From contig QCPD01000002.1 of the NCBI GenBank assembly GCA_003209755.1, forward strand, positions 1-64,000: a stretch of DNA of 64,000 nt. Reading direction: 5' to 3'. Source of the stretch: Prochlorococcus sp. AG-436-C14 (lineage in GTDB: Bacteria > Cyanobacteriota > Cyanobacteriia > PCC-6307 > Cyanobiaceae). How positions within the stretch are numbered: position 1 is the stretch's first letter; each line of letters begins with the position of its first letter. Positions 1 through 64,000 of this stretch are shown one piece after another. The notes below the pieces were generated by a model. That model had not been told where the DNA came from. It saw nothing but the letters and a program-made list of their open reading frames with translations, and did no database searches. The translations under genes and the position numbers were made by a program.

Positions 1-71
1 CCATGATGGCTTTCGTTCTACTAACAGGTATCTACCTAACAACCGGTCAACTTATCCCAGGTGTTATTTAA
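1..71 (+). CDS. hli: High-light-inducible protein, 3' end only
   Basis: Only the last 22 codons lie in the window; the 5' part is outside. The visible residues contain the end of an Hli/ELIP membrane helix and finish with a T-T-G-Q-L-I-P-G-V-I tail, the same tail carried by the next three genes. Hli proteins are single-helix members of the chlorophyll a/b-binding superfamily that bind pigment and protect photosystems or store free chlorophyll under stress in the thylakoid membrane. The stop TAA shares its last base with the ATG of the following hli gene, so the genes are translationally coupled. Confidence 0.85.
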   Translation, partial: MMAFVLLTGIYLTTGQLIPGVI

Positions 72-217
72 TGAAAAATCAAACCACTGAAACCCCAAGG
101 ATCGAAGAAGGCAAAGTAATTGCTGAACGACTCAATGGCTACGCAGCATTTGTTGGATGCTGGGCACTAATCGGTGCATATCTAACAACAGGCCAAATCA
201 TTCCAGGTGTTTTTTAA
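71..217 (+). CDS. hli: High-light-inducible protein (48 aa)
   Basis: A 48-residue protein with the Hli signature: an A-E-R-L-N-G-Y-A-A-F segment (glutamate and asparagine are the pigment ligands and helix-interaction residues of this family) followed by one hydrophobic helix and a G-Q-I-I-P-G-V-F tail. The ATG overlaps the stop of the preceding hli by one base and its own stop overlaps the next ATG in the same way (TAATG), so start choice is firm. Expected to sit in the thylakoid membrane and protect against excess light, nutrient or redox stress. It is too short for automatic 60-codon ORF calls and is easily missed. Confidence 0.9.
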   Translation: MKNQTTETPRIEEGKVIAERLNGYAAFVGCWALIGAYLTTGQIIPGVF

Positions 218-369
218 TGACTACCCAAAACACTCCTAACATCAGCAGAAATATTGATCCTGATAAGTTAACTGCAGAAAGACTTAACGGCTATGCAGCA
301 ATGTTTGGATGCATCGCTCTAATTGGTGCTTATGCAACAACAGGTCAAATTATTCCAGGATTTGTTTAA
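217..369 (+). CDS. hli: High-light-inducible protein (50 aa)
   Basis: A 50-residue Hli protein. The reading frame is open further upstream, but the ATG that overlaps the preceding stop (TAATG) is the natural start. Residues 19-30 carry the L-T-A-E-R-L-N-G-Y-A-A-M core, followed by one transmembrane helix and the tail G-Q-I-I-P-G-F-V. It is closely similar to its upstream neighbour in the core and tail, while the N-terminus is rich in N, T and Q and differs. Part of a four-gene translationally coupled hli array, expected to be co-expressed under light stress. Confidence 0.9.
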   Translation: MTTQNTPNISRNIDPDKLTAERLNGYAAMFGCIALIGAYATTGQIIPGFV

Positions 370-488
370 TGGAAAACAATTTCTGGAAGACGGCTGAAAT
401 AATGAATGGTCGTCTTGCGATGATGGGCCTTCTTGCAGCTGTAGTTAATTACGGATTCACTGGCTGGATTATTCCAGGTTTCGTTTAA
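369..488 (+). CDS. hli: Short high-light-inducible protein (39 aa)
   Basis: The last and shortest member of the array, 39 residues. It has the E-I-M-N-G-R-L-A-M-M-G core typical of Hli/OCP helices (N and R in the N-G-R-L-A-M motif), one hydrophobic stretch and the tail W-I-I-P-G-F-V. The start ATG overlaps the previous stop by one base. The N-G-R-L-A-M form is the more canonical CAB-helix version, whereas the upstream copies have N-G-Y-A-A. No terminator is obvious directly downstream, so the following small gene at 508 may be on the same transcript. Confidence 0.88.
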   Translation: MENNFWKTAEIMNGRLAMMGLLAAVVNYGFTGWIIPGFV

Positions 489-507
489 CCTCTATTCTTT
501 TACTAAA

Positions 508-618
508 ATGGCTTTAAGTTATTGGCTTCGTGCAGAAGTCGACGATCTTCTTAATGAAGATACTTTCTTCGATATTGTAGATTATTCATGTCTCTTAGAA
601 GATACTGATTGGGGCTAA
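508..618 (+). CDS. Small acidic hypothetical protein (36 aa)
   Basis: A 36-codon ORF starting 19 bases after the hli array. The product is acidic (many D and E) with aromatic residues, no membrane segment and no recognised domain; it ends in E-D-T-D-W-G. Short distance and same strand suggest co-transcription with the hli genes. I do not recognise a family. Support is moderate: good spacing, compositional fit to the other small acidic proteins in this region, but the length gives little statistical weight. Confidence 0.45.
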   Translation: MALSYWLRAEVDDLLNEDTFFDIVDYSCLLEDTDWG

Positions 619-635
619 TTATTAAATTTTTGACA

Positions 636-758
636 ATGCAAACAAAAATATTTCGTTGTCAACTTTGCAAAAAAAAATCAACTGAATCTTGGTGGAGTAG
701 AAAGGGATTAATTATGTGTAAGCAATGCTTCGACTATCTCCAGAAAACGAAGATATGA
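636..758 (+). CDS. Small double-CxxC zinc-finger-like protein (40 aa)
   Basis: A 40-residue basic protein with two C-x2-C knuckles, C-Q-L-C at residues 8-11 and C-K-Q-C at 28-31, separated by a W-W-S-R-K-G-L-I-M stretch. This spacing is a classic four-cysteine zinc ribbon or small zinc finger, so a structural zinc and a nucleic-acid or protein contact are plausible, but this is inference. It starts 17 bases after the preceding small ORF on the same strand. No family name recognised. Confidence 0.55.
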   Translation: MQTKIFRCQLCKKKSTESWWSRKGLIMCKQCFDYLQKTKI

Positions 759-914
759 TTAATTGTTTTTTCTCTTTAAACTTTTCAAAACGTTACTGAT
801 ACATTTTTCATTTTAGTTCTCAATTTATAACTTAAATCTATAACAAACTTTTGATCTTGTTAGACCTAATCAAGCAATAATATGTAGGTTGGTTTTTATT
901 ATTAGCCCTTTGAT

Positions 915-1079
915 ATGAACCAACTTACTAAACAGGATAGAAAAGTTTATTGGATTAGATACCTTTCACCTTTAATCGCATTTTTATTTTGCCCTATCAC
1001 GATACTATTCCTTTGGTCTATTTGGTCTGGGCCAGTAGTACAATCTGATTATGAACTTAATGAGGTAATAGAACCCTAG
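915..1079 (+). CDS. Small single-helix membrane protein (54 aa)
   Basis: A 54-codon ORF beginning with a polar, basic stretch (N-Q-L-T-K-Q-D-R-K) followed by one long hydrophobic segment at about residues 17-40 and an acidic tail ending E-V-I-E-P. The positive-inside rule predicts a cytosolic N-terminus. Family not recognised. Proteins of this design are frequent in Prochlorococcus and often turn out to be thylakoid or plasma-membrane accessory peptides. Confidence 0.5.
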   Translation: MNQLTKQDRKVYWIRYLSPLIAFLFCPITILFLWSIWSGPVVQSDYELNEVIEP

Positions 1080-1137
1080 ATTATCTTTGTTTAACTACGT
1101 TGATGTTTTTTTTCATTATTCGAAAACTAATTATATT

Positions 1138-1338
1138 TTAAACATCAATTAAGAATAATTGAGGATTTTTGACATCCATTGTCAAAAGTTTAATAGCATT
1201 TTCTAATTCTTCTTCTGAGAGAAATCCCAATACCTCTGCAGGTTCAAGACCTAATGAGCTGAAGTCGGGTTCTATCCCATATGGTTCTATTTTTTCAATA
1301 CTTCCAACAATATCTTCTAGTTCTTCTAATTCAGTCAT
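1138..1338 (-). CDS. Acidic small hypothetical protein (66 aa)
   Basis: A strongly acidic 66-residue protein; about a quarter of residues are E or D and there is no membrane segment. The C-terminal half has a helix-like pattern (F-L-S-E-E-E-L-E-N-A-I-K-L-L) followed by P-Q-L-F-L-I-D-V. The overlapping plus-strand frame is serine-rich low-complexity and looks like a shadow. It precedes two other minus-strand small genes in the same orientation that could be read from separate promoters. I do not recognise a family. Confidence 0.55.
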   Translation of the reverse strand: MTELEELEDIVGSIEKIEPYGIEPDFSSLGLEPAEVLGFLSEEELENAIKLLTMDVKNPQLFLIDV

Positions 1339-1379
1339 AAAATTTTGTAAGTAGTAAATTTCTTTCTATAAAAAATTAA

Positions 1380-1631
1380 TTAAACCTCAAGTTTAAATCC
1401 CTTATCTAGTAGTTGTTGATATGTGAGTCTTGCTTGAAATGCAAGGATCTCTATCGGCTCTTTATCGTCTCTTTGCATAATGAAATAGTGATTGTTATCA
1501 CCTTTTCTCGCAAAAATGACAATTTCAGAACCTCTTACTAACCTCCAACATTCTTGAGATTTATGCTCTGATAATGGTCCCAAATCCCATGGAGCCTTTT
1601 CAGGATACTTCTCTCTTTTTACCCTTGGCAT
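1380..1631 (-). CDS. Hypothetical protein of the E-K-Y-P-E/P-W-D-L family, copy 1 (83 aa)
   Basis: An 83-residue soluble protein. It is clearly paralogous to the next gene (1696-1947, also 83 residues): both begin with E-K-Y-P-E-x2-P-W-D-L, have a central beta-rich stretch with alternating charged and aromatic residues, and end with A-R-x-T-Y-Q-x-L-x-D-x-G-x-x-L. The conserved ends and variable centre suggest a small folded domain. No function is recognised. The pair looks like a tandem duplication. Confidence 0.65.
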   Translation of the reverse strand: MPRVKREKYPEKAPWDLGPLSEHKSQECWRLVRGSEIVIFARKGDNNHYFIMQRDDKEPIEILAFQARLTYQQLLDKGFKLEV

Positions 1632-1695
1632 GTATTAAAAGTCAATATATTCAGCCTACACTTATGCTCTTCAACGTCAAGAATTAGTTTTTTAA

Positions 1696-1947
1696 TCAGG
1701 AAAAGGCAGCCAAAGAATATCCCTCGTCAAATAATCTTTGATAAGTAAATCTAGCTTCATATTCCTTATATGCCTTCCTTTTTCCATCATTTTTTTGTAT
1801 GTATACATAATTATCGTTAATACGACTCCTTGTAAATGTATAAACTATGTCTGCCTTTGATAGTATCCATTGAATTGATTTGTTTTTACGTTGATCGATA
1901 TTTAAATCCCATGGGATATTCTCAGGATATTTCTCTGTTATTGTCAT
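1696..1947 (-). CDS. Hypothetical protein of the E-K-Y-P-E/P-W-D-L family, copy 2 (83 aa)
   Basis: Second member of a tandem pair with the gene at 1380-1631. It has the same length and the same conserved N-terminal (E-K-Y-P-E-N-I-P-W-D-L) and C-terminal (A-R-F-T-Y-Q-R-L-F-D-E-G-Y-S-L) blocks, with divergent residues between them. This copy lies upstream in the direction of transcription. No signal peptide or membrane helix. Function unknown; conservation between copies supports both as real genes. Confidence 0.65.
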   Translation of the reverse strand: MTITEKYPENIPWDLNIDQRKNKSIQWILSKADIVYTFTRSRINDNYVYIQKNDGKRKAYKEYEARFTYQRLFDEGYSLAAFS

Positions 1948-2312
1948 TTGATTGGGAGTGTTTATTTAAATTATTGCATTAAAGCCTTGTCGACATGAGA
2001 ATAAATACTGAGTTTGTTTCTGTTATATCTATTTGATTATGCATTATTAAATTTCTGCATATCTGTGTTTAGCTAATTAACAAAATATCTAAGTATCTAA
2101 TTAAAATTATTCTCTTGATTAAATTTATGTGATTATTTTAATTTACCTGTAATTTGATCAGGATTTGAACTTAATCCTCTCTCAGGCATATATTTCTAGT
2201 CTTGGCGATTTATTTGATTACCATTGCTTTCTTTTTATGGCAATTCTCATTTTTGACATAATCGCTAATTTTATTTCCTTGATTCCTTAAGAAAAGAAGT
2301 TAATGAGGCGAC
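1948..2312. other. AT-rich intergenic region
   Basis: About 365 bases between the minus-strand pair and the plus-strand ligase-like gene. I see no ORF with coding character, tRNA or clear hairpin terminator. It should hold the divergent promoters for both sides, but no confident -35/-10 pair was picked. Confidence 0.4.
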
Positions 2313-2945
2313 TTGGCCGAACATTTTCCTATTGATATAAATATGAGGTTACTTGGACTTGATAAAGATTGTTTTTCAAGCTGGTGGGCTAAGTTACCAG
2401 AAGGATCAACTATGGTTGTCCAACCAAAAATAGATGGTTGCGCTGTAGGACTTAGATATAAATATGGTCAATTAGTAGATGCCTATTCTCGTGAGGATAA
2501 TGAAATTATTGAAAATATTAGGAATATCAATGCTATTCCTTTGAGTATTGATGACTCCTTAAAAGTTGAGGTTGAGTTGGAGGGCGTTTTATATTCTCCT
2601 ACTTCTAATTCCAAGATCTCAATAGAACAATTGTTATCAAACTCAATCTCAAAAATTGATAGTAATACCTCTCTTTTATTTTTTGCATTCCAAATTTTTA
2701 GCTCTAACAGTGATGAGTTGTCAGATTTAACTCAACTTCAAAAATGGGGATTTGAAGTCCCTATCACTCTAAGAACTGATGACCCTAGTCAGGTCAAAAG
2801 ATGGCATTCTCAATGGATCAAGAATGAATTGTTTTCAAATCTTCCTACCAATGGAATCGTCGCTAAATGCAATTCATCCTTGACTAAGAATATTTTAGGT
2901 GTAAGTCCTTCTTCTCCAAATTGGGCTTTGGCTTTAACTAGATAA
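2313..2945 (+). CDS. Stand-alone NAD+-DNA-ligase-type adenylation domain protein (210 aa)
   Basis: The protein aligns by eye to the nucleotidyltransferase domain of bacterial LigA: Q-P-K-I-D-G at 37-42 (motif I, K39 the adenylated lysine), S-R-E-D at 59-62 in place of T-R-G-D-G, I-R-N-I-N-A-I-P-L at 69-77 (LigA V-R-T-I-x-A-I-P-L), L-E-G-V-L-Y at 89-94 (LigA V-R-G-E-V-F), F-F-A-F at 123-126, N-G-I-V-A-K at 180-185 (motif IV, D-G-V-V-x-K) and W-A-L-A at 204-207 (motif V). It lacks domain Ia, OB-fold, zinc finger, HhH and BRCT, so it is about one third of a normal ligase. The catalytic glutamate of motif III appears as V92, the motif IV aspartate as N180 and the motif V lysine is missing, so sealing activity is doubtful. 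Start TTG at 2313; ATG at 2343 is an alternative. Confidence 0.75.
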   Translation: MAEHFPIDINMRLLGLDKDCFSSWWAKLPEGSTMVVQPKIDGCAVGLRYKYGQLVDAYSREDNEIIENIRNINAIPLSIDDSLKVEVELEGVLYSPTSNSKISIEQLLSNSISKIDSNTSLLFFAFQIFSSNSDELSDLTQLQKWGFEVPITLRTDDPSQVKRWHSQWIKNELFSNLPTNGIVAKCNSSLTKNILGVSPSSPNWALALTR

Positions 2946-3082
2946 CTGTTTGAATATGTATTCTCATCATCAATTTGTGCAGTTTATGTTTTTTTGTTAG
3001 TAGTTTCATTCACTTACGCTTACTGATATTGCCAACAGAGGAGAATGAAAATATTCTTTATTTAATTATTCTCTTATTAATA

Positions 3083-3253
3083 ATGCCCTTTACCGATAAG
3101 CAAATGTTTGAAGCTATAGAGACAAATGGTGACGTGAAAGATTGCTTTGAAAAAATTACCGTGGCATGCAGGGAATTAAAAAGCAAGACAGGCTGCCCTA
3201 ATGATGATGTTGACCGTTTTCTTGAATTTACAATAGGAAAGTGGTCTGACTAA
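3083..3253 (+). CDS. Small I-x3-C-x2-L-x3-T-x-C family protein, copy A (56 aa)
   Basis: A 56-residue soluble protein whose ATG at 3083 is preferred over the open frame upstream. It contains I-T-V-A-C-R-E-L-K-S-K-T-G-C-P followed by a helical tail. The pattern I-x3-C-x2-L-x3-T-x-C recurs exactly in two other genes here (14227-14415 and 20377-20547) and loosely in a fourth (61451-61672). The two cysteines could form a disulphide or bind a metal. Function unknown; the dispersed paralogy supports it as a real gene. Confidence 0.65.
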   Translation: MPFTDKQMFEAIETNGDVKDCFEKITVACRELKSKTGCPNDDVDRFLEFTIGKWSD

Positions 3254-3430
3254 TATTAAATGCCCTATTTATTTGTTTTCAGCAATAACTGCATTTCCCA
3301 ATAGGCTTAATCTATATATTTTAATTTTGATCTCTATTGTTAAAACAACACTTTTTTAGAAAATGGTTTGTATAGTAATTCACTCATCTGTTTGAATAGC
3401 TCATAATGATATGTTTATTTGATTAAGATA

Positions 3431-3676
3431 ATGAATGTTTTTTATTCAAAAATCTATTTAGGACTTCTTGCCTTAGGTTTTACTACACTATCTATTCAAT
3501 TATTCCCTATCTCCAAGCAAGCATCAAGCTGGAATCGATGCATAAGAAAAACATCGGAGACATTGAGTCAAGTTAAAGCTGTTAAGAAAATGAATGATGA
3601 GAGTAAAGAAGTTTTATCAGTCATGATATGTAATGGTGCTGTATTTGAACCCAAAATTAAGGCGAATATCCAATAA
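3431..3676 (+). CDS. Small exported two-cysteine protein (81 aa)
   Basis: The ATG at 3431 gives 81 residues (a TTG at 3419 would add four). An N-terminal hydrophobic helix (about residues 6-25) resembles an uncleaved signal anchor or signal peptide, followed by a mature part with S-W-N-R-C-I-R-K-T and, about 37 residues later, M-I-C-N-G-A-V. The same arrangement, N-x-C-I-x-K-T then C-N-G-G, occurs in the gene at 19005-19256. Likely periplasmic or thylakoid-lumenal with one disulphide. No known function recognised. Confidence 0.6.
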   Translation: MNVFYSKIYLGLLALGFTTLSIQLFPISKQASSWNRCIRKTSETLSQVKAVKKMNDESKEVLSVMICNGAVFEPKIKANIQ

Positions 3677-4314
3677 ATTGTCGTCATTTATTTCTAGAAG
3701 ATTTGATTTCACACCATTTTTAAGAAATTACGTTCTATAGTTTTTAGTCTGATTTAAGAATAATAATAAATCTCTAGGAAAGGTTCAAAGTAATTGTTTG
3801 TTGTTGATACTAGGAATTTAATAGAGTTCCAAATAATCCAGTAAATGCTAAAGGATGAATATAGAAACAATACAAATCACAGGATCTTTGGACAGATTCA
3901 TTTTTTGTTGTAATAAGTAATTTTATTCTCATTCATGCCTAACAAATATTCAAAAGTATAGCTTTATATCCTTAACGATTTGATTGAATGAAGTTTCCAA
4001 TTTGCCCATAGCTGTCTATAAGGTCGTATAGATTTTTCCTTATTTTATAAAATTATCTTGCTATTGCTGGCGATTGAGGGTTTTCTAATAGATAAATGAT
4101 CGACCAAATCATTTATTTTATTACTTGCCAAAAAGAATTTTTCCTATAAATCAATGCCTTCAACCTTGAACAATATTCCATAAAACCTTGAATTCCTGAG
4201 TTTAATCTAGGGGCTTTGTTCCCATAACTTTTAGCTTTAATGTCTTGGACTAATGTAAATATTGTTAGTTTGTTAATTATAAGTTAGTATTATAAGTACA
4301 ACCATTTATTTATC
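3677..4314. other. Intergenic region upstream of cyAbrB
   Basis: About 640 AT-rich bases. The only coding candidate seen is the 40-codon minus-strand ORF at 3810-3932, listed separately. The rest has no convincing ORF, tRNA or hairpin. The last 100 bases should hold the cyAbrB promoter; A/T-rich hexamers are present but not decisive. Confidence 0.4.
3810..3932 (-). CDS. Possible small protein (40 aa)
   Basis: A 40-codon ORF in an otherwise empty spacer. The second half reads R-S-C-D-L-Y-C-F-Y-I-H-P-L-A-F-T-G-L-F-G-T-L-L-N-S, which has protein-like amphipathic and aromatic character with two cysteines, unlike the surrounding AT-rich translation. Start ATG at 3932 is chosen because it is the first in frame. 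No family recognised, no neighbour on the same strand, so this is a tentative call; it may also be a remnant of a longer gene. Confidence 0.3.
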   Translation of the reverse strand: MRIKLLITTKNESVQRSCDLYCFYIHPLAFTGLFGTLLNS

Positions 4315-4671
4315 ATGCTCACTGGTAAGGATTTATTAGCCAAGGTCAAAGACTTGGGAGATGTCTCAAAATCTGATCTTGTTAAAGCTTGTGGATATGT
4401 TTCCACTAAGAAAGGAGGCGGAGAGCGTCTTAACTACACTGCTTTTTACGAAGCACTTCTGGAGGCTAAAGGTGTAAACCTAGCAGCAGAAAGTGCTGGT
4501 GGTATTGGTAAAGGTGGAAGAAAGCTAAGTTATGTAGCTACCGTTCAAGGAAATGGAAACCTATTGATAGGAAAGGCCTATACAGCTCTTTTAGATCTCA
4601 AGCCTGGCGATAATTTTGAGATTAAGATGGGCCGTAAAGGTTTCCGTTTGGTTCCAGAAGGCGAAGGTTAA
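4315..4671 (+). CDS. AbrB-like transcriptional regulator (cyAbrB)
   Basis: A 118-residue protein that matches the cyanobacterial AbrB family throughout: N-terminal M-L-T-G-K-D-L-L-A-K-V, the L-V-K-A-C-G-Y-V-S-T-K-K stretch around residues 23-33, a glycine-rich linker at 78-88 and a C-terminal swapped-hairpin-like region with V-Q-G-N-G-N-L-L-I-G-K-A-Y and L-K-P-G-D-x-F-E-I-K. CyAbrB proteins bind DNA and tune carbon/nitrogen balance genes. In contrast to classical AbrB, the DNA-binding region is at the C-terminus. Monocistronic here, followed by a strong terminator at 4706. Higher GC and regular codon use than the flanks indicates high expression. Confidence 0.9.
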   Translation: MLTGKDLLAKVKDLGDVSKSDLVKACGYVSTKKGGGERLNYTAFYEALLEAKGVNLAAESAGGIGKGGRKLSYVATVQGNGNLLIGKAYTALLDLKPGDNFEIKMGRKGFRLVPEGEG

Positions 4672-4705
4672 TCCCAAAAAAACTGAATTAAAAAATTTAG
4701 ATTTA

Positions 4706-4740
4706 GCCGAGAAGCATATCTGCCTCTCGGCTTTTTTTTT
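4706..4740 (+). terminator. Rho-independent terminator of cyAbrB
   Basis: A G/C-rich inverted repeat G-C-C-G-A-G-A with T-C-T-C-G-G-C, extendable inside by gca/tgc, followed by nine to ten T residues. It stands 35 bases after the cyAbrB stop. Confidence 0.9.
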
Positions 4741-5947
4741 AATAAATTTTCCTAGTTAAATTTGTCTGATTATTCGTCTATATTTTATTTACCGAGTAAG
4801 ATATTTCTTCTCTTTTTCACAGCGTTTTCAATTTTTCCTATAAAGTATTCTTCTTTTTTACAGACATTTGTTTTTGAGTTTTGTTGAATTTTTGTTTTTC
4901 CCCCTCAAATAGCAATTACATATACCTTTCTGAATTAACGTTTTTTTCTATTTTCATGATTCTTTCTCTTGTGAATTTTATATCTTATCCTTTTTGTTTT
5001 TGTTTGATTCTGGTCTTGACAAGATTTTGGATCTATAATTTATAATCGCTCACATTTTAGATTAATCCTCTTCTAGCAAAAAGTTTTTGTGCCCAATACA
5101 GCTTTTATATGGCCAGGTATACACTCTTTTTTATCTTGGCCTTAATTAATTATATTCAATTTCGACATCTAATTTCGTTATCCTTATGACCTACACGAGT
5201 CTTAAATTCTTGTTTGATCCGCCTTATGACGTAATTGTTACTAATACTTCGGACTTAATGATTTAAGTGGTCGATATATTTTTATTGAGCTTGTATTGCC
5301 ATTATCTATTTTTGTAGCACTAATTCTTACTCTGTATGTGGATTAACTTGGATACCTTTTTAAAGTATTAAGAGTGATATGGGGCACAGTTTCGAGGTTA
5401 TTAAAAAGGATTTTCTCGAAAAAGTTCACTTTTAATTAATTTTTAAGAGTAAATTACTCTTTGATTAGCCTCCTTCGACATTTTTCTAATAACTAAACAT
5501 CATTTTATTTTTTTGTTTTAGCTTGGATTCCGTAATATATTGACAAACCAATCAAAAGAATAACCAGTAATGAAGTGCTATTTCCTAGGATTTCTATAAG
5601 CATCTTTAGCTAGATCTTTAAAATCTTATTTTACCTATTTACTCTCTTACAACGTCTTGGATCTATTCTCTCATCAACTGCTGTTACAAATGGAATAAAT
5701 AACTGACTTTTTTATTAAAATTTCACTTCTACATCTTGAAATTTCATAGCAAACTCAGGGTAGAATTTTTGGTAATTAAAGAAGCTTCTTAAAGAATTAA
5801 AATTGATCAATACTATTACTGCCTCTAGGTTGATATTTATAATTTTGATTGAGAAATGACTCGTTTATTAGATTTTGATTTTATCAAATGCTTTAAGTTT
5901 AAAAATTTACCAATTATAAATTTATGAAATCAGCTAATAAAACAAAT
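4741..5947. other. Long AT-rich spacer with one possible small gene
   Basis: A 1.2-kb stretch with many stops in all frames. The only acceptable ORF is a 32-codon membrane peptide at 5505-5603 (minus). On the minus strand near 5650-5720 a frame reads L-F-I-P-F-V-T-A-V-D-E-R-I-D-P-R-R-C-K before a stop, but it has no start codon and follows an in-frame stop, so it looks like the 3' remnant of a decayed gene. No repeat, tRNA or strong hairpin found. Confidence 0.45.
5505..5603 (-). CDS. Possible single-helix membrane peptide (32 aa)
   Basis: A 32-codon ORF: short polar N-terminus, a hydrophobic helix of about 18 residues (S-L-L-V-I-L-L-I-G-L-S-I-Y-Y-G) and a basic tail Q-A-K-T-K-K. The size and topology are those of tiny photosystem or cytochrome-complex subunits and of many unknown Prochlorococcus peptides. 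No specific match recognised. Called because the composition stands out from the surrounding noncoding DNA. Confidence 0.35.
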   Translation of the reverse strand: MLIEILGNSTSLLVILLIGLSIYYGIQAKTKK

Positions 5948-6349
5948 TTAATAAAATTGAGTATTTTCGCTAACTGGTTGCCATACCTTCCCTTTTACCG
6001 TCAGTGATAATCTTCGACCCCATAAAAGGAATGGGAATAAAAAATTAGTTCTCTTGTTAGAGGTGAAAATAATTCGAATTACTTCTAAGAGGGAGTCGCT
6101 TGGCTCTTTAATCTCTGAGCAAATCCAATTTATTGCATCAGCTCCATGCATTATAGTTTCGTTATTAAGGAGGATTGCCCCTTTGTTCAAATCATAGCCT
6201 TGATTATAGAGTTGAGATAATAAAGCTAGATTATTTCTACCATCTAAAATTTCTAATTCAGGAAGATTGCTTTTTAATTCAAGTAATTGGGCAAAATGTT
6301 TGCAAAATGGACACTCTCCATCAAATATAAATAAACTTTTGTGTGACAT
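5948..6349 (-). CDS. DCC family thiol-disulphide oxidoreductase-like protein (DUF393)
   Basis: A 133-residue protein with the DCC signature at the N-terminus, F-D-G-E-C-P-F-C-K-H-F (C13 and C16), and further family features: I-L-D-G-R-N-N, a G-A-I-L-L-N-N strand and H-G-A-D-A-I-N-W-I near residues 68-77. DCC proteins have a thioredoxin-like fold and a C-x2-C motif preceded by D-G; redox substrates are mostly unknown. No signal peptide, so probably cytosolic. Isolated gene with long noncoding DNA on both sides. Confidence 0.85.
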   Translation of the reverse strand: MSHKSLFIFDGECPFCKHFAQLLELKSNLPELEILDGRNNLALLSQLYNQGYDLNKGAILLNNETIMHGADAINWICSEIKEPSDSLLEVIRIIFTSNKRTNFLFPFLLWGRRLSLTVKGKVWQPVSENTQFY

Positions 6350-6645
6350 GATTATTTAATGTTGAATATATTTTACAAACAATTTGTCTGTAAACGTGAC
6401 TGCCTAAGCAGAAAAAAAATTTAGAATAAAAAATCTGGAATGATTAAGTTATTCAATCAGATAATACTTGCTTACTTCTCTGCTTCGAAAAATGCCATTT
6501 TTATCTTAATATATATTTGAAAATTATGAATATGCTAAATCTTTTGCTGATTAGTTTTTTATCAGTATCTAAAATATTGATTTTATTAACTTATACTTTT
6601 AGTTAATAACTTATTTATATTATATTTAAAGATAGATTTTAAGTC

Positions 6646-6819
6646 TTAATTTTTGAAAACATTGCTTTTTACATTCTCTTCTTGTATCTGAGGTCGTAAT
6701 AATGACATAGGAAGTGCTGTTACTACTGCGAATGAAAGAAGAAGAATCAAATCTGTCGTGAAGTGACTTATACCTAGTTCTGAGTGTGCAAGAGCAAAGT
6801 TTAGAAATGACATTTTCAT
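6646..6819 (-). CDS. Small membrane protein (57 aa)
   Basis: A 57-codon minus-strand ORF, missed by a 60-codon cut-off. It has a short N-terminus (M-K-M-S-F-L-N-F-A-L-A-H-S), one hydrophobic segment at about residues 23-43 (L-I-L-L-L-S-F-A-V-V-T-A-L-P) and a polar tail with E-E-N-V-K-S-N. A second ATG two codons in is equally likely as start. Family not recognised; the composition is clearly protein-like. Confidence 0.5.
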   Translation of the reverse strand: MKMSFLNFALAHSELGISHFTTDLILLLSFAVVTALPMSLLRPQIQEENVKSNVFKN

Positions 6820-7422
6820 TTTTTTAACACTAATACCAATTATAATTTATTTTGTATATAAATTTATTTTATGTAGTAAAAATTATTGCTAAAATACAAT
6901 AGGTTTTTACTAATATTAGAGAATTATATTACCATTCATTCATATTTAACCTTTTAATCAGTTGTTGGTGGTAAAGCCCACTTGAATTGAGATTTCTATA
7001 TTATTTGAAATGTATATTTCATTGGAACGATTTGTTTCTAGGGAATATTATGTTGAAAAACCTTGCCTATGTTCGTTATTCAAATGCGTCAATCATCCTT
7101 GATTGGCCTATCTGTTTGGGTGCACTCATCTTTTTATTCTTTGCGGGATCTTGATATTTCAGAATCAGATTTGGGAGGAAGAAGACTATTTAACAAGCAA
7201 AATGGCACAAATGGAAAGCTTCGGCCATTAAGGCAAATAAAAGTGATTTAATTGGAATTTACCCAACATCAAAAAAATAACAAATTATATTTTTTCTCTA
7301 TATCTCTAGAATTGACCTGAATTTTTGTTTATGGATGGTTTTTGGGTTTAACATAATTCTTGCTTGTGGAGTAGAAAACAGATAAAAAGAGAGAATACTT
7401 GATTTAGCTCTTTAATTCAGAT
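6820..7422. other. Intergenic region with no supported gene
   Basis: About 600 bases upstream of the DUF2130 gene. A plus-strand frame at 7063-7251 is open but its product has no convincing character, and an overlapping frame from 7050 encodes a 34-codon hydrophobic peptide; neither is called. No terminator or RNA found. Confidence 0.35.
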
Positions 7423-8715
7423 ATGAATGAAATCAAATGCCCTGAATGTGGAAGTACGATCAGCATCGATGAAGATAATTACTCAAATATTATTAAGCAA
7501 GTAAGAGATCAGGAGTTTGAGAATGAAATGAGAAAAAGGATTGAACTGCTTGAAAAAGATAAACAGAAATCAGTAGATCTTGCTATTCAGAATATTCAAT
7601 TACAAATGCAAGAGGCTGCATTTGTAAATGAAAAAAAAATGCAAGGGCTACAGTCTCAATTAATTGCTGCTCAGGCTGAAAAAACTATGGAGATGAATGA
7701 GATTAAGCATACATTCGAAAAAGAGAGAGACTCACTCACTTATTTATTGGAAAAAACAAGAGAAAAGAATGAATATGAAAAAAAACTTGCAGTTTCAAAC
7801 GCGGTTACTGAATTAAAAGAAGGGTATGAAATAATCAAAAATAATTTAGACAAAGTTGAATTACAAAAGGAATTATCTGAAAGATCTATAAAGATGAGAT
7901 ATGAAATTCAGTTGAAAGAACGCGATGATTTAATTGAGAGACTTCGTGATATGAAAATAAAGTTGTCCACAAAAATGGTTGGTGAGTCGCTTGAGCAACA
8001 TTGCGAAAATGAGTTTAATCGCTTAAGGGCAACAGCTTTCCCCAATGCTTATTTTGAAAAAGATAATGATGCAACTTTTGGTAGCAAAGGTGATTATATA
8101 TTTCGTGATAGTGATAGTGATGGAAATGAAATCGTTTCTATAATGTTTGAAATGAAAAACGAAAATGATAGTACTTCTAACAAGAAGAAAAATGAGGATT
8201 TTCTTAAAGAGTTAAATAAAGATCGCATAGAAAAAAATTGTGAATATGCTGTGTTAGTTTCTTTATTAGAATCTGACAATGACTTATTTAATTCTGGTAT
8301 TGTTGACTTTTCATATAGGTATCCAAAAATGTATGTTGTTCGTCCTCAATGCTTTATTCCAATAATTTCTTTACTAAGAAATACTTCTATTAAGGCGCTT
8401 GAGTATAAATCAGAGTTAGCAGCTATTAAAGAGCAAAATATTGATATCACTAATTTTGAGAATAGCCTTGAGCTATTTAAGGATTCTTTTGGTAAGAATT
8501 ATGCATTAGCTTCAAAACGTTTCGAAACTGCAATTATGGAGATTGATAAATCTATAAATCACTTGCAGAAAACCAAAGATTCCTTACTTGGTGCTGATAG
8601 AAATCTTAGGTTAGCTAATGACAAGGCTCAAGAAGTTTCGGTTAAAAGATTAACTAGAAATAATCCTACCATGAGAGAAAAATTTAACTCAATAAAACAA
8701 AACAAGGCTGCATAA
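7423..8715 (+). CDS. DUF2130 family coiled-coil protein with N-terminal zinc knuckle (430 aa)
   Basis: The protein begins with I-K-C-P-E-C-G (C6, C9), the short zinc-knuckle start seen in DUF2130 proteins, followed by the family phrase [11 protein letters not shown]. Residues about 35-185 form a long charged coiled coil; residues about 190-320 form a globular region with [12 protein letters not shown] and the acidic/lysine pattern G-D-Y-I-F-R-D and M-F-E-M-K, reminiscent of a PD-(D/E)xK-type nuclease core (E-x-K). A further helical segment closes the protein. The coiled coil plus nuclease-like fold recalls RmuC, but activity is inference. The GIY-YIG gene follows 39 bases later. Confidence 0.8.
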
Positions 8716-8754
8716 TTAATCGTTTATCTTTTACATGTATGATTTTAATTTAAT

Positions 8755-9297
8755 ATGAGTGGATGGCTTTATCTAATAAGAAATAGAGATTTATACAAGA
8801 TTGGAATAACAAAGAATTTAGAAAATAGGATGCGACAACTCAAGCCAGATAATGTTGTTGGTAAATTGTATACTAGAGATTTTCTAAAATTAGAGAGAGA
8901 GTTACATAATCGGTACAAGAAGTTTAGAATCCCTCAAACGGAGTATTTTCGATTAGAAGATAATCATCTTAATGAGATAAAGCAAAGAATATTCAAACTT
9001 GAGTACCCACTTAGTATCTATTTACAGATTTTTATAAAATCTTTATTATTAATAATATTAATATTTTTTCTTTTGTTTTTATTATTATTTTTAAATATTA
9101 ATGATAATAATATTATACTTCTTAAGTCCCTATTATGGATGGAGAGAATTACATTTGGATACTCCTTTATTTCTTTATTCGTTTATTCGGGTAAATATTT
9201 AAGCTTCTTGAATGAATTAAAATATAGATTTTCAAGGTTAATTGTATTTATAATATTTTCATACATCTTTAGGATAGCCTCTGTGTTTTTACAATAA
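8755..9297 (+). CDS. GIY-YIG (T5orf172/MUG113-like) domain fused to membrane segments (180 aa)
   Basis: Residues 3-80 look like the T5orf172/MUG113 branch of the GIY-YIG nuclease superfamily: W-L-Y-L-I-R-N at the first strand, Y-K-I-G-I-T at the second, R-M-R-Q-L, then L-E-R-E-L-H-N-R-Y with the conserved E/H helix and T-E-Y-F-R-L-E. From about residue 88 there are two long hydrophobic regions (about 90-113 and 133-178, probably three or four helices), very unusual for this family and implying a membrane-anchored domain. It follows the DUF2130 gene closely on the same strand, so they may be one operon. Whether it cuts DNA is unknown. Confidence 0.75.
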   Translation: MSGWLYLIRNRDLYKIGITKNLENRMRQLKPDNVVGKLYTRDFLKLERELHNRYKKFRIPQTEYFRLEDNHLNEIKQRIFKLEYPLSIYLQIFIKSLLLIILIFFLLFLLLFLNINDNNIILLKSLLWMERITFGYSFISLFVYSGKYLSFLNELKYRFSRLIVFIIFSYIFRIASVFLQ

Positions 9298-9351
9298 AAA
9301 GTACTTAAATTTTGTGTTAAGAGCAATTCTTAGTGGGTGTTGTGTGATTAT

Positions 9352-9705
9352 CTACCACATATCTTTGCTTGACTGCTCCTCTTGTTGTTGTTTTAGAAGA
9401 CCAAGTCTTCTATCAAATTCAATTTCTTCTGCACTTTTTTGTTCTAATTTATTTTTTTTGTTGCATTTTTCTTTCACTTCAAGAATCTTTTGACTTAAGT
9501 CCTCTGAGAAATGATCCTTAATTTCTTCCCATGCTTCCTTTTCTTCTGCATTACCTACAGTTCCTTTGATTTGATCAATGATAATTTCCTTTACAAATGT
9601 CCTTAGTTCATTTTCAGTCATATTGTTAACTCGACTAGAAATATACATATCTTTAAGAGTGTCTAATTCAGTTTCGCTTAGATCTTTATAAGTGAGTTCT
9701 TCCAT
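9352..9705 (-). CDS. Acidic helical hypothetical protein (117 aa)
   Basis: A 117-residue highly charged, mostly helical soluble protein: opening E-E-L-T-Y-K-D-L-S-E-T-E-L-D-T-L-K, then a core with V-K-E-I-I-I-D-Q-I-K-G-T-V-G-N-A and a glutamine-rich coiled tail (L-L-K-Q-Q-Q-E-E-Q). I believe it is a conserved marine picocyanobacterial hypothetical, but cannot name a function. It converges on the GIY-YIG gene with about 54 bases between the stops. Confidence 0.65.
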   Translation of the reverse strand: MEELTYKDLSETELDTLKDMYISSRVNNMTENELRTFVKEIIIDQIKGTVGNAEEKEAWEEIKDHFSEDLSQKILEVKEKCNKKNKLEQKSAEEIEFDRRLGLLKQQQEEQSSKDMW

Positions 9706-9722
9706 TTTTTTATTCTTAGATA

Positions 9723-9830
9723 CTATTTATACACCTTTTTAGCTTCTATGACCTTTGACTTAGGATTGAATTTCTGTACATTCCTTTTTGCTTCTTTCTC
9801 ATTATTGGCAATAACAAACTTTCGTTGCAA
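9723..9830 (-). CDS. Possible small basic protein (35 aa, TTG start)
   Basis: A 35-codon minus-strand frame starting with TTG: Q-R-K-F-V-I-A-N-N-E-K-E-A-K-R-N then P-K-S-K-V-I-E-A-K-K-V-Y-K. The beta-helix-beta-like alternation and lysine-rich composition look like a real small protein rather than noncoding translation. The start is uncertain because an in-frame stop lies four codons upstream and no ATG is available; it could be the 3' part of a decayed gene. Confidence 0.3.
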   Translation of the reverse strand: MQRKFVIANNEKEAKRNVQKFNPKSKVIEAKKVYK

Positions 9831-9958
9831 ATACCTAGATCGTTAATCATAGAAAACATAAGTCTCTTCATTAATAAATATTTTTTTATTTTATGACAAT
9901 TAATTTAAAAAAAACTATTGTTTGTTCTTATATGTTGAAAGCTTAACCAATGAAGATT

Positions 9959-10210
9959 TTATTTATTATTTTGATCTTTAAATTTATTAACTATGGCATC
10001 TATGAATATTGCTGTAAAGAATAGACTTAATGAGGGAATAAATAATGGATACCAGAGCTTTTGGAATAAATTGTATAAATTGGAGTTACCATTAACACTT
10101 AACGTAAAACTAATGCCTAGAAATATAGAGCCTATAATTAAGATATAGAGATTATAAATAAGTATGTTATCAAGGACTTTTTTCCATGAGCTTTCAGTTG
10201 TTTTATTCAT
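9959..10210 (-). CDS. Two-helix membrane protein (83 aa)
   Basis: An 83-residue protein with two hydrophobic segments, about residues 17-38 and 52-73, separated by a short polar loop (N-G-N-S-N-L-Y) and bounded by a K-rich N- and C-terminus, which predicts both ends in the cytosol. No family recognised. It is followed in the opposite genomic direction by other minus-strand small genes but with spacers large enough for separate promoters. Confidence 0.55.
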   Translation of the reverse strand: MNKTTESSWKKVLDNILIYNLYILIIGSIFLGISFTLSVNGNSNLYNLFQKLWYPLFIPSLSLFFTAIFIDAIVNKFKDQNNK

Positions 10211-10263
10211 TTATTTTTAATAAAGAATGATTATTTTTACTATAAAAAATCTTTTAATATGAA

Positions 10264-10392
10264 TTATGATGTACCTCTGAATGCATAAAGATCGATTCCA
10301 ATTGATTTAAGGTAAAAAGCTCCTCCAATAGCAAGTATGTTGAGGCAAAAAACAAAGGCCCATACTTTCCATGATTGATCTTTTGAGTTCAT
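10264..10392 (-). CDS. Small single-helix membrane protein (42 aa)
   Basis: A 42-codon ORF below usual size limits: polar start N-S-K-D-Q-S-W-K-V-W, one hydrophobic helix (A-F-V-F-C-L-N-I-L-A-I-G-G-A-F-Y-L) and a tail I-D-L-Y-A-F-R-G-T-S. The aromatic-flanked helix is typical of tiny thylakoid or plasma-membrane proteins. No family recognised, but the composition is convincing. Confidence 0.5.
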   Translation of the reverse strand: MNSKDQSWKVWAFVFCLNILAIGGAFYLKSIGIDLYAFRGTS

Positions 10393-10471
10393 ATATTTAG
10401 ATATTAATTATTTATACATCACTTTATGAGATCTATAAATAAATTTTAGCTTTAACTACATTCTAAAAGTA

Positions 10472-10723
10472 TCAACTCAAAGCATCAAGATCCCTTCTGT
10501 AATGTTTTGAGAAAATGACATTAATTTGAGTTGTTTCCCACTCTGTGTCTTCTAGCAGGTCCGAATAATAATTTATGTTTGATGGGAATTTTTTTTCTAA
10601 GGTCCAACCAGCCTCGCTTAAGAAATCTACGTAGTCTTTTGAAAATATGCTCTTATTAATTTTTGAAGGATCAATGGCTGTACCTATTTCGGTTGATAAC
10701 TCTACTTTCGTATGTAGTGACAT
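10472..10723 (-). CDS. Hypothetical protein (83 aa)
   Basis: An 83-residue soluble protein with no membrane helix. It contains F-S-K-D-Y-V-D-F-L-S-E-A-G-W-T-L and D-T-E-W-E-T-T-Q-I-N-V-I-F-S-K, which look like a small alpha/beta domain. I do not recognise a family. It lies just upstream of the K+ channel gene's 3' end and is on the same strand, but the channel is transcribed towards it with about 100 bases between. Confidence 0.5.
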   Translation of the reverse strand: MSLHTKVELSTEIGTAIDPSKINKSIFSKDYVDFLSEAGWTLEKKFPSNINYYSDLLEDTEWETTQINVIFSKHYRRDLDALS

Positions 10724-10822
10724 CTATTAAAGAAACTCTTTAGATGTTCTAATCACTTTTTATTTATGGTGTTAAGTGTTTTTTGTAGTGTTAACCCTCG
10801 CTTGAGGTTTCTCAATGATTAA

Positions 10823-11863
10823 CTATTTGGTTCTTATTAAAACTTCTTTGAAGTGAATTCTAACTTTGTTTAATTGCTCTTGACTTCCAAGGAATATCAA
10901 AATCATACCTGGAGAGATAGATACCATACCTTTAGGATTACCTGATAATTTACCTGATAACTTAGTTGCTAATAGTAGTGCTTCACCTCGTTTCGAGGAG
11001 TCAAATGCTTTTTCTGTTTGACTTTTGAATATTTCAATTTTATTAATATTATCGGTGAGTTTAAATTCCTCTATTTCACAATCTGAGCCTGCAAGTAAAT
11101 CTATAAAATCTACAGCTATGGGCCTTAATGCTGAAGCGGCCATAGTTCTTCCTGCCGCAACATATGGGCTAACTACCGCATCAGCTCCTGCTAGTTTTAA
11201 TTTATTGGCTGCTTCCTCGGACGCTGCCCTGGCGATCAATCTGCAAGTATCATTTAGTGCTTTTGCACTAAGAACTACATATAAATTTGCTGCGTCACTT
11301 GGTAGCGTAACGACTAAGCTGCGACAATTCTTTACTCCTGCTAGTAATAATGATTGGTCCATTGTTGCATCTGCCAAAAGGATGTTGAAACCTTTTTCCT
11401 CAGCTTCAGCTTTTCTTGAAGAGTCTATCTCAATTATCAAGGTAGATATTTTTTCAGACTTTAATTGCTCAGCAATTTCTCTCCCTGTACGTCCAAATCC
11501 ACATATAATTACATGATTTTTCATTCTTCTAATCAATCTCCTTAATCTTAGCTCCTCTAATTTTATGAAATACCCTTTTTCAGACAATTGTATAAACCTT
11601 TGAAGAGTTAATTGAACTACAAATAATCCCCCTCCGATGATTAAAAAGGTTATTATCCGCCCTGCAGCACTTAATACTTCAACTTCACCAAAACCTATTG
11701 TTGTAATTGTTATCAGTACCATCCATAAACAATCTCCCCAATCCCAACCTTCAGTGATCCTATATCCAAAGGCACCGAATAAAAATATAAAAACGAGTAA
11801 TGATATTGGAGGTGCCCAAACTTTTAAATATCTTTTAAATTTATTTGATTTTATCAGAATCAA
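10823..11863 (-). CDS. Potassium channel with RCK (TrkA-N/TrkA-C) domains (346 aa)
   Basis: A two-helix pore protein: first helix about residues 16-34, pore loop and selectivity filter T-T-I-G-F-G-E at 54-60 (in place of the common T-V-G-Y-G-D), second helix about 67-90. Then a Rossmann RCK domain with V-I-I-C-G-F-G-R-T-G (glycine motif 122-127), an acidic strand end L-I-I-E-I-D near 141-146, A-D-A-T near 163, and a C-terminal TrkA-C region. Function: gated K+ flux across the plasma membrane, with nucleotide or ion binding by RCK. The GFGE filter occurs in some prokaryotic channels; selectivity is inferred. A plus-strand open frame inside is a shadow. Confidence 0.88.
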   Translation of the reverse strand: MILIKSNKFKRYLKVWAPPISLLVFIFLFGAFGYRITEGWDWGDCLWMVLITITTIGFGEVEVLSAAGRIITFLIIGGGLFVVQLTLQRFIQLSEKGYFIKLEELRLRRLIRRMKNHVIICGFGRTGREIAEQLKSEKISTLIIEIDSSRKAEAEEKGFNILLADATMDQSLLLAGVKNCRSLVVTLPSDAANLYVVLSAKALNDTCRLIARAASEEAANKLKLAGADAVVSPYVAAGRTMAASALRPIAVDFIDLLAGSDCEIEEFKLTDNINKIEIFKSQTEKAFDSSKRGEALLLATKLSGKLSGNPKGMVSISPGMILIFLGSQEQLNKVRIHFKEVLIRTK

Positions 11864-12019
11864 TTTAATTCTTTAGGCTTAATTTTAATAGTATAGTATT
11901 AATTGAATAAAATATTTATTCGGTTTTAATTTTATAGGTATAAATCTGTTCTTTTATATATTCATGTGTTTTGCATTATTTATAGTATGATCTAACATCA
12001 TTGTTATTAATTATCAAAT

Positions 12020-12241
12020 ATGCAGGCTCTTACATCTGATGACAAAAAGGAATTATGTAAGGAAGCATTTCAAGACATATCAGCAATTCTTGCAGCTTTA
12101 CGAGATCATGGCTTATCCGATTTGGAAATATTTGAGTTTGGCAAGTCACTCATAGATCATTTTGATCCAATTAAAATGGAAAATTTAAAAAAAGAATCAG
12201 ATTATCAAGATGCTTTGTTCAGAGAAGCTAATGATTTATAG
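12020..12241 (+). CDS. Hypothetical protein (73 aa)
   Basis: A 73-residue acidic helical protein: D-D-K-K-E-L-C-K-E-A-F-Q-D-I-S-A-I-L-A-A-L, then D-L-E-I-F-E-F-G-K-S-L-I-D-H-F. No membrane segment, single cysteine. Family not recognised. It diverges from the channel gene. Confidence 0.5.
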   Translation: MQALTSDDKKELCKEAFQDISAILAALRDHGLSDLEIFEFGKSLIDHFDPIKMENLKKESDYQDALFREANDL

Positions 12242-12366
12242 ATATACTATTATTATTTCTATTATTTAGAACTTGATATGCTTCTCGATTATATTTTTCT
12301 TTGTTGTTGATAAACTAAATTAGGTTTATAAAATTCTTCAATTTAGAAAACTTTCATTCATTATTC

Positions 12367-12561
12367 CTACTCAATTTGTTTCTTGTTATTTATTTTTTCA
12401 ATATAGGCAATTATTTCTTTACTCTGATCTACTGTTAATGATGACAGAGGTGATGATGCAGGTATTTTTAGTAGTGTACATGTTGCAATTATCTCTGGCG
12501 AATCAACGCTTAGGGCTTTAGCGAGTTCCTTTACTCTTAATCTTGCAACATTAAAATTCAT
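12367..12561 (-). CDS. Stand-alone IF-2 N-terminal-like domain (64 aa)
   Basis: The 64 residues resemble the small N-terminal domain of translation initiation factor IF-2: R-L-R-V-K-E-L-A-K-A-L-S-V-D-S-P-E-I-I-A-T-C, then L-L-K-I-P-A-S-S-P-L-S-S-L-T and a final helix. In IF-2 this helix-turn-helix-like module precedes the GTPase; here nothing else is attached. It may be a nucleic-acid or ribosome-associated regulator, but function is unknown. No IF-2 gene is nearby, so this is not a fragment of a broken neighbour. Confidence 0.65.
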   Translation of the reverse strand: MNFNVARLRVKELAKALSVDSPEIIATCTLLKIPASSPLSSLTVDQSKEIIAYIEKINNKKQIE

Positions 12562-12646
12562 GTTTTTGATGTTCTTATAAAGATCTATGTGTTTATTTTT
12601 TTATTTTATTGCTATGTGTGGAAATATCACTCTTGAAATTAATTAA

Positions 12647-12844
12647 ATGAATCATGATAATGATTTGAAGTTAACCCTCCGAAATGTTGTCTCATATGCG
12701 GTGCAGCGAATGGAATCTTCATCAGAGGCCAAAGTAAGAAGGTGCATATTTCAAGAATATAAAGAATGGTTAGGAACTTCTATTGATGATTGGGTTTTAG
12801 CATTGCCTAAAGATTGGGGTAAGTCTGATGCAAATTTTTATTAG
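12647..12844 (+). CDS. Hypothetical protein (65 aa)
   Basis: A 65-residue soluble protein with an N-terminal helix (L-R-N-V-V-S-Y-A-V-Q-R-M) and a tryptophan-rich end (Y-K-E-W-L-G-T-S-I-D-D-W-V-L-A-L-P-K-D-W). No family recognised. The amino-acid composition is normal for a coding sequence and contrasts with the low-complexity flanks. Confidence 0.5.
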   Translation: MNHDNDLKLTLRNVVSYAVQRMESSSEAKVRRCIFQEYKEWLGTSIDDWVLALPKDWGKSDANFY

Positions 12845-13294
12845 AATTATTAAAGTTTAAGTTAAAATCCATATCTATTCTTGTCCCGTTAGTCTTAGTG
12901 GATTAATTAAAATACTTTTGAGCACAATCGTTATCTGCTTAGCTAATATCATTATTTTCAAAATAATTTCTTTGAGAGCATAATAGTTAATAATTATTTT
13001 TTAAAGCTTTTGAAATGACATTTCTGGATTACTTAAAGCACATGAACCACTATCATTTATTTACTTTAATGATATAAATAAGCTGTGATTAAAAAGTAAA
13101 TCTTTCAGATAAATATATTATTAGGAGTTTCAACTTTTTATATTAAATAATAATTAAAGATACAATGTTTATAGTTATATAAATAATTTTAATTTATATC
13201 AGTTATTCTATGTTGTTAATTTATTAATATTTAAACTTATAGGTCTTTGCTAAACTAAAGTAATATTTCTATTATTTGAATTTGCTTTTCTTTT
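12845..13294. other. Intergenic region without supported gene
   Basis: About 450 AT-rich bases. A 20-codon plus-strand frame at about 13015 is the longest thing with an ATG and is not called. No hairpin terminator or tRNA was seen. Confidence 0.4.
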
Positions 13295-13510
13295 ATGTCA
13301 TTAGATCAATTAAGAAGATTTTTAAAGGAAATGCAGAATGATGCCTCTTTAAAAGATGAAGTCCTTTCTTCATCAACTGCAGACGACGTTGCTTTGATAG
13401 CCTTAAGGTTAGGTTATGAGTTTTCAGGAGATGAACTGCTACGATTTTCTGGAAAAAAAGTTGGTAGAGTTACAGTACAAAAGAACGATGTGCCAGGAGA
13501 ATATAATTAA
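13295..13510 (+). CDS. Nif11-like domain protein (71 aa)
   Basis: The protein fits the Nif11/nitrile-hydratase-leader pattern: S-L-D-Q-L-R-R-F-L-K-E-M-Q-N-D-A-S-L at the start, then D-D-V-A-L-I-A-L-R-L-G-Y-E-F-S-G-D-E-L at about 29-47. In several bacteria, including low-light Prochlorococcus, such domains serve as leader peptides for lanthipeptides. Here the C-terminus (G-K-K-V-G-R-V-T-V-Q-K-N) has no double-glycine cleavage site and no cysteine, and no modification enzyme is present, so it is probably a stand-alone Nif11 protein, not a prepeptide. Confidence 0.75.
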   Translation: MSLDQLRRFLKEMQNDASLKDEVLSSSTADDVALIALRLGYEFSGDELLRFSGKKVGRVTVQKNDVPGEYN

Positions 13511-13515
13511 ATAGT

Positions 13516-13662
13516 CTATTTTCTTTTTCTTAGCTCATTAACAATTCCATCCCACTTTTTACCGGCTTTTATATAAGTATCTCTTTTTCGTCTATAGATT
13601 AAATAATTAAAAAAGAAAATTGTTAATATAAATATAATTATTATAAAAAAAATAAAATACAT
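13516..13662 (-). CDS. Small single-helix membrane protein (48 aa)
   Basis: A 48-codon ORF convergent with the Nif11-like gene (six bases between stops). The N-terminal half is one hydrophobic helix of about 22 residues rich in I and F, followed by a basic cytosolic tail R-R-K-R-D-T-Y-I-K-A-G-K-K-W-D-G-I-V-N-E-L. The tail is clearly protein-like, so the call is more secure than the length suggests. Family not recognised. Confidence 0.5.
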   Translation of the reverse strand: MYFIFFIIIIFILTIFFFNYLIYRRKRDTYIKAGKKWDGIVNELRKRK

Positions 13663-13834
13663 TTTAATCGATTATAATATTTACATATTATATATATTTT
13701 TTATGACATGTAAAATAATGTTTTATCTCAGATTATTTGTCATTGACCATAAGTGATGATAATCATTTTTAATAATATCATTTTCCCATTTCTATTCATT
13801 ATCAACTAAGATATAATGTAATTATTCTAAATTT

Positions 13835-14167
13835 ATGGATATCACATTAATAGCTATAGCTATTTTCATATTGATTGCTATAGTGTTTCTTTCACTATTT
13901 TTGCTTAAGAGTATTAGTAAAAAATCTTTTATAGCTGAAGATGGTTCTGTTTTTGATACCCAATCTGATCTAGATTTATATATGAAACTGTATGAAAGGA
14001 CAAAGCCATTATTTAGTCCTGATGATGAGAAAGATTCTGATCTGCAAATACTAGGATTTGAAAAAATATTCTTATCTAAACTAACAACAGAAGGTTTTTC
14101 AGATTTAAAAATGCTTCTCAAATATCGTAATCAAATTAAGTCACTATCAGATTTAATTAATACTTAG
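13835..14167 (+). CDS. Membrane-anchored hypothetical protein (110 aa)
   Basis: One N-terminal hydrophobic helix (about residues 4-27), then a soluble domain of about 80 residues with S-F-I-A-E-D-G-S-V-F-D-T-Q-S-D-L-D-L-Y and L-S-K-L-T-T-E-G-F-S-D-L-K-M-L-L. The N-terminal anchor could equally be a signal peptide. The minus-strand open frame across the same bases is serine/lysine low-complexity and judged a shadow. No family recognised. Confidence 0.55.
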   Translation: MDITLIAIAIFILIAIVFLSLFLLKSISKKSFIAEDGSVFDTQSDLDLYMKLYERTKPLFSPDDEKDSDLQILGFEKIFLSKLTTEGFSDLKMLLKYRNQIKSLSDLINT

Positions 14168-14226
14168 ATTAAGTTTGATTTTTTATCGTATCGTGTACTA
14201 ATATTTAAAATAACTATAAAGTCCCT

Positions 14227-14415
14227 ATGACTAACGCTGAAAATACTGAAGAACAACTATCAGAAATGAGAGAGGATGCCTTTGTAAATATTAAAGAAGC
14301 CTGTATGAGACTTCAAGAAAGAACAAAGTGTAGTAACGACGTTGTCATAAAAATGTTAAACCAAGTTTCTCAATTTTATATTACGCAAGATGAAAAAAAA
14401 AATTTAGTTGAGTAA
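14227..14415 (+). CDS. Small I-x3-C-x2-L-x3-T-x-C family protein, copy B (62 aa)
   Basis: A 62-residue soluble protein containing I-K-E-A-C-M-R-L-Q-E-R-T-K-C-S, the same pattern as copies A and C, preceded by an acidic N-terminus and followed by a helix (V-V-I-K-M-L-N-Q-V) and charged tail. It lies 59 bases after a membrane-anchored protein on the same strand and could be co-transcribed. Function unknown; see the family finding. Confidence 0.65.
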   Translation: MTNAENTEEQLSEMREDAFVNIKEACMRLQERTKCSNDVVIKMLNQVSQFYITQDEKKNLVE

Positions 14416-14428
14416 ATCAAATTTTATG

Positions 14429-15163
14429 TTATCCAAAATTATATTTTCTAAATGGTTCAGGAATTATTAAACTTGTACTAGTGTCTTTAAACAAACTAAT
14501 ATCATCAACTGATCCGTGAACTTTGATTAATTTATTTATTATCCCAGTAAATGTAATATCTCCTCCTGTTGTACTTGCCAAGATTGTTTTTGGATTAAAT
14601 AACTTTAATAATTTAGGTAATACAGTTTTACCTTTAATAAATTTACCTGCTATTGGTAATGAAAAATCTATTACCGGCGTTATTAATAAATCTATATTTC
14701 TGGGTTTTATTTTTTTATCAAGAAAACCATGCGGCTCAATATAAATTGAACCCATGCCAGAATCTATAATGTAGCCATTTTCAATATTAGGTACTGATGC
14801 GCCTGTTGTAGCTTGAATATTTAGATCGTTATTTTTATAGATTTCTCCAGGTTTGAGTGTGTGTATATTGGTAAAACCCAATTCACTTACAACTTTGCCT
14901 GCAGCTTTTGAAGCAATTACTGTGATATTTTTATCAACTTTTTTTAGTGTTGGAGGATGTGCATGATCAGGTTGTCCTTGAGTAAGTAATAAGAAATCAA
15001 TATCTATCGGAACCTCTATTTCTTTGCTCAATGTCCCTTTTATTAACCAGTCTCCAGGAGGGAAGGTCAAATCGCCATTCAACCAAGGATCAATTAAAAT
15101 TCTTGCTTGATCCAATTCAATTAGCCATCCATTCGCTCCGTAGTATGTTGCTTTTATTCTCAT
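14429..15163 (-). CDS. Metallo-beta-lactamase-fold protein with altered metal motif (244 aa)
   Basis: The protein has the MBL-fold layout: A-T-Y-Y-G-A-N-G-W-L-I-E at the start, a strand I-L-I-D-P-W-L, then L-L-L-T-Q-G-Q-P-D-H-A-H-P-P-T in the position of the T-H-x-H-x-D-H metal site. The two early histidines are glutamines and only D-H remain, with an extra histidine after. I believe this T-Q-G-x-x-D-H-A-H-P-P form is a known cyanobacterial subgroup related to UlaG-like lactonases. Metal loading and activity are uncertain. Monocistronic, convergent with copy B of the small family. Confidence 0.8.
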   Translation of the reverse strand: MRIKATYYGANGWLIELDQARILIDPWLNGDLTFPPGDWLIKGTLSKEIEVPIDIDFLLLTQGQPDHAHPPTLKKVDKNITVIASKAAGKVVSELGFTNIHTLKPGEIYKNNDLNIQATTGASVPNIENGYIIDSGMGSIYIEPHGFLDKKIKPRNIDLLITPVIDFSLPIAGKFIKGKTVLPKLLKLFNPKTILASTTGGDITFTGIINKLIKVHGSVDDISLFKDTSTSLIIPEPFRKYNFG

Positions 15164-15236
15164 GGTTTTTCTTTTTAATATAACTATTTTGATTTAATAT
15201 GGCGGATAATTAGAGTGTGTTGTTTTATTTTTACTA

Positions 15237-15341
15237 TCAGTATATTACTAATATAAGTAATAATAAAATAAAAATAGATATTATTAGCAATGAAAATGTT
15301 TTAATATATTTTTGAAATTCATACAACCAATCATTTTCCAT
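15237..15341 (-). CDS. Possible membrane peptide (34 aa)
   Basis: A 34-codon ORF in the spacer between two divergent genes: N-terminus E-N-D-W-L-Y-E-F-Q-K-Y-I-K-T-F, then one hydrophobic helix to the end. The polar head with aromatic residues makes it look like a real small membrane protein. Family unknown and the second half is AT-rich, so confidence is limited. Confidence 0.35.
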   Translation of the reverse strand: MENDWLYEFQKYIKTFSLLIISIFILLLLILVIY

Positions 15342-15471
15342 AGTATTGATACTTTTAATAATTATATACTTTAGATTGTTATCTTAGATAATTGTTATAG
15401 TTATATGTCGTATTTTTCATTTCTCGCTTCATAAAATATTTCACTAGTATTATATTATATCTCTAGATATC

Positions 15472-16189
15472 ATGACAATTCGAGACTCGGAAGGAATAGC
15501 TCTAATTATTGGGGTCGGAGATATTGGAAAATCTATTTCTAAATATTTTGACCATATCTCCCAATTTGGAAGTTATTATCTGTGGTCGCAATCTAAGTAA
15601 TAAAAATGGTATTTTTTTAGATTTAGAGAATGATCATTTATTTACTTCGTTTAAAAACCAAATTTCACTTTTAAATAAGCCACTTCGCATAGTTATTAAT
15701 ACAAGTGGCTTTCTTCACTCAAAACTTATAAAACCTGAAAAAAGACTTTCACATATAAATCGATCTAAAATTATTAAAAATTTTTCAATTAATGCTATTG
15801 CACCAATTCTTATTGCTAAAAGTATAGAAAAGTTTATTAGACCAGACCTTCCTTTCAACTTTGCTAGTTTAAGTGCCAGAGTTGGTAATATTGGTGATAA
15901 TAGGCTTGGTGGTTGGTATTCCTATAGAGCATCTAAAGCTGCTCAAAATCAATTTTTAAAAACCCTTAGTATTGAATGGTGTAGAAAATATCCTTTTTCA
16001 ATTGTATCTATTTTGCATCCAGGTTCGTGTGATACAAAATTATCAAAACCTTTCCAATCTGCAGTCCCTAAGGACAAACTTTTTACTCCTTCTCAATCTT
16101 CTGAACATTTGGTAAACATTATTTCTCGTCAAAAACCATCTGATTCAGGCAAGTTTATAGCCTGGAATAGCAGTATTATTACGTGGTGA
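15472..16189 (+). pseudogene. Short-chain dehydrogenase (C-factor-like), frameshifted
   Basis: An SDR split over two frames. From ATG 15472 the first frame gives A-L-I-I-G-V-G-D-I-G-K-S-I (Rossmann glycine motif) and runs to a stop at 15600; the second frame carries everything from S-P-N-L-E-V-I-I-C-G-R to the end at 16189, including S-L-S-A-R-V-G-N-I-G (catalytic Ser region) and Y-S-Y-R-A-S-K (catalytic Tyr and Lys). The two join seamlessly if one base is removed around the T4 run at 15546-15549 (or the C3 run at 15560). All catalytic parts are otherwise intact, so the lesion is recent, a sequencing error, or bypassed. Family resemblance is to Myxococcus C-factor-type SDRs. Confidence 0.75.
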
Positions 16190-16263
16190 TTGTTAGATTT
16201 TAATTAATTACATTCTTATTATTTATACTTTATAATTTAGTTGGTCTTTTTTGTATTTTCACG

Positions 16264-16989
16264 TTGTATTATATTAATAGTATTTATTTTAGACTTTTGA
16301 AAAAGCATATAATAGCAATAGGTGGTGGTGGTTTTGGTAGAAATACTAATTCTTGTTTAATCGAAAAATATATACTTAATCTTTCATCTAAAACTAGTCC
16401 AAAGATATGCTTTTTACCAACCGCTACAGGGGATAATGATAACTATATAGTTCGTTTTTACTCAATTTTTACAAACTTAAATTGTATACCATCTCATATT
16501 GAATTTTTTAATAGAACTACTGACATAAAAAAACATATTATGGAACAAGATGTTGTATTTGTTGGCGGTGGAAATACAAAGAGCATGCTTGCTATTTGGA
16601 ATGACTGGGGGATGAGTGATCTACTTAATAATGCTTACAATGAGGGAGTAATTATGAGCGGAGTAAGTGCAGGAGCAATTTGTTGGTTTACAAATGGAAT
16701 TACAGACTCATGGGAAAATCAATTAAGGATCTTACCTTGTTTAGATTTTGTTAGCGGGACTTGTTGCCCTCATTATGATGAGGAACCTTCTCGTATTCCT
16801 TATGTAAAGAAAATACTACTTGAAGGTAAAGTAACTAATTGCATTTCTATTGAAGGTGGTTCCGCGATTCACTTTATTAATGGTAAGCCATTTAAAAATG
16901 TAAGTTTTAAAAATAATAAAAATACATATAATGTATTTCTGGATAATAATCAAATAGTTGAGAATCCTTTTGAAAAAATTCAATTATAG
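16264..16989 (+). CDS. Peptidase S51 family protein (peptidase E/cyanophycinase-like, 241 aa)
   Basis: S51 features: I-I-A-I-G-G-G-G-F near residue 16-24, a strand with F-L-P-T-A-T-G-D, the V-V-F-V-G-G-G-N-T block at 97-105 and the nucleophile elbow S-G-V-S-A-G-A-I-C-W with S135. S51 enzymes are serine aminopeptidases of the dipeptidase E type or cyanophycinases; length fits peptidase E-like members rather than the longer cyanophycinases. No signal peptide. The start is TTG at 16264, or TTG at 16297, which would begin right at the first strand; no ATG exists near the N-terminus. Confidence 0.8.
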   Translation: MYYINSIYFRLLKKHIIAIGGGGFGRNTNSCLIEKYILNLSSKTSPKICFLPTATGDNDNYIVRFYSIFTNLNCIPSHIEFFNRTTDIKKHIMEQDVVFVGGGNTKSMLAIWNDWGMSDLLNNAYNEGVIMSGVSAGAICWFTNGITDSWENQLRILPCLDFVSGTCCPHYDEEPSRIPYVKKILLEGKVTNCISIEGGSAIHFINGKPFKNVSFKNNKNTYNVFLDNNQIVENPFEKIQL

Positions 16990-17064
16990 AATATTTAGTA
17001 ATCATTTACATTTGTTTCTCTCTTTTTAAAATCTATTAATATTAAAACTAGTTCTAGATCTAGA

Positions 17065-17271
17065 ATGTCTTTATTCTTATTATCATTTTCAGAAATGGGT
17101 CTGAATTTACCCATTTTAGTTATATTAGTTATCTTTGGTGGTTTCTTTCTTATTAGCTTTTTTATAACAAGTCCTAATATGGATACTAAAGGTTTATTAA
17201 GAGTTCTATATTCGAAACCCGTAAGAAGGGCTGATGGATCGGTTGAGTATCCAGAAAGTAGAAATAACTAA
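17065..17271 (+). CDS. Small single-helix membrane protein with S-P-N motif (68 aa)
   Basis: A 68-residue protein: hydrophobic helix at about 14-36, then T-S-P-N-M-D-T-K-G-L-L-R-V-L and a polar tail with R-R-A-D-G-S-V-E-Y-P-E. A gene at 19403-19597 shows similar topology and a similar S-P-N block after its helix, so the two may be related. Function unknown. Just upstream of the desaturase on the same strand. Confidence 0.5.
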   Translation: MSLFLLSFSEMGLNLPILVILVIFGGFFLISFFITSPNMDTKGLLRVLYSKPVRRADGSVEYPESRNN

Positions 17272-17462
17272 AATTTAACCATATTAGTATTTGTTATTTA
17301 TTTTACTTCCTTTTTATTGTTGGCAATTAACGGAATTGAATAGATTTTAATTAGATTTTATTGTCCATTCAGGAACTATTTTTTGTGAAAGTTAGAAATT
17401 CCTATAGCCTCAAAGCACTATTGAAGAGTAACGTCGTATGTGAACCTTAATCAGCTATAAAA

Positions 17463-18680
17463 TTGGAAAAGAGTTTGCTTACTAATTTCGAGAGAGTCAA
17501 TAACGAAAATAACTTTAGGACTTTTCTTCCTTCTGGTTTAAATGGGAAAGCATTAGAAATATCACTGGATGATATCCCCTCAAGAAAAGAAGTTAGAGAA
17601 GTTATACCTAAGCACTGTTTTACCCGTCAGACGAATAAATCTCTTTTCTATCTCTCTAGGACAGTAGTAATTCAAGTCTTTGTTGTTTTGTTAGGTATAT
17701 CTATTCCTGTTACTAAAGAGATGATCCCAGTTTGGATTTTATATGCAATACTCTCTGGTACAACATCAATGGGGCTTTGGGTTTTAGCTCATGAATGTGG
17801 TCATGGTGCATTTTCAGATAATCGTAAATTAGAAACATTTGTCGGATATTGTCTTCATTCTTTTTTATTAGTTCCATATTTTTCATGGCAAAGGTCACAT
17901 GCCGTTCATCATGCTTATACCAATCACATAACCGATGGAGAGACTCATGTCCCTGTTGTGATCTCAGGAGATGGTGAATCTGAAAAAAAGGGCGGTGAAA
18001 ATGAAATGGAGTCATCATTATTCTTGGGCAAGATTCTCTATGGTTTTAACCAACTATTTCTTCACTTGATTCTTGGATGGCCAGCTTATTTACTTCTCGG
18101 TAAAACAGGAGGACCACGCTATGGCACCAGCAATCATTTCTGGCCAACAACCCCCTTCTCAAAAAAACTTTGGCCATCAATATGGGCTAAAAAGGTATGG
18201 ATATCAGACTGGGGAATTGTTTTTATGTTGCTTTTATTGACCATTTGGTCTTTAATTTATGGATTAAATTCTATGATTAGTCTCTATTTAGGACCACTAA
18301 TAGTTGTTAACATTTGGTTAGTGATTTATACATGGCTTCATCACACAGATACTGATGTTCCTCATCTCGGTGCCAGTCAATTTTCCTATATGAGAGGAGC
18401 ATTCTTATCTATCGACAGACCCTATGGAAGAATATTAGATTTTCTTCATCACTCAATAGGTTCTACACATACTATTCATCATATTGAACCTACAGTACCT
18501 CACTATCATGCAAAACTAGCTACAAGAATAATAAAAAATAAATTTCCTAAAGTATATCTTTATAATCCAACTCCAATTCACAAGTCTCTTTGGCACATAG
18601 CTACAAATTGTGTTGCTGTAAAGAAAGATTATGCTATTGATAGATATGTTTGGAAGCAACCCAACCACTTTCAATCTTAA
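17463..18680 (+). CDS. Fatty-acid desaturase (delta-12/omega-6 type, 405 aa)
   Basis: All three histidine boxes of membrane di-iron desaturases are present: H-E-C-G-H at 110-114, H-A-V-H-H at 146-150 and H-T-I-H-H at 336-340, with four to five hydrophobic segments between them. Length and box form (H-E-C-G-H-G-A-F) match acyl-lipid delta-12 desaturases (DesA), which introduce a second double bond in membrane lipids using ferredoxin; regiospecificity is inferred. The start is TTG at 17463 because a stop lies two codons upstream and no early ATG is in frame. Stand-alone gene. Membrane lipid unsaturation tunes cold and light tolerance. Confidence 0.88.
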   Translation: MEKSLLTNFERVNNENNFRTFLPSGLNGKALEISLDDIPSRKEVREVIPKHCFTRQTNKSLFYLSRTVVIQVFVVLLGISIPVTKEMIPVWILYAILSGTTSMGLWVLAHECGHGAFSDNRKLETFVGYCLHSFLLVPYFSWQRSHAVHHAYTNHITDGETHVPVVISGDGESEKKGGENEMESSLFLGKILYGFNQLFLHLILGWPAYLLLGKTGGPRYGTSNHFWPTTPFSKKLWPSIWAKKVWISDWGIVFMLLLLTIWSLIYGLNSMISLYLGPLIVVNIWLVIYTWLHHTDTDVPHLGASQFSYMRGAFLSIDRPYGRILDFLHHSIGSTHTIHHIEPTVPHYHAKLATRIIKNKFPKVYLYNPTPIHKSLWHIATNCVAVKKDYAIDRYVWKQPNHFQS

Positions 18681-18798
18681 TTATCGATATACTCATTTTT
18701 AATATTACTTTTAAATTATAAAATATGATTATTTAACTTTTCTGAATAGATAAAATAGATCATTTATTTATTTTAATCATTTTATATATAAAATTAAA

Positions 18799-18981
18799 AT
18801 GTCTAAAAAAGATTATGAAAGGTTTCTATACAAAATCAATCAATTAAATCAATTGGTTGAATTGATTAATAATTCGCCTGAAAAGTATAATTTAATTATT
18901 AGTTGTAGAACACACGATGATGTTGTAGAACTTGCTAAAAAATGGGGATATGAAATTGGAAAGAGATGGGGAGAATCATAG
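18799..18981 (+). CDS. Nif11-like small protein (60 aa)
   Basis: A 60-residue basic protein with an arrangement like Nif11 domains: K-D-Y-E-R-F-L-Y-K-I-N-Q at the start, a helix, then H-D-D-V-V-E-L-A-K-K-W-G-Y-E-I-G near the end, comparable to D-D-V-A-L-I-A-L-R-L-G-Y-E-F in the gene at 13295. It ends soon after this block, so there is no core-peptide region. Assignment to Nif11 is by eye and less secure than for 13295. Confidence 0.6.
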   Translation: MSKKDYERFLYKINQLNQLVELINNSPEKYNLIISCRTHDDVVELAKKWGYEIGKRWGES

Positions 18982-19004
18982 AACTTCTATTTAAATAAGG
19001 AGAG

Positions 19005-19256
19005 CTACTGTCCACCGCCATTACAGCTCCAAACTTTTGAGGGAATTCCTTGTGTATTCCTCCCGTCGATGCGAAATGTTTTCGTTATGCATTCATTTTG
19101 TGAGTCAGCCCATGCTGAAATCGGCTTCAAATCAGTTGATATTTCCTTAACTGATTTAGACACGGAAATAATCGAAATTGAAGTGAATACCAGAGATAAT
19201 GTACTTATGCCTGCAAAAATTAAGTATTTGTTATTTTCAAATAATTCCTTTAGCAT
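19005..19256 (-). CDS. Small exported two-cysteine protein (83 aa)
   Basis: One hydrophobic helix near the N-terminus (about residues 12-32) and a mature part with N-E-C-I-T-K-T-F-R-I-D-G-R and K-V-W-S-C-N-G-G-G-Q at the C-terminus. The N-x-C-I-x-K-T and C-N-G elements also occur in the gene at 3431-3676, suggesting a family of anchored or secreted disulphide peptides. The overlapping plus-strand frame (19069-19272) is taken as a shadow because the cysteine pattern repeats only on this strand. Confidence 0.6.
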   Translation of the reverse strand: MLKELFENNKYLIFAGISTLSLVFTSISIISVSKSVKEISTDLKPISAWADSQNECITKTFRIDGRNTQGIPSKVWSCNGGGQ

Positions 19257-19402
19257 ATCTGGAAATGATTAGTTAATATCAACTTACTTAAGATTTAGTG
19301 ATTATTCTGATTAAGTTATCCTTTGAAAATATATGAGAATATATAAATTTTATTTTTTTTAACTTGAATGGTATGTATTTATTTTCTTCTTTATTTATTA
19401 AT

Positions 19403-19597
19403 TTAGATTTTTTTTTCAAAAAGATCTAAGATTTTTTTGAATCTATCAGTGTTTTCAAAATTAGGACTTGCTGTAAGAAAAATCACTAAGACTATCATTA
19501 GTACCCCAATACTAGATACACCTAATAAAAGTTGTTGGAATGGGTCTAGGGATTCAAGCATTTCTATTTGGTTTAAACTTATTAGATAATATTTCAA
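19403..19597 (-). CDS. Small single-helix membrane protein with S-P-N motif (64 aa)
   Basis: A 64-residue protein with a polar N-terminus (L-N-Q-I-E-M-L-E-S-L-D-P-F-Q-Q), one helix at about 24-43 and a tail starting A-S-P-N-F-E-N-T-D-R-F-K-K-I-L. The helix-then-S-P-N layout is shared with the gene at 17065-17271. Start by ATG; family not recognised. Confidence 0.5.
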   Translation of the reverse strand: MKYYLISLNQIEMLESLDPFQQLLLGVSSIGVLMIVLVIFLTASPNFENTDRFKKILDLFEKKI

Positions 19598-19661
19598 TCA
19601 TAATTGAACAAAAGCCTTTAAAAGCAAAGGAAAAATTAATGTTTTAGTTCTTAGATAATTT

Positions 19662-19829
19662 TTACTTCTCTTTATTTTCTTTTGGCCATCTTGCCTTCAA
19701 ATTTAGCGGGTTTTTGAAATTTAGTTCAATAGGCTTACCTTGAGCTAAAGAGATCAAAGCTTTAAATGACCACCCACCAAGAATTAATAGCACTGAGATT
19801 AAAAATATATAACTTATGTTAGTAAGCAT
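19662..19829 (-). CDS. Small single-helix membrane protein (55 aa)
   Basis: A 55-codon ORF, below usual size limits: hydrophobic helix near the N-terminus (I-S-Y-I-F-L-I-S-V-L-L-I-L-G-G-W), then L-A-Q-G-K-P-I-E-L-N-F-K-N-P-L-N-L-K and a basic end. The polar tail has clear coding character. Possibly a thylakoid or plasma-membrane accessory peptide; function unknown. Confidence 0.5.
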   Translation of the reverse strand: MLTNISYIFLISVLLILGGWSFKALISLAQGKPIELNFKNPLNLKARWPKENKEK

Positions 19830-20149
19830 AAATCTTAAATTAATTTAAAATCATTTTAAGTTATTGTTTGAATTTTTTTCATATATTTAAAGCAAATAAT
19901 AAATTTTTTTTATATTTTATTAAATTCTTATTTTTTGAAATTTCTAATTTATTTGTTTTCTCTATTCCGCTTGGTTCTTTAAATAAAGGGATTATTGTAA
20001 TAAATTCGTTTTTTATAGTTATAAATACTTACTAAACCCTGATTTTTAAGCTCTGATTGTGTTTGTTCCGCCATTTTATTATTATTTTTTTACTTTTATT
20101 GATTTTTAACCAATTTAGTATGAATATGAAAATGTTAATATTTTTTCGA

Positions 20150-20356
20150 ATGATCAATAGTACCTATTTATATTCCTTTTTTATTTTACTTGCCATTTCT
20201 TCTCTCATTTATTTATTTTTTAATTTTAGATCGGGTAAAAACGAAGTAAGCAATAAAATCCTTTTAAAGAACTTATTAGAAAGTTTAGATATGGAAATTC
20301 CTGATGAATTGAAAGCTTTAGAAAATTCTTCTACTGATCCACAAAAACTCTCATAG
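20150..20356 (+). CDS. Small membrane-anchored protein (68 aa)
   Basis: The frame is open from 20057 but the upstream part is very AT-rich and hydrophobic without sense; ATG 20150 (or ATG 20120) gives a tidy protein with one helix (about residues 6-25) and a charged tail N-K-I-L-L-K-N-L-L-E-S-L-D-M-E-I-P-D-E-L-K-A-L. It precedes copy C of the two-cysteine family by 20 bases on the same strand, so the two are likely co-transcribed. Confidence 0.5.
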   Translation: MINSTYLYSFFILLAISSLIYLFFNFRSGKNEVSNKILLKNLLESLDMEIPDELKALENSSTDPQKLS

Positions 20357-20376
20357 TTACATTCATATATAACCAA

Positions 20377-20547
20377 ATGTCCAAGTTTGACTTTGATGAT
20401 ACTGAAACTTCAGGAATTTGGTGGTCTACCAATGTTTCTATTAGAGATCTATGTTTAGAGCTTAGGGATGATACAAGTTGTGATGAAAGTGAAATAGTTG
20501 AACTACTGAGATCTATTGCAGAATCAATAGACGCGAATGGTTTGTAA
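20377..20547 (+). CDS. Small I-x3-C-x2-L-x3-T-x-C family protein, copy C (56 aa)
   Basis: A 56-residue acidic protein, shorter than usual ORF cut-offs, with I-R-D-L-C-L-E-L-R-D-D-T-S-C-D and then a helix I-V-E-L-L-R-S-I-A-E-S. This matches copies A (3083) and B (14227) exactly at every fixed position of the pattern and has the same length as A. The N-terminus includes G-I-W-W-S-T. Function unknown. It converges on the NmrA-like gene with 25 bases between stops. Confidence 0.65.
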   Translation: MSKFDFDDTETSGIWWSTNVSIRDLCLELRDDTSCDESEIVELLRSIAESIDANGL

Positions 20548-20572
20548 GTTTAGATATATATTTATATCAAAT

Positions 20573-21634
20573 TTAATACTTATCCCATTGTAGATCCAAT
20601 TGTGAGCTTTTCCACTGTCTAGACCATGTGTTTCGTATCTTTTTCTTATTTTCAAGTTTTGCTTTAAGCCAATCTTTAAGAGAAGTAGGAACAATATTTA
20701 ATTCCTTCTGAATATTTTTAAGTTTATTCATATCAGCACCATAACCTGTTCTTTCAATCCAATCTGCCATCACTCCTATATCATTTTCCAAAAGCTTTAT
20801 TGCTATTCTCGGTATCATTAAATATTTAGTGTGAAGCCCTTCTGATGAAACTAATCTTTGGAGGGTCAGCGCCATTTCAAGCCCTGTTAGCTCTTCTCCG
20901 GCAATGTTTATAGACTGATTTTTATATTTATCTGGTTTCGATAGAACACCTCTTACCCATTGACCTATATCTTCTACTGCAATTGTTTGCCACTTGAAAT
21001 TCTTGCCAACTATTCCAGGAAATAATTTCTTTGAAATAGTGTACCCTGGTATTTTATTTTCGAAATTCTCAAAGTAACTAACTGGTCTTAAGACTGTTGT
21101 GATTTTTTTAAGATCTAACTTATCTATATAATCTTCAATATCCCATTTACTCGTAAAATGTCCTGGAGCCGGCTCATTTCTTAGTGGATCTTTTGCTTTA
21201 CTAATAGAGCTAAATATAAAATGATTTAGGTCTCCTTTTTCGTATGCAAATTTAACTTGATTTATCAAGTTAAAACCTTGTTCCATTTCATATGACCTGA
21301 CAATACTTCCTCTTAATATTTTCCAACCTTTTGTGGGGGTTGTATTTCCAAAAATTATGTCTACCCCATCAAAAGCTCTATTTAGGCTTTCAGGATCAAT
21401 TAAATCCCCTCTAACAAGTTCAACGTTCTTTAGTTTTCCAAGCTCAATAGCTTTTGAGCTTTTTACATTTCTTGTGAGGGCACGTATTTGATATTTATTT
21501 GTCTTGCTTAGTTCGTTAACTACTCCCGTACCTTGTCTGCTTGTAGCCATAGTAACCGCTATGACAGGCTTTCTATTGGAATCAAGGTTTGAAATACCTC
21601 CTTGTTCAAGCACGGTAGAAAACATATGAATCAA
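20573..21634 (-). CDS. NmrA-like NAD(P)-binding protein (atypical SDR, 353 aa)
   Basis: Residues about 22-120 form a Rossmann fold: V-I-A-V-T-M-A-T-S-R-Q-G-T-G-V, R-A-L-T-R-N (NADP-type arginines after strand 2), L-V-R-G-D-L and V-D-I-I-F-G-N-T. The G-x-x-G-x-G motif is altered to S-R-Q-G-T-G, as in NmrA-type proteins. Further on: H-F-I-F-S-S-I-S, I-P-G-Y-T-I, and V-E-D-I-G-Q-W-V typical of NmrA/HSCARG relatives. Such proteins are redox sensors or reductases; substrate unknown. An ATG three codons downstream is an alternative start. Confidence 0.8.
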   Translation of the reverse strand: MIHMFSTVLEQGGISNLDSNRKPVIAVTMATSRQGTGVVNELSKTNKYQIRALTRNVKSSKAIELGKLKNVELVRGDLIDPESLNRAFDGVDIIFGNTTPTKGWKILRGSIVRSYEMEQGFNLINQVKFAYEKGDLNHFIFSSISKAKDPLRNEPAPGHFTSKWDIEDYIDKLDLKKITTVLRPVSYFENFENKIPGYTISKKLFPGIVGKNFKWQTIAVEDIGQWVRGVLSKPDKYKNQSINIAGEELTGLEMALTLQRLVSSEGLHTKYLMIPRIAIKLLENDIGVMADWIERTGYGADMNKLKNIQKELNIVPTSLKDWLKAKLENKKKIRNTWSRQWKSSQLDLQWDKY

Positions 21635-21788
21635 GAATTTAAATCATAAGTGAATAAATGTAAAGTTGTGGTGCTTTTTTTGTTGAAAGTGGTAAAGCTC
21701 TGGCTTTTATCGTTCAGCTAGCTGTTTTTTCTGTTTGAAATTCGTAAAGGAATGTTTTATTTGCTTTTATAGATTCCAAATATTGGCT

Positions 21789-22019
21789 ATGTATTTATTA
21801 GTACTAAGTTTGATCATTATGGCAAATGAAGTTCTTGCAGAAATTGATCGACAAAACATCATCTTTGATGTTGTCGACGGCATTCCTCCATCAGGAGATG
21901 AATCCGATGAAATCAGATCATTTCGTACCAAAATAGAATCTGATAATTTTATGCTTGAATATTCAGCCGAAGAGTTAGGTTTTAATAATGTATTGTTTGA
22001 GTACCTTAGTCAGGGATAA
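21789..22019 (+). CDS. Secreted small acidic protein (76 aa)
   Basis: From ATG 21789 the protein starts with a classical signal peptide (L-L-V-L-S-L-I-I-M-A-N-E-V-L-A), cleavable after V-L-A, followed by an acidic mature region of about 58 residues with F-D-V-V-D-G-I-P-P-S-G-D-E-S-D-E and F-M-L-E-Y-S-A-E-E-L. A TTG at 21735 would add 18 residues but spoils the signal peptide. Likely periplasmic or lumenal. Family not recognised. Confidence 0.6.
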   Translation: MYLLVLSLIIMANEVLAEIDRQNIIFDVVDGIPPSGDESDEIRSFRTKIESDNFMLEYSAEELGFNNVLFEYLSQG

Positions 22020-22039
22020 GATTTAATAAATATAAAAAT

Positions 22040-22441
22040 TTAATCTAGGCCTTGGAATAATTCTTTGTGTACTGCAAATGTATGGTATAAGCATGTTCCA
22101 TTTTCTGGTGATAAGCGTTCTCCATCCTTATTCCATGCCAACGTACAGACTAGGTCTCCATCCCATTTCACGTTATGTTCGTTAATTTCCTTGGACCAGT
22201 CTCTGACACTATTAAAGTGTTCTGGCATATAGTTACCTATCTTTCTGCATATTTCACATAAGACTGATAATATTGGAGGCTTTGAATCTAATTGCAGATC
22301 TTTAGTAAGTGATGGTTGAGTAAATACACCAACATATCTAATGTGATCAATAATCTTTTGTTCATTATTATTTAACTTTGCTTTTATACAGGCTTCTTCA
22401 AATTCATCGACGGGTGTTATTGGACGTAAGTTAGAAATCAC
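22040..22441 (-). CDS. Conserved hypothetical protein (133 aa)
   Basis: A 133-residue soluble protein with an N-terminal helical part (F-E-E-A-C-I-K-A-K-L-N-N-N-E-Q-K-I-I-D), a middle C-E-I-C-R-K-I-G-N-Y and a C-terminal half rich in aromatic residues (W-D-G-D-L-V-C-T-L-A-W-N-K-D-G). Four cysteines in total, including a C-x2-C. I cannot assign a family. Convergent with the secreted protein gene at 21789. Confidence 0.6.
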   Translation of the reverse strand: MISNLRPITPVDEFEEACIKAKLNNNEQKIIDHIRYVGVFTQPSLTKDLQLDSKPPILSVLCEICRKIGNYMPEHFNSVRDWSKEINEHNVKWDGDLVCTLAWNKDGERLSPENGTCLYHTFAVHKELFQGLD

Positions 22442-22755
22442 TTCTTAACTTTGTATTATCTATTATTATATTAGAAAATTTATTTTCATTTTTATTATAT
22501 TATTCTTGAATGTCATAGGGTGTTAAATTATAATTTTTAAATTTTATCTTTGGTTTTTTTATCAATCATTCAATCTATAACTGAAACAGCAGATTGGTGA
22601 CCTTTCATGAATTCGTAATTTACTGAGATCTCTTCATGATTCTCTTTCTAAATCCAGTCATAGCTTACTTTCCCTAGAGTTAAATGTTACAAAGTAAAAT
22701 ATCAATGGTCATATTCCCGGATGACTGGTATTTATATTGGGTCTTACTAAAGAAC

Positions 22756-22905
22756 ATGCTTCCTTTAACTTTCGCTGGACTACTAAGTACACCAGCTCCT
22801 ACTGCACCAATCATAGGCATCGCGTTTATGGCCCTTTTTGGAATTATGGCTGTCGTAGTTGGCCCTAATTACGATGGGTTCAATGATCCAAATACATCTA
22901 AATAA
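22756..22905 (+). CDS. 49-residue T-P-A-P-T membrane protein, copy 1
   Basis: The frame is open from 22684, but ATG 22756 gives 49 residues, exactly the length of its paralogue at 23199. Both share F-A-G-L-x-S-T-P-A-P-T-A at the N-terminus, one helix, and V-G-P-x-Y-D-G-x-N-x-P at the C-terminus. A single membrane span with a proline-rich head facing one side is predicted. The protein is followed by a good terminator at 22927. Function not known. Confidence 0.7.
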   Translation: MLPLTFAGLLSTPAPTAPIIGIAFMALFGIMAVVVGPNYDGFNDPNTSK

Positions 22906-22926
22906 TTAGATTATCTAGACTGAATC

Positions 22927-22967
22927 AAGTGGGTTGATATGTTTTGCATGTTTACCCACTTTTTTTG
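22927..22967 (+). terminator. Rho-independent terminator
   Basis: Inverted repeat A-A-G-T-G-G-G-T with A-C-C-C-A-C-T-T (8 bp) around a 19-base loop, followed by seven T residues. It closes the small membrane protein gene at 22756. Confidence 0.75.
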
Positions 22968-23198
22968 TGTTTACAAAAAATAGGAATGTTATAGATAAGT
23001 TTTCTCAATTAATTATTCATTTAAATCATATGTGTACGATTTACAAATAGATATGTATAGAATTTTTCATAGATTTAAACAATAGTTTCTTATGTGTGTA
23101 TCAAAATTTATATTTTATTGTTTTTAGTTCAAAACCAGTTACTAATTAATTAATTTATTCCTTTTTCTGCTATTTATAACTAGCTTTATTTATCTTTT

Positions 23199-23348
23199 AT
23201 GGGCAATTTGTTATTTGCTGGCCTAACTAGTACCCCAGCCCCAACAGCAGTTCTAGTTGGAGTTGCATCAATTGCATTATTTGCGATAGTAGGTTTAATG
23301 GTTGGACCTGATTACGATGGTATGAACGCTCCAGAGGTGAAAAAGTAG
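23199..23348 (+). CDS. 49-residue T-P-A-P-T membrane protein, copy 2
   Basis: A 49-codon gene 293 bases after its paralogue. It reads G-N-L-L-F-A-G-L-T-S-T-P-A-P-T-A, a hydrophobic helix, then M-V-G-P-D-Y-D-G-M-N-A-P. Conservation of both ends, length and reading frame between the copies with divergence in the helix and third positions indicates selection on the protein. Upstream ATG choice is firm because of the paralogue alignment. Confidence 0.7.
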   Translation: MGNLLFAGLTSTPAPTAVLVGVASIALFAIVGLMVGPDYDGMNAPEVKK

Positions 23349-23377
23349 ATACTAAAATTTTTATTAACAAGATTGAT

Positions 23378-23419
23378 AATAACTAAGAGAAATATAATTA
23401 TTTTTCTTAGTTATTTTTT
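23378..23419. terminator. Bidirectional terminator between convergent genes
   Basis: An 11-bp inverted repeat A-A-T-A-A-C-T-A-A-G-A / T-C-T-T-A-G-T-T-A-T-T with additional A/T pairs inside, followed by T residues on the plus strand. It overlaps the last codons of the uridine-kinase-like gene on the minus strand and stands 30 bases after the small membrane protein gene. Confidence 0.7.
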
Positions 23420-24009
23420 AAATTATAAACTAATTTGTTATAAGAATTCTTATCAACTGTATTTATATGTATTACATTATACTTATTTAGATAGTTTTTA
23501 ATATTCTTATTAAATAAATACCATGATTTATTAAATTTTTTATTTATTTCTTTAATTTCTCTTCCTCTTTCAGATTGGTCTCTTTCTATTCTTCTTTTAT
23601 AGCAGATTTCTTTCTCCTCATTACATACAATATTTATAGTCTTTTGATAGTTTAAATCTAGCCTATGAGCAAATATTCCTTCTAATATTATGAATTGGTT
23701 GTCTGCTATATAGTTAATGCTTATTTTTGATTTAGATGAATGTTTTCTCTTAAAGTCATATTTATAATATGAGATTATTCTGTCTTTGTTATGTATAGAT
23801 CTAAGGGTCTTCTTTATTTCCTTTTTCATGATACTCAAAGGCCTGTCATAAATATCATATAGAAACGTTGATAATAAACGAAATAAAACATTATCTCTAT
23901 AATAAGAATCTGTCTTTATTAATATTGAATTAAGCAATAATTTAGATAATTTATTACTTAAATAAGACTTTCCAGATCCAGATGGTCCAGTGATAACGAT
24001 AGTATTCAC
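23407..24009 (-). CDS. Uridine-kinase-like P-loop protein (200 aa)
   Basis: The N-terminus has a Walker A motif, I-T-G-P-S-G-S-G-K-S (residues 6-15), followed by the uridine-kinase-like I-K-T-D-S-Y-Y-R-D block at 31-39, and F-I-I-L-E-G-I-F-A at 109-117 with the glutamate typical of uridine/cytidine kinases. R-R-I-E-R-D near 139-144 fits the lid arginines. The second half is unusually rich in K and N and is AT-biased. It could phosphorylate a nucleoside or other small molecule; specificity unknown. An accessory gene, flanked by small proteins. Confidence 0.75.
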   Translation of the reverse strand: MNTIVITGPSGSGKSYLSNKLSKLLLNSILIKTDSYYRDNVLFRLLSTFLYDIYDRPLSIMKKEIKKTLRSIHNKDRIISYYKYDFKRKHSSKSKISINYIADNQFIILEGIFAHRLDLNYQKTINIVCNEEKEICYKRRIERDQSERGREIKEINKKFNKSWYLFNKNIKNYLNKYNVIHINTVDKNSYNKLVYNLKNN

Positions 24010-24067
24010 TATTTAGCTTCCTATGTTTATATAGTTTAATTATAAATTTATTCTTAATAATAAGGTA

Positions 24068-24208
24068 TTAGGCTAGTTTATTGTAATTAAGTTCTTCAGT
24101 AGTCCAGTTTCTATTATTAAATCTGTTTTCAATAAATCTCAGAACTAGTATTATTACAGGAATATGCATAAGTCCACCAAGTACTACTGTGATTTGGTTG
24201 TAAGGCAT
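24068..24208 (-). CDS. Small single-helix membrane protein (46 aa)
   Basis: A 46-codon ORF, missed by length cut-offs: a hydrophobic helix from about residue 5 to 24 (I-T-V-V-L-G-G-L-M-H-I-P-V-I-I-L-V), then a charged tail R-F-I-E-N-R-F-N-N-R-N-W-T-T-E-E-L-N. The tail has protein-like composition. No family recognised. Confidence 0.5.
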   Translation of the reverse strand: MPYNQITVVLGGLMHIPVIILVLRFIENRFNNRNWTTEELNYNKLA

Positions 24209-24306
24209 AATCTTTTAAATTAGTTTTATCAATATACTTTATTAATCATTTGATATGTTAATATGTATCTTTTAGTCATATAAATATTATTCAACTTAGG
24301 TATAAA

Positions 24307-24534
24307 TTACTTTATTTCTGATAGTTCCTTTTCGAAAAACCAATTTATTTCACCATCCGTAAATTTAACGACCAGGCCAAATTGATTTCCATCCACCATT
24401 TTATATCCAACTAGTTCGACTACAGGATCCTTTCTTATTTTTTCTAGAATATTTTGTGGTAGTCGATCTTTTACTTCATTTATATCTATTCTTAAATATT
24501 GTCCCTTTTGAAGAGTTGTAGAATCTCTTATCAT
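24307..24534 (-). CDS. DUF2862 domain protein (75 aa)
   Basis: A small SH3-like beta protein of cyanobacteria: K-G-Q-Y-L-R-I-D then D-R-L-P-Q-N-I-L-E-K-I, D-P-V-V-E-L-V-G-Y-K-M-V-D-G-N-Q-F-G and I-N-W-F-F-E-K-E-L. The phrase G-Y-K-M-V-D-G-N-Q-F-G is diagnostic for DUF2862. Function unknown; small beta-barrels of this size are often adaptor domains. Full family length. Confidence 0.88.
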   Translation of the reverse strand: MIRDSTTLQKGQYLRIDINEVKDRLPQNILEKIRKDPVVELVGYKMVDGNQFGLVVKFTDGEINWFFEKELSEIK

Positions 24535-24567
24535 AATTAATTTTTATTTATGCATAAGATAATTGAG

Positions 24568-24858
24568 TTATCCAATTATTGACAGGGATAATTGATTTTC
24601 AATTCCACTATATTTAATGTATTCTTGGAATTCTGAGGAATTAAATGCCTTTTGAGCAGCAGCTTTAGATTCAAATTCAACTATTACCCCCAATTGGCCT
24701 CCATCCCATTCGTTTAAATCTGAATTTTGATTAACATCTTTAGCAATAATGGTTCCTCCCACTGATCTGAGCCATGGAACAACGGTTTTTACGTATTCAA
24801 TGAATTGTGCTGTGCTTTCAATTTTGGCCTGCTTAAGCCAATAACCTTTAGTGCTCAT
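24568..24858 (-). CDS. DUF1330 domain protein (96 aa)
   Basis: A ferredoxin-like (dimeric alpha/beta barrel) domain: G-Y-W-L-K-Q-A-K-I, Y-V-K-T-V-V-P-W-L-R-S-V-G-G-T-I-I-A-K at 22-40, then L-G-V-I-V-E-F-E-S-K-A-A-A-Q-K-A-F and S-S-E-F-Q-E-Y. This is the DUF1330/antibiotic-monooxygenase-like layout; catalytic function unknown. Complete. It sits 33 bases before the DUF2862 gene in the same orientation and may form an operon with it. Confidence 0.88.
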   Translation of the reverse strand: MSTKGYWLKQAKIESTAQFIEYVKTVVPWLRSVGGTIIAKDVNQNSDLNEWDGGQLGVIVEFESKAAAQKAFNSSEFQEYIKYSGIENQLSLSIIG

Positions 24859-25016
24859 CTCTTTCCCTTTATCTTTTCTTAATATTCTCTCATGGCCTTG
24901 ACGAGTTTTACTTGAAAAAATAAATTCTTTAATGTTTATACTTTATAAGTATATTTACCATCCGTTATGAAATTTAGCTTTTATATTAATCCGTTTTAAT
25001 TGTTGGTTGTTAACAG

Positions 25017-25244
25017 TTAATTAATAGGATTTATTGTTTCTAATTTTGCCTTTAGCTGCATCGCAAGGTGTTGCCGACCTACTGCTAGTACTTTTAAGGT
25101 GTCTTCATGCATCCTTAATTGTGCATCTGCAACTTGCATCCCTTTAACGAGTTCCTGGACTTCTTTGGGCAAGTTTTTAAGATCATATTTTTTATCCTCA
25201 AATGTTAGAACGGCTTCCCTTTCATTTGAATTGCTATTTGACAT
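25017..25244 (-). CDS. DUF6447 family protein (75 aa)
   Basis: A 75-residue protein with E-A-V-L-T-F-E-D-K-K-Y-D-L-K-N-L-P-K-E-V-Q at 9-29 followed by a helical region Q-V-A-D-A-Q-L-R-M-H-E-D-T-L-K-V-L-A-V-G-R. Two beta strands then a long coiled-coil helix fit DUF6447-type cyanobacterial proteins. Function unknown. Between the ABC exporter and DUF1330 gene on the same strand. Confidence 0.75.
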   Translation of the reverse strand: MSNSNSNEREAVLTFEDKKYDLKNLPKEVQELVKGMQVADAQLRMHEDTLKVLAVGRQHLAMQLKAKLETINPIN

Positions 25245-25289
25245 TCAATTAATATATAATTTATAAATAATATAGCATTGTTTACATAC

Positions 25290-27026
25290 TTAAAAACTTT
25301 TTATAAGTTGTTTATCGCAAAACTCTTTATATCTTCCGTTACTTTTAATTAATTCGTTATGATTACCTTCTTCACGTATTTTGCCTTTCTCAATAACTGC
25401 TATTTTATCTGCTTTTTGTATAGTTGATAATCTGTGAGCGATTATCAAAACTGTTCTACTATGCATAGCTTGTTTAAGACCCTTTTGAACGGATTCTTCT
25501 GCTTCTGCGTCCAAGGCACTAGTAGCTTCATCTAGTAATAAAATTGTTGGATCTCCTAGTAATGCTCTTGCAATTGAGATTCTTTGCAATTGACCGCCAG
25601 AAAGATTAGTACCTCTTTCTTCTATAAATGTTTCATAGCCATCGGGGAATTGTTCAATAAAATCATGAGCATTTGCTATTTTTGCTGCTTTTACAATGTT
25701 TTCTCTAGTTGTGGGCCTTCCAAATCTAATCGCTTCAGCAATGGTCCCTGAAAATATAAATGTTTTTTGAGGAACTATACCTATTAATCTTCTTAGATAT
25801 TTAGTATTTAATTTGTTTAAATTGTATTCATCAATAAATATTGATCCTTTATTAGGTTCAATGAATTTTAATATTAATGAAAAGATTGTACTTTTGCCTG
25901 CACCCGAGGGGCCAACTAAAGCAATAATTTTACCACTATCTATATCTAAACTTATATCATCTATTACTTCATTATCATTGCTATATGAAAAGGATACATT
26001 CTTAAATGTAATTTTCCCAATAATATTATTGGGTGTAAAGCCTCTATTAGATGTACATATTTCTTGTGAATTAGTTGTTATTTCATTCAATCTTCTAAGA
26101 GATGCTTGACCTTGTTTTAATTCGTTGTAATTTGTAGTTATATGGCTTATTGGATCAATTAACATTATTATTGCTGTAAAATAACTACCAAATTCCTCGT
26201 TAGACATACCTCCAGTTTGTATTCTAAATGTTCCAATTGCGAGGATACTTAAAATACCTATTATTTCTATTAATCCAATAATTGGATGTTGTAGAGCGAC
26301 AAGTTTAAGCATTTTAAATTTAGCTTCTTTATGTAATTCAACTTGTTTATCAAAATCATTTTGCAACCACTCTTCTACTGCAAATGCTTTAACCATTGGT
26401 AGCCCTTGAATTGCCTCTGAAAGTAAAGCTGCTAATGAACTAATTTTGTGTTGACTTTTTTCAGATGCTTTTAATACTCTTCCTCCAAAATCACTAACTA
26501 ATAATGAAATTAAGGGAGCCAATATTATTGTTGCAAGTGATAAATTCCAGTCAATAAAAACCATGTAACCAAATACTGCTAATAATTGAAATATCGAAGG
26601 TGTCGTATCTTGAATAGATTTATAAATTACTTCCCCAACTCGATCAACATCCTCTGTAAGTCTGTATGCAATATCTCCAGATGAGAGCTTTTCTATAAAA
26701 AGAATATTACTTTTTTGAAGTTTTTTAAATAGTTTTGTTCGGAGATCTTGGCTTAACGCTAATGCGGGTTTTGCCAGGAGACTATCTTGTAGATATTGTG
26801 CAGTTTTTTGAATTATAAAAATAATTAATGCTTGTAAAATTACGGTTAAAACTAGTTTTGTATTTCCTTGACCAATAGCAGGTATTAACTTTCCTGATAG
26901 CCATGCGAGGATTGGCCAGCAAATCACGTATATAAACATGCTTATTCCACCTAACAGCAAGATTGGCAAATGTCCCTTGAGTCTCCCTATCAGGTAAATG
27001 AAATTTATTTTGTTTTTTTGTTTCAT
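25290..27026 (-). CDS. ABC exporter, fused permease-ATPase (MsbA-like, 578 aa)
   Basis: Residues 1-300 form six transmembrane helices of a type I exporter; the ATPase domain has L-V-G-P-S-G-A-G-K-S-T (Walker A), a Q-loop at P-Q-K-T-F-I, the signature L-S-G-G-Q-L-Q-R, Walker B I-L-L-L-D-E-A-T-S-A-L-D and the H-loop A-H-R. Lipid-A exporters, multidrug and heterocyst-glycolipid exporters share this design; the substrate cannot be told from sequence. It is monocistronic, divergent from the S4 gene with 39 bases between start codons, so promoters overlap. Confidence 0.9.
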   Translation of the reverse strand: MKQKNKINFIYLIGRLKGHLPILLLGGISMFIYVICWPILAWLSGKLIPAIGQGNTKLVLTVILQALIIFIIQKTAQYLQDSLLAKPALALSQDLRTKLFKKLQKSNILFIEKLSSGDIAYRLTEDVDRVGEVIYKSIQDTTPSIFQLLAVFGYMVFIDWNLSLATIILAPLISLLVSDFGGRVLKASEKSQHKISSLAALLSEAIQGLPMVKAFAVEEWLQNDFDKQVELHKEAKFKMLKLVALQHPIIGLIEIIGILSILAIGTFRIQTGGMSNEEFGSYFTAIIMLIDPISHITTNYNELKQGQASLRRLNEITTNSQEICTSNRGFTPNNIIGKITFKNVSFSYSNDNEVIDDISLDIDSGKIIALVGPSGAGKSTIFSLILKFIEPNKGSIFIDEYNLNKLNTKYLRRLIGIVPQKTFIFSGTIAEAIRFGRPTTRENIVKAAKIANAHDFIEQFPDGYETFIEERGTNLSGGQLQRISIARALLGDPTILLLDEATSALDAEAEESVQKGLKQAMHSRTVLIIAHRLSTIQKADKIAVIEKGKIREEGNHNELIKSNGRYKEFCDKQLIKSF

Positions 27027-27065
27027 TCCATCAAACTATCAATTGTTTAGTTTAAATGCACGAAA

Positions 27066-27284
27066 ATGAAATTAGATCAATTTCTAAAATTTATTGGGAT
27101 CGTTCAGACTGGTGGAGAAGCAAAATTGATTATTAAATCAGGAAAAATATCAGTTAATGGCACAGTTGAAAACAGAAGAGGTAGAAAATTAATTGAAGGT
27201 GATCAAATTATTTTTGCAAATGAAACATACATTGTTCCAAATTCTGATCCTCCAGGCCGTAAGTTGGCAAGGAGCGAAAAATGA
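27066..27284 (+). CDS. S4 domain RNA-binding protein (72 aa)
   Basis: A stand-alone S4 module: M-K-L-D-Q-F-L-K-F-I-G-I-V, G-G-E-A-K-L-I-I-K-S-G-K-I-S-V-N-G at about 17-33, then R-R-G-R-K-L and G-D-Q-I-I. This YaaA/RqcP-like form binds structured RNA, and RqcP-type members act on stalled 50S subunits. Nine bases separate its stop from tpiA, so co-transcription with tpiA and folP is likely. Confidence 0.88.
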   Translation: MKLDQFLKFIGIVQTGGEAKLIIKSGKISVNGTVENRRGRKLIEGDQIIFANETYIVPNSDPPGRKLARSEK

Positions 27285-27293
27285 GGAGCTAGC

Positions 27294-28034
27294 GTGCGTA
27301 AACCGGTAATCGCAGGTAATTGGAAAATGAACATGACTTGTACTGAGGCGATTGAGTACATGCGGGTTTTGATCCCGTTGTTGAAAGAGATACCAAAAAA
27401 AGATAGGGAAGTTGTTATTGCTCCCCCATTTACAGCCCTATACCCTCTCTCTGAGTTCATTAAGGATAAAAGCGAATATCTTTCTTTATCTAGCCAAAAT
27501 GTTCATTGGGAGGATAGTGGAGCCTATACAGCTGAGGTTTCACCTCTCATGCTTAACGAGCTTTCGGTTAAATGTGCAATTGTTGGACATAGTGAACCAC
27601 GAAAATATTTCAGTGAAAGTGATGAACAAATAAATAAGAGAGCCAAATCGGCTCAAGATCATCAATTGATTCCAATTGTTTGTGTTGGCGAAACTATTGA
27701 ACAAAGAGAGCTTGGTGAAGCAGAAAGGGTTATTAGAAGGCAAGTTGATCAGGGTCTTGAAGGCATTGATGTAAAAAGGCTCATAGTCGCTTACGAACCG
27801 ATTTGGGCAATAGGAACTGGTAAAACATGTGAAGCAAATGAGGCTAATAGGATTTGTGGACTGATTCGTAAATGGACTGGATACGAAGACGTCATTATTC
27901 AATACGGTGGATCAGTTAAATCAAATAATATTGATGAGATTATGTCTATGTCAGATATTGATGGTGTATTAGTTGGTGGAGCCTCTTTAGAACCTACAAA
28001 TTTTGCGAGAATTGCTAACTACGAAAAAATATAA
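27294..28034 (+). CDS. tpiA: Triosephosphate isomerase
   Basis: A full-length TIM barrel of 246 residues: G-N-W-K-M-N (active-site Asn and Lys) at the start, G-H-S-E-P-R with the catalytic histidine near 98, [11 protein letters not shown] with the catalytic glutamate near 165, and G-G-S-V-K-S near 209. It interconverts dihydroxyacetone phosphate and glyceraldehyde 3-phosphate in glycolysis and the Calvin cycle. Start is GTG, nine bases after the S4 gene. The folP frame begins inside its 3' end, so the genes are tightly coupled. Confidence 0.97.
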
Positions 28035-28854
28035 TAATTATCTGCCAGAACATTGGGAAAGAGAAACCCATTTAATGGCAATAGTAAACATCACTGAAGA
28101 TTCTTTTAGTGATGGTGGACTTTATATTGACTTAGCGTCTGCAATTAATCATGCATCATTATGTATTAAGCAAGGAGCACACATTTTAGATATTGGAGCA
28201 CAGAGCACGCGACCTGGTGCGTCTGAGGTTGGAGCCGACTTTGAGATTAAAAGATTGGTTCCTTTAATAAAAGAATTGAAATTATTACATCCCGAGATTC
28301 CAATTTCTGTAGACACCTTTCATCATTCTGTCGCCGAGAAAGTAATCAATGTTGGCGCAGATTGGGTTAATGATGTTAGTGGTGGTCGTCATGATCCAGA
28401 AATGTTTAGTGTTATTGCTGATAAAGCTTGTCCTTATATTTTGACTCATAGTCGTGGAAATAGCATGACAATGGATTCTTTGGCTATATATTCAAACGTT
28501 GTTAAAGATGTAAAAAATGAATTATCAAATCAAATCGATTTAGCAGTATCTAAGGGTGTAAAAAAAGAACAAATTATTATTGATCCTGGAATTGGTTTTG
28601 CAAAGAATGTCGATCAAAACTTAACTTTGCTTAGAAATTTAGAAGAATTTGTTTCATTTAATTATCCAGTATTGATAGGAGCTTCTAGAAAAAGATTTAT
28701 TGGTTCAGTTATTAATGAACCTGACCCTACTCGAAGAATCTATGGAACCTCTGCAGTTGCTTCTCGATGTGTAATTGCTGGAGTAGATATTTTAAGAGTT
28801 CATGATATTAAAGAAATTTCTCAGGTTATAATTATGACTAAGTCAATTATTTAA
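28003..28854 (+). CDS. folP: Dihydropteroate synthase
   Basis: TIM-barrel enzyme joining pterin pyrophosphate and p-aminobenzoate in folate synthesis. Signatures: [15 protein letters not shown], where the usual N-x-T-P-D-S-F-S-D-G-G has E in place of [12 protein letters not shown] at about 62-72, V-N-D-V-S-G-G near 123, and a C-terminal [13 protein letters not shown] at 28003 overlaps the end of tpiA by 32 bases; the [11 protein letters not shown] stretch before the first strand is conserved, so a start near here rather than ATG 28075 is preferred. Exact start is uncertain. Confidence 0.93.
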
Positions 28855-28861
28855 TATATTA

Positions 28862-31800
28862 TTAATCTTCTGTACTAACTCCTTCAATTCTATCTTCTAC
28901 TTCCTGATAAAGTTCTTTTAATTGTTCAATATTTTCGTCAGATGTTTCCCAATATCCTCTACCATTAACTTCTAATAATGTACCAACTATTCTTCTGAAA
29001 CTATGTGGATTCAAGTCCATCAACCTTTTACGCATCTCTGGATCATTTATAAAAGTTTCATTTGATTCTTCGTATACAAAATTATCAACTTGCCCACTAG
29101 TTGCACTCCACCCTAAAGTGTAATTAAGTCGATTAGATACCTCTCTTACCCCCTCATATCCAGACTTGAGCATTCCTTCATACCATTTTGGATTAAGTAA
29201 TTTAGTTCTAGAATCTAATCTAATAGTTTCACTTAATGATCTAACCTGAGCATTGGCTGTAGTTGTATCTGCTATGTAACTACTTGGTGTTTTACCATCA
29301 TCTCTAAGGTTTTTAATTAAATTCGTTGGATCAGAATCAAAATAATGACTTACATCTGTTAGTGATATTTCTGAAGAATCAAGATTTTGGAATGTAACAT
29401 CAGCGGTTTTCATAACTGACTCAAATACATCTCTGTTTTGATTCATTTCACCAGGATTATCAGCATTGAAAGCATATGTTTTTCTTGAAAGGTACATTTC
29501 TTGTAACTCATTTTCTTCTTCCCATGTTGAATTCTCTACCGCTAAATTGACATTCGAGCTATAACTTCCACTTGCATTTGAAAAAACTCTGCTTGCTGAC
29601 TCTCTAATACTTTTACCTTCCTTTTCTGCTTGCTCGAGGGCATGTTTCCTTACGAAATTTTGATCAAGTGGCTCATCTGCTTCTGCAGCCATTTTTACTG
29701 CTTGGTCGATTAAAGCCATTTGATTTATAAATAAATCTCTAAACACACCAGAACAGTTAACGACAACATCAATTCTTGGTCTTCCTAATTCTTCAAGAGA
29801 AAGGAGCTCTAATTTATTTACCCTTCCTACAGAGTCTGGCTTTGGTTTTACACCTACAAACCATAGGATTTGAGCTAATGATTCTCCATATGTTTTTATG
29901 TTGTCAGTACCCCAAAGTACGCAAGCAATAGTTTCAGGCCATGAACCTTGCTCCTCTTTTTGTCTTTCAATAAGCTTGTCAACTACTCCTTTGGCTGAAG
30001 CTACAGCGGCTACAGTTGGTATCGATTGGGGATCTAATGCATGAATATTTTTACCACTTGGTAATACACCAGGGTTTCTTATCGGATCTCCACCAGGACC
30101 AGGAATAACATAATCTCCATCTAAAGCTTTTAAGAGACTCTCCATTTCTTTATCTGCACATATTTGCTCTAAACAAAATCTCAAATAATCAAACAATTTT
30201 TCGAGTGAACTTGCATTCACATTCTCAAAACCTGCTTTCTTTGCAGATGCTTGCCATGGCGATGGGATTGAGAAACCAATTCCTCTTAAGAACTCAATAA
30301 TTAGGGTCCATATATTCTTCTTCATATTTACTCTCCCATCTCTCCCTGTTAGTGACTTAACCATTGAGCCAACTGCTTCTCTTGAAGTTTCTGTAATTAA
30401 CTTATTAAGTTCAACATCTTCTAATTTTCCCTTGTTATTTCCTTCATATACTTCGTCAATTGTTTTGCCTTTTGATTCAGCTAATAAACCTGGTAAAGAT
30501 CTGATTCCATCATCCTCTCTTTCTATAGAAGCGATACTTACTAAAGTTGCAATAGCTTCTTCAGCAGTGGCTGGTTTTCCAATAGTGTGTAATCCGCAAG
30601 GTAATAAACGACTTTCTATTTCCATTAATTGTTTATAAACATTTCCTACTACCAAATCTCTTTCATCTATTTCCAGTTTGGAGGCATCTTCTTCCGGTAG
30701 TTTTACATCTTCATTAAGATTACATTTCTTTGATGTTTCAACTATTGCATTAACGATTTGAATTCCTCTTCCAGTTTCTCGTAATTGTTGATAAGAACCA
30801 ACTAACTCCCCAAGTTCTTTTAAACCTTTGTATAGTCCTGCATTTTCAGCAGGAGGAGTTAAATAACTAATAGTTGATGCATAGCCTCTTCTTTTTGCAA
30901 TTGTTGCTTCCGAAGGGTTATTTGCAGCATAGTAATAAAGATTAGGCAAACCTCCAATTAATGAATCTGGATAACAAGTTTCACTCATACCCATTTGTTT
31001 TCCAGGCATAAATTCAAGAGATCCATGAGTTCCAAAATGAAGAACTGCATCTGCCTTCCAAACTTTTTCTAAATAAGTGTAATAAGCTGCAAAACCATGA
31101 TGAGGACTAGCACTTCTAGAATAAAGTAATCTCATAGGATCACCTTCATATCCAAAAGTTGGCTGTACTCCAACAAATACATTTCCAAATTCTTTTCCAT
31201 ATATAAGAAGATTTTGTCCGTCACTATTTAAATTTCCTGGTGGTTTACCCCAGTTCTCTTCCAGTCTCTCTGAATAAGGAGTTAATTGTTCATATTCTTT
31301 TACGCTCATCCGATGAGCTATTGATAATTCAGGAGAACCCTGTAAAGCTTCTGGATCATTTATTAATGACTCCATAAGCTCTTTAGGATTCTTAGGTAAA
31401 TCTTTTATGTCATAACCTTTTTGCTTCATTTCTTCTAAAACTCTATGAATAGAGCCGAAGACGTCTAAGTAAGCTGCTGTCCCAACATTTCCTTTATCAG
31501 GTGGAAAACTAAATACAGTAATAGCTAATTTCTTCTGGTCACGTTTTTTTATTCTTAGTGACGACCATCTAATTGCTCTTTCAGCTATTGCGTCAACTCT
31601 GTCTTGGAGTGTATGAGCTTTGCCAGTTGCATCATCTCGACCAGATAAAACTATTGGCTCTATAGCGCCATCTAATTCAGGAATTGCAATTTGAAGTGCA
31701 ACTTGAACTGGATGAAGACCTAGATCACTCCCTTCCCATTCTTGGGTCGTTTGGAAAACTAATGGGAGAGCAACCATGTAAGGTCGATTGAGTTTCTTTA

Positions 31801-32875
31801 AGGCTTCTACTGCTTTTGGATGATCTTGCCTTGCAGGGCCTCCTACAAGTGCAAACCCTGTAAGAGAAACAACTCCATCTACAATTGGTTTTTCAGGGTT
31901 GATTGGATCGTAATAAAATTCGTTTACTGGCTTTGAAAAATCTAATCCACCACAAAATATCGGTATGACAGTTGCTCCCCTATATTCCAGTTCTTGAATT
32001 ATTGCGACGTAGTGAGCATCATCTCCAGTAACAATATGACTTCTTTGAAGTACAAGACCAATTACAGGACCTTCTTTAGTCTTATTTGAAAGGTCATCTC
32101 TTGATGCTGTCCAATTCAGATATTCTTTTTTATCTTCAAACATATTTGGCGCTAAAGGATGCCAAATTCCCAAATCTGGAAAAACTTCTGGCTCTTCTAC
32201 TTGAATTTTCTCTTGCTCTATATTTAATTCTGGAAATACATATTTATCTCCAAGCATTAGTAGGAAGTTTTTCAGATTATCTGGAGTACCTCCTAACCAA
32301 TATTGAAAACTAAGCATAAAACTACGAGCGTCTTGAGCCTTGTCTACAGGTAGATACTTAAGAATTGAGGGAAGAGTATTTAAAAGCTTTAACATTGAAT
32401 CTTGAAAACCAGCACCTCCTGCTTCCTTCCTCTTCTTCATGAAATCGCCAATAATGCTTTTACTTTGACCTAACTGGGCCATAGAGAAAGTTCCCAATTT
32501 GTTCAACCGCATCACTTCTGGCATTGATGGAAATACCACTGCCGCCTTAAGATTTTCTTTATGAGGTTCGACTGCTTCAACAACTTTTTGCGCCAAATCT
32601 TCAATAAAAATCAATGAAGCTATAAATAAATCTGCGTTTTCTATGTCTTTTTTAAAGCATTCATAATTGGCTGTATCTCTGAGCTCTTCAATTAAATATC
32701 CATTAAGTTCAATTCCAATAGGACCATTTTGTGAATTTAAAGTAGTTGCAGCTTGTGTAAGAGCATTTTGATATTGAGGCTCAAGAACCACATAAACGGC
32801 CTTCATCACAGCTTTGTGCCCGTGATTCTCGACAGGTGAAACTCTGCGATTGGCTGAGCGAACCTGTGTAAACAT
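28862..32875 (-). CDS. chlH: Magnesium chelatase subunit H
   Basis: A 1337-residue CobN/Mg-chelatase subunit, full family length. It binds protoporphyrin IX and inserts Mg2+ with ChlI and ChlD, the first committed step of chlorophyll synthesis. Recognisable parts: the N-terminal ChlH head, [15 protein letters not shown] at about 617-631 (metal-site and porphyrin-binding histidine-rich block), [22 protein letters not shown] and a C-terminal W-S-A-T-S-G-Q-V. Convergent with folP (7-base gap). Divergent from dapB. No chlI/chlD in the window. Confidence 0.98.
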
Positions 32876-32989
32876 CTTTTTCTTCTATCGGAATTCGACC
32901 AAGCCTAGTGTTCAGTGGCCCTTTAGTGTGTTATTTAGTTAATGCGTGTTACAAGGGATATCAAATATGATTGTAAAAAAAGAAATTCA

Positions 32990-33838
32990 ATGAGTTCTGC
33001 TAATCAATCAATACCAGTTTTAGTAGCAGGGGCTTTAGGTCGAATGGGATCTGAGGTTATTAAAGCGATTAATTCATCTAAAGATTATCAACTTATTGGT
33101 GCAATTGATAATCAGAAGGAAAAAGAAGGTCAAGACATAGGCTCATTATTAGGCCTAGCACCTCTTGATGTATTTCTCTCAAGTGACTTTGAAGGTTCTT
33201 TGTGTGCAGCAAGTCAGAACGTCCCTAATGATGGATCAAGCAATAGTGCTGTTTTAGTAGACTTCACTCATCCTAAAGTTGCATATAAACACACTCGTAC
33301 ATCTATTGCTTACGGTGTTCATCCTGTCATTGGTACAACAGGAATAACAACAGATCAATTAGATGATCTTTCTAAATTTGCAGAAAAGGCTTCTCTTGGT
33401 TCAGCTATTATTCCAAACTTTTCAGTAGGTATGGTTTTATTGCAGCAAGCCGCGGCAAATGCTGCACGTTTTTATGAGTTTGCGGAATTAACTGAAATGC
33501 ATCACAACAATAAAGCTGACGCACCAAGTGGAACCTGTATTAAAACAGCTGAATTGATAGAGGAGCAACGCTCAGTTTTTAATAAATCATTAGTTAACGA
33601 AGAGGAATCTATTGAAGGTTCTCGAGGTGGTTCTCGTCCTAGTGGCTTGAGACTTCATTCGGTAAGATTACCTGGACTTGTTGCACATCAACAAGTCATG
33701 TTTGGTTCCAATGGAGAGACTTATGAGTTGGCTCATAACACTATCGATCGTTCTGCATATATGCCTGGTGTCTTATTAGTTATCAAAAAAATCAGAACTT
33801 TTAATAAATTGATATATGGGCTAGAGAAAATTCTTTAG
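32990..33838 (+). CDS. dapB: 4-hydroxy-tetrahydrodipicolinate reductase
   Basis: A Rossmann-fold NAD(P)H reductase of lysine and diaminopimelate synthesis. Markers: [13 protein letters not shown] at the N-terminus, I-G-T-T-G-I near 110, P-N-F-S-V-G and the active-site block [15 protein letters not shown] 32990 (S-S-A-N-Q) gives the usual family length of about 282 residues; the frame is open from ATG 32942, giving 16 extra basic residues of no obvious role. Divergent from chlH. The membrane protein gene at 33851 follows after 12 bases. Confidence 0.95.
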
Positions 33839-33850
33839 TTATTTAAACAA

Positions 33851-34492
33851 ATGCTATTTCCGATTAAGCAAAATGAGATAACTAAATTGATCCCTTCTGT
33901 AGCAACAGGGAAGCAATTTAATGCAGCTTTAGGTAACCCTCAGAAGATTTTTCAACGGATTATGGTCTCTGCAATAGGAGGTGTAATTACGTTGCTCATC
34001 AGCCAGAGTCAAGTAACAAGTCAGTTTTACTCTCTTTGGTTGGTATTAGGTGTGGTTTTCCTTTTATATATTTTATGGGGACCAATACTTGAAGCTAGTA
34101 GAAAGAATTCTAATTTTAAAAGTTTCTCTTTCTCAGCATTAGTTGATGGTTATATTTCAGATGTTTACGTAGAAAATAGGGTAGAAAATAAACAGGAACA
34201 AGCAAATAAAGATGGAAGATTAGAGGTCGTAGAGAAAAAAAGAGAATGGGTCATTTTGGATATTGAAGATGAAGACGGTTTTATAGGGAATATAAGTTTT
34301 CCATTACAAAAAAAGTTTAATATTCTGACTAAAGGAATGAGAATTAACTGTGTAGTTTTTAGTAATAGAAGAGATTTTGATAGGATTCAGGCTATTAGCG
34401 ATGCCTGGTGTCCAGAAATAAATTTATGGGTTGGTTCTTATCCATATCTTCTACGACCAGCATTTGAAGAGTTTGTTAATATGAGAGTTTAA
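33851..34492 (+). CDS. Conserved cyanobacterial membrane protein (213 aa)
   Basis: Two hydrophobic segments (about residues 37-55 and 58-77, with W-G-P at the second end) followed by a soluble domain of about 130 residues containing V-E-K-K-R-E-W-V-I-L-D-I-E-D-E-D-G and S-N-R-R-D-F-D-R. Proteins of this type occur across cyanobacteria and are often mislabelled as phosphate transporter permeases; function unknown. Probably co-transcribed with dapB. Confidence 0.8.
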   Translation: MLFPIKQNEITKLIPSVATGKQFNAALGNPQKIFQRIMVSAIGGVITLLISQSQVTSQFYSLWLVLGVVFLLYILWGPILEASRKNSNFKSFSFSALVDGYISDVYVENRVENKQEQANKDGRLEVVEKKREWVILDIEDEDGFIGNISFPLQKKFNILTKGMRINCVVFSNRRDFDRIQAISDAWCPEINLWVGSYPYLLRPAFEEFVNMRV

Positions 34493-34531
34493 ATACTAAA
34501 TAATTTTATATTAAATGATAGAATAGTCTCT

Positions 34532-35644
34532 ATGAATATAGCAATTATTGGTTCTGGATTGACTGGTTCGTTAGCAGCAATATCTTTAGCAAATGCTGGC
34601 TGTAGAGTTGATCTATATGACAGATTTACTGACGAAGAACTTATAAATAGAGATCGAACATACGCCATAACACATTCCTCAAGAAAGATATTGCAAAAAA
34701 TTGGTATATGGTCATATTTAGTATCTGATTTGGTTCCTTTTCAATATTTAAATGTAATTGATTATGAATTGAATAAAAAGTTCCAATTTCTAATTAATGA
34801 TTTAAGTATTTCAGACAGAATGTATTCAGCCGTTGGTTGGATTGCTGAACATAAAAATGTCATGCTATTAATTTTAGACTTCATATCTGATATGGAAAAT
34901 ATTAATAAAATCCCTACATCTGTTATACCTAATACCAATAACTATGATCTTATAATTGCAGCAGATGGATCCAATTCAAATACTAGAAAGAAACTTAAAA
35001 CTCCTTCTTTTAAATTTTACTATGACCAAATTTGTATAACCGCTAAGGTCTTATTAAGAGGTGTTAAATCCAATGAAGCATATGAAATTTTCAACTCCGA
35101 GGGACCATTTGCTGTTTTACCTCTGGGTGGTGATTTATTTCAGATAATTTGTAGTCAATCTATAGAAAAAGGTACTTATAATATGAGTTTGACAAAAGCT
35201 TCATTTTTAGATTATTTATCAACGATCCTTCCTTACGGTGTCGAGCCAGATACTTTAATTGGAGAACCTATATCTTTCCCAATAAATTTTCTTCTTAATT
35301 ATTCATTTTTCTCAGGTAAATACATTTATTTAGGTGAAACAGCTCATAAGGTACATCCTGTAGGTGGACAAGGCCTAAATCTATGCTGGCGAGATGTTGA
35401 TTGTTTAACAAGATTAATATCATTTCCTTTATTAAAGAATAATCATTCAATTATTCCATTTATATATTCATTATTGAGAATAGTTGATGTATTATCAATA
35501 TCTGTATTAACGGACAGTTTAGTAAGATACTCTAGGAGTAATTTTAATATTTTTGTATTACCTAGGAAGGTGCTCTTTTTTATTTTAAGAAATTCACCTA
35601 TTATTAGAAAATGTATTTTAAATCTAATGACTAATGGATTTTAG
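34532..35644 (+). CDS. UbiH/COQ6-type FAD-dependent hydroxylase (370 aa)
   Basis: A flavoprotein monooxygenase: N-terminal G-S-G-L-T-G-S-L-A-A (Rossmann glycines), R-D-R-T-Y-A-I-T near 49-56 typical of UbiH/VisC proteins, I-I-A-A-D-G-S-N-S in the second motif, and G-E-T-A-H-K-V-H-P-V-G-G-Q-G-L-N in the third FAD motif. It likely hydroxylates a quinone or related ring precursor; in cyanobacteria a role in plastoquinone synthesis is inferred but not proven. A single hydrophobic C-terminal segment suggests membrane contact. Confidence 0.85.
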   Translation: MNIAIIGSGLTGSLAAISLANAGCRVDLYDRFTDEELINRDRTYAITHSSRKILQKIGIWSYLVSDLVPFQYLNVIDYELNKKFQFLINDLSISDRMYSAVGWIAEHKNVMLLILDFISDMENINKIPTSVIPNTNNYDLIIAADGSNSNTRKKLKTPSFKFYYDQICITAKVLLRGVKSNEAYEIFNSEGPFAVLPLGGDLFQIICSQSIEKGTYNMSLTKASFLDYLSTILPYGVEPDTLIGEPISFPINFLLNYSFFSGKYIYLGETAHKVHPVGGQGLNLCWRDVDCLTRLISFPLLKNNHSIIPFIYSLLRIVDVLSISVLTDSLVRYSRSNFNIFVLPRKVLFFILRNSPIIRKCILNLMTNGF

Positions 35645-35660
35645 TTTATCTTATTTATAA

Positions 35661-35870
35661 ATGATTAATACTAGTAATTCTATTAATCCACCTTCAGATG
35701 ACTTGTGCAATTTTATTATTGATAAGCTTGGAATAAGTCAGAGTGCATTAGAATTAGGCTTGAAGAGAAGTTCCTTAGAGAATTCACCATTACCTATTGT
35801 TATGTGGAGTTATGGTTTGATTACTCTAACTCAACTAAAAGTAATACTTTTATGGTTAAAAGACAATTAA
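35661..35870 (+). CDS. DUF2949 family protein (69 aa)
   Basis: A small cyanobacterial protein with L-C-N-F-I-I-D-K-L-G-I-S-Q-S-A-L-E-L-G and L-P-I-V-M-W-S-Y-G-L-I-T-L-T-Q-L-K-V-I-L, the DUF2949 pattern. Function unknown. It follows the hydroxylase by 16 bases and its stop overlaps the end of apt on the opposite strand by four bases. Confidence 0.85.
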   Translation: MINTSNSINPPSDDLCNFIIDKLGISQSALELGLKRSSLENSPLPIVMWSYGLITLTQLKVILLWLKDN

Positions 35871-36394
35871 TACTTTATGAGGCTTTCAATAAATAATTTT
35901 GAATCTAATTTTTTTCTGCCTTGTAATTCAGTTAGCTCGACTAGAAAAGCATAACCAATCAAATTACCTCCTACTTCTCTTATCAACTTACCTGCTGCCC
36001 CAGCTGTTCCTCCTGTAGCAAGCAGGTCATCAATAACAATTACCTTAAAATCTTTCTTGATTGAATTCTGTTGGATTTCCAACCTGTCTTCACCATACTC
36101 AAGCTTATAATTAACACCTATTACCTTCCCTGGTAATTTATTAGGTTTCCTAATAGGTATAAAAGCTATTTCATTTTTAAATGCTAGCGCTGATGCAGAA
36201 ATAAATCCCCTCGATTCTATTCCAGCTATGTAATCTGGTTTTGTGGTAGATATTAGCTTTTGTAGAGGCATCATTAATTCATTCCATGTTTTGGGCTCTT
36301 TATATATTGGGTTTATGTCTTTAAAGACTATTCCTTCATTTGGAAAGTCTTTTATTTCATTTATATATTTTTTAAATTTTTCCATTCTATACAA
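35867..36394 (-). CDS. apt: Adenine phosphoribosyltransferase
   Basis: A type I phosphoribosyltransferase of 175 residues: the PRPP-binding loop V-I-V-I-D-D-L-L-A-T-G-G-T at about 120-132 and G-I-E-S-R-G-F at 59-65, the signature for the adenine-specific class. It salvages adenine to AMP. Short of nothing compared with typical Apt (about 170). Convergent with DUF2949, divergent from DUF3038. Confidence 0.94.
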   Translation of the reverse strand: MYRMEKFKKYINEIKDFPNEGIVFKDINPIYKEPKTWNELMMPLQKLISTTKPDYIAGIESRGFISASALAFKNEIAFIPIRKPNKLPGKVIGVNYKLEYGEDRLEIQQNSIKKDFKVIVIDDLLATGGTAGAAGKLIREVGGNLIGYAFLVELTELQGRKKLDSKLFIESLIKY

Positions 36395-36466
36395 ATATTA
36401 GTGTGCGGTTTTATAAAACTAACAATAAAGCTAGCCAATCAACCAACACCTGTCATTATTTAATGT

Positions 36467-37063
36467 ATGAAGAAAACCAATTTAGTTGCTACACAGAATA
36501 AATACCTCAATAAAGGGTCAAAATATCATGACACTGTTATAGACAAGTCTTTTGTTAATTGCGTAATCGCAAATGATGCCTCAAGGAAAATTGATTTTTT
36601 GATTTTAGTTATTGAAACTCTTCAAATCAATGCATCCGATTCATTATTATTGAAAGCCAAAGATATTGGCTTGTCTCATGATTTTTCTAGTAGAGTTCAA
36701 TTTTGGAAAATGAGATGTACAAACCCTTTGAGAAATACATATACGTTTACATCACTATCTTTTGAGCAGATTGATTCCCTTGTTGAACTTATTTCTGCGA
36801 TGTCAGAAAAACTCTATCCACTAATTAGGCAATTACTCTCCTCAAAAGAATCTAAGACATTAAATGATGAACGATGGTTGTTATTTACTTCACGTCTCAA
36901 GTCACTTATTCGTGAAAGGATGAATAATCAACGTAATTATATTGCTTCTATATTAAGTGAAGATAATAATGAATTTTTTAGAGAGTTATTAGTCATTCTT
37001 TCTCTATCCTGTGGAAAAGGAGGAGCTAATCGTTTGAAAGCTTCTTTGTATCAGAAATCATAG
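36467..37063 (+). CDS. DUF3038 family protein (198 aa)
   Basis: A mostly helical soluble protein typical of cyanobacteria; ends in L-S-C-G-K-G-G-A-N-R-L-K-A-S-L. DUF3038 is usually found next to DUF4335, as here with nine bases between the genes, implying a joint function. The N-terminal 30 residues are poorly conserved in look. Activity unknown. Confidence 0.85.
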   Translation: MKKTNLVATQNKYLNKGSKYHDTVIDKSFVNCVIANDASRKIDFLILVIETLQINASDSLLLKAKDIGLSHDFSSRVQFWKMRCTNPLRNTYTFTSLSFEQIDSLVELISAMSEKLYPLIRQLLSSKESKTLNDERWLLFTSRLKSLIRERMNNQRNYIASILSEDNNEFFRELLVILSLSCGKGGANRLKASLYQKS

Positions 37064-37071
37064 CTTTCTAA

Positions 37072-37671
37072 ATGATTAAATTATCTTATAAAATTGATCA
37101 AGACTCTTCTTCCCTAGAAATTTCAGGTATACCAGATATTTCAAATGGAGACTCTGAAGATACCATTGGTATCTTATCGTCATGGACATTGAAAATTATT
37201 GGTTCACCTATATTAGAAGGAGAAAAGGAACATCTTGATAATTTGATGCAAGTAGTACTTCAATACTCAAGATCATATATTTCAGGAATTCGAAAACAAT
37301 TTATATCTAATAAAAATATTGTGACAATAACTCCTATTGCTAATAATCATAAATTGTTACTCAATAGCAGCAAAAAGGGGGTTAAGCCTTTAGAAATTAT
37401 TTTAGATGATTCTGAATTGTCAGATCTAACAAGATGTCTTGATCTTTTAAGATTTCATCCTAAATTTAATATAAGATGGGATATCAAACAAGAAAGACCC
37501 TTCAGTAGGAAATATATCATTAAAAATTTATCAAATTCTACGAAGAATTACAATTTATTTTATTCACTTATTTTATTTCTCTTTACAAGTATATTATTGA
37601 TTTTTATACCTACAGATAATAGGTATGAATTAAGAGAAACTACTAATCATTCACAAGTTTTATCTGATTAA
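37072..37671 (+). CDS. DUF4335 family protein (199 aa)
   Basis: The second of the DUF3038-DUF4335 pair. It has a beta-rich soluble region of about 165 residues (G-I-L-S-S-W-T-L-K-I-I-G near 28-39, L-D-L-L-R-F-H-P) and a single C-terminal hydrophobic segment at about 163-182 that may anchor it in a membrane, followed by a short polar tail. Function unknown. Confidence 0.82.
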   Translation: MIKLSYKIDQDSSSLEISGIPDISNGDSEDTIGILSSWTLKIIGSPILEGEKEHLDNLMQVVLQYSRSYISGIRKQFISNKNIVTITPIANNHKLLLNSSKKGVKPLEIILDDSELSDLTRCLDLLRFHPKFNIRWDIKQERPFSRKYIIKNLSNSTKNYNLFYSLILFLFTSILLIFIPTDNRYELRETTNHSQVLSD

Positions 37672-37750
37672 AATAAATAAATTTTTCATTTTTAATTATT
37701 ATATATACAATATATTTCTACTATACTATTTATTATCTATCTACTAATAA

Positions 37751-37782
37751 TATAAAATTCTATAGATATATAGAATTTTATA
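37751..37782. repeat. 13-bp perfect inverted repeat
   Basis: T-A-T-A-A-A-A-T-T-C-T-A-T and its reverse complement around a six-base loop, all A/T except two G/C pairs. It lies between the DUF4335 gene and the methyltransferase. It could act as a weak transcription stop or a cruciform, but has no T tract. Confidence 0.6.
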
Positions 37783-37808
37783 AACTTAATAAATATTTCG
37801 TATATTAT

Positions 37809-37834
37809 AAAAATAAAATAAAATAAAATAAAAT
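37809..37834. repeat. AAAAT microsatellite
   Basis: Five tandem copies of the unit AAAAT immediately before the methyltransferase start codon at 37841. It may alter the spacing between a ribosome-binding region and the start if the repeat number varies. Confidence 0.7.
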
Positions 37835-37840
37835 TTCTTT

Positions 37841-38491
37841 ATGAAACTTTCAATAAATGATAGAGAAAAAATTGATATAGCTGATGATCAGATTTTTTAT
37901 AAACAGCCTAGATATGTTCATCACTTAAGCGAGTCTTTCAGAATCCGACTTACTAACTTATATTCAGAATATCTTCTCAATCACCACGTAGTTCTTGATT
38001 TAATGAGTAGTTGGGTAAGCCATTTGCCAACAAATATTAGATATAAAAAAGTTATTGGTCATGGAATGAATGAAGCTGAGTTAGTTGCTAATAAAAGACT
38101 GGATAGGTACTGGGTCCAAAATTTTAATAAGACTCAAAATTTGCCTATTGAAGATTCGTCTATTGATGTAGGATTAATCGTTGCTGGATGGCAATATCTC
38201 CAATATCCTGAAAAAGTTTCATTAGAACTCTCAAGGGTTATCAAATCTGATTCGTTATTGATAATTTCATTCACTAATAGGGCTTTCTGGACTAAAGCTC
38301 CAAATATCTGGACTTATTCATCTGAAGAAAAAAGAATAGAATATGTAAATAGTGTTATCTCTACGAATGGCTGGAGGATTGAAAAAATATTCAACGAAAA
38401 AACAAAGGATAAAAAGCTTTTAGGGTTTTATTCAGCCGAAAGTGATCCTTTCTTTTCTGTTATTGCAAGAAACAATAAGTCTAATAACTGA
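37841..38491 (+). CDS. SAM-dependent methyltransferase-like protein (216 aa)
   Basis: A class I methyltransferase fold: V-V-L-D-L-M-S-S-W-V-S-H at about 50-61 in the place of the SAM-binding motif I (glycine-poor variant), G-H-G-M-N near 75, then L-P-I-E-D-S-S-I-D-V-G-L near 104 (motif II/post-II), and R-V-I-K at 137. The closest general type is Methyltransf_11; substrate unknown. The motif I lacks G-x-G-x-G, so catalytic competence should be checked. Preceded by the AAAAT repeat. Confidence 0.75.
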   Translation: MKLSINDREKIDIADDQIFYKQPRYVHHLSESFRIRLTNLYSEYLLNHHVVLDLMSSWVSHLPTNIRYKKVIGHGMNEAELVANKRLDRYWVQNFNKTQNLPIEDSSIDVGLIVAGWQYLQYPEKVSLELSRVIKSDSLLIISFTNRAFWTKAPNIWTYSSEEKRIEYVNSVISTNGWRIEKIFNEKTKDKKLLGFYSAESDPFFSVIARNNKSNN

Positions 38492-38544
38492 ACTAGTTTT
38501 TATTGATAGTTATATTTAGTATTAGTTGTCAATAGAATTTTTTT

Positions 38545-38853
38545 ATGTCCTATTCTCTAATTAAATTTAGTTCTGAAGATTGTGGAACTTGTCACAGGAT
38601 GAGCTTCTTTGATTCTAAAGTTGCAAATGAATTAGGAATTGAATTTATTAGCGTAAAACTACAAGATACTATGGTTTATAGAAAATATAGACCAATACTG
38701 TTAAAACAATATCCAACAAAAGAAGGTATGGGATGGCCCACTTATTTATTAGTTAATGAACCTGAGGGAGAATTTGAAATTATTGGTGAACTAAAAGGTG
38801 GAATTGCTAAGGGTGATTTTAGAGAAAGACTTGCAAAACTAATATCTAATTAA
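38545..38853 (+). CDS. Thioredoxin-family protein (102 aa)
   Basis: A thioredoxin-fold protein with an active-site C-G-T-C at residues 13-16, placed after the first strand as in small thioredoxins, and a cis-proline-like W-P-T-Y at about 71-75. The C-G-T-C dipeptide differs from the canonical C-G-P-C, which changes redox potential. Likely a cytosolic disulphide reductase or redox relay; client unknown. Convergent with the gene at 38862. Confidence 0.85.
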   Translation: MSYSLIKFSSEDCGTCHRMSFFDSKVANELGIEFISVKLQDTMVYRKYRPILLKQYPTKEGMGWPTYLLVNEPEGEFEIIGELKGGIAKGDFRERLAKLISN

Positions 38854-38861
38854 TCTTCAAA

Positions 38862-39095
38862 TTAATTCACCGGTTGCATCAAACCTCCACTTCCAGAGTC
38901 TGAATCATCATCATCGTTACTTGCATCTACTGTCAAAATTGTATAGATCCCTAAAGCTAAAAGACTTATCATTCCGCTAAAGAGACTTAACCCATATTGG
39001 TTAGTACTGATTTCTATTACTTCACCCAAGGTAAAAATACTCAAATTTTGGTGACTATAGCAATTTTTTACATTAAAAACATTTTGGTCATCCAA
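38862..39095 (-). CDS. Single-helix membrane protein with acidic tail (77 aa)
   Basis: One hydrophobic segment at about residues 34-56 (L-F-S-G-M-I-S-L-L-A-L-G-I-Y-T-I-L-T-V) followed by an aspartate/serine/glycine-rich tail (N-D-D-D-D-S-D-S-G-S-G-G). Possibly cotranscribed behind mfd on the minus strand (45-base gap). The first half may be over-extended; ATG positions further in would leave the helix intact. Family not recognised. Confidence 0.55.
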   Translation of the reverse strand: MDDQNVFNVKNCYSHQNLSIFTLGEVIEISTNQYGLSLFSGMISLLALGIYTILTVDASNDDDDSDSGSGGLMQPVN

Positions 39096-39140
39096 TTGAT
39101 TGATTGACCTGTGTTTTTTTAGCTTTGATTTATTGATCTA

Positions 39141-42100
39141 TTAAGTATTTATTTCAGAATTCATTAGCATTAGCCATTCAGTTAGTTGTTCTAGAAGTTT
39201 ATCGCCATCCAGAATACCGAGACCTCGAATAGTCACGGAAGAGTAACGATCCCCTTTTTTATAGATAAATCTTCCATAAAGATGGTTTGGTAAACCTTTT
39301 CTAAGTAACTTAAAAGCTGGTTCATCCATCGTTGTTTCAAGCTCAACATTAGGTTTGGACAATTTGATTCTCGAAAAGCCACACTTTTTAGCGTTTATTT
39401 TTAATTTCATTACTTCTATAAGTGATTCAACTGCCTTTGGTAATGTTCCATATCTGTCAACCATGTTGCTAGCAAATTGAACTAACGCTTCATTACTTTC
39501 ACATTGTGTGACTAATCTATAAGCATTTATTTTTTCGTCTGGATCAGTTATCCAATCTCCAGGGATAAAAGCTGTAACAGGTAAATCAATTTGGGTATCT
39601 TCAACAGAAGGAATGTCCTGTCCTTGGATTTCGGCGATAGTTTCTTGTAATAATTCCATATACAAATCAAATCCTATTGTCTCCATTTGTCCGCTTTGCT
39701 CAATACCTAAAATATTTCCTACGCCTCTAATTTCCATATCTCTCATTGCTAACTGATAACCACTTCCCAAATCACTAAATTCTTTTATGGCCTTTAAGCG
39801 TTGCCTTGAAGTCTCATTTAATTTCTCATCACTTGGATAAAACAACCATGCATGTGCTTGAACCCCACTACGGCCAACCCTGCCTCTCAATTGGTAAAGT
39901 TGAGATAAACCAAATTTATGAGAATCTTCAATTAAAATAGTATTTACTCGAGGAATATCTAATCCACTTTCGACAATAGTTGTACAAAGTAAAATATCTG
40001 CATCTCCAGAATTAAATGATAGCATTGCATTTTCTAGTGCTCCTTCTTCCATTTGCCCGTGTGCTATCAATAATTTTACATTTGGAATCATTATTTTTAA
40101 TTTTTCAGCTACGTCTTCTATCCCTTTTATTCGAGGAACAATATAAAATATTTGGCCTCCTCTATCGATTTCTTGGGAAATCGCACTTCTTATGATTTCA
40201 TTATCAAGTGGTGCTAAATGTGTTTTAATTGGCCTACGCAATGGTGGTGGTGTTGTTATTAAACTCATTTCACGAACACCAGAAAGACTCATATAGAGTG
40301 TACGTGGTATCGGCGTTGCAGACAGTGTTAATACATCTACACTCTTTTTTAATTCCTTTATTTTTTCCTTTTGATTAACACCAAAACGTTGTTCCTCATC
40401 TATAACAAGAAGACCTAAGTCCTTATAAACTAATTTTTTATTTAAGAGCTGATGTGTACCAACAACAGCATCAATTTTCCCCTCTTTAAGTCCAGTTACA
40501 ATTTGTTTTCGTTCGTTAATAGTTTTAAATCTATTAAGTAAAGATACCTTTATAGGGTAAGGGGCAAATCGATCAGAAATAGTTCTCCAATGTTGTTGAG
40601 ATAATACTGTTGTTGGTGCTAATAATGCTATTTGTTTTCCTGACGTAATTGCTTTAAATATTGCTCGTATTGCGACCTCTGTTTTACCAAATCCAACATC
40701 ACCGCAGACCAATCTATCCATAGGTTTTTCACTTTCCATATCAAATTTAACTTCAGTTGTGGCTTTTGCTTGATCAGGTGTTAGTGAGTATGGAAATGAG
40801 TCCTCTAATTCACTTTGCCAAGGACCATCAGTTGGAAACTTGAAACCTTTTTCTTTACTTCGTTCTGCATATAACTTAATTAAATCAATAGCAATTTTTT
40901 TAACTGATTTCTTAGCTTTTGCCTTTATTTTGTTCCAATTAGCACCGCCTAATTTACTTATTGTGGGAGTCTTAGAATTGGAATTCCTATATCTGCCTAG
41001 GCTACCAAGTTGATCTGCAGCAACGCTTAGTTTTCCATCCATATATTTTATTACAAGGTAATCTCTCGACTCACCATTAATATTTAACTTTTGAATATTC
41101 TGAAATAAGCCTATTCCATGATTTCTATGAACTACATAATCCCCAGGCTTCATCTTATTGGGATCTATCTTTTTGCTCTGGGCTTGTTTTCTTCTTCTTA
41201 TATAGCCAGTGCTAGAAATAGATTGTTGTCCAAAAAATTCCTTATCTGTTATTAATGCGATTTTCCATGCTGGAAGATAAAAACCATCTATTTCGCCATC
41301 ATTATGATTTTTAATAGCTACGGGTATGTTGTCTTCAAGAACATTTTTTATTCCATTCAGGTCATTATTATTAGGAATAAACTTTGAAATACATTCATGT
41401 TCTTCTAAAAGAGAAACTGCACGACTAGGTTGTGCTGAAATAATCCAGATAGAATATTTATCTCTTATATAATCTTTTAATGTTAAGCTGATCTTTCCAT
41501 ATTGATTAGGAAGCCATTGATGATGCCTGCTTGAAATATTATATACATTATCTTTGCCTTTTGTAGCATCAAAATCAGTTAGATCAAATCCTCTATAATA
41601 ATTCAATCCTTCATAAATATCATTAATATTTTTATGCAAATTAGCTTTATATATATTTTTAATTAAATCTTTATTTTCTGAATTAGTAATAAATTCGATA
41701 TAACTTTCTGTGGCAATTTTAAACCAAGCTTTACCATGAGATAGTCCTTGTAACCTTTCATCTACGACGATAAATGTTTTATCATCTAAATAATCTAACA
41801 AAGAAGATGGTTTGTCGAATGCAACACCTAAATATTTTTTAGCTGATATAAGTACATTTGAGTTTACTAACCCAGAGTACTCATTATCTGTAAATAAGCA
41901 TGATATATCCTTATCATTAATTGATGTAAGCTTATTAATTATTAATGGATCTATGCCTGTAGGCGTGATACATACATTATCAATTTGCTCAAGAGATCTT
42001 TGTGATATTGGATCAAATTCTTTGATCTTGTCTATTTGATTACCAAACAACTCTAGCCTAATTGGTAATTCACTACTAACTGGATAAATATCAATAATAT

Positions 42101-42644
42101 CTCCACGTCTGGTCCATGTTCCTTCTTGATCGATATTACTAGACTTACTATATCCACATTCACTCAATCTTAATGATAACTCACTTAGGTTTACTTCATC
42201 ACCTACAGTTATTTTAATACACTTTGATTTAAGATATTCAAAGGGAGGAAGATGTGGCTGTAATGCCCTTTCTGTCGCAATTATTGCGATATACTCATCT
42301 TCATTTAACTCAAATATATCACTAAGTACTTGCAATTGTCCCCATATAATTTCTGTTGTTATCTGTACAGATTCGTATGGTGATACTTCACTCGTAGGAT
42401 ATAAACATGTCTTACTCCAACCGCAATCTTTTAATAGTGGCAACCACCTTGTCGCATCTTCTAATGTTGGGACAATTACTAGTAATTTTTTAGACTTTTT
42501 TCTAGCAAGTGAAGTCGTGATTAATGCTTTTGTTGTACGGGATGTACAAGTTAATATTAATCTTTCTTCTCTATTTGTTCGATCAGCCAACTCATTTGTT
42601 AACTGATGATCTTCTAAATAATTTGCTATTGACTCTAATGACAC
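39141..42644 (-). CDS. mfd: Transcription-repair coupling factor
   Basis: An 1167-residue Mfd translocase, full length. It removes stalled RNA polymerase at lesions and recruits UvrA. Domains in order: N-terminal UvrB-homologous region (to about 350, with degenerate motifs), RNAP-interaction domain near 480-560 (D-Y-V-V-H-R-N-H-G-I-G), ATPase with G-D-V-G-F-G-K-T-E near 645, D-E-E-Q near 746, helicase C-domain with Q-L-R-G-R-V-G-R-S, and TRCF domain at the C-terminus. Monocistronic or with the gene at 42706 upstream. Confidence 0.97.
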   Translation of the reverse strand: MSLESIANYLEDHQLTNELADRTNREERLILTCTSRTTKALITTSLARKKSKKLLVIVPTLEDATRWLPLLKDCGWSKTCLYPTSEVSPYESVQITTEIIWGQLQVLSDIFELNEDEYIAIIATERALQPHLPPFEYLKSKCIKITVGDEVNLSELSLRLSECGYSKSSNIDQEGTWTRRGDIIDIYPVSSELPIRLELFGNQIDKIKEFDPISQRSLEQIDNVCITPTGIDPLIINKLTSINDKDISCLFTDNEYSGLVNSNVLISAKKYLGVAFDKPSSLLDYLDDKTFIVVDERLQGLSHGKAWFKIATESYIEFITNSENKDLIKNIYKANLHKNINDIYEGLNYYRGFDLTDFDATKGKDNVYNISSRHHQWLPNQYGKISLTLKDYIRDKYSIWIISAQPSRAVSLLEEHECISKFIPNNNDLNGIKNVLEDNIPVAIKNHNDGEIDGFYLPAWKIALITDKEFFGQQSISSTGYIRRRKQAQSKKIDPNKMKPGDYVVHRNHGIGLFQNIQKLNINGESRDYLVIKYMDGKLSVAADQLGSLGRYRNSNSKTPTISKLGGANWNKIKAKAKKSVKKIAIDLIKLYAERSKEKGFKFPTDGPWQSELEDSFPYSLTPDQAKATTEVKFDMESEKPMDRLVCGDVGFGKTEVAIRAIFKAITSGKQIALLAPTTVLSQQHWRTISDRFAPYPIKVSLLNRFKTINERKQIVTGLKEGKIDAVVGTHQLLNKKLVYKDLGLLVIDEEQRFGVNQKEKIKELKKSVDVLTLSATPIPRTLYMSLSGVREMSLITTPPPLRRPIKTHLAPLDNEIIRSAISQEIDRGGQIFYIVPRIKGIEDVAEKLKIMIPNVKLLIAHGQMEEGALENAMLSFNSGDADILLCTTIVESGLDIPRVNTILIEDSHKFGLSQLYQLRGRVGRSGVQAHAWLFYPSDEKLNETSRQRLKAIKEFSDLGSGYQLAMRDMEIRGVGNILGIEQSGQMETIGFDLYMELLQETIAEIQGQDIPSVEDTQIDLPVTAFIPGDWITDPDEKINAYRLVTQCESNEALVQFASNMVDRYGTLPKAVESLIEVMKLKINAKKCGFSRIKLSKPNVELETTMDEPAFKLLRKGLPNHLYGRFIYKKGDRYSSVTIRGLGILDGDKLLEQLTEWLMLMNSEINT

Positions 42645-42705
42645 TATTCTTTATTACATAATATATTCTGATTACCATAACATTCTTTTCTCTCATTGAG
42701 AAGGT

Positions 42706-43374
42706 TTATTGATGTAGAGTTTGATTTTTAATTGATTTTAGCTTTGCAACAAAAGATATTAATTGTTTCTCATTAAGTTCCTTCCTCGATGAAACATTAA
42801 AATTCTTTTGTAAATATTCTCTTCCCTGTATATGATCCCATGACAAATCCCTAAGTATAATCTCTGACTCTTCCATTAAACTATTAATGTTTATATTAAT
42901 TAAATTATTTTGATTGTGATTTTCAGTCTTTTTTAAAAGAGTTAGATAATTGACTATATCACTATAGTTGGTTATTTTGTTTCGATTGTTATATCCTAGT
43001 TTCTTTTCTAGAAAATTCTTTTCATCATCTCTAGACCATTTTAACCTTTTAATTTCATAATCTATTGCTGATAATTCGTTACTCCAATCAATTGGCTCAT
43101 GATTAATAATAATATCATCATTTTTTTCACATTTAGGTAATTCAGCTTTCAATGGAGTTTTCAGTTTTTCTTCGTTAATTGACTTGATATTGGATTCATT
43201 ATTTGTGACTGCATATATCCTTTTCTTTAGTCTTGATATTGCTTTATCCTCAGCAACTTCAACTGATGGCCCTTCAGCCAATGCACTTCCTAGATTTTTG
43301 TCATTAACCCAGCAATTTACTTGAACAACTGCTTTATTTTCGGATATATGGCAAAGTTTTGATTCGATTCTCAT
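42706..43374 (-). CDS. Conserved hypothetical protein with two repeated C-terminal modules (222 aa)
   Basis: The first 55 residues are a beta-alpha domain (S-K-L-C-H-I-S-E-N-K-A-V-V-Q-V then S-V-E-V-A-E-D-K-A-I-S-R-L) resembling Rad52-like or dsRBD-type small folds. Two similar helical modules follow at about 105-150 and 165-210, each with a W, an R/Y-L-x-K, a hinge and S-R-x-E/K then L-I/V-x-F/Y-x-x-L (for example W-S-R-D-D-E and W-D-H-I-Q-G). Cyanobacterial, function unknown. 61 bases upstream of mfd in the same orientation, so a link to transcription or repair is conceivable. Confidence 0.75.
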   Translation of the reverse strand: MRIESKLCHISENKAVVQVNCWVNDKNLGSALAEGPSVEVAEDKAISRLKKRIYAVTNNESNIKSINEEKLKTPLKAELPKCEKNDDIIINHEPIDWSNELSAIDYEIKRLKWSRDDEKNFLEKKLGYNNRNKITNYSDIVNYLTLLKKTENHNQNNLINININSLMEESEIILRDLSWDHIQGREYLQKNFNVSSRKELNEKQLISFVAKLKSIKNQTLHQ

Positions 43375-43460
43375 AACCCTTCTGAATTAACCCTAATTAG
43401 AATCATTAGAGTTAAAATATACCAAACAGGCAATGTAAATAGCTCTTTTTCCGTAATTTA

Positions 43461-44183
43461 ATGGATTCAGCATCTCTCAGATCCTTAACTCCGTTACTTG
43501 ATGGTATAGATAGATGGGTCGAGCTAGCCCCACTATTACCAATCATTGTCTCATTAGAGCTCGTATTGTCTGCTGATAATGCAGTAGCTCTTGCTTCCAT
43601 AACTAAGAAACTCAATAATATTGATCTTCAAAAAAAAGCTCTGAATATAGGGATATTTATTGCATTAATTTTGAGAATACTTGTAATTCTTACTGCTCAA
43701 TTCATATTAAATTTTTGGCCCGTCAAACTAATTGGTGGTATTTATTTGATTTCTCTATCATTATCAAAATTTCTCTCCATTACTAATTATTCTACAAATT
43801 ACAATCAAGAAAACAATATAAACAAAAACGAAAGTTCGATAATTAATGTTATTCTTTTATTATCCGTAACTGATTTGGCTTTTTCTATAGATAGTATTAC
43901 AGCAGCGGTTGCAATCAGTGATCAATTTCTTTTGGTTATTACTGGAGCAATTATCGGTGTTGTAGCATTAAGATTCACATCTGGATTATTCATTAAGTGG
44001 TTAGAAATCTATACAAATTTAGAGAAAGCAGGTTATATCGCAGTTGGTATTATAGGTTTTAAGTTAATAATTCAATTAATATTATACCAATTAGTTATAC
44101 CCGAATATTTATTCTTTTTAATTATGTTATGTCTTTTCCTTTGGGGTTTTTCATACAAAGAATATAATAATGATAATTCTTAG
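43461..44183 (+). CDS. TerC family integral membrane protein (240 aa)
   Basis: Seven or so hydrophobic helices with the two TerC signatures: [13 protein letters not shown] at about 33-45 and [11 protein letters not shown] at about 139-149. TerC proteins are implicated in metal ion (notably manganese) homeostasis and thylakoid biogenesis; specific substrate not determined here. The middle has a short charged loop with many N. Four bases overlap with the fmt 3' end. Confidence 0.9.
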
Positions 44184-45190
44184 CTTGAAAATATATCCTT
44201 AATTTTCATTTTCGATTGCAATGATAAGGTGTAACCTTCTGTAGGTTTTTTACCCTCTAGCTGACCATATTTAATTTGAATAAGATTATCTTCCGTCTTG
44301 ACTTGTATCCCATTTTGTTTATTTATTATAATTATTTCTCCAGGTATTCTCTCCTCTATTGAATCGTTGAATATTAGTGGATCATCAATTAATTGTATAT
44401 TATTGCCTAATATGCTAGCTTCTAAAATTTTTATTCTTTTACCTTTATAAAGTGTATATGCATTAGGATATAACCCCTGTATTTTTTTTATTATTCTTCG
44501 AGCACTATTATTCCAATCAATTAAATAATCTTCTTTTTTTAATTGCCTTGCATAACTAGGAATACCAGTCAACTTATTTTGATCAATAGCATTTAATTTA
44601 TGTAACCTTAACGATTTACTTAATTTTTTAGTCTTTTTAATTCTCTCAAGTGATTTGATTAATAGTTTTGATGATAAATTTGACAGCCTATTAGTCAAAA
44701 TCTCTAAATTATCTGAATCATTAATAACGGTTGTTTCTTTTTCTATAACCGGTCCTGTATCCAAGCCTTCTTCCATTGACATAATACAAATACCTGTCTT
44801 TGGATCATCATTCATTAAACTCCATTGAATAGGAGCAGCTCCTCTCCAGGCAGGTAACAGTGAAGCATGACTATTCCAGCATCCAAGTTGTGGCTGATCT
44901 AATATTTCTCTAGGAAGAATTTGACCAAAAGCTACAACTATATAGATATCAGCTTTCAAGCTTATAAGTATTTCCTTTGTAATTTGATCCTTTCTTATTG
45001 ACTGAGTAGTAAATACTGGTATTCCGATGTCTATCGCAGTTTGTTTTACTGGGGACGGTGATAGGCTTTTCCCTCGACCTCTCTTTCTATCTGGTTGTGT
45101 AATTACAGCAATTACTTCATGACCAGCATTAACTATTTTAGTTAGATTTTCGGCAGCATATCTAGGTGTACCCCAAAAAACTATCTTCAC
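44180..45190 (-). CDS. fmt: Methionyl-tRNA formyltransferase
   Basis: A 336-residue Fmt: N-terminal transferase domain with [10 protein letters not shown] at 5-14 and [15 protein letters not shown] near 108-122 (formyl-folate and catalytic His/Asp region), and a C-terminal OB-like domain that binds initiator tRNA. It uses 10-formyl-THF to formylate Met-tRNA. GTG start overlaps the pmbA stop (GTGA), so translation is coupled. Confidence 0.95.
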
Positions 45191-46575
45191 GCTTCACCAG
45201 TTATTGAGACGTTTTCAACCCAAACATGTGGACTTATTCCTTGATGTGTGACAATATTTTCATTTTCAATTTTAACAATACTCTTCAATACTTTTAAAAT
45301 ATCTCCTGCAACTGTTGCAGCCTCAATTGAAGTTCTTTTACCATCATTAACGATCCAACCATCAAAGGGTAATGAGAATGAACCTTGGCTAGGTTTTACT
45401 CCAGAATGAATCGCAGATAGTTCATCTATTAATATGTATTCCTTAAGTGTATTTTTAATACATAAACTTTCGTCTTTATCCATTTCAGATTCACTTTTGC
45501 TTACAACTAGCCAATCAGGGGATACTGATACCTTTGCGCCTAATCCAGCATGTCCTGTTGGTTTAACGCCGAATTTTCTTGCTGTTGCTTCTGAATGAAG
45601 AAAATTGGTTAATATTCCATTAGAGATCAGTTTTATATTTTGTGTTGGAGTTCCTTCTCCATCAAAACTGAAAGCTCCTACATTTTCAGGATGAAGGCCT
45701 TCATCGCTAATATTTAAATTAGAAACCGAAATCTGATTACCTATTGAACGCTCATTCATTAAACTTAAGCCATCTATAATTGATCGTGCGTTGAACATAG
45801 AACTAAATGCATTTATTAATTGAAGAAAGGCCTCAGGAGTAAAACAAATTAAATACTTATTCGTCTCGATAGCTTTATAATTTAAATGGCTAATTAACTT
45901 ATCTGATGTTTCATTAATACAAGAAAGTATATCAAGTTTATCTAGGTTAGAATTTATTCTAATACCACCTGCACTTCTTGGTTTTTTGTTTTTTTCCTCT
46001 GCCTTTGCATATAAATATATAGAAGATTGTGACAGTTTCATATGTCTATTAGCTCCCTCACTGTTTATATAGATCCTTTCCATATAACTTTCGCTTAATC
46101 CATTATAGGGTACTGAATCTATTGATTGATGAGTATCAATAAGATCTTTTTCAGCATTTTTTAGGATGTTAAGTAATTCATCAATTGTATGAGTATTGGA
46201 AATTTGAGAATTTACTTCTTCTAATTTGGTTTTAGCTAAAGGAGAGAACTCTGGAGATTCTTTTTTATTTCCAAAAAGGCTAGCTTCTATTGCTCCTCTC
46301 ATTGCTTTTTTAATACCCTCACTTGTTATGTCAGAAGTACTTGTTACACCTACTTGATTATCTTTATTCCATACTCTTAATGTCATTGAATTTCTTTGGG
46401 AACCTTTTAGTTGTTTAGCATTTCCATGTTGAACTTGAACAGAAATATCGTTACTTACTGATGCTCCCATATCCCATTTTAATATTTCTAATTCTTTACT
46501 ATATTTTTCTAAAAGATTATTCAAAACTTCTGCATCTAATGTACCTATTTTTTGATTTGTAAGTGATTTATTCAT
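45187..46575 (-). CDS. pmbA: PmbA/TldE metalloprotease partner
   Basis: A 462-residue TldE/PmbA homologue following tldD without spacing (its ATG is immediately after the tldD stop). TldE is the non-zinc partner of the TldD/TldE heterodimer that degrades or matures small peptides. Visible: [22 protein letters not shown] and a C-terminal A-G-D-I-L-K region; the HExxxH of TldD is absent, as expected. Full family length. Confidence 0.93.
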
Positions 46576-48021
46576 TTATCTACCTCCTACCGTTATTGAA
46601 TCTACTTTTATATGTGGTTGCCCCACAGTTACATTTACGCTTCCACTTACAGATCCACAAAAACCCGCTGCAAGATCAAGGTCGTTAGCGCACATTGATA
46701 TTCTTGGTAGTATTTCCTTTGCTTCGCCGATTAATGTTGCACCCTTAACTGGTTTATCAAGTTTTCCATTCTTAATTAAATAGCCTTCTTCAACTGAGAA
46801 ATTAAATTGACCAGTTGGACCTACACTACCCCCACCCATTGATTTACAGTAAAGTCCATCATCAATACTTTTAATTAACTCCTCAGGAGAAAAATTACCT
46901 TGTTTAATGTACGTATTTCTCATGCGACTTGCTGCTGCGAATGAGAAATTTTGTCTCCTGCCGCTACCTGTTCTAGGATGACCAGTTCTTAAAGAGCCAG
47001 CTCTATCTGAGAGGAATTGTTTTAATATGCCATTTTCTATTAGTAATGTATTTTGAGGTTCCATACCTTCATCATCCATAGATATTGAACCAAAAGCATG
47101 ATTTGAAATTCCCTCATCTACCGCACTTACAGACTTGTGAGCTATTTGTTTGTTTATAGAATTATTAAAAGGAGAGGTACCTCTTTCTAATTGAGTAGTT
47201 TCAAGAAGATGACCACAGGCTTCATGGAATATGACCCCTCCAAATTTATTAGCAAGAACAACAGGCATTTGACCTGCATCCACATAGCCTGCATAAAGCA
47301 TTCTCTGAGCACTTTCATTTAATTCATAGGCACTTTTTTCGATTTCCCAGTTTCTTAAATCATCAGGGTTACCAGAACTTCCATATCTTCTTGCAGATGA
47401 CGATCTGTTTTTATCTTGTTGTGCTATCACATTTATTCCAACAGTTTGATGAAGACGGATATCTCTAGCAAATACTCCATCAGATGCCGCTACAAGAACT
47501 TCTTGCCAATTCCTGGAATAACTAGCTCTTCTAACTTGTAGATTTTTGTTTTTATTAGCAAGTGATTTTGTGGCTTGAAGTAATTTAAGAGTCGATTCAT
47601 CAAGATCAGGTGAATTGTCTAACCAATCAATCTTTTTTTTACCAAAATCCTTCAAATCTGATAAACCTACAAATTTGTAATTATTTTTAGTTCCAGTTGT
47701 GAGACCTAGCATCCTTAATGCTTGGTTAAGAGCAAAGAGAAGACCAGCTTTTGATAAATCATTTGTGCTAACAAAACCGTCTTTTTTACCATGAAACACC
47801 CTAATACCTGCACCAATACCAAAAGAAGGACTTACATTTGAAATATCATCTTGCTCGGCTAGAAGAGATATGTTCTCAGATTTTTCAAGAAAGACTTCTA
47901 CAAGGTCAGCTCCAGCGGATTTGCCAAGAGACAATAATTCTTCAATTTGTGGTTTTAATCTTTCGTCAAAAGTATGAAATAACAAATTTTCATTTAGTTT
48001 AGTTAGTAATGTGTTTGTCAA
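46576..48021 (-). CDS. tldD: TldD metalloprotease subunit
   Basis: A 481-residue TldD with the zinc motif H-E-A-C-G-H at about 266-271 preceded by G-G-V-I-F and followed by L-L-E-T-T, and the C-terminal glycine-rich G-S-V-S-G-S-V. TldD/TldE cleave peptides through a closed central chamber. First gene of a three-gene operon tldD-pmbA-fmt on the minus strand. Start ATG 48021. Confidence 0.95.
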   Translation of the reverse strand: MTNTLLTKLNENLLFHTFDERLKPQIEELLSLGKSAGADLVEVFLEKSENISLLAEQDDISNVSPSFGIGAGIRVFHGKKDGFVSTNDLSKAGLLFALNQALRMLGLTTGTKNNYKFVGLSDLKDFGKKKIDWLDNSPDLDESTLKLLQATKSLANKNKNLQVRRASYSRNWQEVLVAASDGVFARDIRLHQTVGINVIAQQDKNRSSSARRYGSSGNPDDLRNWEIEKSAYELNESAQRMLYAGYVDAGQMPVVLANKFGGVIFHEACGHLLETTQLERGTSPFNNSINKQIAHKSVSAVDEGISNHAFGSISMDDEGMEPQNTLLIENGILKQFLSDRAGSLRTGHPRTGSGRRQNFSFAAASRMRNTYIKQGNFSPEELIKSIDDGLYCKSMGGGSVGPTGQFNFSVEEGYLIKNGKLDKPVKGATLIGEAKEILPRISMCANDLDLAAGFCGSVSGSVNVTVGQPHIKVDSITVGGR

Positions 48022-48157
48022 TGTTTTTTTTTTTTTATTATGGCATTTGAATGGCTTAACTGCGTATTTGAATCTTAAGAAGTCATGATTTTTGTTATTC
48101 TTTAATCAAATGAATAAATAAGTAAGACATATCAGTTAATTATTAATAAATATTTGT

Positions 48158-48709
48158 TTAATTATCACCTAACCATTTCTGACCATTTAGTCTTTGTAAA
48201 ACTCTTGATATTAATAAAGGTAATGTAGTCTTTCTTTCGTCAATTAGAAAGGATTCGACAATGCTTGGTTCTGAATTTGACTCAGCCAATAATATAGTTT
48301 TATCGGAAGTTATTAAGTCTTTATCAAAGCAAAGCCAAAATTTTCTTTGCTCAGACAATTCACAAAAAACAATCCAGCACTCTCCACCAACAACAGGCCT
48401 TTTACCTTCGATTAATTTAATATTTTTAACAATTGCCCCTTTTTCTTCTATAGATGACTTTAATCCAGGAATTAAATGTTTAATTATAAATTCTTCAAAT
48501 GGTTTATCCTCTAGCTTTGGAGGTTTTATTGGTTTCTTTGGGATAGGAGGAATTTCTACTTTGATGTCAGAGGCTGCTTCAGGTTTATCTAATATGTTCG
48601 GATCTTTCTTGCCTAGAGAAGCAGTTTCGGGCATATCTAAATAATCAGATTCAGCCTTAATTACTTCATTATTAGAACCGTTACCGCTAGAGTTGGGTTG
48701 ATTTTCCAT
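48158..48709 (-). CDS. DUF2996 family protein (183 aa)
   Basis: Cyanobacterial DUF2996: a disordered, proline/lysine/glutamate-rich N-terminal 70 residues (I-P-P-I-P-K-K-P-I-K-P-P-K) followed by a compact domain of about 105 residues with E-E-F-I-I-K-H-L-I-P-G-L-K-S, G-E-C-W-I-V-F-C-E-L and R-K-F-W-L-C-F-D. Function unknown. The minus-strand frame is correct; the plus-strand open frame is low-complexity. Confidence 0.82.
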   Translation of the reverse strand: MENQPNSSGNGSNNEVIKAESDYLDMPETASLGKKDPNILDKPEAASDIKVEIPPIPKKPIKPPKLEDKPFEEFIIKHLIPGLKSSIEEKGAIVKNIKLIEGKRPVVGGECWIVFCELSEQRKFWLCFDKDLITSDKTILLAESNSEPSIVESFLIDERKTTLPLLISRVLQRLNGQKWLGDN

Positions 48710-48783
48710 ATTTTTATTTTAGCAAATTTATAATGATGATTGTTGAGATATTTTTAATTAAAAATATTGGTTGATTTTATTTT

Positions 48784-49332
48784 TTACCAATTTGAAAAAG
48801 ATTCATCATTCCAATCACTTGAAATTTTGCTTGATTGCTTAATAGTTTCGTTGTTTTCATTCTGATCTTCGTATTGCTCTTCATAATGACTAGAGCCGTT
48901 ATATGTAACATTACTATTGTTATTAATAAAATATTCATTATTTCTTTGAGTTTTGCCTATTATTCTAAAACTAGCATTAATTGTAGGTGATGGGTCTTTA
49001 ATATCTCTCTCAATCAAGGTGTTATCGTAGGATATTTCCGTACTTGATTCTTTGTACTCCTTGATATCATCATTATGATCATCTTCTTTAAATCTCAGTG
49101 ATCTTTTCGGCAGTTCTTGAGTTATTTTTGCGATATTAGTTGTTATAAAATAAGAGAGTATAAAACCAGTTCCTGATGATATAGCAAGGTAAGTACCTAA
49201 TGTAAGTGAGGGAGTATTCCAAATTAGTATTCTTAATTTTGTATATTGCTTATTATTGCTAATACTTAGAAAAATAATTAGTAATAATGTAGACAAAAAA
49301 GGTGTAGCTTTAATTAAATAATTCAATTTCAT
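48784..49332 (-). CDS. LapA-like membrane protein (182 aa)
   Basis: Two hydrophobic helices (about residues 12-25 and 44-67) around L-R-I-L-I-W-N-T-P-S-L-T-L-G, which resembles the DUF1049/LapA arrangement, then a long charged and asparagine-rich tail. LapA proteins influence lipopolysaccharide assembly in enterobacteria; in cyanobacteria the role is not known. Its ATG overlaps the stop of ubiX by four bases, so it is the last gene of the ribonuclease-ubiX-LapA operon. Confidence 0.65.
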   Translation of the reverse strand: MKLNYLIKATPFLSTLLLIIFLSISNNKQYTKLRILIWNTPSLTLGTYLAISSGTGFILSYFITTNIAKITQELPKRSLRFKEDDHNDDIKEYKESSTEISYDNTLIERDIKDPSPTINASFRIIGKTQRNNEYFINNNSNVTYNGSSHYEEQYEDQNENNETIKQSSKISSDWNDESFSNW

Positions 49333-49937
49333 TTATTTGGACCATCCCATCTTTTTATATAATCTAAGTCCTCTCCAAGTGAATCAAATAATCTAACTAC
49401 AATAAAATCTATTATATCTTCAATTTTTTGTGGGTTTGTATACCAAGCTGGAATAGGCGGTACAATTAATGCACCTGCAGTTGCTAGACGTTTAATATTT
49501 TCAATGTGAATTAAATTTAACGGTGACTCCCTAGGAGAAATTATTAAAGGCCTATTTTCTTTTAAGTGAACATCAGCACATCTTTCAATTAAATCTAATG
49601 AGAAGCCAGAGGCTATTCTTCCTAGAGTTCCCATTGAACAAGGAACAATAACCATACCCTTAGTTTTATGACTCCCGCTTGCAATTGGGGCTGAATGATC
49701 ATTCCATCTATAACAGGTTAATTTGCCTGAACTCACATCTAGTTTATTTCTCCAAAAAACACTTTGAGCAATTGGTTCAACAGGGATATTAATATTACGT
49801 TCACTTTTGGCTACCTCATATGCACCTTTACTAAGGATTAAATCTACTGTTTGATTATTCTCTAACAATACCTGTATTGAACGCTCCCCTATTTGCATGG
49901 CAGAAGCTCCCGTAATCGCGATTACAATACTGTTCAT
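49329..49937 (-). CDS. ubiX: Flavin prenyltransferase UbiX
   Basis: A 202-residue flavoprotein: A-I-T-G-A-S-A-M-Q-I-G at about 7-17 (phosphate-binding loop), V-P-C-S-M-G-T-L at about 98-105, S-P-R-E-S-P-L at about 134-140 (conserved prenyl-site residues). It makes the prenylated FMN used by UbiD decarboxylases in quinone synthesis. Six bases separate it from the RNase-like gene upstream, giving an operon. Confidence 0.94.
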   Translation of the reverse strand: MNSIVIAITGASAMQIGERSIQVLLENNQTVDLILSKGAYEVAKSERNINIPVEPIAQSVFWRNKLDVSSGKLTCYRWNDHSAPIASGSHKTKGMVIVPCSMGTLGRIASGFSLDLIERCADVHLKENRPLIISPRESPLNLIHIENIKRLATAGALIVPPIPAWYTNPQKIEDIIDFIVVRLFDSLGEDLDYIKRWDGPNK

Positions 49938-49943
49938 TAGTTA

Positions 49944-52235
49944 TTAATTATCAGATCCAATATCATCAGTATTTAATGATTCAGAATCACCTTCTTTTAC
50001 AAGCTCTAAGTCAATTTGATTTTTTAGAATATCTACTTTTAAAACTCTAACATTAACTTTTTGTGCAAGTTGATAAGTTTTTTTATTCTTTCTTCCTACT
50101 AACAGGTTTTGCCTTGATCTATATTCGTACCAATCATCACCTAGAGTGCTTACATGTACTAATCCTTCGGCAGTTATATCATCTATTTCAGCAAAAAAAC
50201 CATAACTTTGAACACCGGTAATAATTGCTGTTACTTCTTTTCCTATAATATTCTGAGCTTCCCTACCCTGTGCAATTGATATTATATTATTTCTGAATGT
50301 TTTTGATATTTTTCTAATTTCGTTTAAATTTTGCACTAATCTTAGGTTTGAGTGATTATCAATAGTTTCTTTTAATTTAGGAGGAAATATTTCCCAATTA
50401 GTATGTTTCCAGCTATCTTTATTTCCTAAATGAATGATATTTTTACTGCGACTTGTAAGTTTATTTTTACCTTCTTTTAGAAGTGAAGTTAATATAAATT
50501 GATTAAATACGTTCCAGTAATTTAAGGATGGGCAAGACCACGGAGATTCAATATTATTGAAGCTCACCTCGAGATTTAAATCCTCTATATCTATCTGAGG
50601 ATCAAATTTATGAAGTTTTAAATGTATGCCAGGAATTATATGTTTAACTAGTTTATGGAGTATTTTCTTTTCGTTACTTGATTCAAATGATTTTATTAAC
50701 TCAGTTGTTGTTACAGTCCCATCAACATTAACAATTATCTTTTTATCTAATGCTAAAGCAGTTTTGGTTAATTCATTAATTGATGCTTGATCAATTTCTT
50801 CATGTTGTTTATAAATAAAGGGTAATTTAAATCCAATTAGATGTTTAGCAAGAATGTTACTTGAAAGTCTAATATATATATCTAATATTGACTGTGAATC
50901 GCAGCTGTCATAGGTTTTTGACCAACCATAAAAGTCTCGGCCTGGAAAGGCCTTCTGTAATTCACTTAATCTTTCTAAATTTGGAATATTTTCATCTAAT
51001 TTAATATTTACATTATTAGTATTATTGATAAGCTTTGAAGAATATATAATGGTATAGATAACCTCTAAATTATCTTTAATACCTTTAAGTGCAATTGGAA
51101 TTGACTTCGATGTAGCCTTTCTCTTATTAATAGCTTTGAGGTGATTTGGTGTAATCAACTTGACAGGTTTTATAATACTGAGTACAAATTTCCAATCAAT
51201 AATATCGCCTTCTTTGTTTATATCTATCAATAAAGATATGGCCTCACATTCTTCGTTAAGTTTAAATTGAGAAGCTGATCTAAGTGATTCATTAAGGAAA
51301 TCTAACCAGTTATTTCCTAAACAGATGACTTCACCTTTTTCCTTTAGATATTTATCAAGCTTCCCACCTAAATTTATTCTTTCAGAAACAGTAGGGGCAT
51401 GTATCCAGATTCTATTTCCGCCTTCATAGGGTTGAGCAAATAATGCAGGCAGCGATGGAGATTTTGTAGATTCCCAACTTTCAAATAAAAGTGAAGGTTG
51501 AGTCGTAAAGTCTTCTCTTCCTTTTAATGGGATTTTCCTAGGGGCAATTTTAGGTGGATCAACATTTCTACATACATTGTTCTTAGAAAGTAATAATTCT
51601 ATATCACCTTCTACACCAGCATTTATTGATAACTGTCTTATTATTGAAGCTTTTGCTTTAAATTGAGCAATAGGATATTTATTAATCTTTATTTCATATA
51701 TTACATCCTTATCTAATAGTATTTTTTGAACTTTTATATCATCTTCAAGCTCAATAATAACAGGTAACCTGTCATCTAATGGATAGGCCTTTAATTTTCC
51801 AGTTGATTTTTCTTGCTCGACCCTTGCAAGCAAATTATCATTATATCTTTGTAATACACATTGTATTGTTCCTTCAGGTGCTCTTCTTTTTACTCCTTGT
51901 TTTGTGATTAATACAATTACAAGATCACCATGCCAGGCATTATTTAAATTAGCTTCTCTAATGTAAATGTCTTCTCCTTGATCCTCTCTTACAACAAAGC
52001 AATATCCTTTACTACTACAACGAAGTCTACCTTGCAAAAAACCAATATCATTATTAATTGCCAGTTTATCGTCATTTGTATTTTGTAGTATGCCAATTTT
52101 TGTTAGAGCTTTAATTGCAATGTTTAAATTATCCTTATCAAGCTTTTTTGTAAGTTTTAATGATTTTTCTAATTTTGAAATTTCTAATCCGTCTGTTCTA
52201 TCAAGACTTTCAAGTATTTTTAAGACTGATGTCAT
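49944..52235 (-). CDS. RNase II/R-like protein lacking the catalytic aspartate cluster (Zam-type, 763 aa)
   Basis: It has the overall RNase II/R architecture: N-terminal winged helix and cold-shock-like regions to about 200 (L-Q-G-R-L-R-C-S-S-K-G-Y-C-F), a central RNB-like region (S-L-P-A-L-F-A-Q-P-Y-E-G-G-N-R-I-W-I-H-A, then L-D-K-Y-L-K-E-K-G-E, comparable to V-H-I-A-D-V-S and L-D-x-E-A-x-x-R) and a C-terminal S1 domain (G-K-E-V-T-A-I-I-T-G-V-Q-S-Y-G-F-F-A-E-I-D). The D-x-D-D-A motif that carries the essential Mg-binding aspartates is not visible. It resembles the cyanobacterial protein annotated as Zam; exonuclease activity is doubtful. Confidence 0.75.
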   Translation of the reverse strand: MTSVLKILESLDRTDGLEISKLEKSLKLTKKLDKDNLNIAIKALTKIGILQNTNDDKLAINNDIGFLQGRLRCSSKGYCFVVREDQGEDIYIREANLNNAWHGDLVIVLITKQGVKRRAPEGTIQCVLQRYNDNLLARVEQEKSTGKLKAYPLDDRLPVIIELEDDIKVQKILLDKDVIYEIKINKYPIAQFKAKASIIRQLSINAGVEGDIELLLSKNNVCRNVDPPKIAPRKIPLKGREDFTTQPSLLFESWESTKSPSLPALFAQPYEGGNRIWIHAPTVSERINLGGKLDKYLKEKGEVICLGNNWLDFLNESLRSASQFKLNEECEAISLLIDINKEGDIIDWKFVLSIIKPVKLITPNHLKAINKRKATSKSIPIALKGIKDNLEVIYTIIYSSKLINNTNNVNIKLDENIPNLERLSELQKAFPGRDFYGWSKTYDSCDSQSILDIYIRLSSNILAKHLIGFKLPFIYKQHEEIDQASINELTKTALALDKKIIVNVDGTVTTTELIKSFESSNEKKILHKLVKHIIPGIHLKLHKFDPQIDIEDLNLEVSFNNIESPWSCPSLNYWNVFNQFILTSLLKEGKNKLTSRSKNIIHLGNKDSWKHTNWEIFPPKLKETIDNHSNLRLVQNLNEIRKISKTFRNNIISIAQGREAQNIIGKEVTAIITGVQSYGFFAEIDDITAEGLVHVSTLGDDWYEYRSRQNLLVGRKNKKTYQLAQKVNVRVLKVDILKNQIDLELVKEGDSESLNTDDIGSDN

Positions 52236-52321
52236 AATAAAAATGGCAATTTAATTTAATTTCATTTGGTTTAAGTCTTTAAAAAATGAAGACTATATTT
52301 ATTAATAATAATCTTAGCTTA

Positions 52322-52615
52322 CTACCTATCATCTGTTGATTCATTTTTGATTTGTGCTAAAAGATTAATTCCTATGATTAAGAATACAATTCCAGATAGT
52401 AGCTTAAGCAAGTATGCAGGAATTAGATTAGCAATTGACCCTCCCGCTAAAGCCCCTAAAAGAGTAGCTAATATAAGGGCTATAGACGAGCCAATAAATA
52501 CTGCTAGAGGTTTATTAGTTGTACTACTTAAGGTTATTGTTGTTAATTGAGTTTTATCGCCCATTTCAGCTAGAAATACCGTGACAAATGTTGTAAAAAG
52601 GAGAGTTAGTATCAT
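52322..52615 (-). CDS. Half-size UPF0016/GDT1 transporter subunit (97 aa)
   Basis: Three hydrophobic helices with the family motif E-M-G-D-K-T-Q near residues 17-23. Full UPF0016 proteins (TMEM165/GDT1, Mn2+ or Ca2+/H+ exchangers) carry this motif twice in six helices; this protein has one half. The second half is encoded by the neighbour at 52625, so the two are expected to assemble as a hetero-oligomer. Substrate likely Mn2+, inferred from family. Confidence 0.88.
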   Translation of the reverse strand: MILTLLFTTFVTVFLAEMGDKTQLTTITLSSTTNKPLAVFIGSSIALILATLLGALAGGSIANLIPAYLLKLLSGIVFLIIGINLLAQIKNESTDDR

Positions 52616-52624
52616 TAAACTATT

Positions 52625-52987
52625 TCAGGATATAATTTTAATAAAGTCAATAAAACCCTGAGTTACTAGGTATACTCCTAAACTTAACATAATTATTCCT
52701 GAAACTACTGTAAATCTTTGCCTTGGTAAGTTATTTGCTATCCATCTTCCGATTAGAACCCCCAGAAGGCTTGTTGAAATAAGAGCTAGGGCTGCACCTA
52801 TGAAAATAATTATTGGTCTTCCGGATTGAGCAGAAAGAATTAATGTTGCAAGTTGTGTCTTGTCTCCTAACTCAGCCAGAAAAATTGTACTAAAAGATGT
52901 AATTAATATACTTAAAAAAGGATTAGAATCCTTTGATTCACTGTTTTCTGGATTAGAATTTGAATTAGGTTGACCCATTATTACCAA
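52625..52987 (-). CDS. Half-size UPF0016/GDT1 transporter subunit (120 aa)
   Basis: Partner of the gene at 52322, which follows after nine bases. It has a polar N-terminal extension of about 20 residues, three helices and E-L-G-D-K-T-Q at about 41-47. ATG three codons in (M-G-Q-P) is an equally good start. Both halves share about the same layout, consistent with the known duplicated family fold. Located upstream in transcription order, so it is the first gene of the pair. Confidence 0.88.
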   Translation of the reverse strand: MVIMGQPNSNSNPENSESKDSNPFLSILITSFSTIFLAELGDKTQLATLILSAQSGRPIIIFIGAALALISTSLLGVLIGRWIANNLPRQRFTVVSGIIMLSLGVYLVTQGFIDFIKIIS

Positions 52988-53284
52988 TTAAGTAATTTTA
53001 TCCTTTTTGTTTATATAATATTTACATATTATATATAAACCTATACTCTAAATGATCAAGTTTTCATTAAAATCGCAATAATTTTAAGATTTTAGAATTA
53101 TCCAAATATTTGCCATGCCATCAGTAAATTTCAAATCACAGCCTAAAATCTTATTTTAAGCTGTTCCAAAAAATCCCCTAATGTTTATGGCCCCCCGTAT
53201 AGGAAATGATTAAACATCAAAATTTTTTAATTATTTCGTAGGTATGCATGTTTTTTAGTAGTATGTAAAAAATTTCAAAAAAAC

Positions 53285-53368
53285 ATGGGAAACCTTTTGC
53301 CTCTAGTAGCAGTCTTTCTTGCAGGACCAGCAATCATTGCTTTGATCTTCTATAGAAGAGGTGTTTAA
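53285..53368 (+). CDS. psb30: Probable photosystem II reaction-centre protein Psb30/Ycf12 (27 aa)
   Basis: A 27-residue peptide: G-N-L-L-P-L-V-A-V-F, then L-A-G-P-A-I-I-A-L-I-F and a tail Y-R-R-G-V. The A-G-P-x-V/I-I-x-L...R-x-G pattern at the end of a single helix is that of Psb30/Ycf12, which sits at the periphery of PSII near cytochrome b559. A conserved ATG about 80 bases after an AT-rich leader and its position convergent with recJ support it. Identity rests on a short motif, so moderate confidence. Confidence 0.55.
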   Translation: MGNLLPLVAVFLAGPAIIALIFYRRGV

Positions 53369-53371
53369 AGT

Positions 53372-55261
53372 TTAGGCAGCTTCACCTAGCGCAATCTTTG
53401 CAAAAGAGAGAATCTTGTTAACAAATAATTGATGTTTTGAATTTAGATTCTCTGAAGTATTAGTTAAATCTGATCTAATGCACTGACCTTTAACGTTTGT
53501 AATTAAAATATTATTATCGTCTGTTAATTGACATTTGTATAATTTATTATGTAATACTAAATCTATTACTTTTTTATGAGTTTTAATATCTATAATATTT
53601 AATTGAAGTATGTTCGTTTTTTTCCATCTATTATTTTCAATGTAAAAGGCAATATCTATTATATCATTTTTCTTTAGTTGTAAAATCCCGTTCCATTTAA
53701 TTGCTTCTATTATTGAAGTACCATCATCTAGTATCATTTTTAAATGGTCACCTTTAAGTTTTAACACTTCTATTATTTTACATTTTCTTGACCAAAATAT
53801 TGGTGCTGGATTACTTATTCCAAATGGTCCAATCAAAGTTAATTGTCTATAGAAATCTTTATTTATTTCTTTAAAACTAACACAAGCATCTGGTTTTATA
53901 GTTTTGTTTAAATTAATATTTTTAAATTCAATAATAGCTATATTATTAAGCCTTTCCTTAAGCTTATGAATATTTTCTTCCTTTATAGAAAAGCCGGCAG
54001 CAGCAGAATGTCCTCCATGAGCTATTAGAAGATCATTACATTGATCTAAAGCTAGATTAACCTTTAAGAAATTATTAGATCTTATTGATCCTCTAAAGTT
54101 ACCATCATTTGCCTCTGCAAGTAATGCTGTTGGTAAATTAAATTTATCAACCATTCTTGAAGCTACAATACCAATAATTCCAGGATGCCATTCTCTATTC
54201 GTTAGCACTAAAAATTTTCTATCATTTCTATATTGACTATGTGCTATCTCTAATGCGTCTTGTTCAATTAATGATGTTATTAATTTTCTTTTTTTATTGG
54301 TATCAAAGCATTCTTTAGTAAGTATATCTATACAGTCTTTCGATTCATTTGTACAAAGATCTATTATAAGTTGTGGATCACCAATTCTACCAACTGCATT
54401 TATTAATGGAGCAATCTTAAAACCAATGTCCTCTGTAGATATTCCAATTTTATCCATAGATAACTTTTTCAATATAGATTTAATACCTTTATTTTTTGTA
54501 GTACTCATTTTTGGTAAGCATTCTTTAAGCCATTTTCTATTAGCTCCTTTTAGAGGTGCCATATCCGCAACAGTTCCAATACAAAAGAATTCATTTGCTG
54601 TAGTATCGCTAATATCAAAATTTAATTTTTTACATATATTTTTTGCTAATAGGTATGCAATTCCAACACCTGCTAAATATCTATATGGAGAGTTAATAGG
54701 TGTTCTATCAGGATGTATTAAAGAAAATATATCTAAAGGCAAATCAGGTATTTTATGGTGATCAGTGATAATTAAATCTATTCCAAGATCTTTAGATTTA
54801 TTAATTGCTTCAAATGCTGAGATACCATTGTCTACAGTAATAATAAGTCCTATTTTTTGATTGTTAATTTCATTTATCATTTTTAAATTTAATCCATATC
54901 CTTCATCTTGTCTTGATGGTATAAAAGGCTTAACTAACGCACCTAATTTTGATAATAGTTCAACTAAAAGAACTGTACTTGTAATACCATCTGCATCATA
55001 ATCACCACATATCGCAATCTGTTCTTTTCTATTGCATGCTTGAATTATTCTTAGTGTCGCTTTGTTTAAATCATTGAAATGTAACTCCGGATTAGGTAGT
55101 TCTGATGGAGTTATATATTCATCAAATTCATTATTTAAATCTATGCCTCTTCGAATTAAGACCTTTTTTAATGTGGTATTTAAATTAACATTAGCTAGTT
55201 CACCTTCATTTATTGGCTTAGGTAATATCCAATTTTTGACTTGATGATTATCTGTTTTCAA
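53372..55261 (-). CDS. recJ: Single-stranded-DNA exonuclease RecJ
   Basis: A 629-residue DHH-family nuclease. Motifs: G-D-Y-D-A-D-G-I-T near 86-94 (D-x-D-x-D-G), T-D-H-H-K-I-P near 165-171, and G-G-H-S-A-A-A-G-F in DHHA1 near 425-433. It degrades 5' single-stranded ends in recombination and mismatch repair. The C-terminal third is K/I-rich and AT-biased. Start ATG 55261, close to the HAD gene on the other strand, giving divergent promoters. Confidence 0.95.
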   Translation of the reverse strand: MKTDNHQVKNWILPKPINEGELANVNLNTTLKKVLIRRGIDLNNEFDEYITPSELPNPELHFNDLNKATLRIIQACNRKEQIAICGDYDADGITSTVLLVELLSKLGALVKPFIPSRQDEGYGLNLKMINEINNQKIGLIITVDNGISAFEAINKSKDLGIDLIITDHHKIPDLPLDIFSLIHPDRTPINSPYRYLAGVGIAYLLAKNICKKLNFDISDTTANEFFCIGTVADMAPLKGANRKWLKECLPKMSTTKNKGIKSILKKLSMDKIGISTEDIGFKIAPLINAVGRIGDPQLIIDLCTNESKDCIDILTKECFDTNKKRKLITSLIEQDALEIAHSQYRNDRKFLVLTNREWHPGIIGIVASRMVDKFNLPTALLAEANDGNFRGSIRSNNFLKVNLALDQCNDLLIAHGGHSAAAGFSIKEENIHKLKERLNNIAIIEFKNINLNKTIKPDACVSFKEINKDFYRQLTLIGPFGISNPAPIFWSRKCKIIEVLKLKGDHLKMILDDGTSIIEAIKWNGILQLKKNDIIDIAFYIENNRWKKTNILQLNIIDIKTHKKVIDLVLHNKLYKCQLTDDNNILITNVKGQCIRSDLTNTSENLNSKHQLFVNKILSFAKIALGEAA

Positions 55262-55322
55262 AAGCTTATCCTAGATTGATTCTTCAGTAAAAATAATTAT
55301 ATTTGGTATGTACCGAAATAAC

Positions 55323-56069
55323 ATGAATAAGTTAAAAGCAGTTTTTTGGGATGTAGATGGAACGATAGCTGACACTGAATTGTGTGGGCATAGAGTCGCT
55401 TTTAATTTGGCATTTAAGGATTTTGCTTTGGATTGGAATTGGAATGAGAACCAATATTTGGATCTTCTAAAAATTTCAGGAGGTTTTAACCGTATCGTAT
55501 ACTTTCGAAACAAAATAAATAGTGAACTTACGGATAGCGATTGTTCCAAAATTCAAACTAGAAAGCGTCTTCATTACAAGAATTTAATTAAATCTGGAAA
55601 CATCACTGTGAGAGAAGGAGTTTATAGGCTAATTAATGAGCTTTCATGTTTTGATATAGAGCAATTTATTGTTACTACTAGCGGTAGAGATTCCTTGGAA
55701 CCCTTTTTAAGAACCTCACTGAGTTCACATTTGAAATATTTTTCAGGAATAATTACATATGAAGATGTCAGTAAACATAAGCCATTCCCGGATGCATATC
55801 AGTTAGCACTTCAATTAAGTAAGAAGTCGGCAGGTAATTGTATTGCAATTGAGGACTCCTCGATTGGTGTTAAAGCCGCTAAGGCTGCAAATATTAATTG
55901 TCTTTTGACACTCCCCCCCTGGGCGCACTCTATTCAAAGTATTAACAGGAACGCAAATGCATGTGTTAATAGCCTTGGCAATGTCGATAAGCCCTCTAAA
56001 CTAATTTACGGCAAGAAATTAATAAGTAATAATGTTGATTTTAATTATCTGTCAAATATTATTAATTGA
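55323..56069 (+). CDS. HAD superfamily phosphatase (CbbY/Gph-type, 248 aa)
   Basis: D-V-D-G-T-I-A-D-T-E near residues 10-19 is motif I, with the acid/base D-x-D; T-T-S-G-R near 125-129 is motif II; the A-I-E-D-S-S-I-G-V block near 180-188 is the motif IV/III region. A two-helix cap between residues about 20 and 90 puts it in subfamily I (CbbY, beta-phosphoglucomutase or phosphoglycolate phosphatase). In phototrophs CbbY-type proteins remove xylulose-1,5-bisphosphate; the exact substrate is uncertain. ATG 55323 fits the motif better than upstream ATG. Confidence 0.88.
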   Translation: MNKLKAVFWDVDGTIADTELCGHRVAFNLAFKDFALDWNWNENQYLDLLKISGGFNRIVYFRNKINSELTDSDCSKIQTRKRLHYKNLIKSGNITVREGVYRLINELSCFDIEQFIVTTSGRDSLEPFLRTSLSSHLKYFSGIITYEDVSKHKPFPDAYQLALQLSKKSAGNCIAIEDSSIGVKAAKAANINCLLTLPPWAHSIQSINRNANACVNSLGNVDKPSKLIYGKKLISNNVDFNYLSNIIN

Positions 56070-56071
56070 AT

Positions 56072-56392
56072 ATGCAAAAAACTAAATTCACAAATTTTGT
56101 AGATTCACTTGCTAGATTTATCGATTCAACTATCACTGATTCCTGGTCTAAAAGAAGTGTTATATTACTTTCTTTACTTTTTGGTTTTTATTTTACCAAT
56201 AGTTTAATATCTTTTTTGTTAGATAAATCTATTAATACAATATTACTAGCTATTCTAATACTATTAATTATGGAAATATCAATCCGATCATCCCTTATAT
56301 CTAAATTTTCTTTGATTGTTATGTCTATTAATAGTTTTAGAATTGGTTCTACATATGCCCTAATCCTTGAAGCCTTTAAGCTTGGTTCTTAA
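56072..56392 (+). CDS. DUF565/Ycf20-like membrane protein (106 aa)
   Basis: Two hydrophobic helices (about residues 30-46 and 55-74) framed by W-S-K-R-S near residue 25 and a short tail with F-R-I-G-S-T-Y-A. This is the DUF565/Ycf20 profile found in cyanobacteria and plastids; Ycf20 influences thermal dissipation in algae, but the cyanobacterial role is unclear. ATG 56072 is chosen; a TTG at 56066 overlaps the HAD stop. Confidence 0.82.
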   Translation: MQKTKFTNFVDSLARFIDSTITDSWSKRSVILLSLLFGFYFTNSLISFLLDKSINTILLAILILLIMEISIRSSLISKFSLIVMSINSFRIGSTYALILEAFKLGS

Positions 56393-56398
56393 TTATCC

Positions 56399-56578
56399 TT
56401 AATCGGCTTCTTCATCGGATGTCTCATTCATTGGATAAACAAATCCCTGGGCTCTTCCAGTAAGTACTGATTTTCCAATTGATAAAGCTTTTTCTGCTGC
56501 TACAGCAGCTTTACCTTTCCAGGTAGCATGCCTTTGATTTCTCTTCCCTTTTGATGTTTTCTTCTTTGGTACAGCCAT
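56399..56578 (-). CDS. rpmF: 50S ribosomal protein L32
   Basis: A 59-residue protein starting [20 protein letters not shown], the canonical L32 N-terminus with a basic rRNA-binding segment; the C-terminal half is cyanobacterial-type and lacks the zinc cysteines present in some L32s. Missed by a 60-codon cut-off. Convergent with the DUF565 gene. Confidence 0.95.
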
Positions 56579-56750
56579 TTTTGCTCAACATTTACTGATT
56601 TTTTATTTTATAACGTCATGCTCCAATTTATCAAAAACCCTTGAGAAAAAACAAACTTCTTGTCTCTTTTTCTATATAAGCACAAGTTGGTTATCGTTTT
56701 GACTATAGTTTGTCTATAAATTCTTTTGAATTAGTTGATTTAATAATCAA

Positions 56751-58478
56751 ATGGATAAAAGCTATAGTCAATTATTAACGGATATTGAAAGTGGTGAAAT
56801 TATTTCTATTATTTTAATCCCAAATAGGAGAGAGGTTGTAGTTGAATTTACTAATGGAGAGACAAATATAATTCCGATTTTTTATAATGATCAGAAGATT
56901 CTTCGTCTATCTGACGAATATAATATTCCTCTTACTGTAAGAGATATTCAATCAGAACAGAGATTAGCTAATTTCATTACTGGTTTTGGATTTACATTAA
57001 TATTTGTTTTATCGCTTTCATTTTTAATAAGAAGATCAACCAAGTTATTGAATAATTTGCAGAGTTTTTCTGGTCGTTCCTTAGAGGTAAAAGATGATGT
57101 TGTTAAAAAATATACTTTTGATGATGTAGCTGGGTTAAATGAAGAATCTGATGAATTGAGAGAAATAGTATCTTTTTTAAAGAATCCACAGACATTGATC
57201 GACCTTGGAGCGAAAACTCCTAAGGGCGTTTTGCTGGTGGGACCTCCAGGAACTGGTAAGACACTTTTAGCTCGTGCAATTGCAGGAGAAGCAGATGTTC
57301 CTTTCTTTTCTATCTCTGCATCAGAATTTGTTGAAATGTTTGTTGGTGTTGGAGCTGGACGAGTTCGAGACTTATTTAAAAATGCAAAAGCAAAATCTCC
57401 TTGTATCGTTTTCATTGATGAAATTGACTCAATTGGACGACAAAGGGGAACTGGAATTGGAGGAGGTAATGATGAGAGAGAGCAAACATTAAATCAACTC
57501 CTAACTGAAATGGATGGATTCGTAGCGAATAATGGAGTGATAGTAATTGCAGCAACCAATAGGCCTGATGTTCTTGACAGAGCGTTAACAAGACCGGGTA
57601 GATTTGATCGTCGTATAGACATATCCCTTCCTGATCGAAAAGCTAGACATAAGATTTTGTCTGTGCATGCAAGAACAAAACCTTTATGTGATTCCGTGAA
57701 TCTTCAGGACTGGGCAACAATGACGCCTGGTTTCTCAGGAGCTGATTTGCAGAACCTTCTTAATGAGTCTGCAATTTATGCTGCTAGAAATAACAAATCC
57801 ATAATTAGCAATATTGAACTAGATAAGGCACTTGACAAAGCACGATTTGGATTATTGTCTAAGCCCCTCTCTGATCCCACTAAGAAAAGACAAATTGCTT
57901 ATCAGATCATTGGTAAAACGTTAGTAGCTTTATTAATACCAACACAAGATAAATTAGAAAAAATCTCATTATTTAAATCCATTGGAGACATTTCAGGTTT
58001 GACTTATTTCACTCCAGATGAGGAAACAATAGATAGCGGTCTTTTAACCAGGAGTTACATTTATAGTAAGATTGTTATTTCACTTGGTTCTAGGGCTGCT
58101 GAAATATTAGTTTTTGGTTCTAAGGAAGTTACACAAGGATCACAAAGGGATCTAGAAAATGTTTATTTTTGGGCTAATCAAATGGTTACTAAATTTGGTT
58201 TCTCAGATCTAGGTCCTATTGCATTTGAATCAGAAAGAAATTCTATTTTTTTAGGTAAGGATATCATGAAAAATAGAAAAGAATTTTCTCAAAAGACAAG
58301 CAAGAAGATTGATAGTCAGATAATAGCCATAGCAAATAATGCTATCCAACATGCAATTACACTTCTTTCAGATAAAGTTTCGTTGATGGATACTCTTGTT
58401 GATGAATTAATAGTTAATGAAACACTTGAATCTGAATATATTATTAATTCACTTAATTCATACCTTTCTACAACTTAA
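56751..58478 (+). CDS. FtsH homologue lacking the zinc-protease motif (575 aa)
   Basis: The AAA+ part is intact: Walker A G-P-P-G-T-G-K-T at 163-170, Walker B I-V-F-I-D-E-I-D near 218-225, pore loop F-V-G-V-G-A-G and second-region [18 protein letters not shown]. The M41 protease motif H-E-x-G-H is replaced by Q-I-I-G-K at 385-389, so zinc binding should be lost; the downstream aspartate region is retained (R-D-L-E-N). The first membrane helix of FtsH also seems to be missing; only one hydrophobic segment (about 73-93) is visible. A structural or unfoldase partner role, as in plastid FtsHi, is inferred. ATG 56751. Confidence 0.85.
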
Positions 58479-58497
58479 GTTTAATTATTAATTACTT

Positions 58498-59094
58498 TTA
58501 CAGTGCTGAAAAGTATTCCTTACTTCCTTTAGGGTCTTCTTTCATGGTTTTGTCGCCAGGAGTCCAGCCTGCAGGACATACTTCGTCAGGATGAGATTCA
58601 ACATATTGGTATGCTTGTAGGATTCTAAGAGTTTCATCAATATTTCTTCCAACAGGTGCTTTGTTGATAGTTGAATGCATAATTGTTCCACTTGGGTTAA
58701 TTATAAATAATCCTCTGTCAGCTTCTCCATCGTCATTTAATACATTATAAGATTGGCAAATTTCACGCTTAAGATCCGATACAAGAGGATAGTTAATATC
58801 ACCAATCCCTCCCTCATTACGGGGTGTTTGAATCCAAGCTAGGTGAGTAAATTTACTATCGACTGAAACACCTAAAACTTCAGTGTTTTTGCTACTAAAA
58901 TCGCTATATCTGTCGCTGAAAGCAGTTATTTCAGTAGGGCATACAAATGTAAAGTCTAGTGGATAGAAAAATAGAACCACATACTTTCCTCTGTACTGAG
59001 AGAGCGTTATGTCCTTAAATTCTTGATCAACAACTGCCGTAGCAGCAAAATCAGGAGCTTGCATTCCTACTCTTAGGCACTCATTTGACGTCAT
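58498..59094 (-). CDS. 2-Cys peroxiredoxin (198 aa)
   Basis: A typical 2-Cys peroxiredoxin: [11 protein letters not shown] with peroxidatic C52 and resolving C173 in [11 protein letters not shown] near the C-terminus. It reduces H2O2 and alkyl peroxides with thioredoxin. The G-G-I-G and Y-F motifs are present in part, so it may be sensitive to over-oxidation. Convergent with the FtsH homologue. Important in a genus lacking catalase. Confidence 0.95.
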
Positions 59095-59216
59095 GGAATT
59101 TGTTTCGTATTTTGATTGGTTTGGAGAGTGAAGAACTTCCCCTATTCCTCTTTATAATTTATCATGTAAAGACAGATAAAATTTCTCTTTCTATCTAAGA
59201 AGCACAATCTACAAAA

Positions 59217-59630
59217 ATGAATGAACCTATAAGTTGGGACCCATCACTAGTTAAAAAATTTAGTTCTTCTAATCATTATAAGTTATTAAATCAGTTAAGA
59301 AATGAGGTTAAAAAGTATCCTTTAAATAATAAGAAAAAAACAATCACGAATCGAACCTCTGAAACAATTATAGAAACCAAAAACAACTCAAATAGTTCAC
59401 ACTCACACAATATTTCATTACCTAATATTCCTAGTCAGAGTAATCAAGCAGATATCAATAAATCATCTGTGAACTTTAATAATGCCAAAAATTTCTCTAT
59501 ATATAAACAAGTTAGTAATAATAAGCTTAGTCAAAATAATGAAAATTACTTTGCTGGGCAATCTAAATCAATTGATGACTCTTCGCCCCCATCATTTAAA
59601 GAACGTCTAAATCAAGTAGATATGAAATAA
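59217..59630 (+). CDS. Asparagine/serine-rich hypothetical protein (137 aa)
   Basis: The N-terminus (E-P-I-S-W-D-P-S-L-V-K-K-F-S-S-S-N-H-Y-K-L-L-N-Q-L-R) and C-terminus (P-S-F-K-E-R-L-N-Q-V) look conserved and structured, with a low-complexity N/S/K/Q linker of about 80 residues between. This layout recurs in marine picocyanobacteria; the linker length varies. No membrane segment. Function unknown. Divergent from the peroxiredoxin gene. Confidence 0.7.
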   Translation: MNEPISWDPSLVKKFSSSNHYKLLNQLRNEVKKYPLNNKKKTITNRTSETIIETKNNSNSSHSHNISLPNIPSQSNQADINKSSVNFNNAKNFSIYKQVSNNKLSQNNENYFAGQSKSIDDSSPPSFKERLNQVDMK

Positions 59631-59752
59631 TATTATCTTTAAAAATTTTTAACATTATCTAGTATTAGTTAACAAGAAAATATTAATGAATAAAAATTTA
59701 GAAAATTCTAACAATTAGTTTCTGTTGACTAGGGTTTCAACTTTGGTTGAAA

Positions 59753-59826
59753 TGTCAGTGGAGAGACTTGAACTCTCGACCTCAGCGTTATGAATGCTGT
59801 GCTCTAACCGGCTGAGCTACACTGAC
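59753..59826 (-). tRNA. tRNA-Met (anticodon CAU)
   Basis: A 74-base cloverleaf on the minus strand: a 7-bp acceptor stem (G-T-C-A-G-T-G with C-A-C-T-G-A-C), a D arm with G-C-T-C-A-G-C-C-G-G-T-T-A-G-A-G-C, an anticodon loop T-T-C-A-T-A-A carrying CAT, and a T arm with G-A-G-A-G-T-T-C-A-A-G-T-C-T-C-T-C. The last anticodon-stem pair is a mismatch. An elongator Met tRNA is most likely; a tRNA-Ile with modified CAU cannot be excluded. CCA is not encoded. Confidence 0.93.
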
Positions 59827-60284
59827 TCAATGAAACCTATATGAATAACAGATTAAGCCTTGACTGTTTCCAAGAAAATTTTCTTGAAACATAGTTATCG
59901 AATCTGCTAGTAAAAGGGTTTCGCTCAACATGATAATTCAGTATGGTCTTCAAAGGAAGAAATCTTTAGATCTAAATTATTTTCAACTCTCTGAATAGTA
60001 TCAAGGAATTGAATTTGTGGCTTTGCGCGATCAAAGTATTAAAGAAATGTTAAACCGTTACTAATGAATATAGATTATAGCTATTATAAATAGCATAAAA
60101 ATATATATAGCATAGGATAACTGGTGAAATTTGTCTTTAGTTAATGTATCGCTTTTAGATATTGAATTACGAAACTAAGATGAAATTATTTCTTCAGCAT
60201 GTAAAGCAAACAGAAAGAGAATATTAAAGATTTTTAATTTGTTTTAGAGATGTAGTAAATGTAAAATATAGAAATAGGTTATTT
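59827..60284. other. Spacer with a palindrome at 59866-59890
   Basis: About 460 bases without a supported gene. G-T-T-T-C-C-A-A-G-A-A-A-A followed by T-T-T-T-C-T-T-G-A-A-A-C at 59866-59890 forms a near-perfect palindrome with a one-base bulge, located at the 5' side of the tRNA, so it could be a regulatory or replication element rather than a tRNA terminator. Short frames here (22 codons at most) are not called. Confidence 0.4.
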
Positions 60285-60473
60285 ATGAGTAGTAATTACT
60301 TAAACGCATATCAGCCTTTACTTGATTATCCCGATAAAATTACCTACACCAAAATCTCTAAGGTTTCATATCTTCTGAAATTGAAGGCACAATGTAATTC
60401 ATTATCTGATTTGGATAGAAAGCATAAAGCATGGGGCCAAAATAATCTTGCACAAATTGACCCATCTGCATAA
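60285..60473 (+). CDS. Hypothetical protein (62 aa)
   Basis: A 62-residue soluble protein with N-Y-L-N-A-Y-Q-P-L-L-D-Y-P-D-K near the start, then L-K-L-K-A-Q-C-N-S-L-S-D-L-D-R-K-H-K-A-W and G-Q-N-N-L-A. No membrane helix. Family not recognised; composition is coding-like. Confidence 0.5.
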   Translation: MSSNYLNAYQPLLDYPDKITYTKISKVSYLLKLKAQCNSLSDLDRKHKAWGQNNLAQIDPSA

Positions 60474-60553
60474 AAATTAGTAATACCGTATAAATTTGTT
60501 TTTATTAATTAAAAATTAATTCAAATAACGATTTAATTTTTTAATTAATATTG

Positions 60554-60582
60554 TTGTCAAAACAAAAAAACATTGCTATGAA
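60554..60582 (+). promoter_or_regulatory. Consensus-like promoter for a small RNA
   Basis: T-T-G-T-C-A at 60554-60559 and T-A-T-G-A-A at 60577-60582 separated by exactly 17 bases, an unusually good sigma-70-type pair in this window. The predicted start is about 60587-60589, at the base of the hairpin next to it. Confidence 0.6.
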
Positions 60583-60586
60583 TTTA

Positions 60587-60643
60587 TTGAGGGTGATCGG
60601 AACATTATGAAGCTTCCCCAACAGTTAGCTTCGTCATCCTCAA
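60587..60643 (+). ncRNA. Candidate structured small RNA
   Basis: An outer stem T-T-G-A-G-G-G-T-G with C-A-T-C-C-T-C-A-A (9 bp with one wobble) and an inner stem A-T-G-A-A-G-C-T with A-G-C-T-T-C-G-T (8 bp with one wobble), linked by a 10-base bulge T-C-G-G-A-A-C-A-T-T on the 5' side. The element begins where the promoter predicts and has no ORF. The bulge motif G-G-A-A-C-A recalls but does not equal the conserved G-G-A-A-A-C-A of the Yfr2 family. It lacks a T tract, so the 3' end is open. Confidence 0.5.
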
Positions 60644-60791
60644 TCATTTAAGTATTTATTCATTCTTCAATCCATTTGTTTATTAGTCTCCAACTTTTTC
60701 TAGTATGAATCGGTTTACATAAAACAATTGATCAATGTCTATCTTAAATAGGTAAAAATTGATGAATTATTCTTGCATTTTATCCAATAAA

Positions 60792-61148
60792 TCATTTTTT
60801 TGGGATATATTGATCACCAGGAGTTGGCCAACTCCACATTGCATTTAGATTTTTTACTTACTTTATCCAAATTATATAACCTGTCCTTACCTATATAAAT
60901 TCGTGATATTCCACTAAGCCTAAATTGACATTTAGTACTTAAAAATAGCCAACATATTTCTACGTTAATATTCAAATTTAATTCATTAATCCTTTGACTT
61001 CTTGTATCAGTATATATTGCCATTTCGCAAGATTCACTCCATCCTCTAAAACCGACGTTCTAACCCTAGGAGTATTATCAATTCAAATTGTGGCTAGTTG
61101 AACCAATCTTGATGAAATAAATTTGATTCTTTTCTCTGCGCCGAACAT
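60792..61148 (-). pseudogene. Decayed pyridoxamine-5'-phosphate oxidase-like gene (Alr4036 type)
   Basis: Three frames together encode a flavin-binding split-barrel protein: Q-L-A-T-I, then a stop in place of a codon before I-D-N-T-P-R-V-R-T (near 61080), a frame change at a T run near 61050 leading to F-R-G-W-S-E-S-C-E-M, then I-Y-T-D-T-R-S-Q-R (near 61010) and E-I-C-W-L-F...C-Q-F-R-L-S-G, and a second frame change at an A6 run near 60860 leading to M-W-S-W-P-T-P-G-D-Q-Y. At least one stop and two indels make it a pseudogene. Intact relatives are about 180-200 residues; this remnant covers most of it. Confidence 0.75.
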
Positions 61149-61294
61149 ATATGAAATAACAATAGAGGCATAATAGTAATATCTTCTAAATTATTAAAAG
61201 GTTTATCAAAAATAAAAATAATTTTGAAAGCTAATTAACTTAAAAATTATAGTGAATAAGTTAATTTAATTTATTAATTATAAAATAGTTGATT

Positions 61295-61435
61295 TTAGTG
61301 TTCATCGTCTTCATTCCCAATCCTAACTTCGACACCAACAAAGGTTGCAAATAAAACTATTACTAGTCCAACTATAGATTTCCATAAGCCAATATGTATT
61401 ACAGGCTCGGGAGATTGGAAGAAGTCTGGAATCAT
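61295..61435 (-). CDS. Small single-helix membrane protein (46 aa)
   Basis: A 46-codon ORF below usual limits: P-D-F-F-Q-S-P-E-P-V-I-H-I-G-L-W-K-S-I, one helix (V-G-L-V-I-V-L-F-A-T-F-V-G-V) and a charged tail E-V-R-I-G-N-E-D-D-E-H. It follows copy D of the two-cysteine family by 15 bases on the same strand. Family unknown; good coding character. Confidence 0.5.
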   Translation of the reverse strand: MIPDFFQSPEPVIHIGLWKSIVGLVIVLFATFVGVEVRIGNEDDEH

Positions 61436-61450
61436 ATATTAATAATACAT

Positions 61451-61672
61451 CTATTTATCTACTTCCCAATCTTCTTCAGCCTTATCCAGTAAGTCCTCAA
61501 CGGTATTATCAAAAGTTTCAGCTACTGATCTTAGCATTTTTGAAATTGTCTCGTCTGGGCAAGCAAGATCTTTTTGTATTCCTTCGGCACAGTCTTTAAT
61601 TTCTTCCCATGCATCTACCAATACTTGAGAATCAACTGGTTTCCAATCTTCTGTCATAGATACTCTCCCCAT
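61451..61672 (-). CDS. Small I-x3-C family protein, copy D (73 aa)
   Basis: A 73-residue acidic soluble protein with W-E-E-I-K-D-C-A-E-G-I-Q-K-D-L-A-C-P-D-E, aligned with copies A, B and C; here the first cysteine is one residue earlier and the threonine is leucine. The helix that follows (I-S-K-M-L-R-S-V-A-E-T-F) is particularly close to copies B and C. ATG at codon 6 is an alternative start. Longer C-terminal acidic tail than the other members. Confidence 0.6.
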   Translation of the reverse strand: MGRVSMTEDWKPVDSQVLVDAWEEIKDCAEGIQKDLACPDETISKMLRSVAETFDNTVEDLLDKAEEDWEVDK

Positions 61673-61781
61673 TCGGGTAGATAATGGAACAATAAAATAT
61701 TAGCTTTTACTTAGTTAAATACTGTCTTGGTTTCTTCATTTAAATGAAATGAGCTGGCTCAACTGCTAATTTCCTTTTGTT

Positions 61782-61937
61782 ATGACAAAATCAAAAGAAA
61801 AAATTCAGATTCTTCGCGCAAAGGCAGAGGCGTCGCTGAATAAAACTGCACAGTTACAACAAGCTTTAGCACAACTAGAAGCAACCCTTACAAGAAAGGA
61901 AAATCAAAAGGTTACTGAGAAGTCCAAAAAATCATAG
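61782..61937 (+). CDS. 51-residue coiled-coil protein, copy 1
   Basis: A 51-residue helical protein: K-E-K-I-Q-I-L-R-A-K-A-E-A-S-L-N-K-T-A, then L-Q-Q-A-L-A-Q-L-E-A-T-L, then R-K-E-N-Q-K-V. A second copy of exactly the same length at 62408 shares the A-E-x-S-L-x-K-T-A-x-L-Q-Q-x-L-A-Q-x-E-A-x-L core. Probably a small coiled-coil or structural protein; function unknown. Confidence 0.65.
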   Translation: MTKSKEKIQILRAKAEASLNKTAQLQQALAQLEATLTRKENQKVTEKSKKS

Positions 61938-62028
61938 ATTTTCTGTGTCAAGAAGTTTCAAACTTTTAATTCTTATTTACGTATTTTTAAAAACAACTAT
62001 AAATAAATATATAGAATGAATTTTTATC

Positions 62029-62088
62029 ATGCTTTTGCCAAAGCCAGTTAGACCTGTTGATTCTGAAAAGAAAGGAAAGGATGATTAG
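62029..62088 (+). CDS. Possible 19-residue peptide
   Basis: A 19-codon frame M-L-L-P-K-P-V-R-P-V-D-S-E-K-K then K-D-D, with proline-rich start and charged end, 56 bases before a strong terminator. It lies between the two 51-residue paralogues. It may be a real micropeptide, but the length gives little statistical weight. Confidence 0.3.
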   Translation: MLLPKPVRPVDSEKKGKDD

Positions 62089-62143
62089 TTATTAATTTAT
62101 CCTTTGTATTGATTTTAAAAATTTTTTTTGATTTTAAATTATT

Positions 62144-62180
62144 AAAGAACATAGATATTTCTATGTTCTTTTTTTTTTAA
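62144..62180. terminator. Strong hairpin terminator
   Basis: A-A-A-G-A-A-C-A-T-A-G-A pairs with T-C-T-A-T-G-T-T-C-T-T-T (12 bp) around a four-base loop, followed by a long T tract (10 or more). Terminates plus-strand transcription from the genes at 61782-62088; its A tract also allows function on the minus strand. Confidence 0.85.
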
Positions 62181-62407
62181 TTATTTTCTTTATATTTATA
62201 ATTGTATGTGAACATTAATATAATTATAATTAATTCACACAAATCATTTATTTATAACATTAATCATCCATTTAACAACAGATTACGATTCCATCTATTG
62301 ACATTGATAAAATCTTTGGCAAATTTGTTCATGTATTATCCTTAATAATTTCTTAGGTAATTCTCTCTCGCTTATTTAGGCAAATTTCAACCTTTTTCAT
62401 TTTCACT

Positions 62408-62563
62408 ATGAAAACTGCTTCTAAAGAACTTCAAAAGCTTAGAACAATGGCTGAAACATCTTTGAGCAAAACAGCTGAACTGCAGCAAGTTTTGGCTCAA
62501 ATAGAGGCTAACCTCTCAAGAGCTGAATCACAAAAAGTTATAAAAAAGAAAAACGAAAAATAA
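62408..62563 (+). CDS. 51-residue coiled-coil protein, copy 2
   Basis: Paralogue of the gene at 61782 with identical length: K-E-L-Q-K-L-R-T-M-A-E-T-S-L-S-K-T-A-E-L, then Q-Q-V-L-A-Q-I-E-A-N-L, then S-Q-K-V. The codons differ widely while the protein core is kept, which supports selection. The two genes are separated by a terminator, so they have separate promoters. Confidence 0.65.
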   Translation: MKTASKELQKLRTMAETSLSKTAELQQVLAQIEANLSRAESQKVIKKKNEK

Positions 62564-63726
62564 AAATCATAAATTTGTATAATCAAACTCAGATTTAAAA
62601 ATAGAAGATTGATAAATAAATTCTATTGTTATGTTTTTAATGTTTGAATTATGACTAGCCATTCTTTGAATAATGATGATAGGAATAAAAAGTAAAATTA
62701 TTGTAGAAATATAATTAGTCAGAATTAAAAAATACAAAATAATACAATTAACTTATAATTAATAAATTTATTAGGTTCCTTTTCTGCCGGGCTTAATATT
62801 ACTATTAGTCTAGGAAACGAATATAATGGTTGATATTAGCAAATGATATCTATTAGAAACGTAATTAGTAATTGATTATGAAATAAATTATCCAGTATTA
62901 TTAGGACAACACTACAAAACCAAAAAGATTTGAGAGTTTATGTATGCTCATGCTCTAACTTCTATTATTTTGTAAATTAGCTAAAGTTTTGCATAAATAA
63001 CTAGTGTTTTATTAATTAGCCTTGATAGTCGACTCGAATAGAAGAATTACTAAGCTAATAAAAAAAAATAAAATGTAATACCGATTAAACTGCACTTTGC
63101 GATCATAAATTAAGGGGTATTGAAAAACTACATTTGATATCATGGGAATCCTAAACATAATAATTCTAGATAACCTAAAAAAATCAATAAGGATTTAATA
63201 AAAAAACTATCTCAATAAAAGCATTTAAAAATTACATGAATAATAAAAAGAGGCTAAAAGTAATAGATAAGATGATATTGATATCAAATTTAGTATTTTT
63301 CGTTACAAATCAACTAGAAATAAACTGTTTTAATTACAAAGATCGGCAATATGCGTGAACATTTTGCCGATTTGTAGCTATTTGATTAATTATAAGAAAA
63401 TAGATAAGATTTTTTATTTATAGAGATTATAGTTAAGATTCTAGTTAAACTAAATATTTATGATCAGAAGAGCTATTTTACTGTTAAATACAAATAAACT
63501 GATAACCAGATTAGTAAAAAGAATTTAATAAAAGTTATGTTATCCCCTTACAACACAAAGAGAGTTAATTATGCGATAAATATATTTAAAAAATATTAAG
63601 TAGTAGTGACTTAATAGAAGATATTATAATTTATCTATTATGTACAAAACAATGAACATAGTATTACATTATTAATTAAATAAGATTATCTATTAATACT
63701 GAATGCGTTAGTAGCTAATTTAATAA
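62564..63726. other. Long AT-rich region with no gene
   Basis: About 1.16 kb, estimated 75-80% A+T, with no ORF over about 20 codons of coding character. The one distinct element is the hairpin near 63342-63371, listed separately. No tRNA, repeat array or mobile-element ends seen. Confidence 0.45.
63342..63371. other. Isolated hairpin in noncoding DNA
   Basis: A-T-C-G-G-C-A-A pairs with T-T-G-C-C-G-A-T (8 bp, four G/C) around a 14-base loop, with partial outward pairing of ACA and TGT. It is conspicuous in a very AT-rich stretch. Could be part of a small RNA, an operator or an unconnected terminator stem (no T tract). Confidence 0.35.
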
Positions 63727-63915
63727 TTAGTGAGTTATAAAATAATGCAGAACTAGAGAAAGCAAAAGTCCTGTCCATAGTCCCTTTAACCAAGTTAGAA
63801 CTAAAATTTGATAATTAGTTAAGCGAAAGTGCTTTTGAATAGCGAGAGAAACAGTCCTGTCAAAACCTTGTATTGAAAAGGATTTTCCCTCTGATTTAAA
63901 CAATTTTATATTCAT
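63727..63915 (-). CDS. Small membrane protein (62 aa)
   Basis: A 62-residue protein with a basic N-terminal domain (K-L-F-K-S-E-G-K-S-F-S-I-Q-G-F-D-R-T-V-S-L-A-I-Q-K) and one C-terminal helix (L-T-W-L-K-G-L-W-T-G-L-L-L-S-L-V-L-H-Y). No family recognised. It lies next to the long gene-free region. Confidence 0.5.
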   Translation of the reverse strand: MNIKLFKSEGKSFSIQGFDRTVSLAIQKHFRLTNYQILVLTWLKGLWTGLLLSLVLHYFITH

Positions 63916-64000
63916 TTAAATATGTTAACTATAATTATAGATAATAATTTAATTTGTTAATTATATTTAACAAATAAATAATAATAGATTATTTCTAATT

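Follow-up and report, generated by a model that had tools for sequence, protein, structure and literature searches.

Gene A, a short open reading frame in the 64,000-nucleotide stretch of Prochlorococcus DNA analysed here (the window), encodes a stand-alone adenylation domain of the NAD+-dependent DNA ligase type. It has the fold of that domain without the other ligase domains, three of its catalytic residues are replaced in all orthologues, the gene is under purifying selection, and it belongs to a clade of similar stand-alone proteins, which we named ‘mini-Lig’ for the purpose of this study. With a probability of roughly two in three, we consider A to be a conserved pseudoenzyme derived from a catalytically complete mini-Lig of phages and mobile elements, which is now inherited at a fixed locus and acts by binding. 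A ligase core that lacks a DNA-binding module is normally regarded as a fragment. Here, such cores make up a whole clade that nearly all members of one ocean picocyanobacterial group carry, and protein family models see only a ligase in it.

Domain content, gene start and active site

The preliminary description took the frame at 2313-2945 (+), which is present and begins with TTG at 2313, for a minimal ligase-type adenylation domain without any other ligase domain. This was borne out by a match to the Pfam family DNA_ligase_aden (PF01653; E 8.2e-19, 68.5 bits with a cut-off of 27) and by the absence of the remaining domains. The OB, zinc, HhH and BRCT domains were not found by Pfam in A and were all found in the complete LigA (691 aa) encoded by the same genome. 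Alignment with this LigA placed the beginning of the protein at the border between domains Ia and Ib, so that the NMN-binding domain Ia is missing. The ATP-dependent ligase family PF01068 scored 21.1 bits, which is under its cut-off of 26.2, and OB motif VI is absent; A does not qualify as an ATP-dependent DNA ligase. The OB domain family PF03120 occurs once in the genome, in LigA itself, and a second stand-alone paralogue (B) with 30% identity to A is also encoded. The structural comparison with LigA domain 1b that had been proposed gave a matching fold: the AlphaFold2 model of A (pLDDT 85.7, pTM 0.83) aligned to LigA domain 1 with a VIA Z score of 22.6 over 199 residues (rmsd 2.5), and the top Foldseek match was the LigA adenylation fold of 7k72 (E 6e-15).

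Translation of A probably starts at the ATG at 2343 rather than at the TTG at 2313. This ATG is kept in all 26 orthologues that cover the region, of which 11 have no in-frame start upstream of it, and residues 1-10 of the TTG version were modelled with a mean pLDDT of only 34 (AlphaFold2). With this start, the protein has 200 residues and K39 is renumbered K29; residue numbers of the motifs (K39, V92, N180, T209, etc.) are counted from TTG 2313 in the following. The conserved stretch just before this ATG (Table 1) may be a promoter or leader, or possibly a relic of the lost domain Ia. A domain Ia HMM scored 1.5 to 4.4 at the expected place in a few of the upstream regions of A, but shuffled controls reached 4.6, so these scores do not distinguish a relic from chance. 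Elsewhere in the window, two adjacent 83-aa ORFs at 1380-1631 and 1696-1947 (-) resemble paralogues, are found at the same locus in relatives and have no Pfam match, and the stretch 7423-9297 encodes a DUF2130 protein and, after it, a protein of the T5orf172/GIY-YIG type whose tail is hydrophobic.

Catalytic motifs were assigned from alignments with LigA of the same genome and among 27 orthologues of A, one of which is cut at the motif I lysine (Table 1). The previously noted order of motifs I, IIIa, IV and V was confirmed, as were the replacement of the motif III glutamate by valine, that of the motif IV aspartate by asparagine and the loss of the motif V lysine, the last being a threonine. 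Motif I had been described as K-I-D-G; this stands for A itself, and K39 proved to be conserved across the orthologues, but the aspartate drifts in the family (D15/E8/A2/V2 among 27 sequences). The motif I glycine, the arginine after motif I and the motif IIIa phenylalanine are each present in 27/27 orthologues, and the region from motif III to motif IIIa is much shorter in A than in LigA. A complete catalytic set (K-D-G-E-D-K) was found in 0/27 sequences of A and 0/27 of B. PMC6698739 assigns roles to the lysines of motifs I and V, to the acidic motif III residue and to domain 1a, and PMC5052709 describes NMN binding by domain 1a. Given the losses in motifs III, IV and V and the absent domain Ia, A would not be expected to adenylate itself from NAD+.

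It could be argued that A is still an enzyme, i.e. an adenylyl- or nucleotidyltransferase of altered chemistry, whose retained lysine works with ATP or a different donor to modify an RNA, a protein or a small molecule. The motif I lysine (26/26) and the motif IV lysine (27/27) could permit residual chemistry with another donor, and the invariant glycine, arginine and phenylalanine fit such a function. However, 95 of the 201 well-filled columns are invariant within the A family, so conservation of the motif I lysine says little about catalysis by itself. Furthermore, the motif I aspartate is E, A or V in 12/27 sequences, the motif III glutamate, motif IV aspartate and motif V lysine are absent, and A possesses neither OB motif VI nor domain Ia, the parts that position the leaving group in the two classes of ligase (PMC6698739). 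Continued enzymatic activity of A is therefore considered unlikely.

Table 1. Position of gene A, its motif sites and the adjacent leader in the window
Feature	Position	Strand	Evidence or conservation
Gene A: stand-alone NAD+-ligase-like adenylation-domain protein, probable pseudoenzyme, 200 aa	2343..2945	+	PF01653, conserved ATG, AlphaFold2 fold, dN/dS
Conserved leader directly 5' of the ATG (candidate promoter, leader or domain Ia relic)	2279..2342	+	About 64 bases strongly conserved among 25 aligned orthologues; DNA farther upstream diverges
Motif I, K-I-D-G (K39-G42)	2427..2438	+	Lys 26/26, Asp 15/27
Motif III site, E90-G91-V92 replacing R-G-E	2580..2588	+	Glu column V19/I8 among 27
Motif IV site, N180-G-I-V-A-K185	2850..2867	+	Asp to Asn 27/27; Lys kept 27/27
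Motif V site, W-A-L-A-L-T209	2922..2939	+	Lys to Thr 27/27; then one Arg codon and stop

Distribution, phylogeny and selection

An orthologue of A was detected in 27 of the 41 genomes of the genus and, when only near-complete genomes are counted, in 15 of 17; all of these orthologues are short and syntenic. Identical counts were obtained for B (27/41; 15/17), with the same 15 near-complete genomes. In genomes with an unbroken assembly of the region, A and B are ~4 kb from each other and oppositely oriented, and the syntenic genes around them include AbrB-like and DUF938 genes and a gene that we take to be hli-like.

A family-level search of 400 genomes returned matches in 123 at 1e-12. In the sister genus g18, which is probably high-light Prochlorococcus (GC ~29% in the loci read; near-complete genomes of 1.6-1.7 Mb), at least one copy was present in 136/151 genomes and in 52/52 near-complete genomes. 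The g18 proteins (~249 aa) consist of domain Ia and the nucleotidyltransferase (NTase) core, and end at the motif V lysine or one residue beyond. Group HL1 was catalytically complete in all 10 sequences read; among the seven HL2 sequences, motif IV has an asparagine in six and motif V a glutamate or glutamine in all seven. One HL2 copy (L121:4148-5580) is arranged divergently from a photolyase-like (FAD_binding_7) gene with ~280 bases between them. In a phylum-wide search, stand-alone frames among the matches listed were confined to the window's own family, and the matches listed from outside it were frames of at least 650 aa representing LigA. No description of the mini-Lig clade, or of a stand-alone NAD+-ligase core in Prochlorococcus, was found in the literature searched. 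PMC11357015 lists a viral protein family ‘NAD-dependent DNA ligase’ as one of those that LL strains have retained, and in PMC3686209 an NAD-dependent DNA ligase was over-represented in two samples.

In a maximum-likelihood tree of 93 rows (A and B subsampled one in three; the fragment N_L139 omitted), which is unrooted and in which some long branches meet, the 85 stand-alone rows were split with 100/99 support from the other eight, i.e. LigA, T5-type subunit A and longer viral proteins. A grouped with group C at 100/99 in the same tree, and the two share 42-47% identity. As first delimited, 9 of 11 C sequences were complete at the sites present; the two exceptions (L030 and L032) are eroded sequences that fall with A in the tree. 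Since L030 keeps the motif IV aspartate and the motif V lysine, the catalytic loss was stepwise. The L032 locus (also L081) has the AbrB-like and further neighbours in common with the A locus. In genome G092 (L135), a complete protein lies close to a gene related to the DUF938 gene next to B, which makes it probable that B, too, derives from a complete protein. A GC-rich relative (G236; L131, L132, L133) contains four stand-alone copies, two of which are nearly identical over the core, and this suggests recent spread.

The median dN/dS was 0.152 for A (27 sequences), 0.167 for HL1 (10), 0.198 for C (9, without the eroded L030 and L032), 0.41 for B (27) and 0.425 for HL2 (7), all being NG86 pairwise medians, which are coarse and come from groups of different depth, with the HL1 and HL2 sequences picked from the fetched loci. 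By this measure, the disarmed A is as constrained as the groups with a complete active site. B and HL2, whose active sites are also altered, look to be under relaxed selection. It had been considered that A might turn out to be a truncated pseudogene of a full-length ligase; this was ruled out by the purifying selection, the synteny and the uniformly short orthologues, with the complete LigA encoded elsewhere in the genome.

That A is a decaying, non-functional relic of a mobile mini-Lig is improbable. Such decay would agree with the loss of domain Ia and of three catalytic residues, and with the state of the neighbouring paralogue B, where the higher dN/dS is accompanied by loss of the motif I aspartate in 27/27 and of the lysine in 2/27 sequences. 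For A, however, dN/dS is as low as in the catalytically complete groups, the orthologues read have an uninterrupted frame after the conserved ATG, the substitutions in motifs III, IV and V are fixed rather than scattered, and the predicted fold is confident. The fixed losses in 27/27 orthologues combined with purifying selection point to a conserved pseudoenzyme.

Copies associated with integrases and viruses

A tyrosine recombinase was identified near some of the complete host copies by matches to PHROG integrase (E 2e-15 and 3e-14), and HxxR and GH...Y, presumably the tyrosine recombinase motifs, are visible in the integrase alignment. Twelve integrase/mini-Lig pairs were listed: six encoded on one strand, with the ATG of the mini-Lig and the stop codon of the integrase overlapping in ATGA (L075:5962, L077:838, L124:5912, L147:5792, L150:5779 and L151:2528; the L147 integrase is a fragment), three divergent with a gap of less than 100 bases (L074, L076, L132), one with an integrase remnant 269 bases away (L135), and two at a distance of 3.6-3.9 kb. 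Judged by gene arrangement, the ATGA overlaps likely reflect translational coupling of the integrase with the ligase-like adenylyltransferase. All nine close pairs (the six overlapping and the three divergent ones) carry K-D-G-E-D-K. Most of the 62 host copies with 1.5 kb available on both sides, a count that includes A, B, HL1 and HL2, have no integrase nearby. Two C copies abut tRNA-Pro (L031 and L078). No trace of an integrase relic was seen near A or B, and the nearest tRNA to A within the window is at 59753; A does not lie in a tRNA-bounded element with its own integrase, as tycheposon cargo would.

A first scan of IMG/VR with a single protein gave no relatives, and a scan with alignments gave 80 loci. 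In 29 of these, on marine viral contigs (L163-L191; 27 distinct), the mini-Lig is a stand-alone frame of 248-293 aa; of the other 51 (L192-L242), the six examined (L192, L193, L194, L197, L205, L210) all have longer frames. The K-D-G-E-D-K set is complete in 29/29 viral copies, where only the counts for the motif III glutamate and the motif V lysine are unbiased because the scan patterns included motif I and the motif IV core, and where the loci are related and hence not independent. A gene of a minor-tail-like cluster was found within two genes of the mini-Lig in 29/29 of these related loci (immediately upstream in 26, two upstream in 1, two downstream in 2). Two members of this cluster match the PHROG ‘minor tail protein’ (E 4e-26 and 2e-13), and one has a weak, below-cut-off match to Pfam Minor_tail_Z (E 0.013). 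An additional upstream gene, from a cluster with a VapE-like helicase domain, is present in 18/29 loci. The minor-tail-Z-like viral partner (alignment A4) was not detected in hosts (0/41, 0/101 and 0/13 genomes, the third set overlapping the others); in controls, A4 detected 4/4 mini-Lig viral records outside the alignment, which are near relatives of its rows, and 0/2 T5-type records. No gene beside A points to a partner, the partner search was empty, and a PADLOC search for defence systems gave no useful match.

It is very improbable that A is a subunit of a split ligase completed in trans: T5-like phages do encode such a pair side by side (g108/g109 of phiR2-01; the PR1 heterodimer, 9hu3/9i5i), but LigA is the single OB protein of the genome, no homologue of the ligase C-terminal part was found near the mini-Lig in 29 viral (311 kb) or 46 host loci (525 kb) by a search that was positive in T5-type controls, and T5 subunit A falls outside the clade (100/99), so this candidate was rejected on gene context.

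Proposed role of A and comparison with known systems

The catalytic set is intact in the copies from mobile contexts (9/9 close to integrases, 29/29 viral), compared with none in A or B. We hypothesize that complete mini-Ligs, as their motifs and domain Ia suggest, make lysyl-AMP from NAD+ and serve mobile DNA. The ancestor of A would have been such a complete stand-alone adenylyltransferase of phages and integrase-bearing mobile elements. In the lineage of A, the NTase core would have lost domain Ia, the motif III glutamate, the motif IV aspartate and the motif V lysine, and would have kept the fold, the motif I lysine and glycine, the motif IV lysine, the arginine after motif I and the motif IIIa phenylalanine, with inheritance now at a fixed chromosomal locus. 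Descent from mobile complete cores indicates that A has probably been domesticated and binds rather than catalyses. It would most likely bind the partner or nucleic-acid end used by an active mini-Lig, as a regulator or decoy, and AMP or another nucleotide might be held non-covalently in the remaining pocket.

Among the three readings in the preliminary description, that of an inactive paralogue is supported by the fixed motif losses, the missing domain Ia and the purifying selection, yet it is incomplete. An RNA- or protein-AMPylating enzyme, or a repurposed nucleotidyltransferase of this kind, is unlikely for A but may apply to its catalytically complete relatives.

A wider reading, which we regard as doubtful, is that the mini-Ligs of phages and integrase-bearing DNA constitute a new family of NAD+-dependent adenylyltransferases that picocyanobacteria have repeatedly domesticated, with A serving as a decoy against mobile elements. 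The mini-Lig would be translationally coupled with integrases and work without a ligase DNA-binding domain, and A would occupy the partner or DNA end needed by the active mini-Lig of an invading element. The decoy idea derives only from the pattern of disarmed chromosomal and intact mobile copies, and HL1, which is intact and chromosomal, implies that domestication need not disarm. Returning to A as a domesticated pseudoenzyme, complete copies travel with integrases and phages, and A would represent the scaffold retained for non-catalytic use. A, disarmed yet conserved, and an intact mini-Lig form a pair in which the role of an NAD+-fed adenylation domain without ligation can be tested directly.

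Among known systems, domain 1b of LigA (EC 6.5.1.2) shares with A the fold (Z ~18-23), the motif I lysine, the motif order and PF01653, whereas A is without domain Ia and the OB, zinc, HhH and BRCT domains, and has its motif III, IV and V catalytic residues replaced. Lig E and other minimal ATP-dependent ligases resemble A in small size and NTase core. They have an OB domain (PMC12133292, PMC6698739), in contrast to A, for which PF01068 is also sub-threshold. In the T5-type heterodimeric NAD+ ligase, the adenylation module is likewise encoded as its own gene (subunit A; phiR2-01 g108, PR1 structures 9hu3/9i5i). This subunit (phiR2-01 g108, 326 aa) adjoins the gene of the C-terminal subunit, whereas mini-Lig has no such partner, and it falls outside the stand-alone clade. 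Tycheposons are tRNA-linked integrative elements of Prochlorococcus. Unlike these, A occupies a conserved chromosomal locus with no integrase or tRNA beside it; some of its relatives resemble tycheposons and other tRNA-linked elements in that they adjoin tyrosine integrases, and two relatives abut tRNA-Pro.
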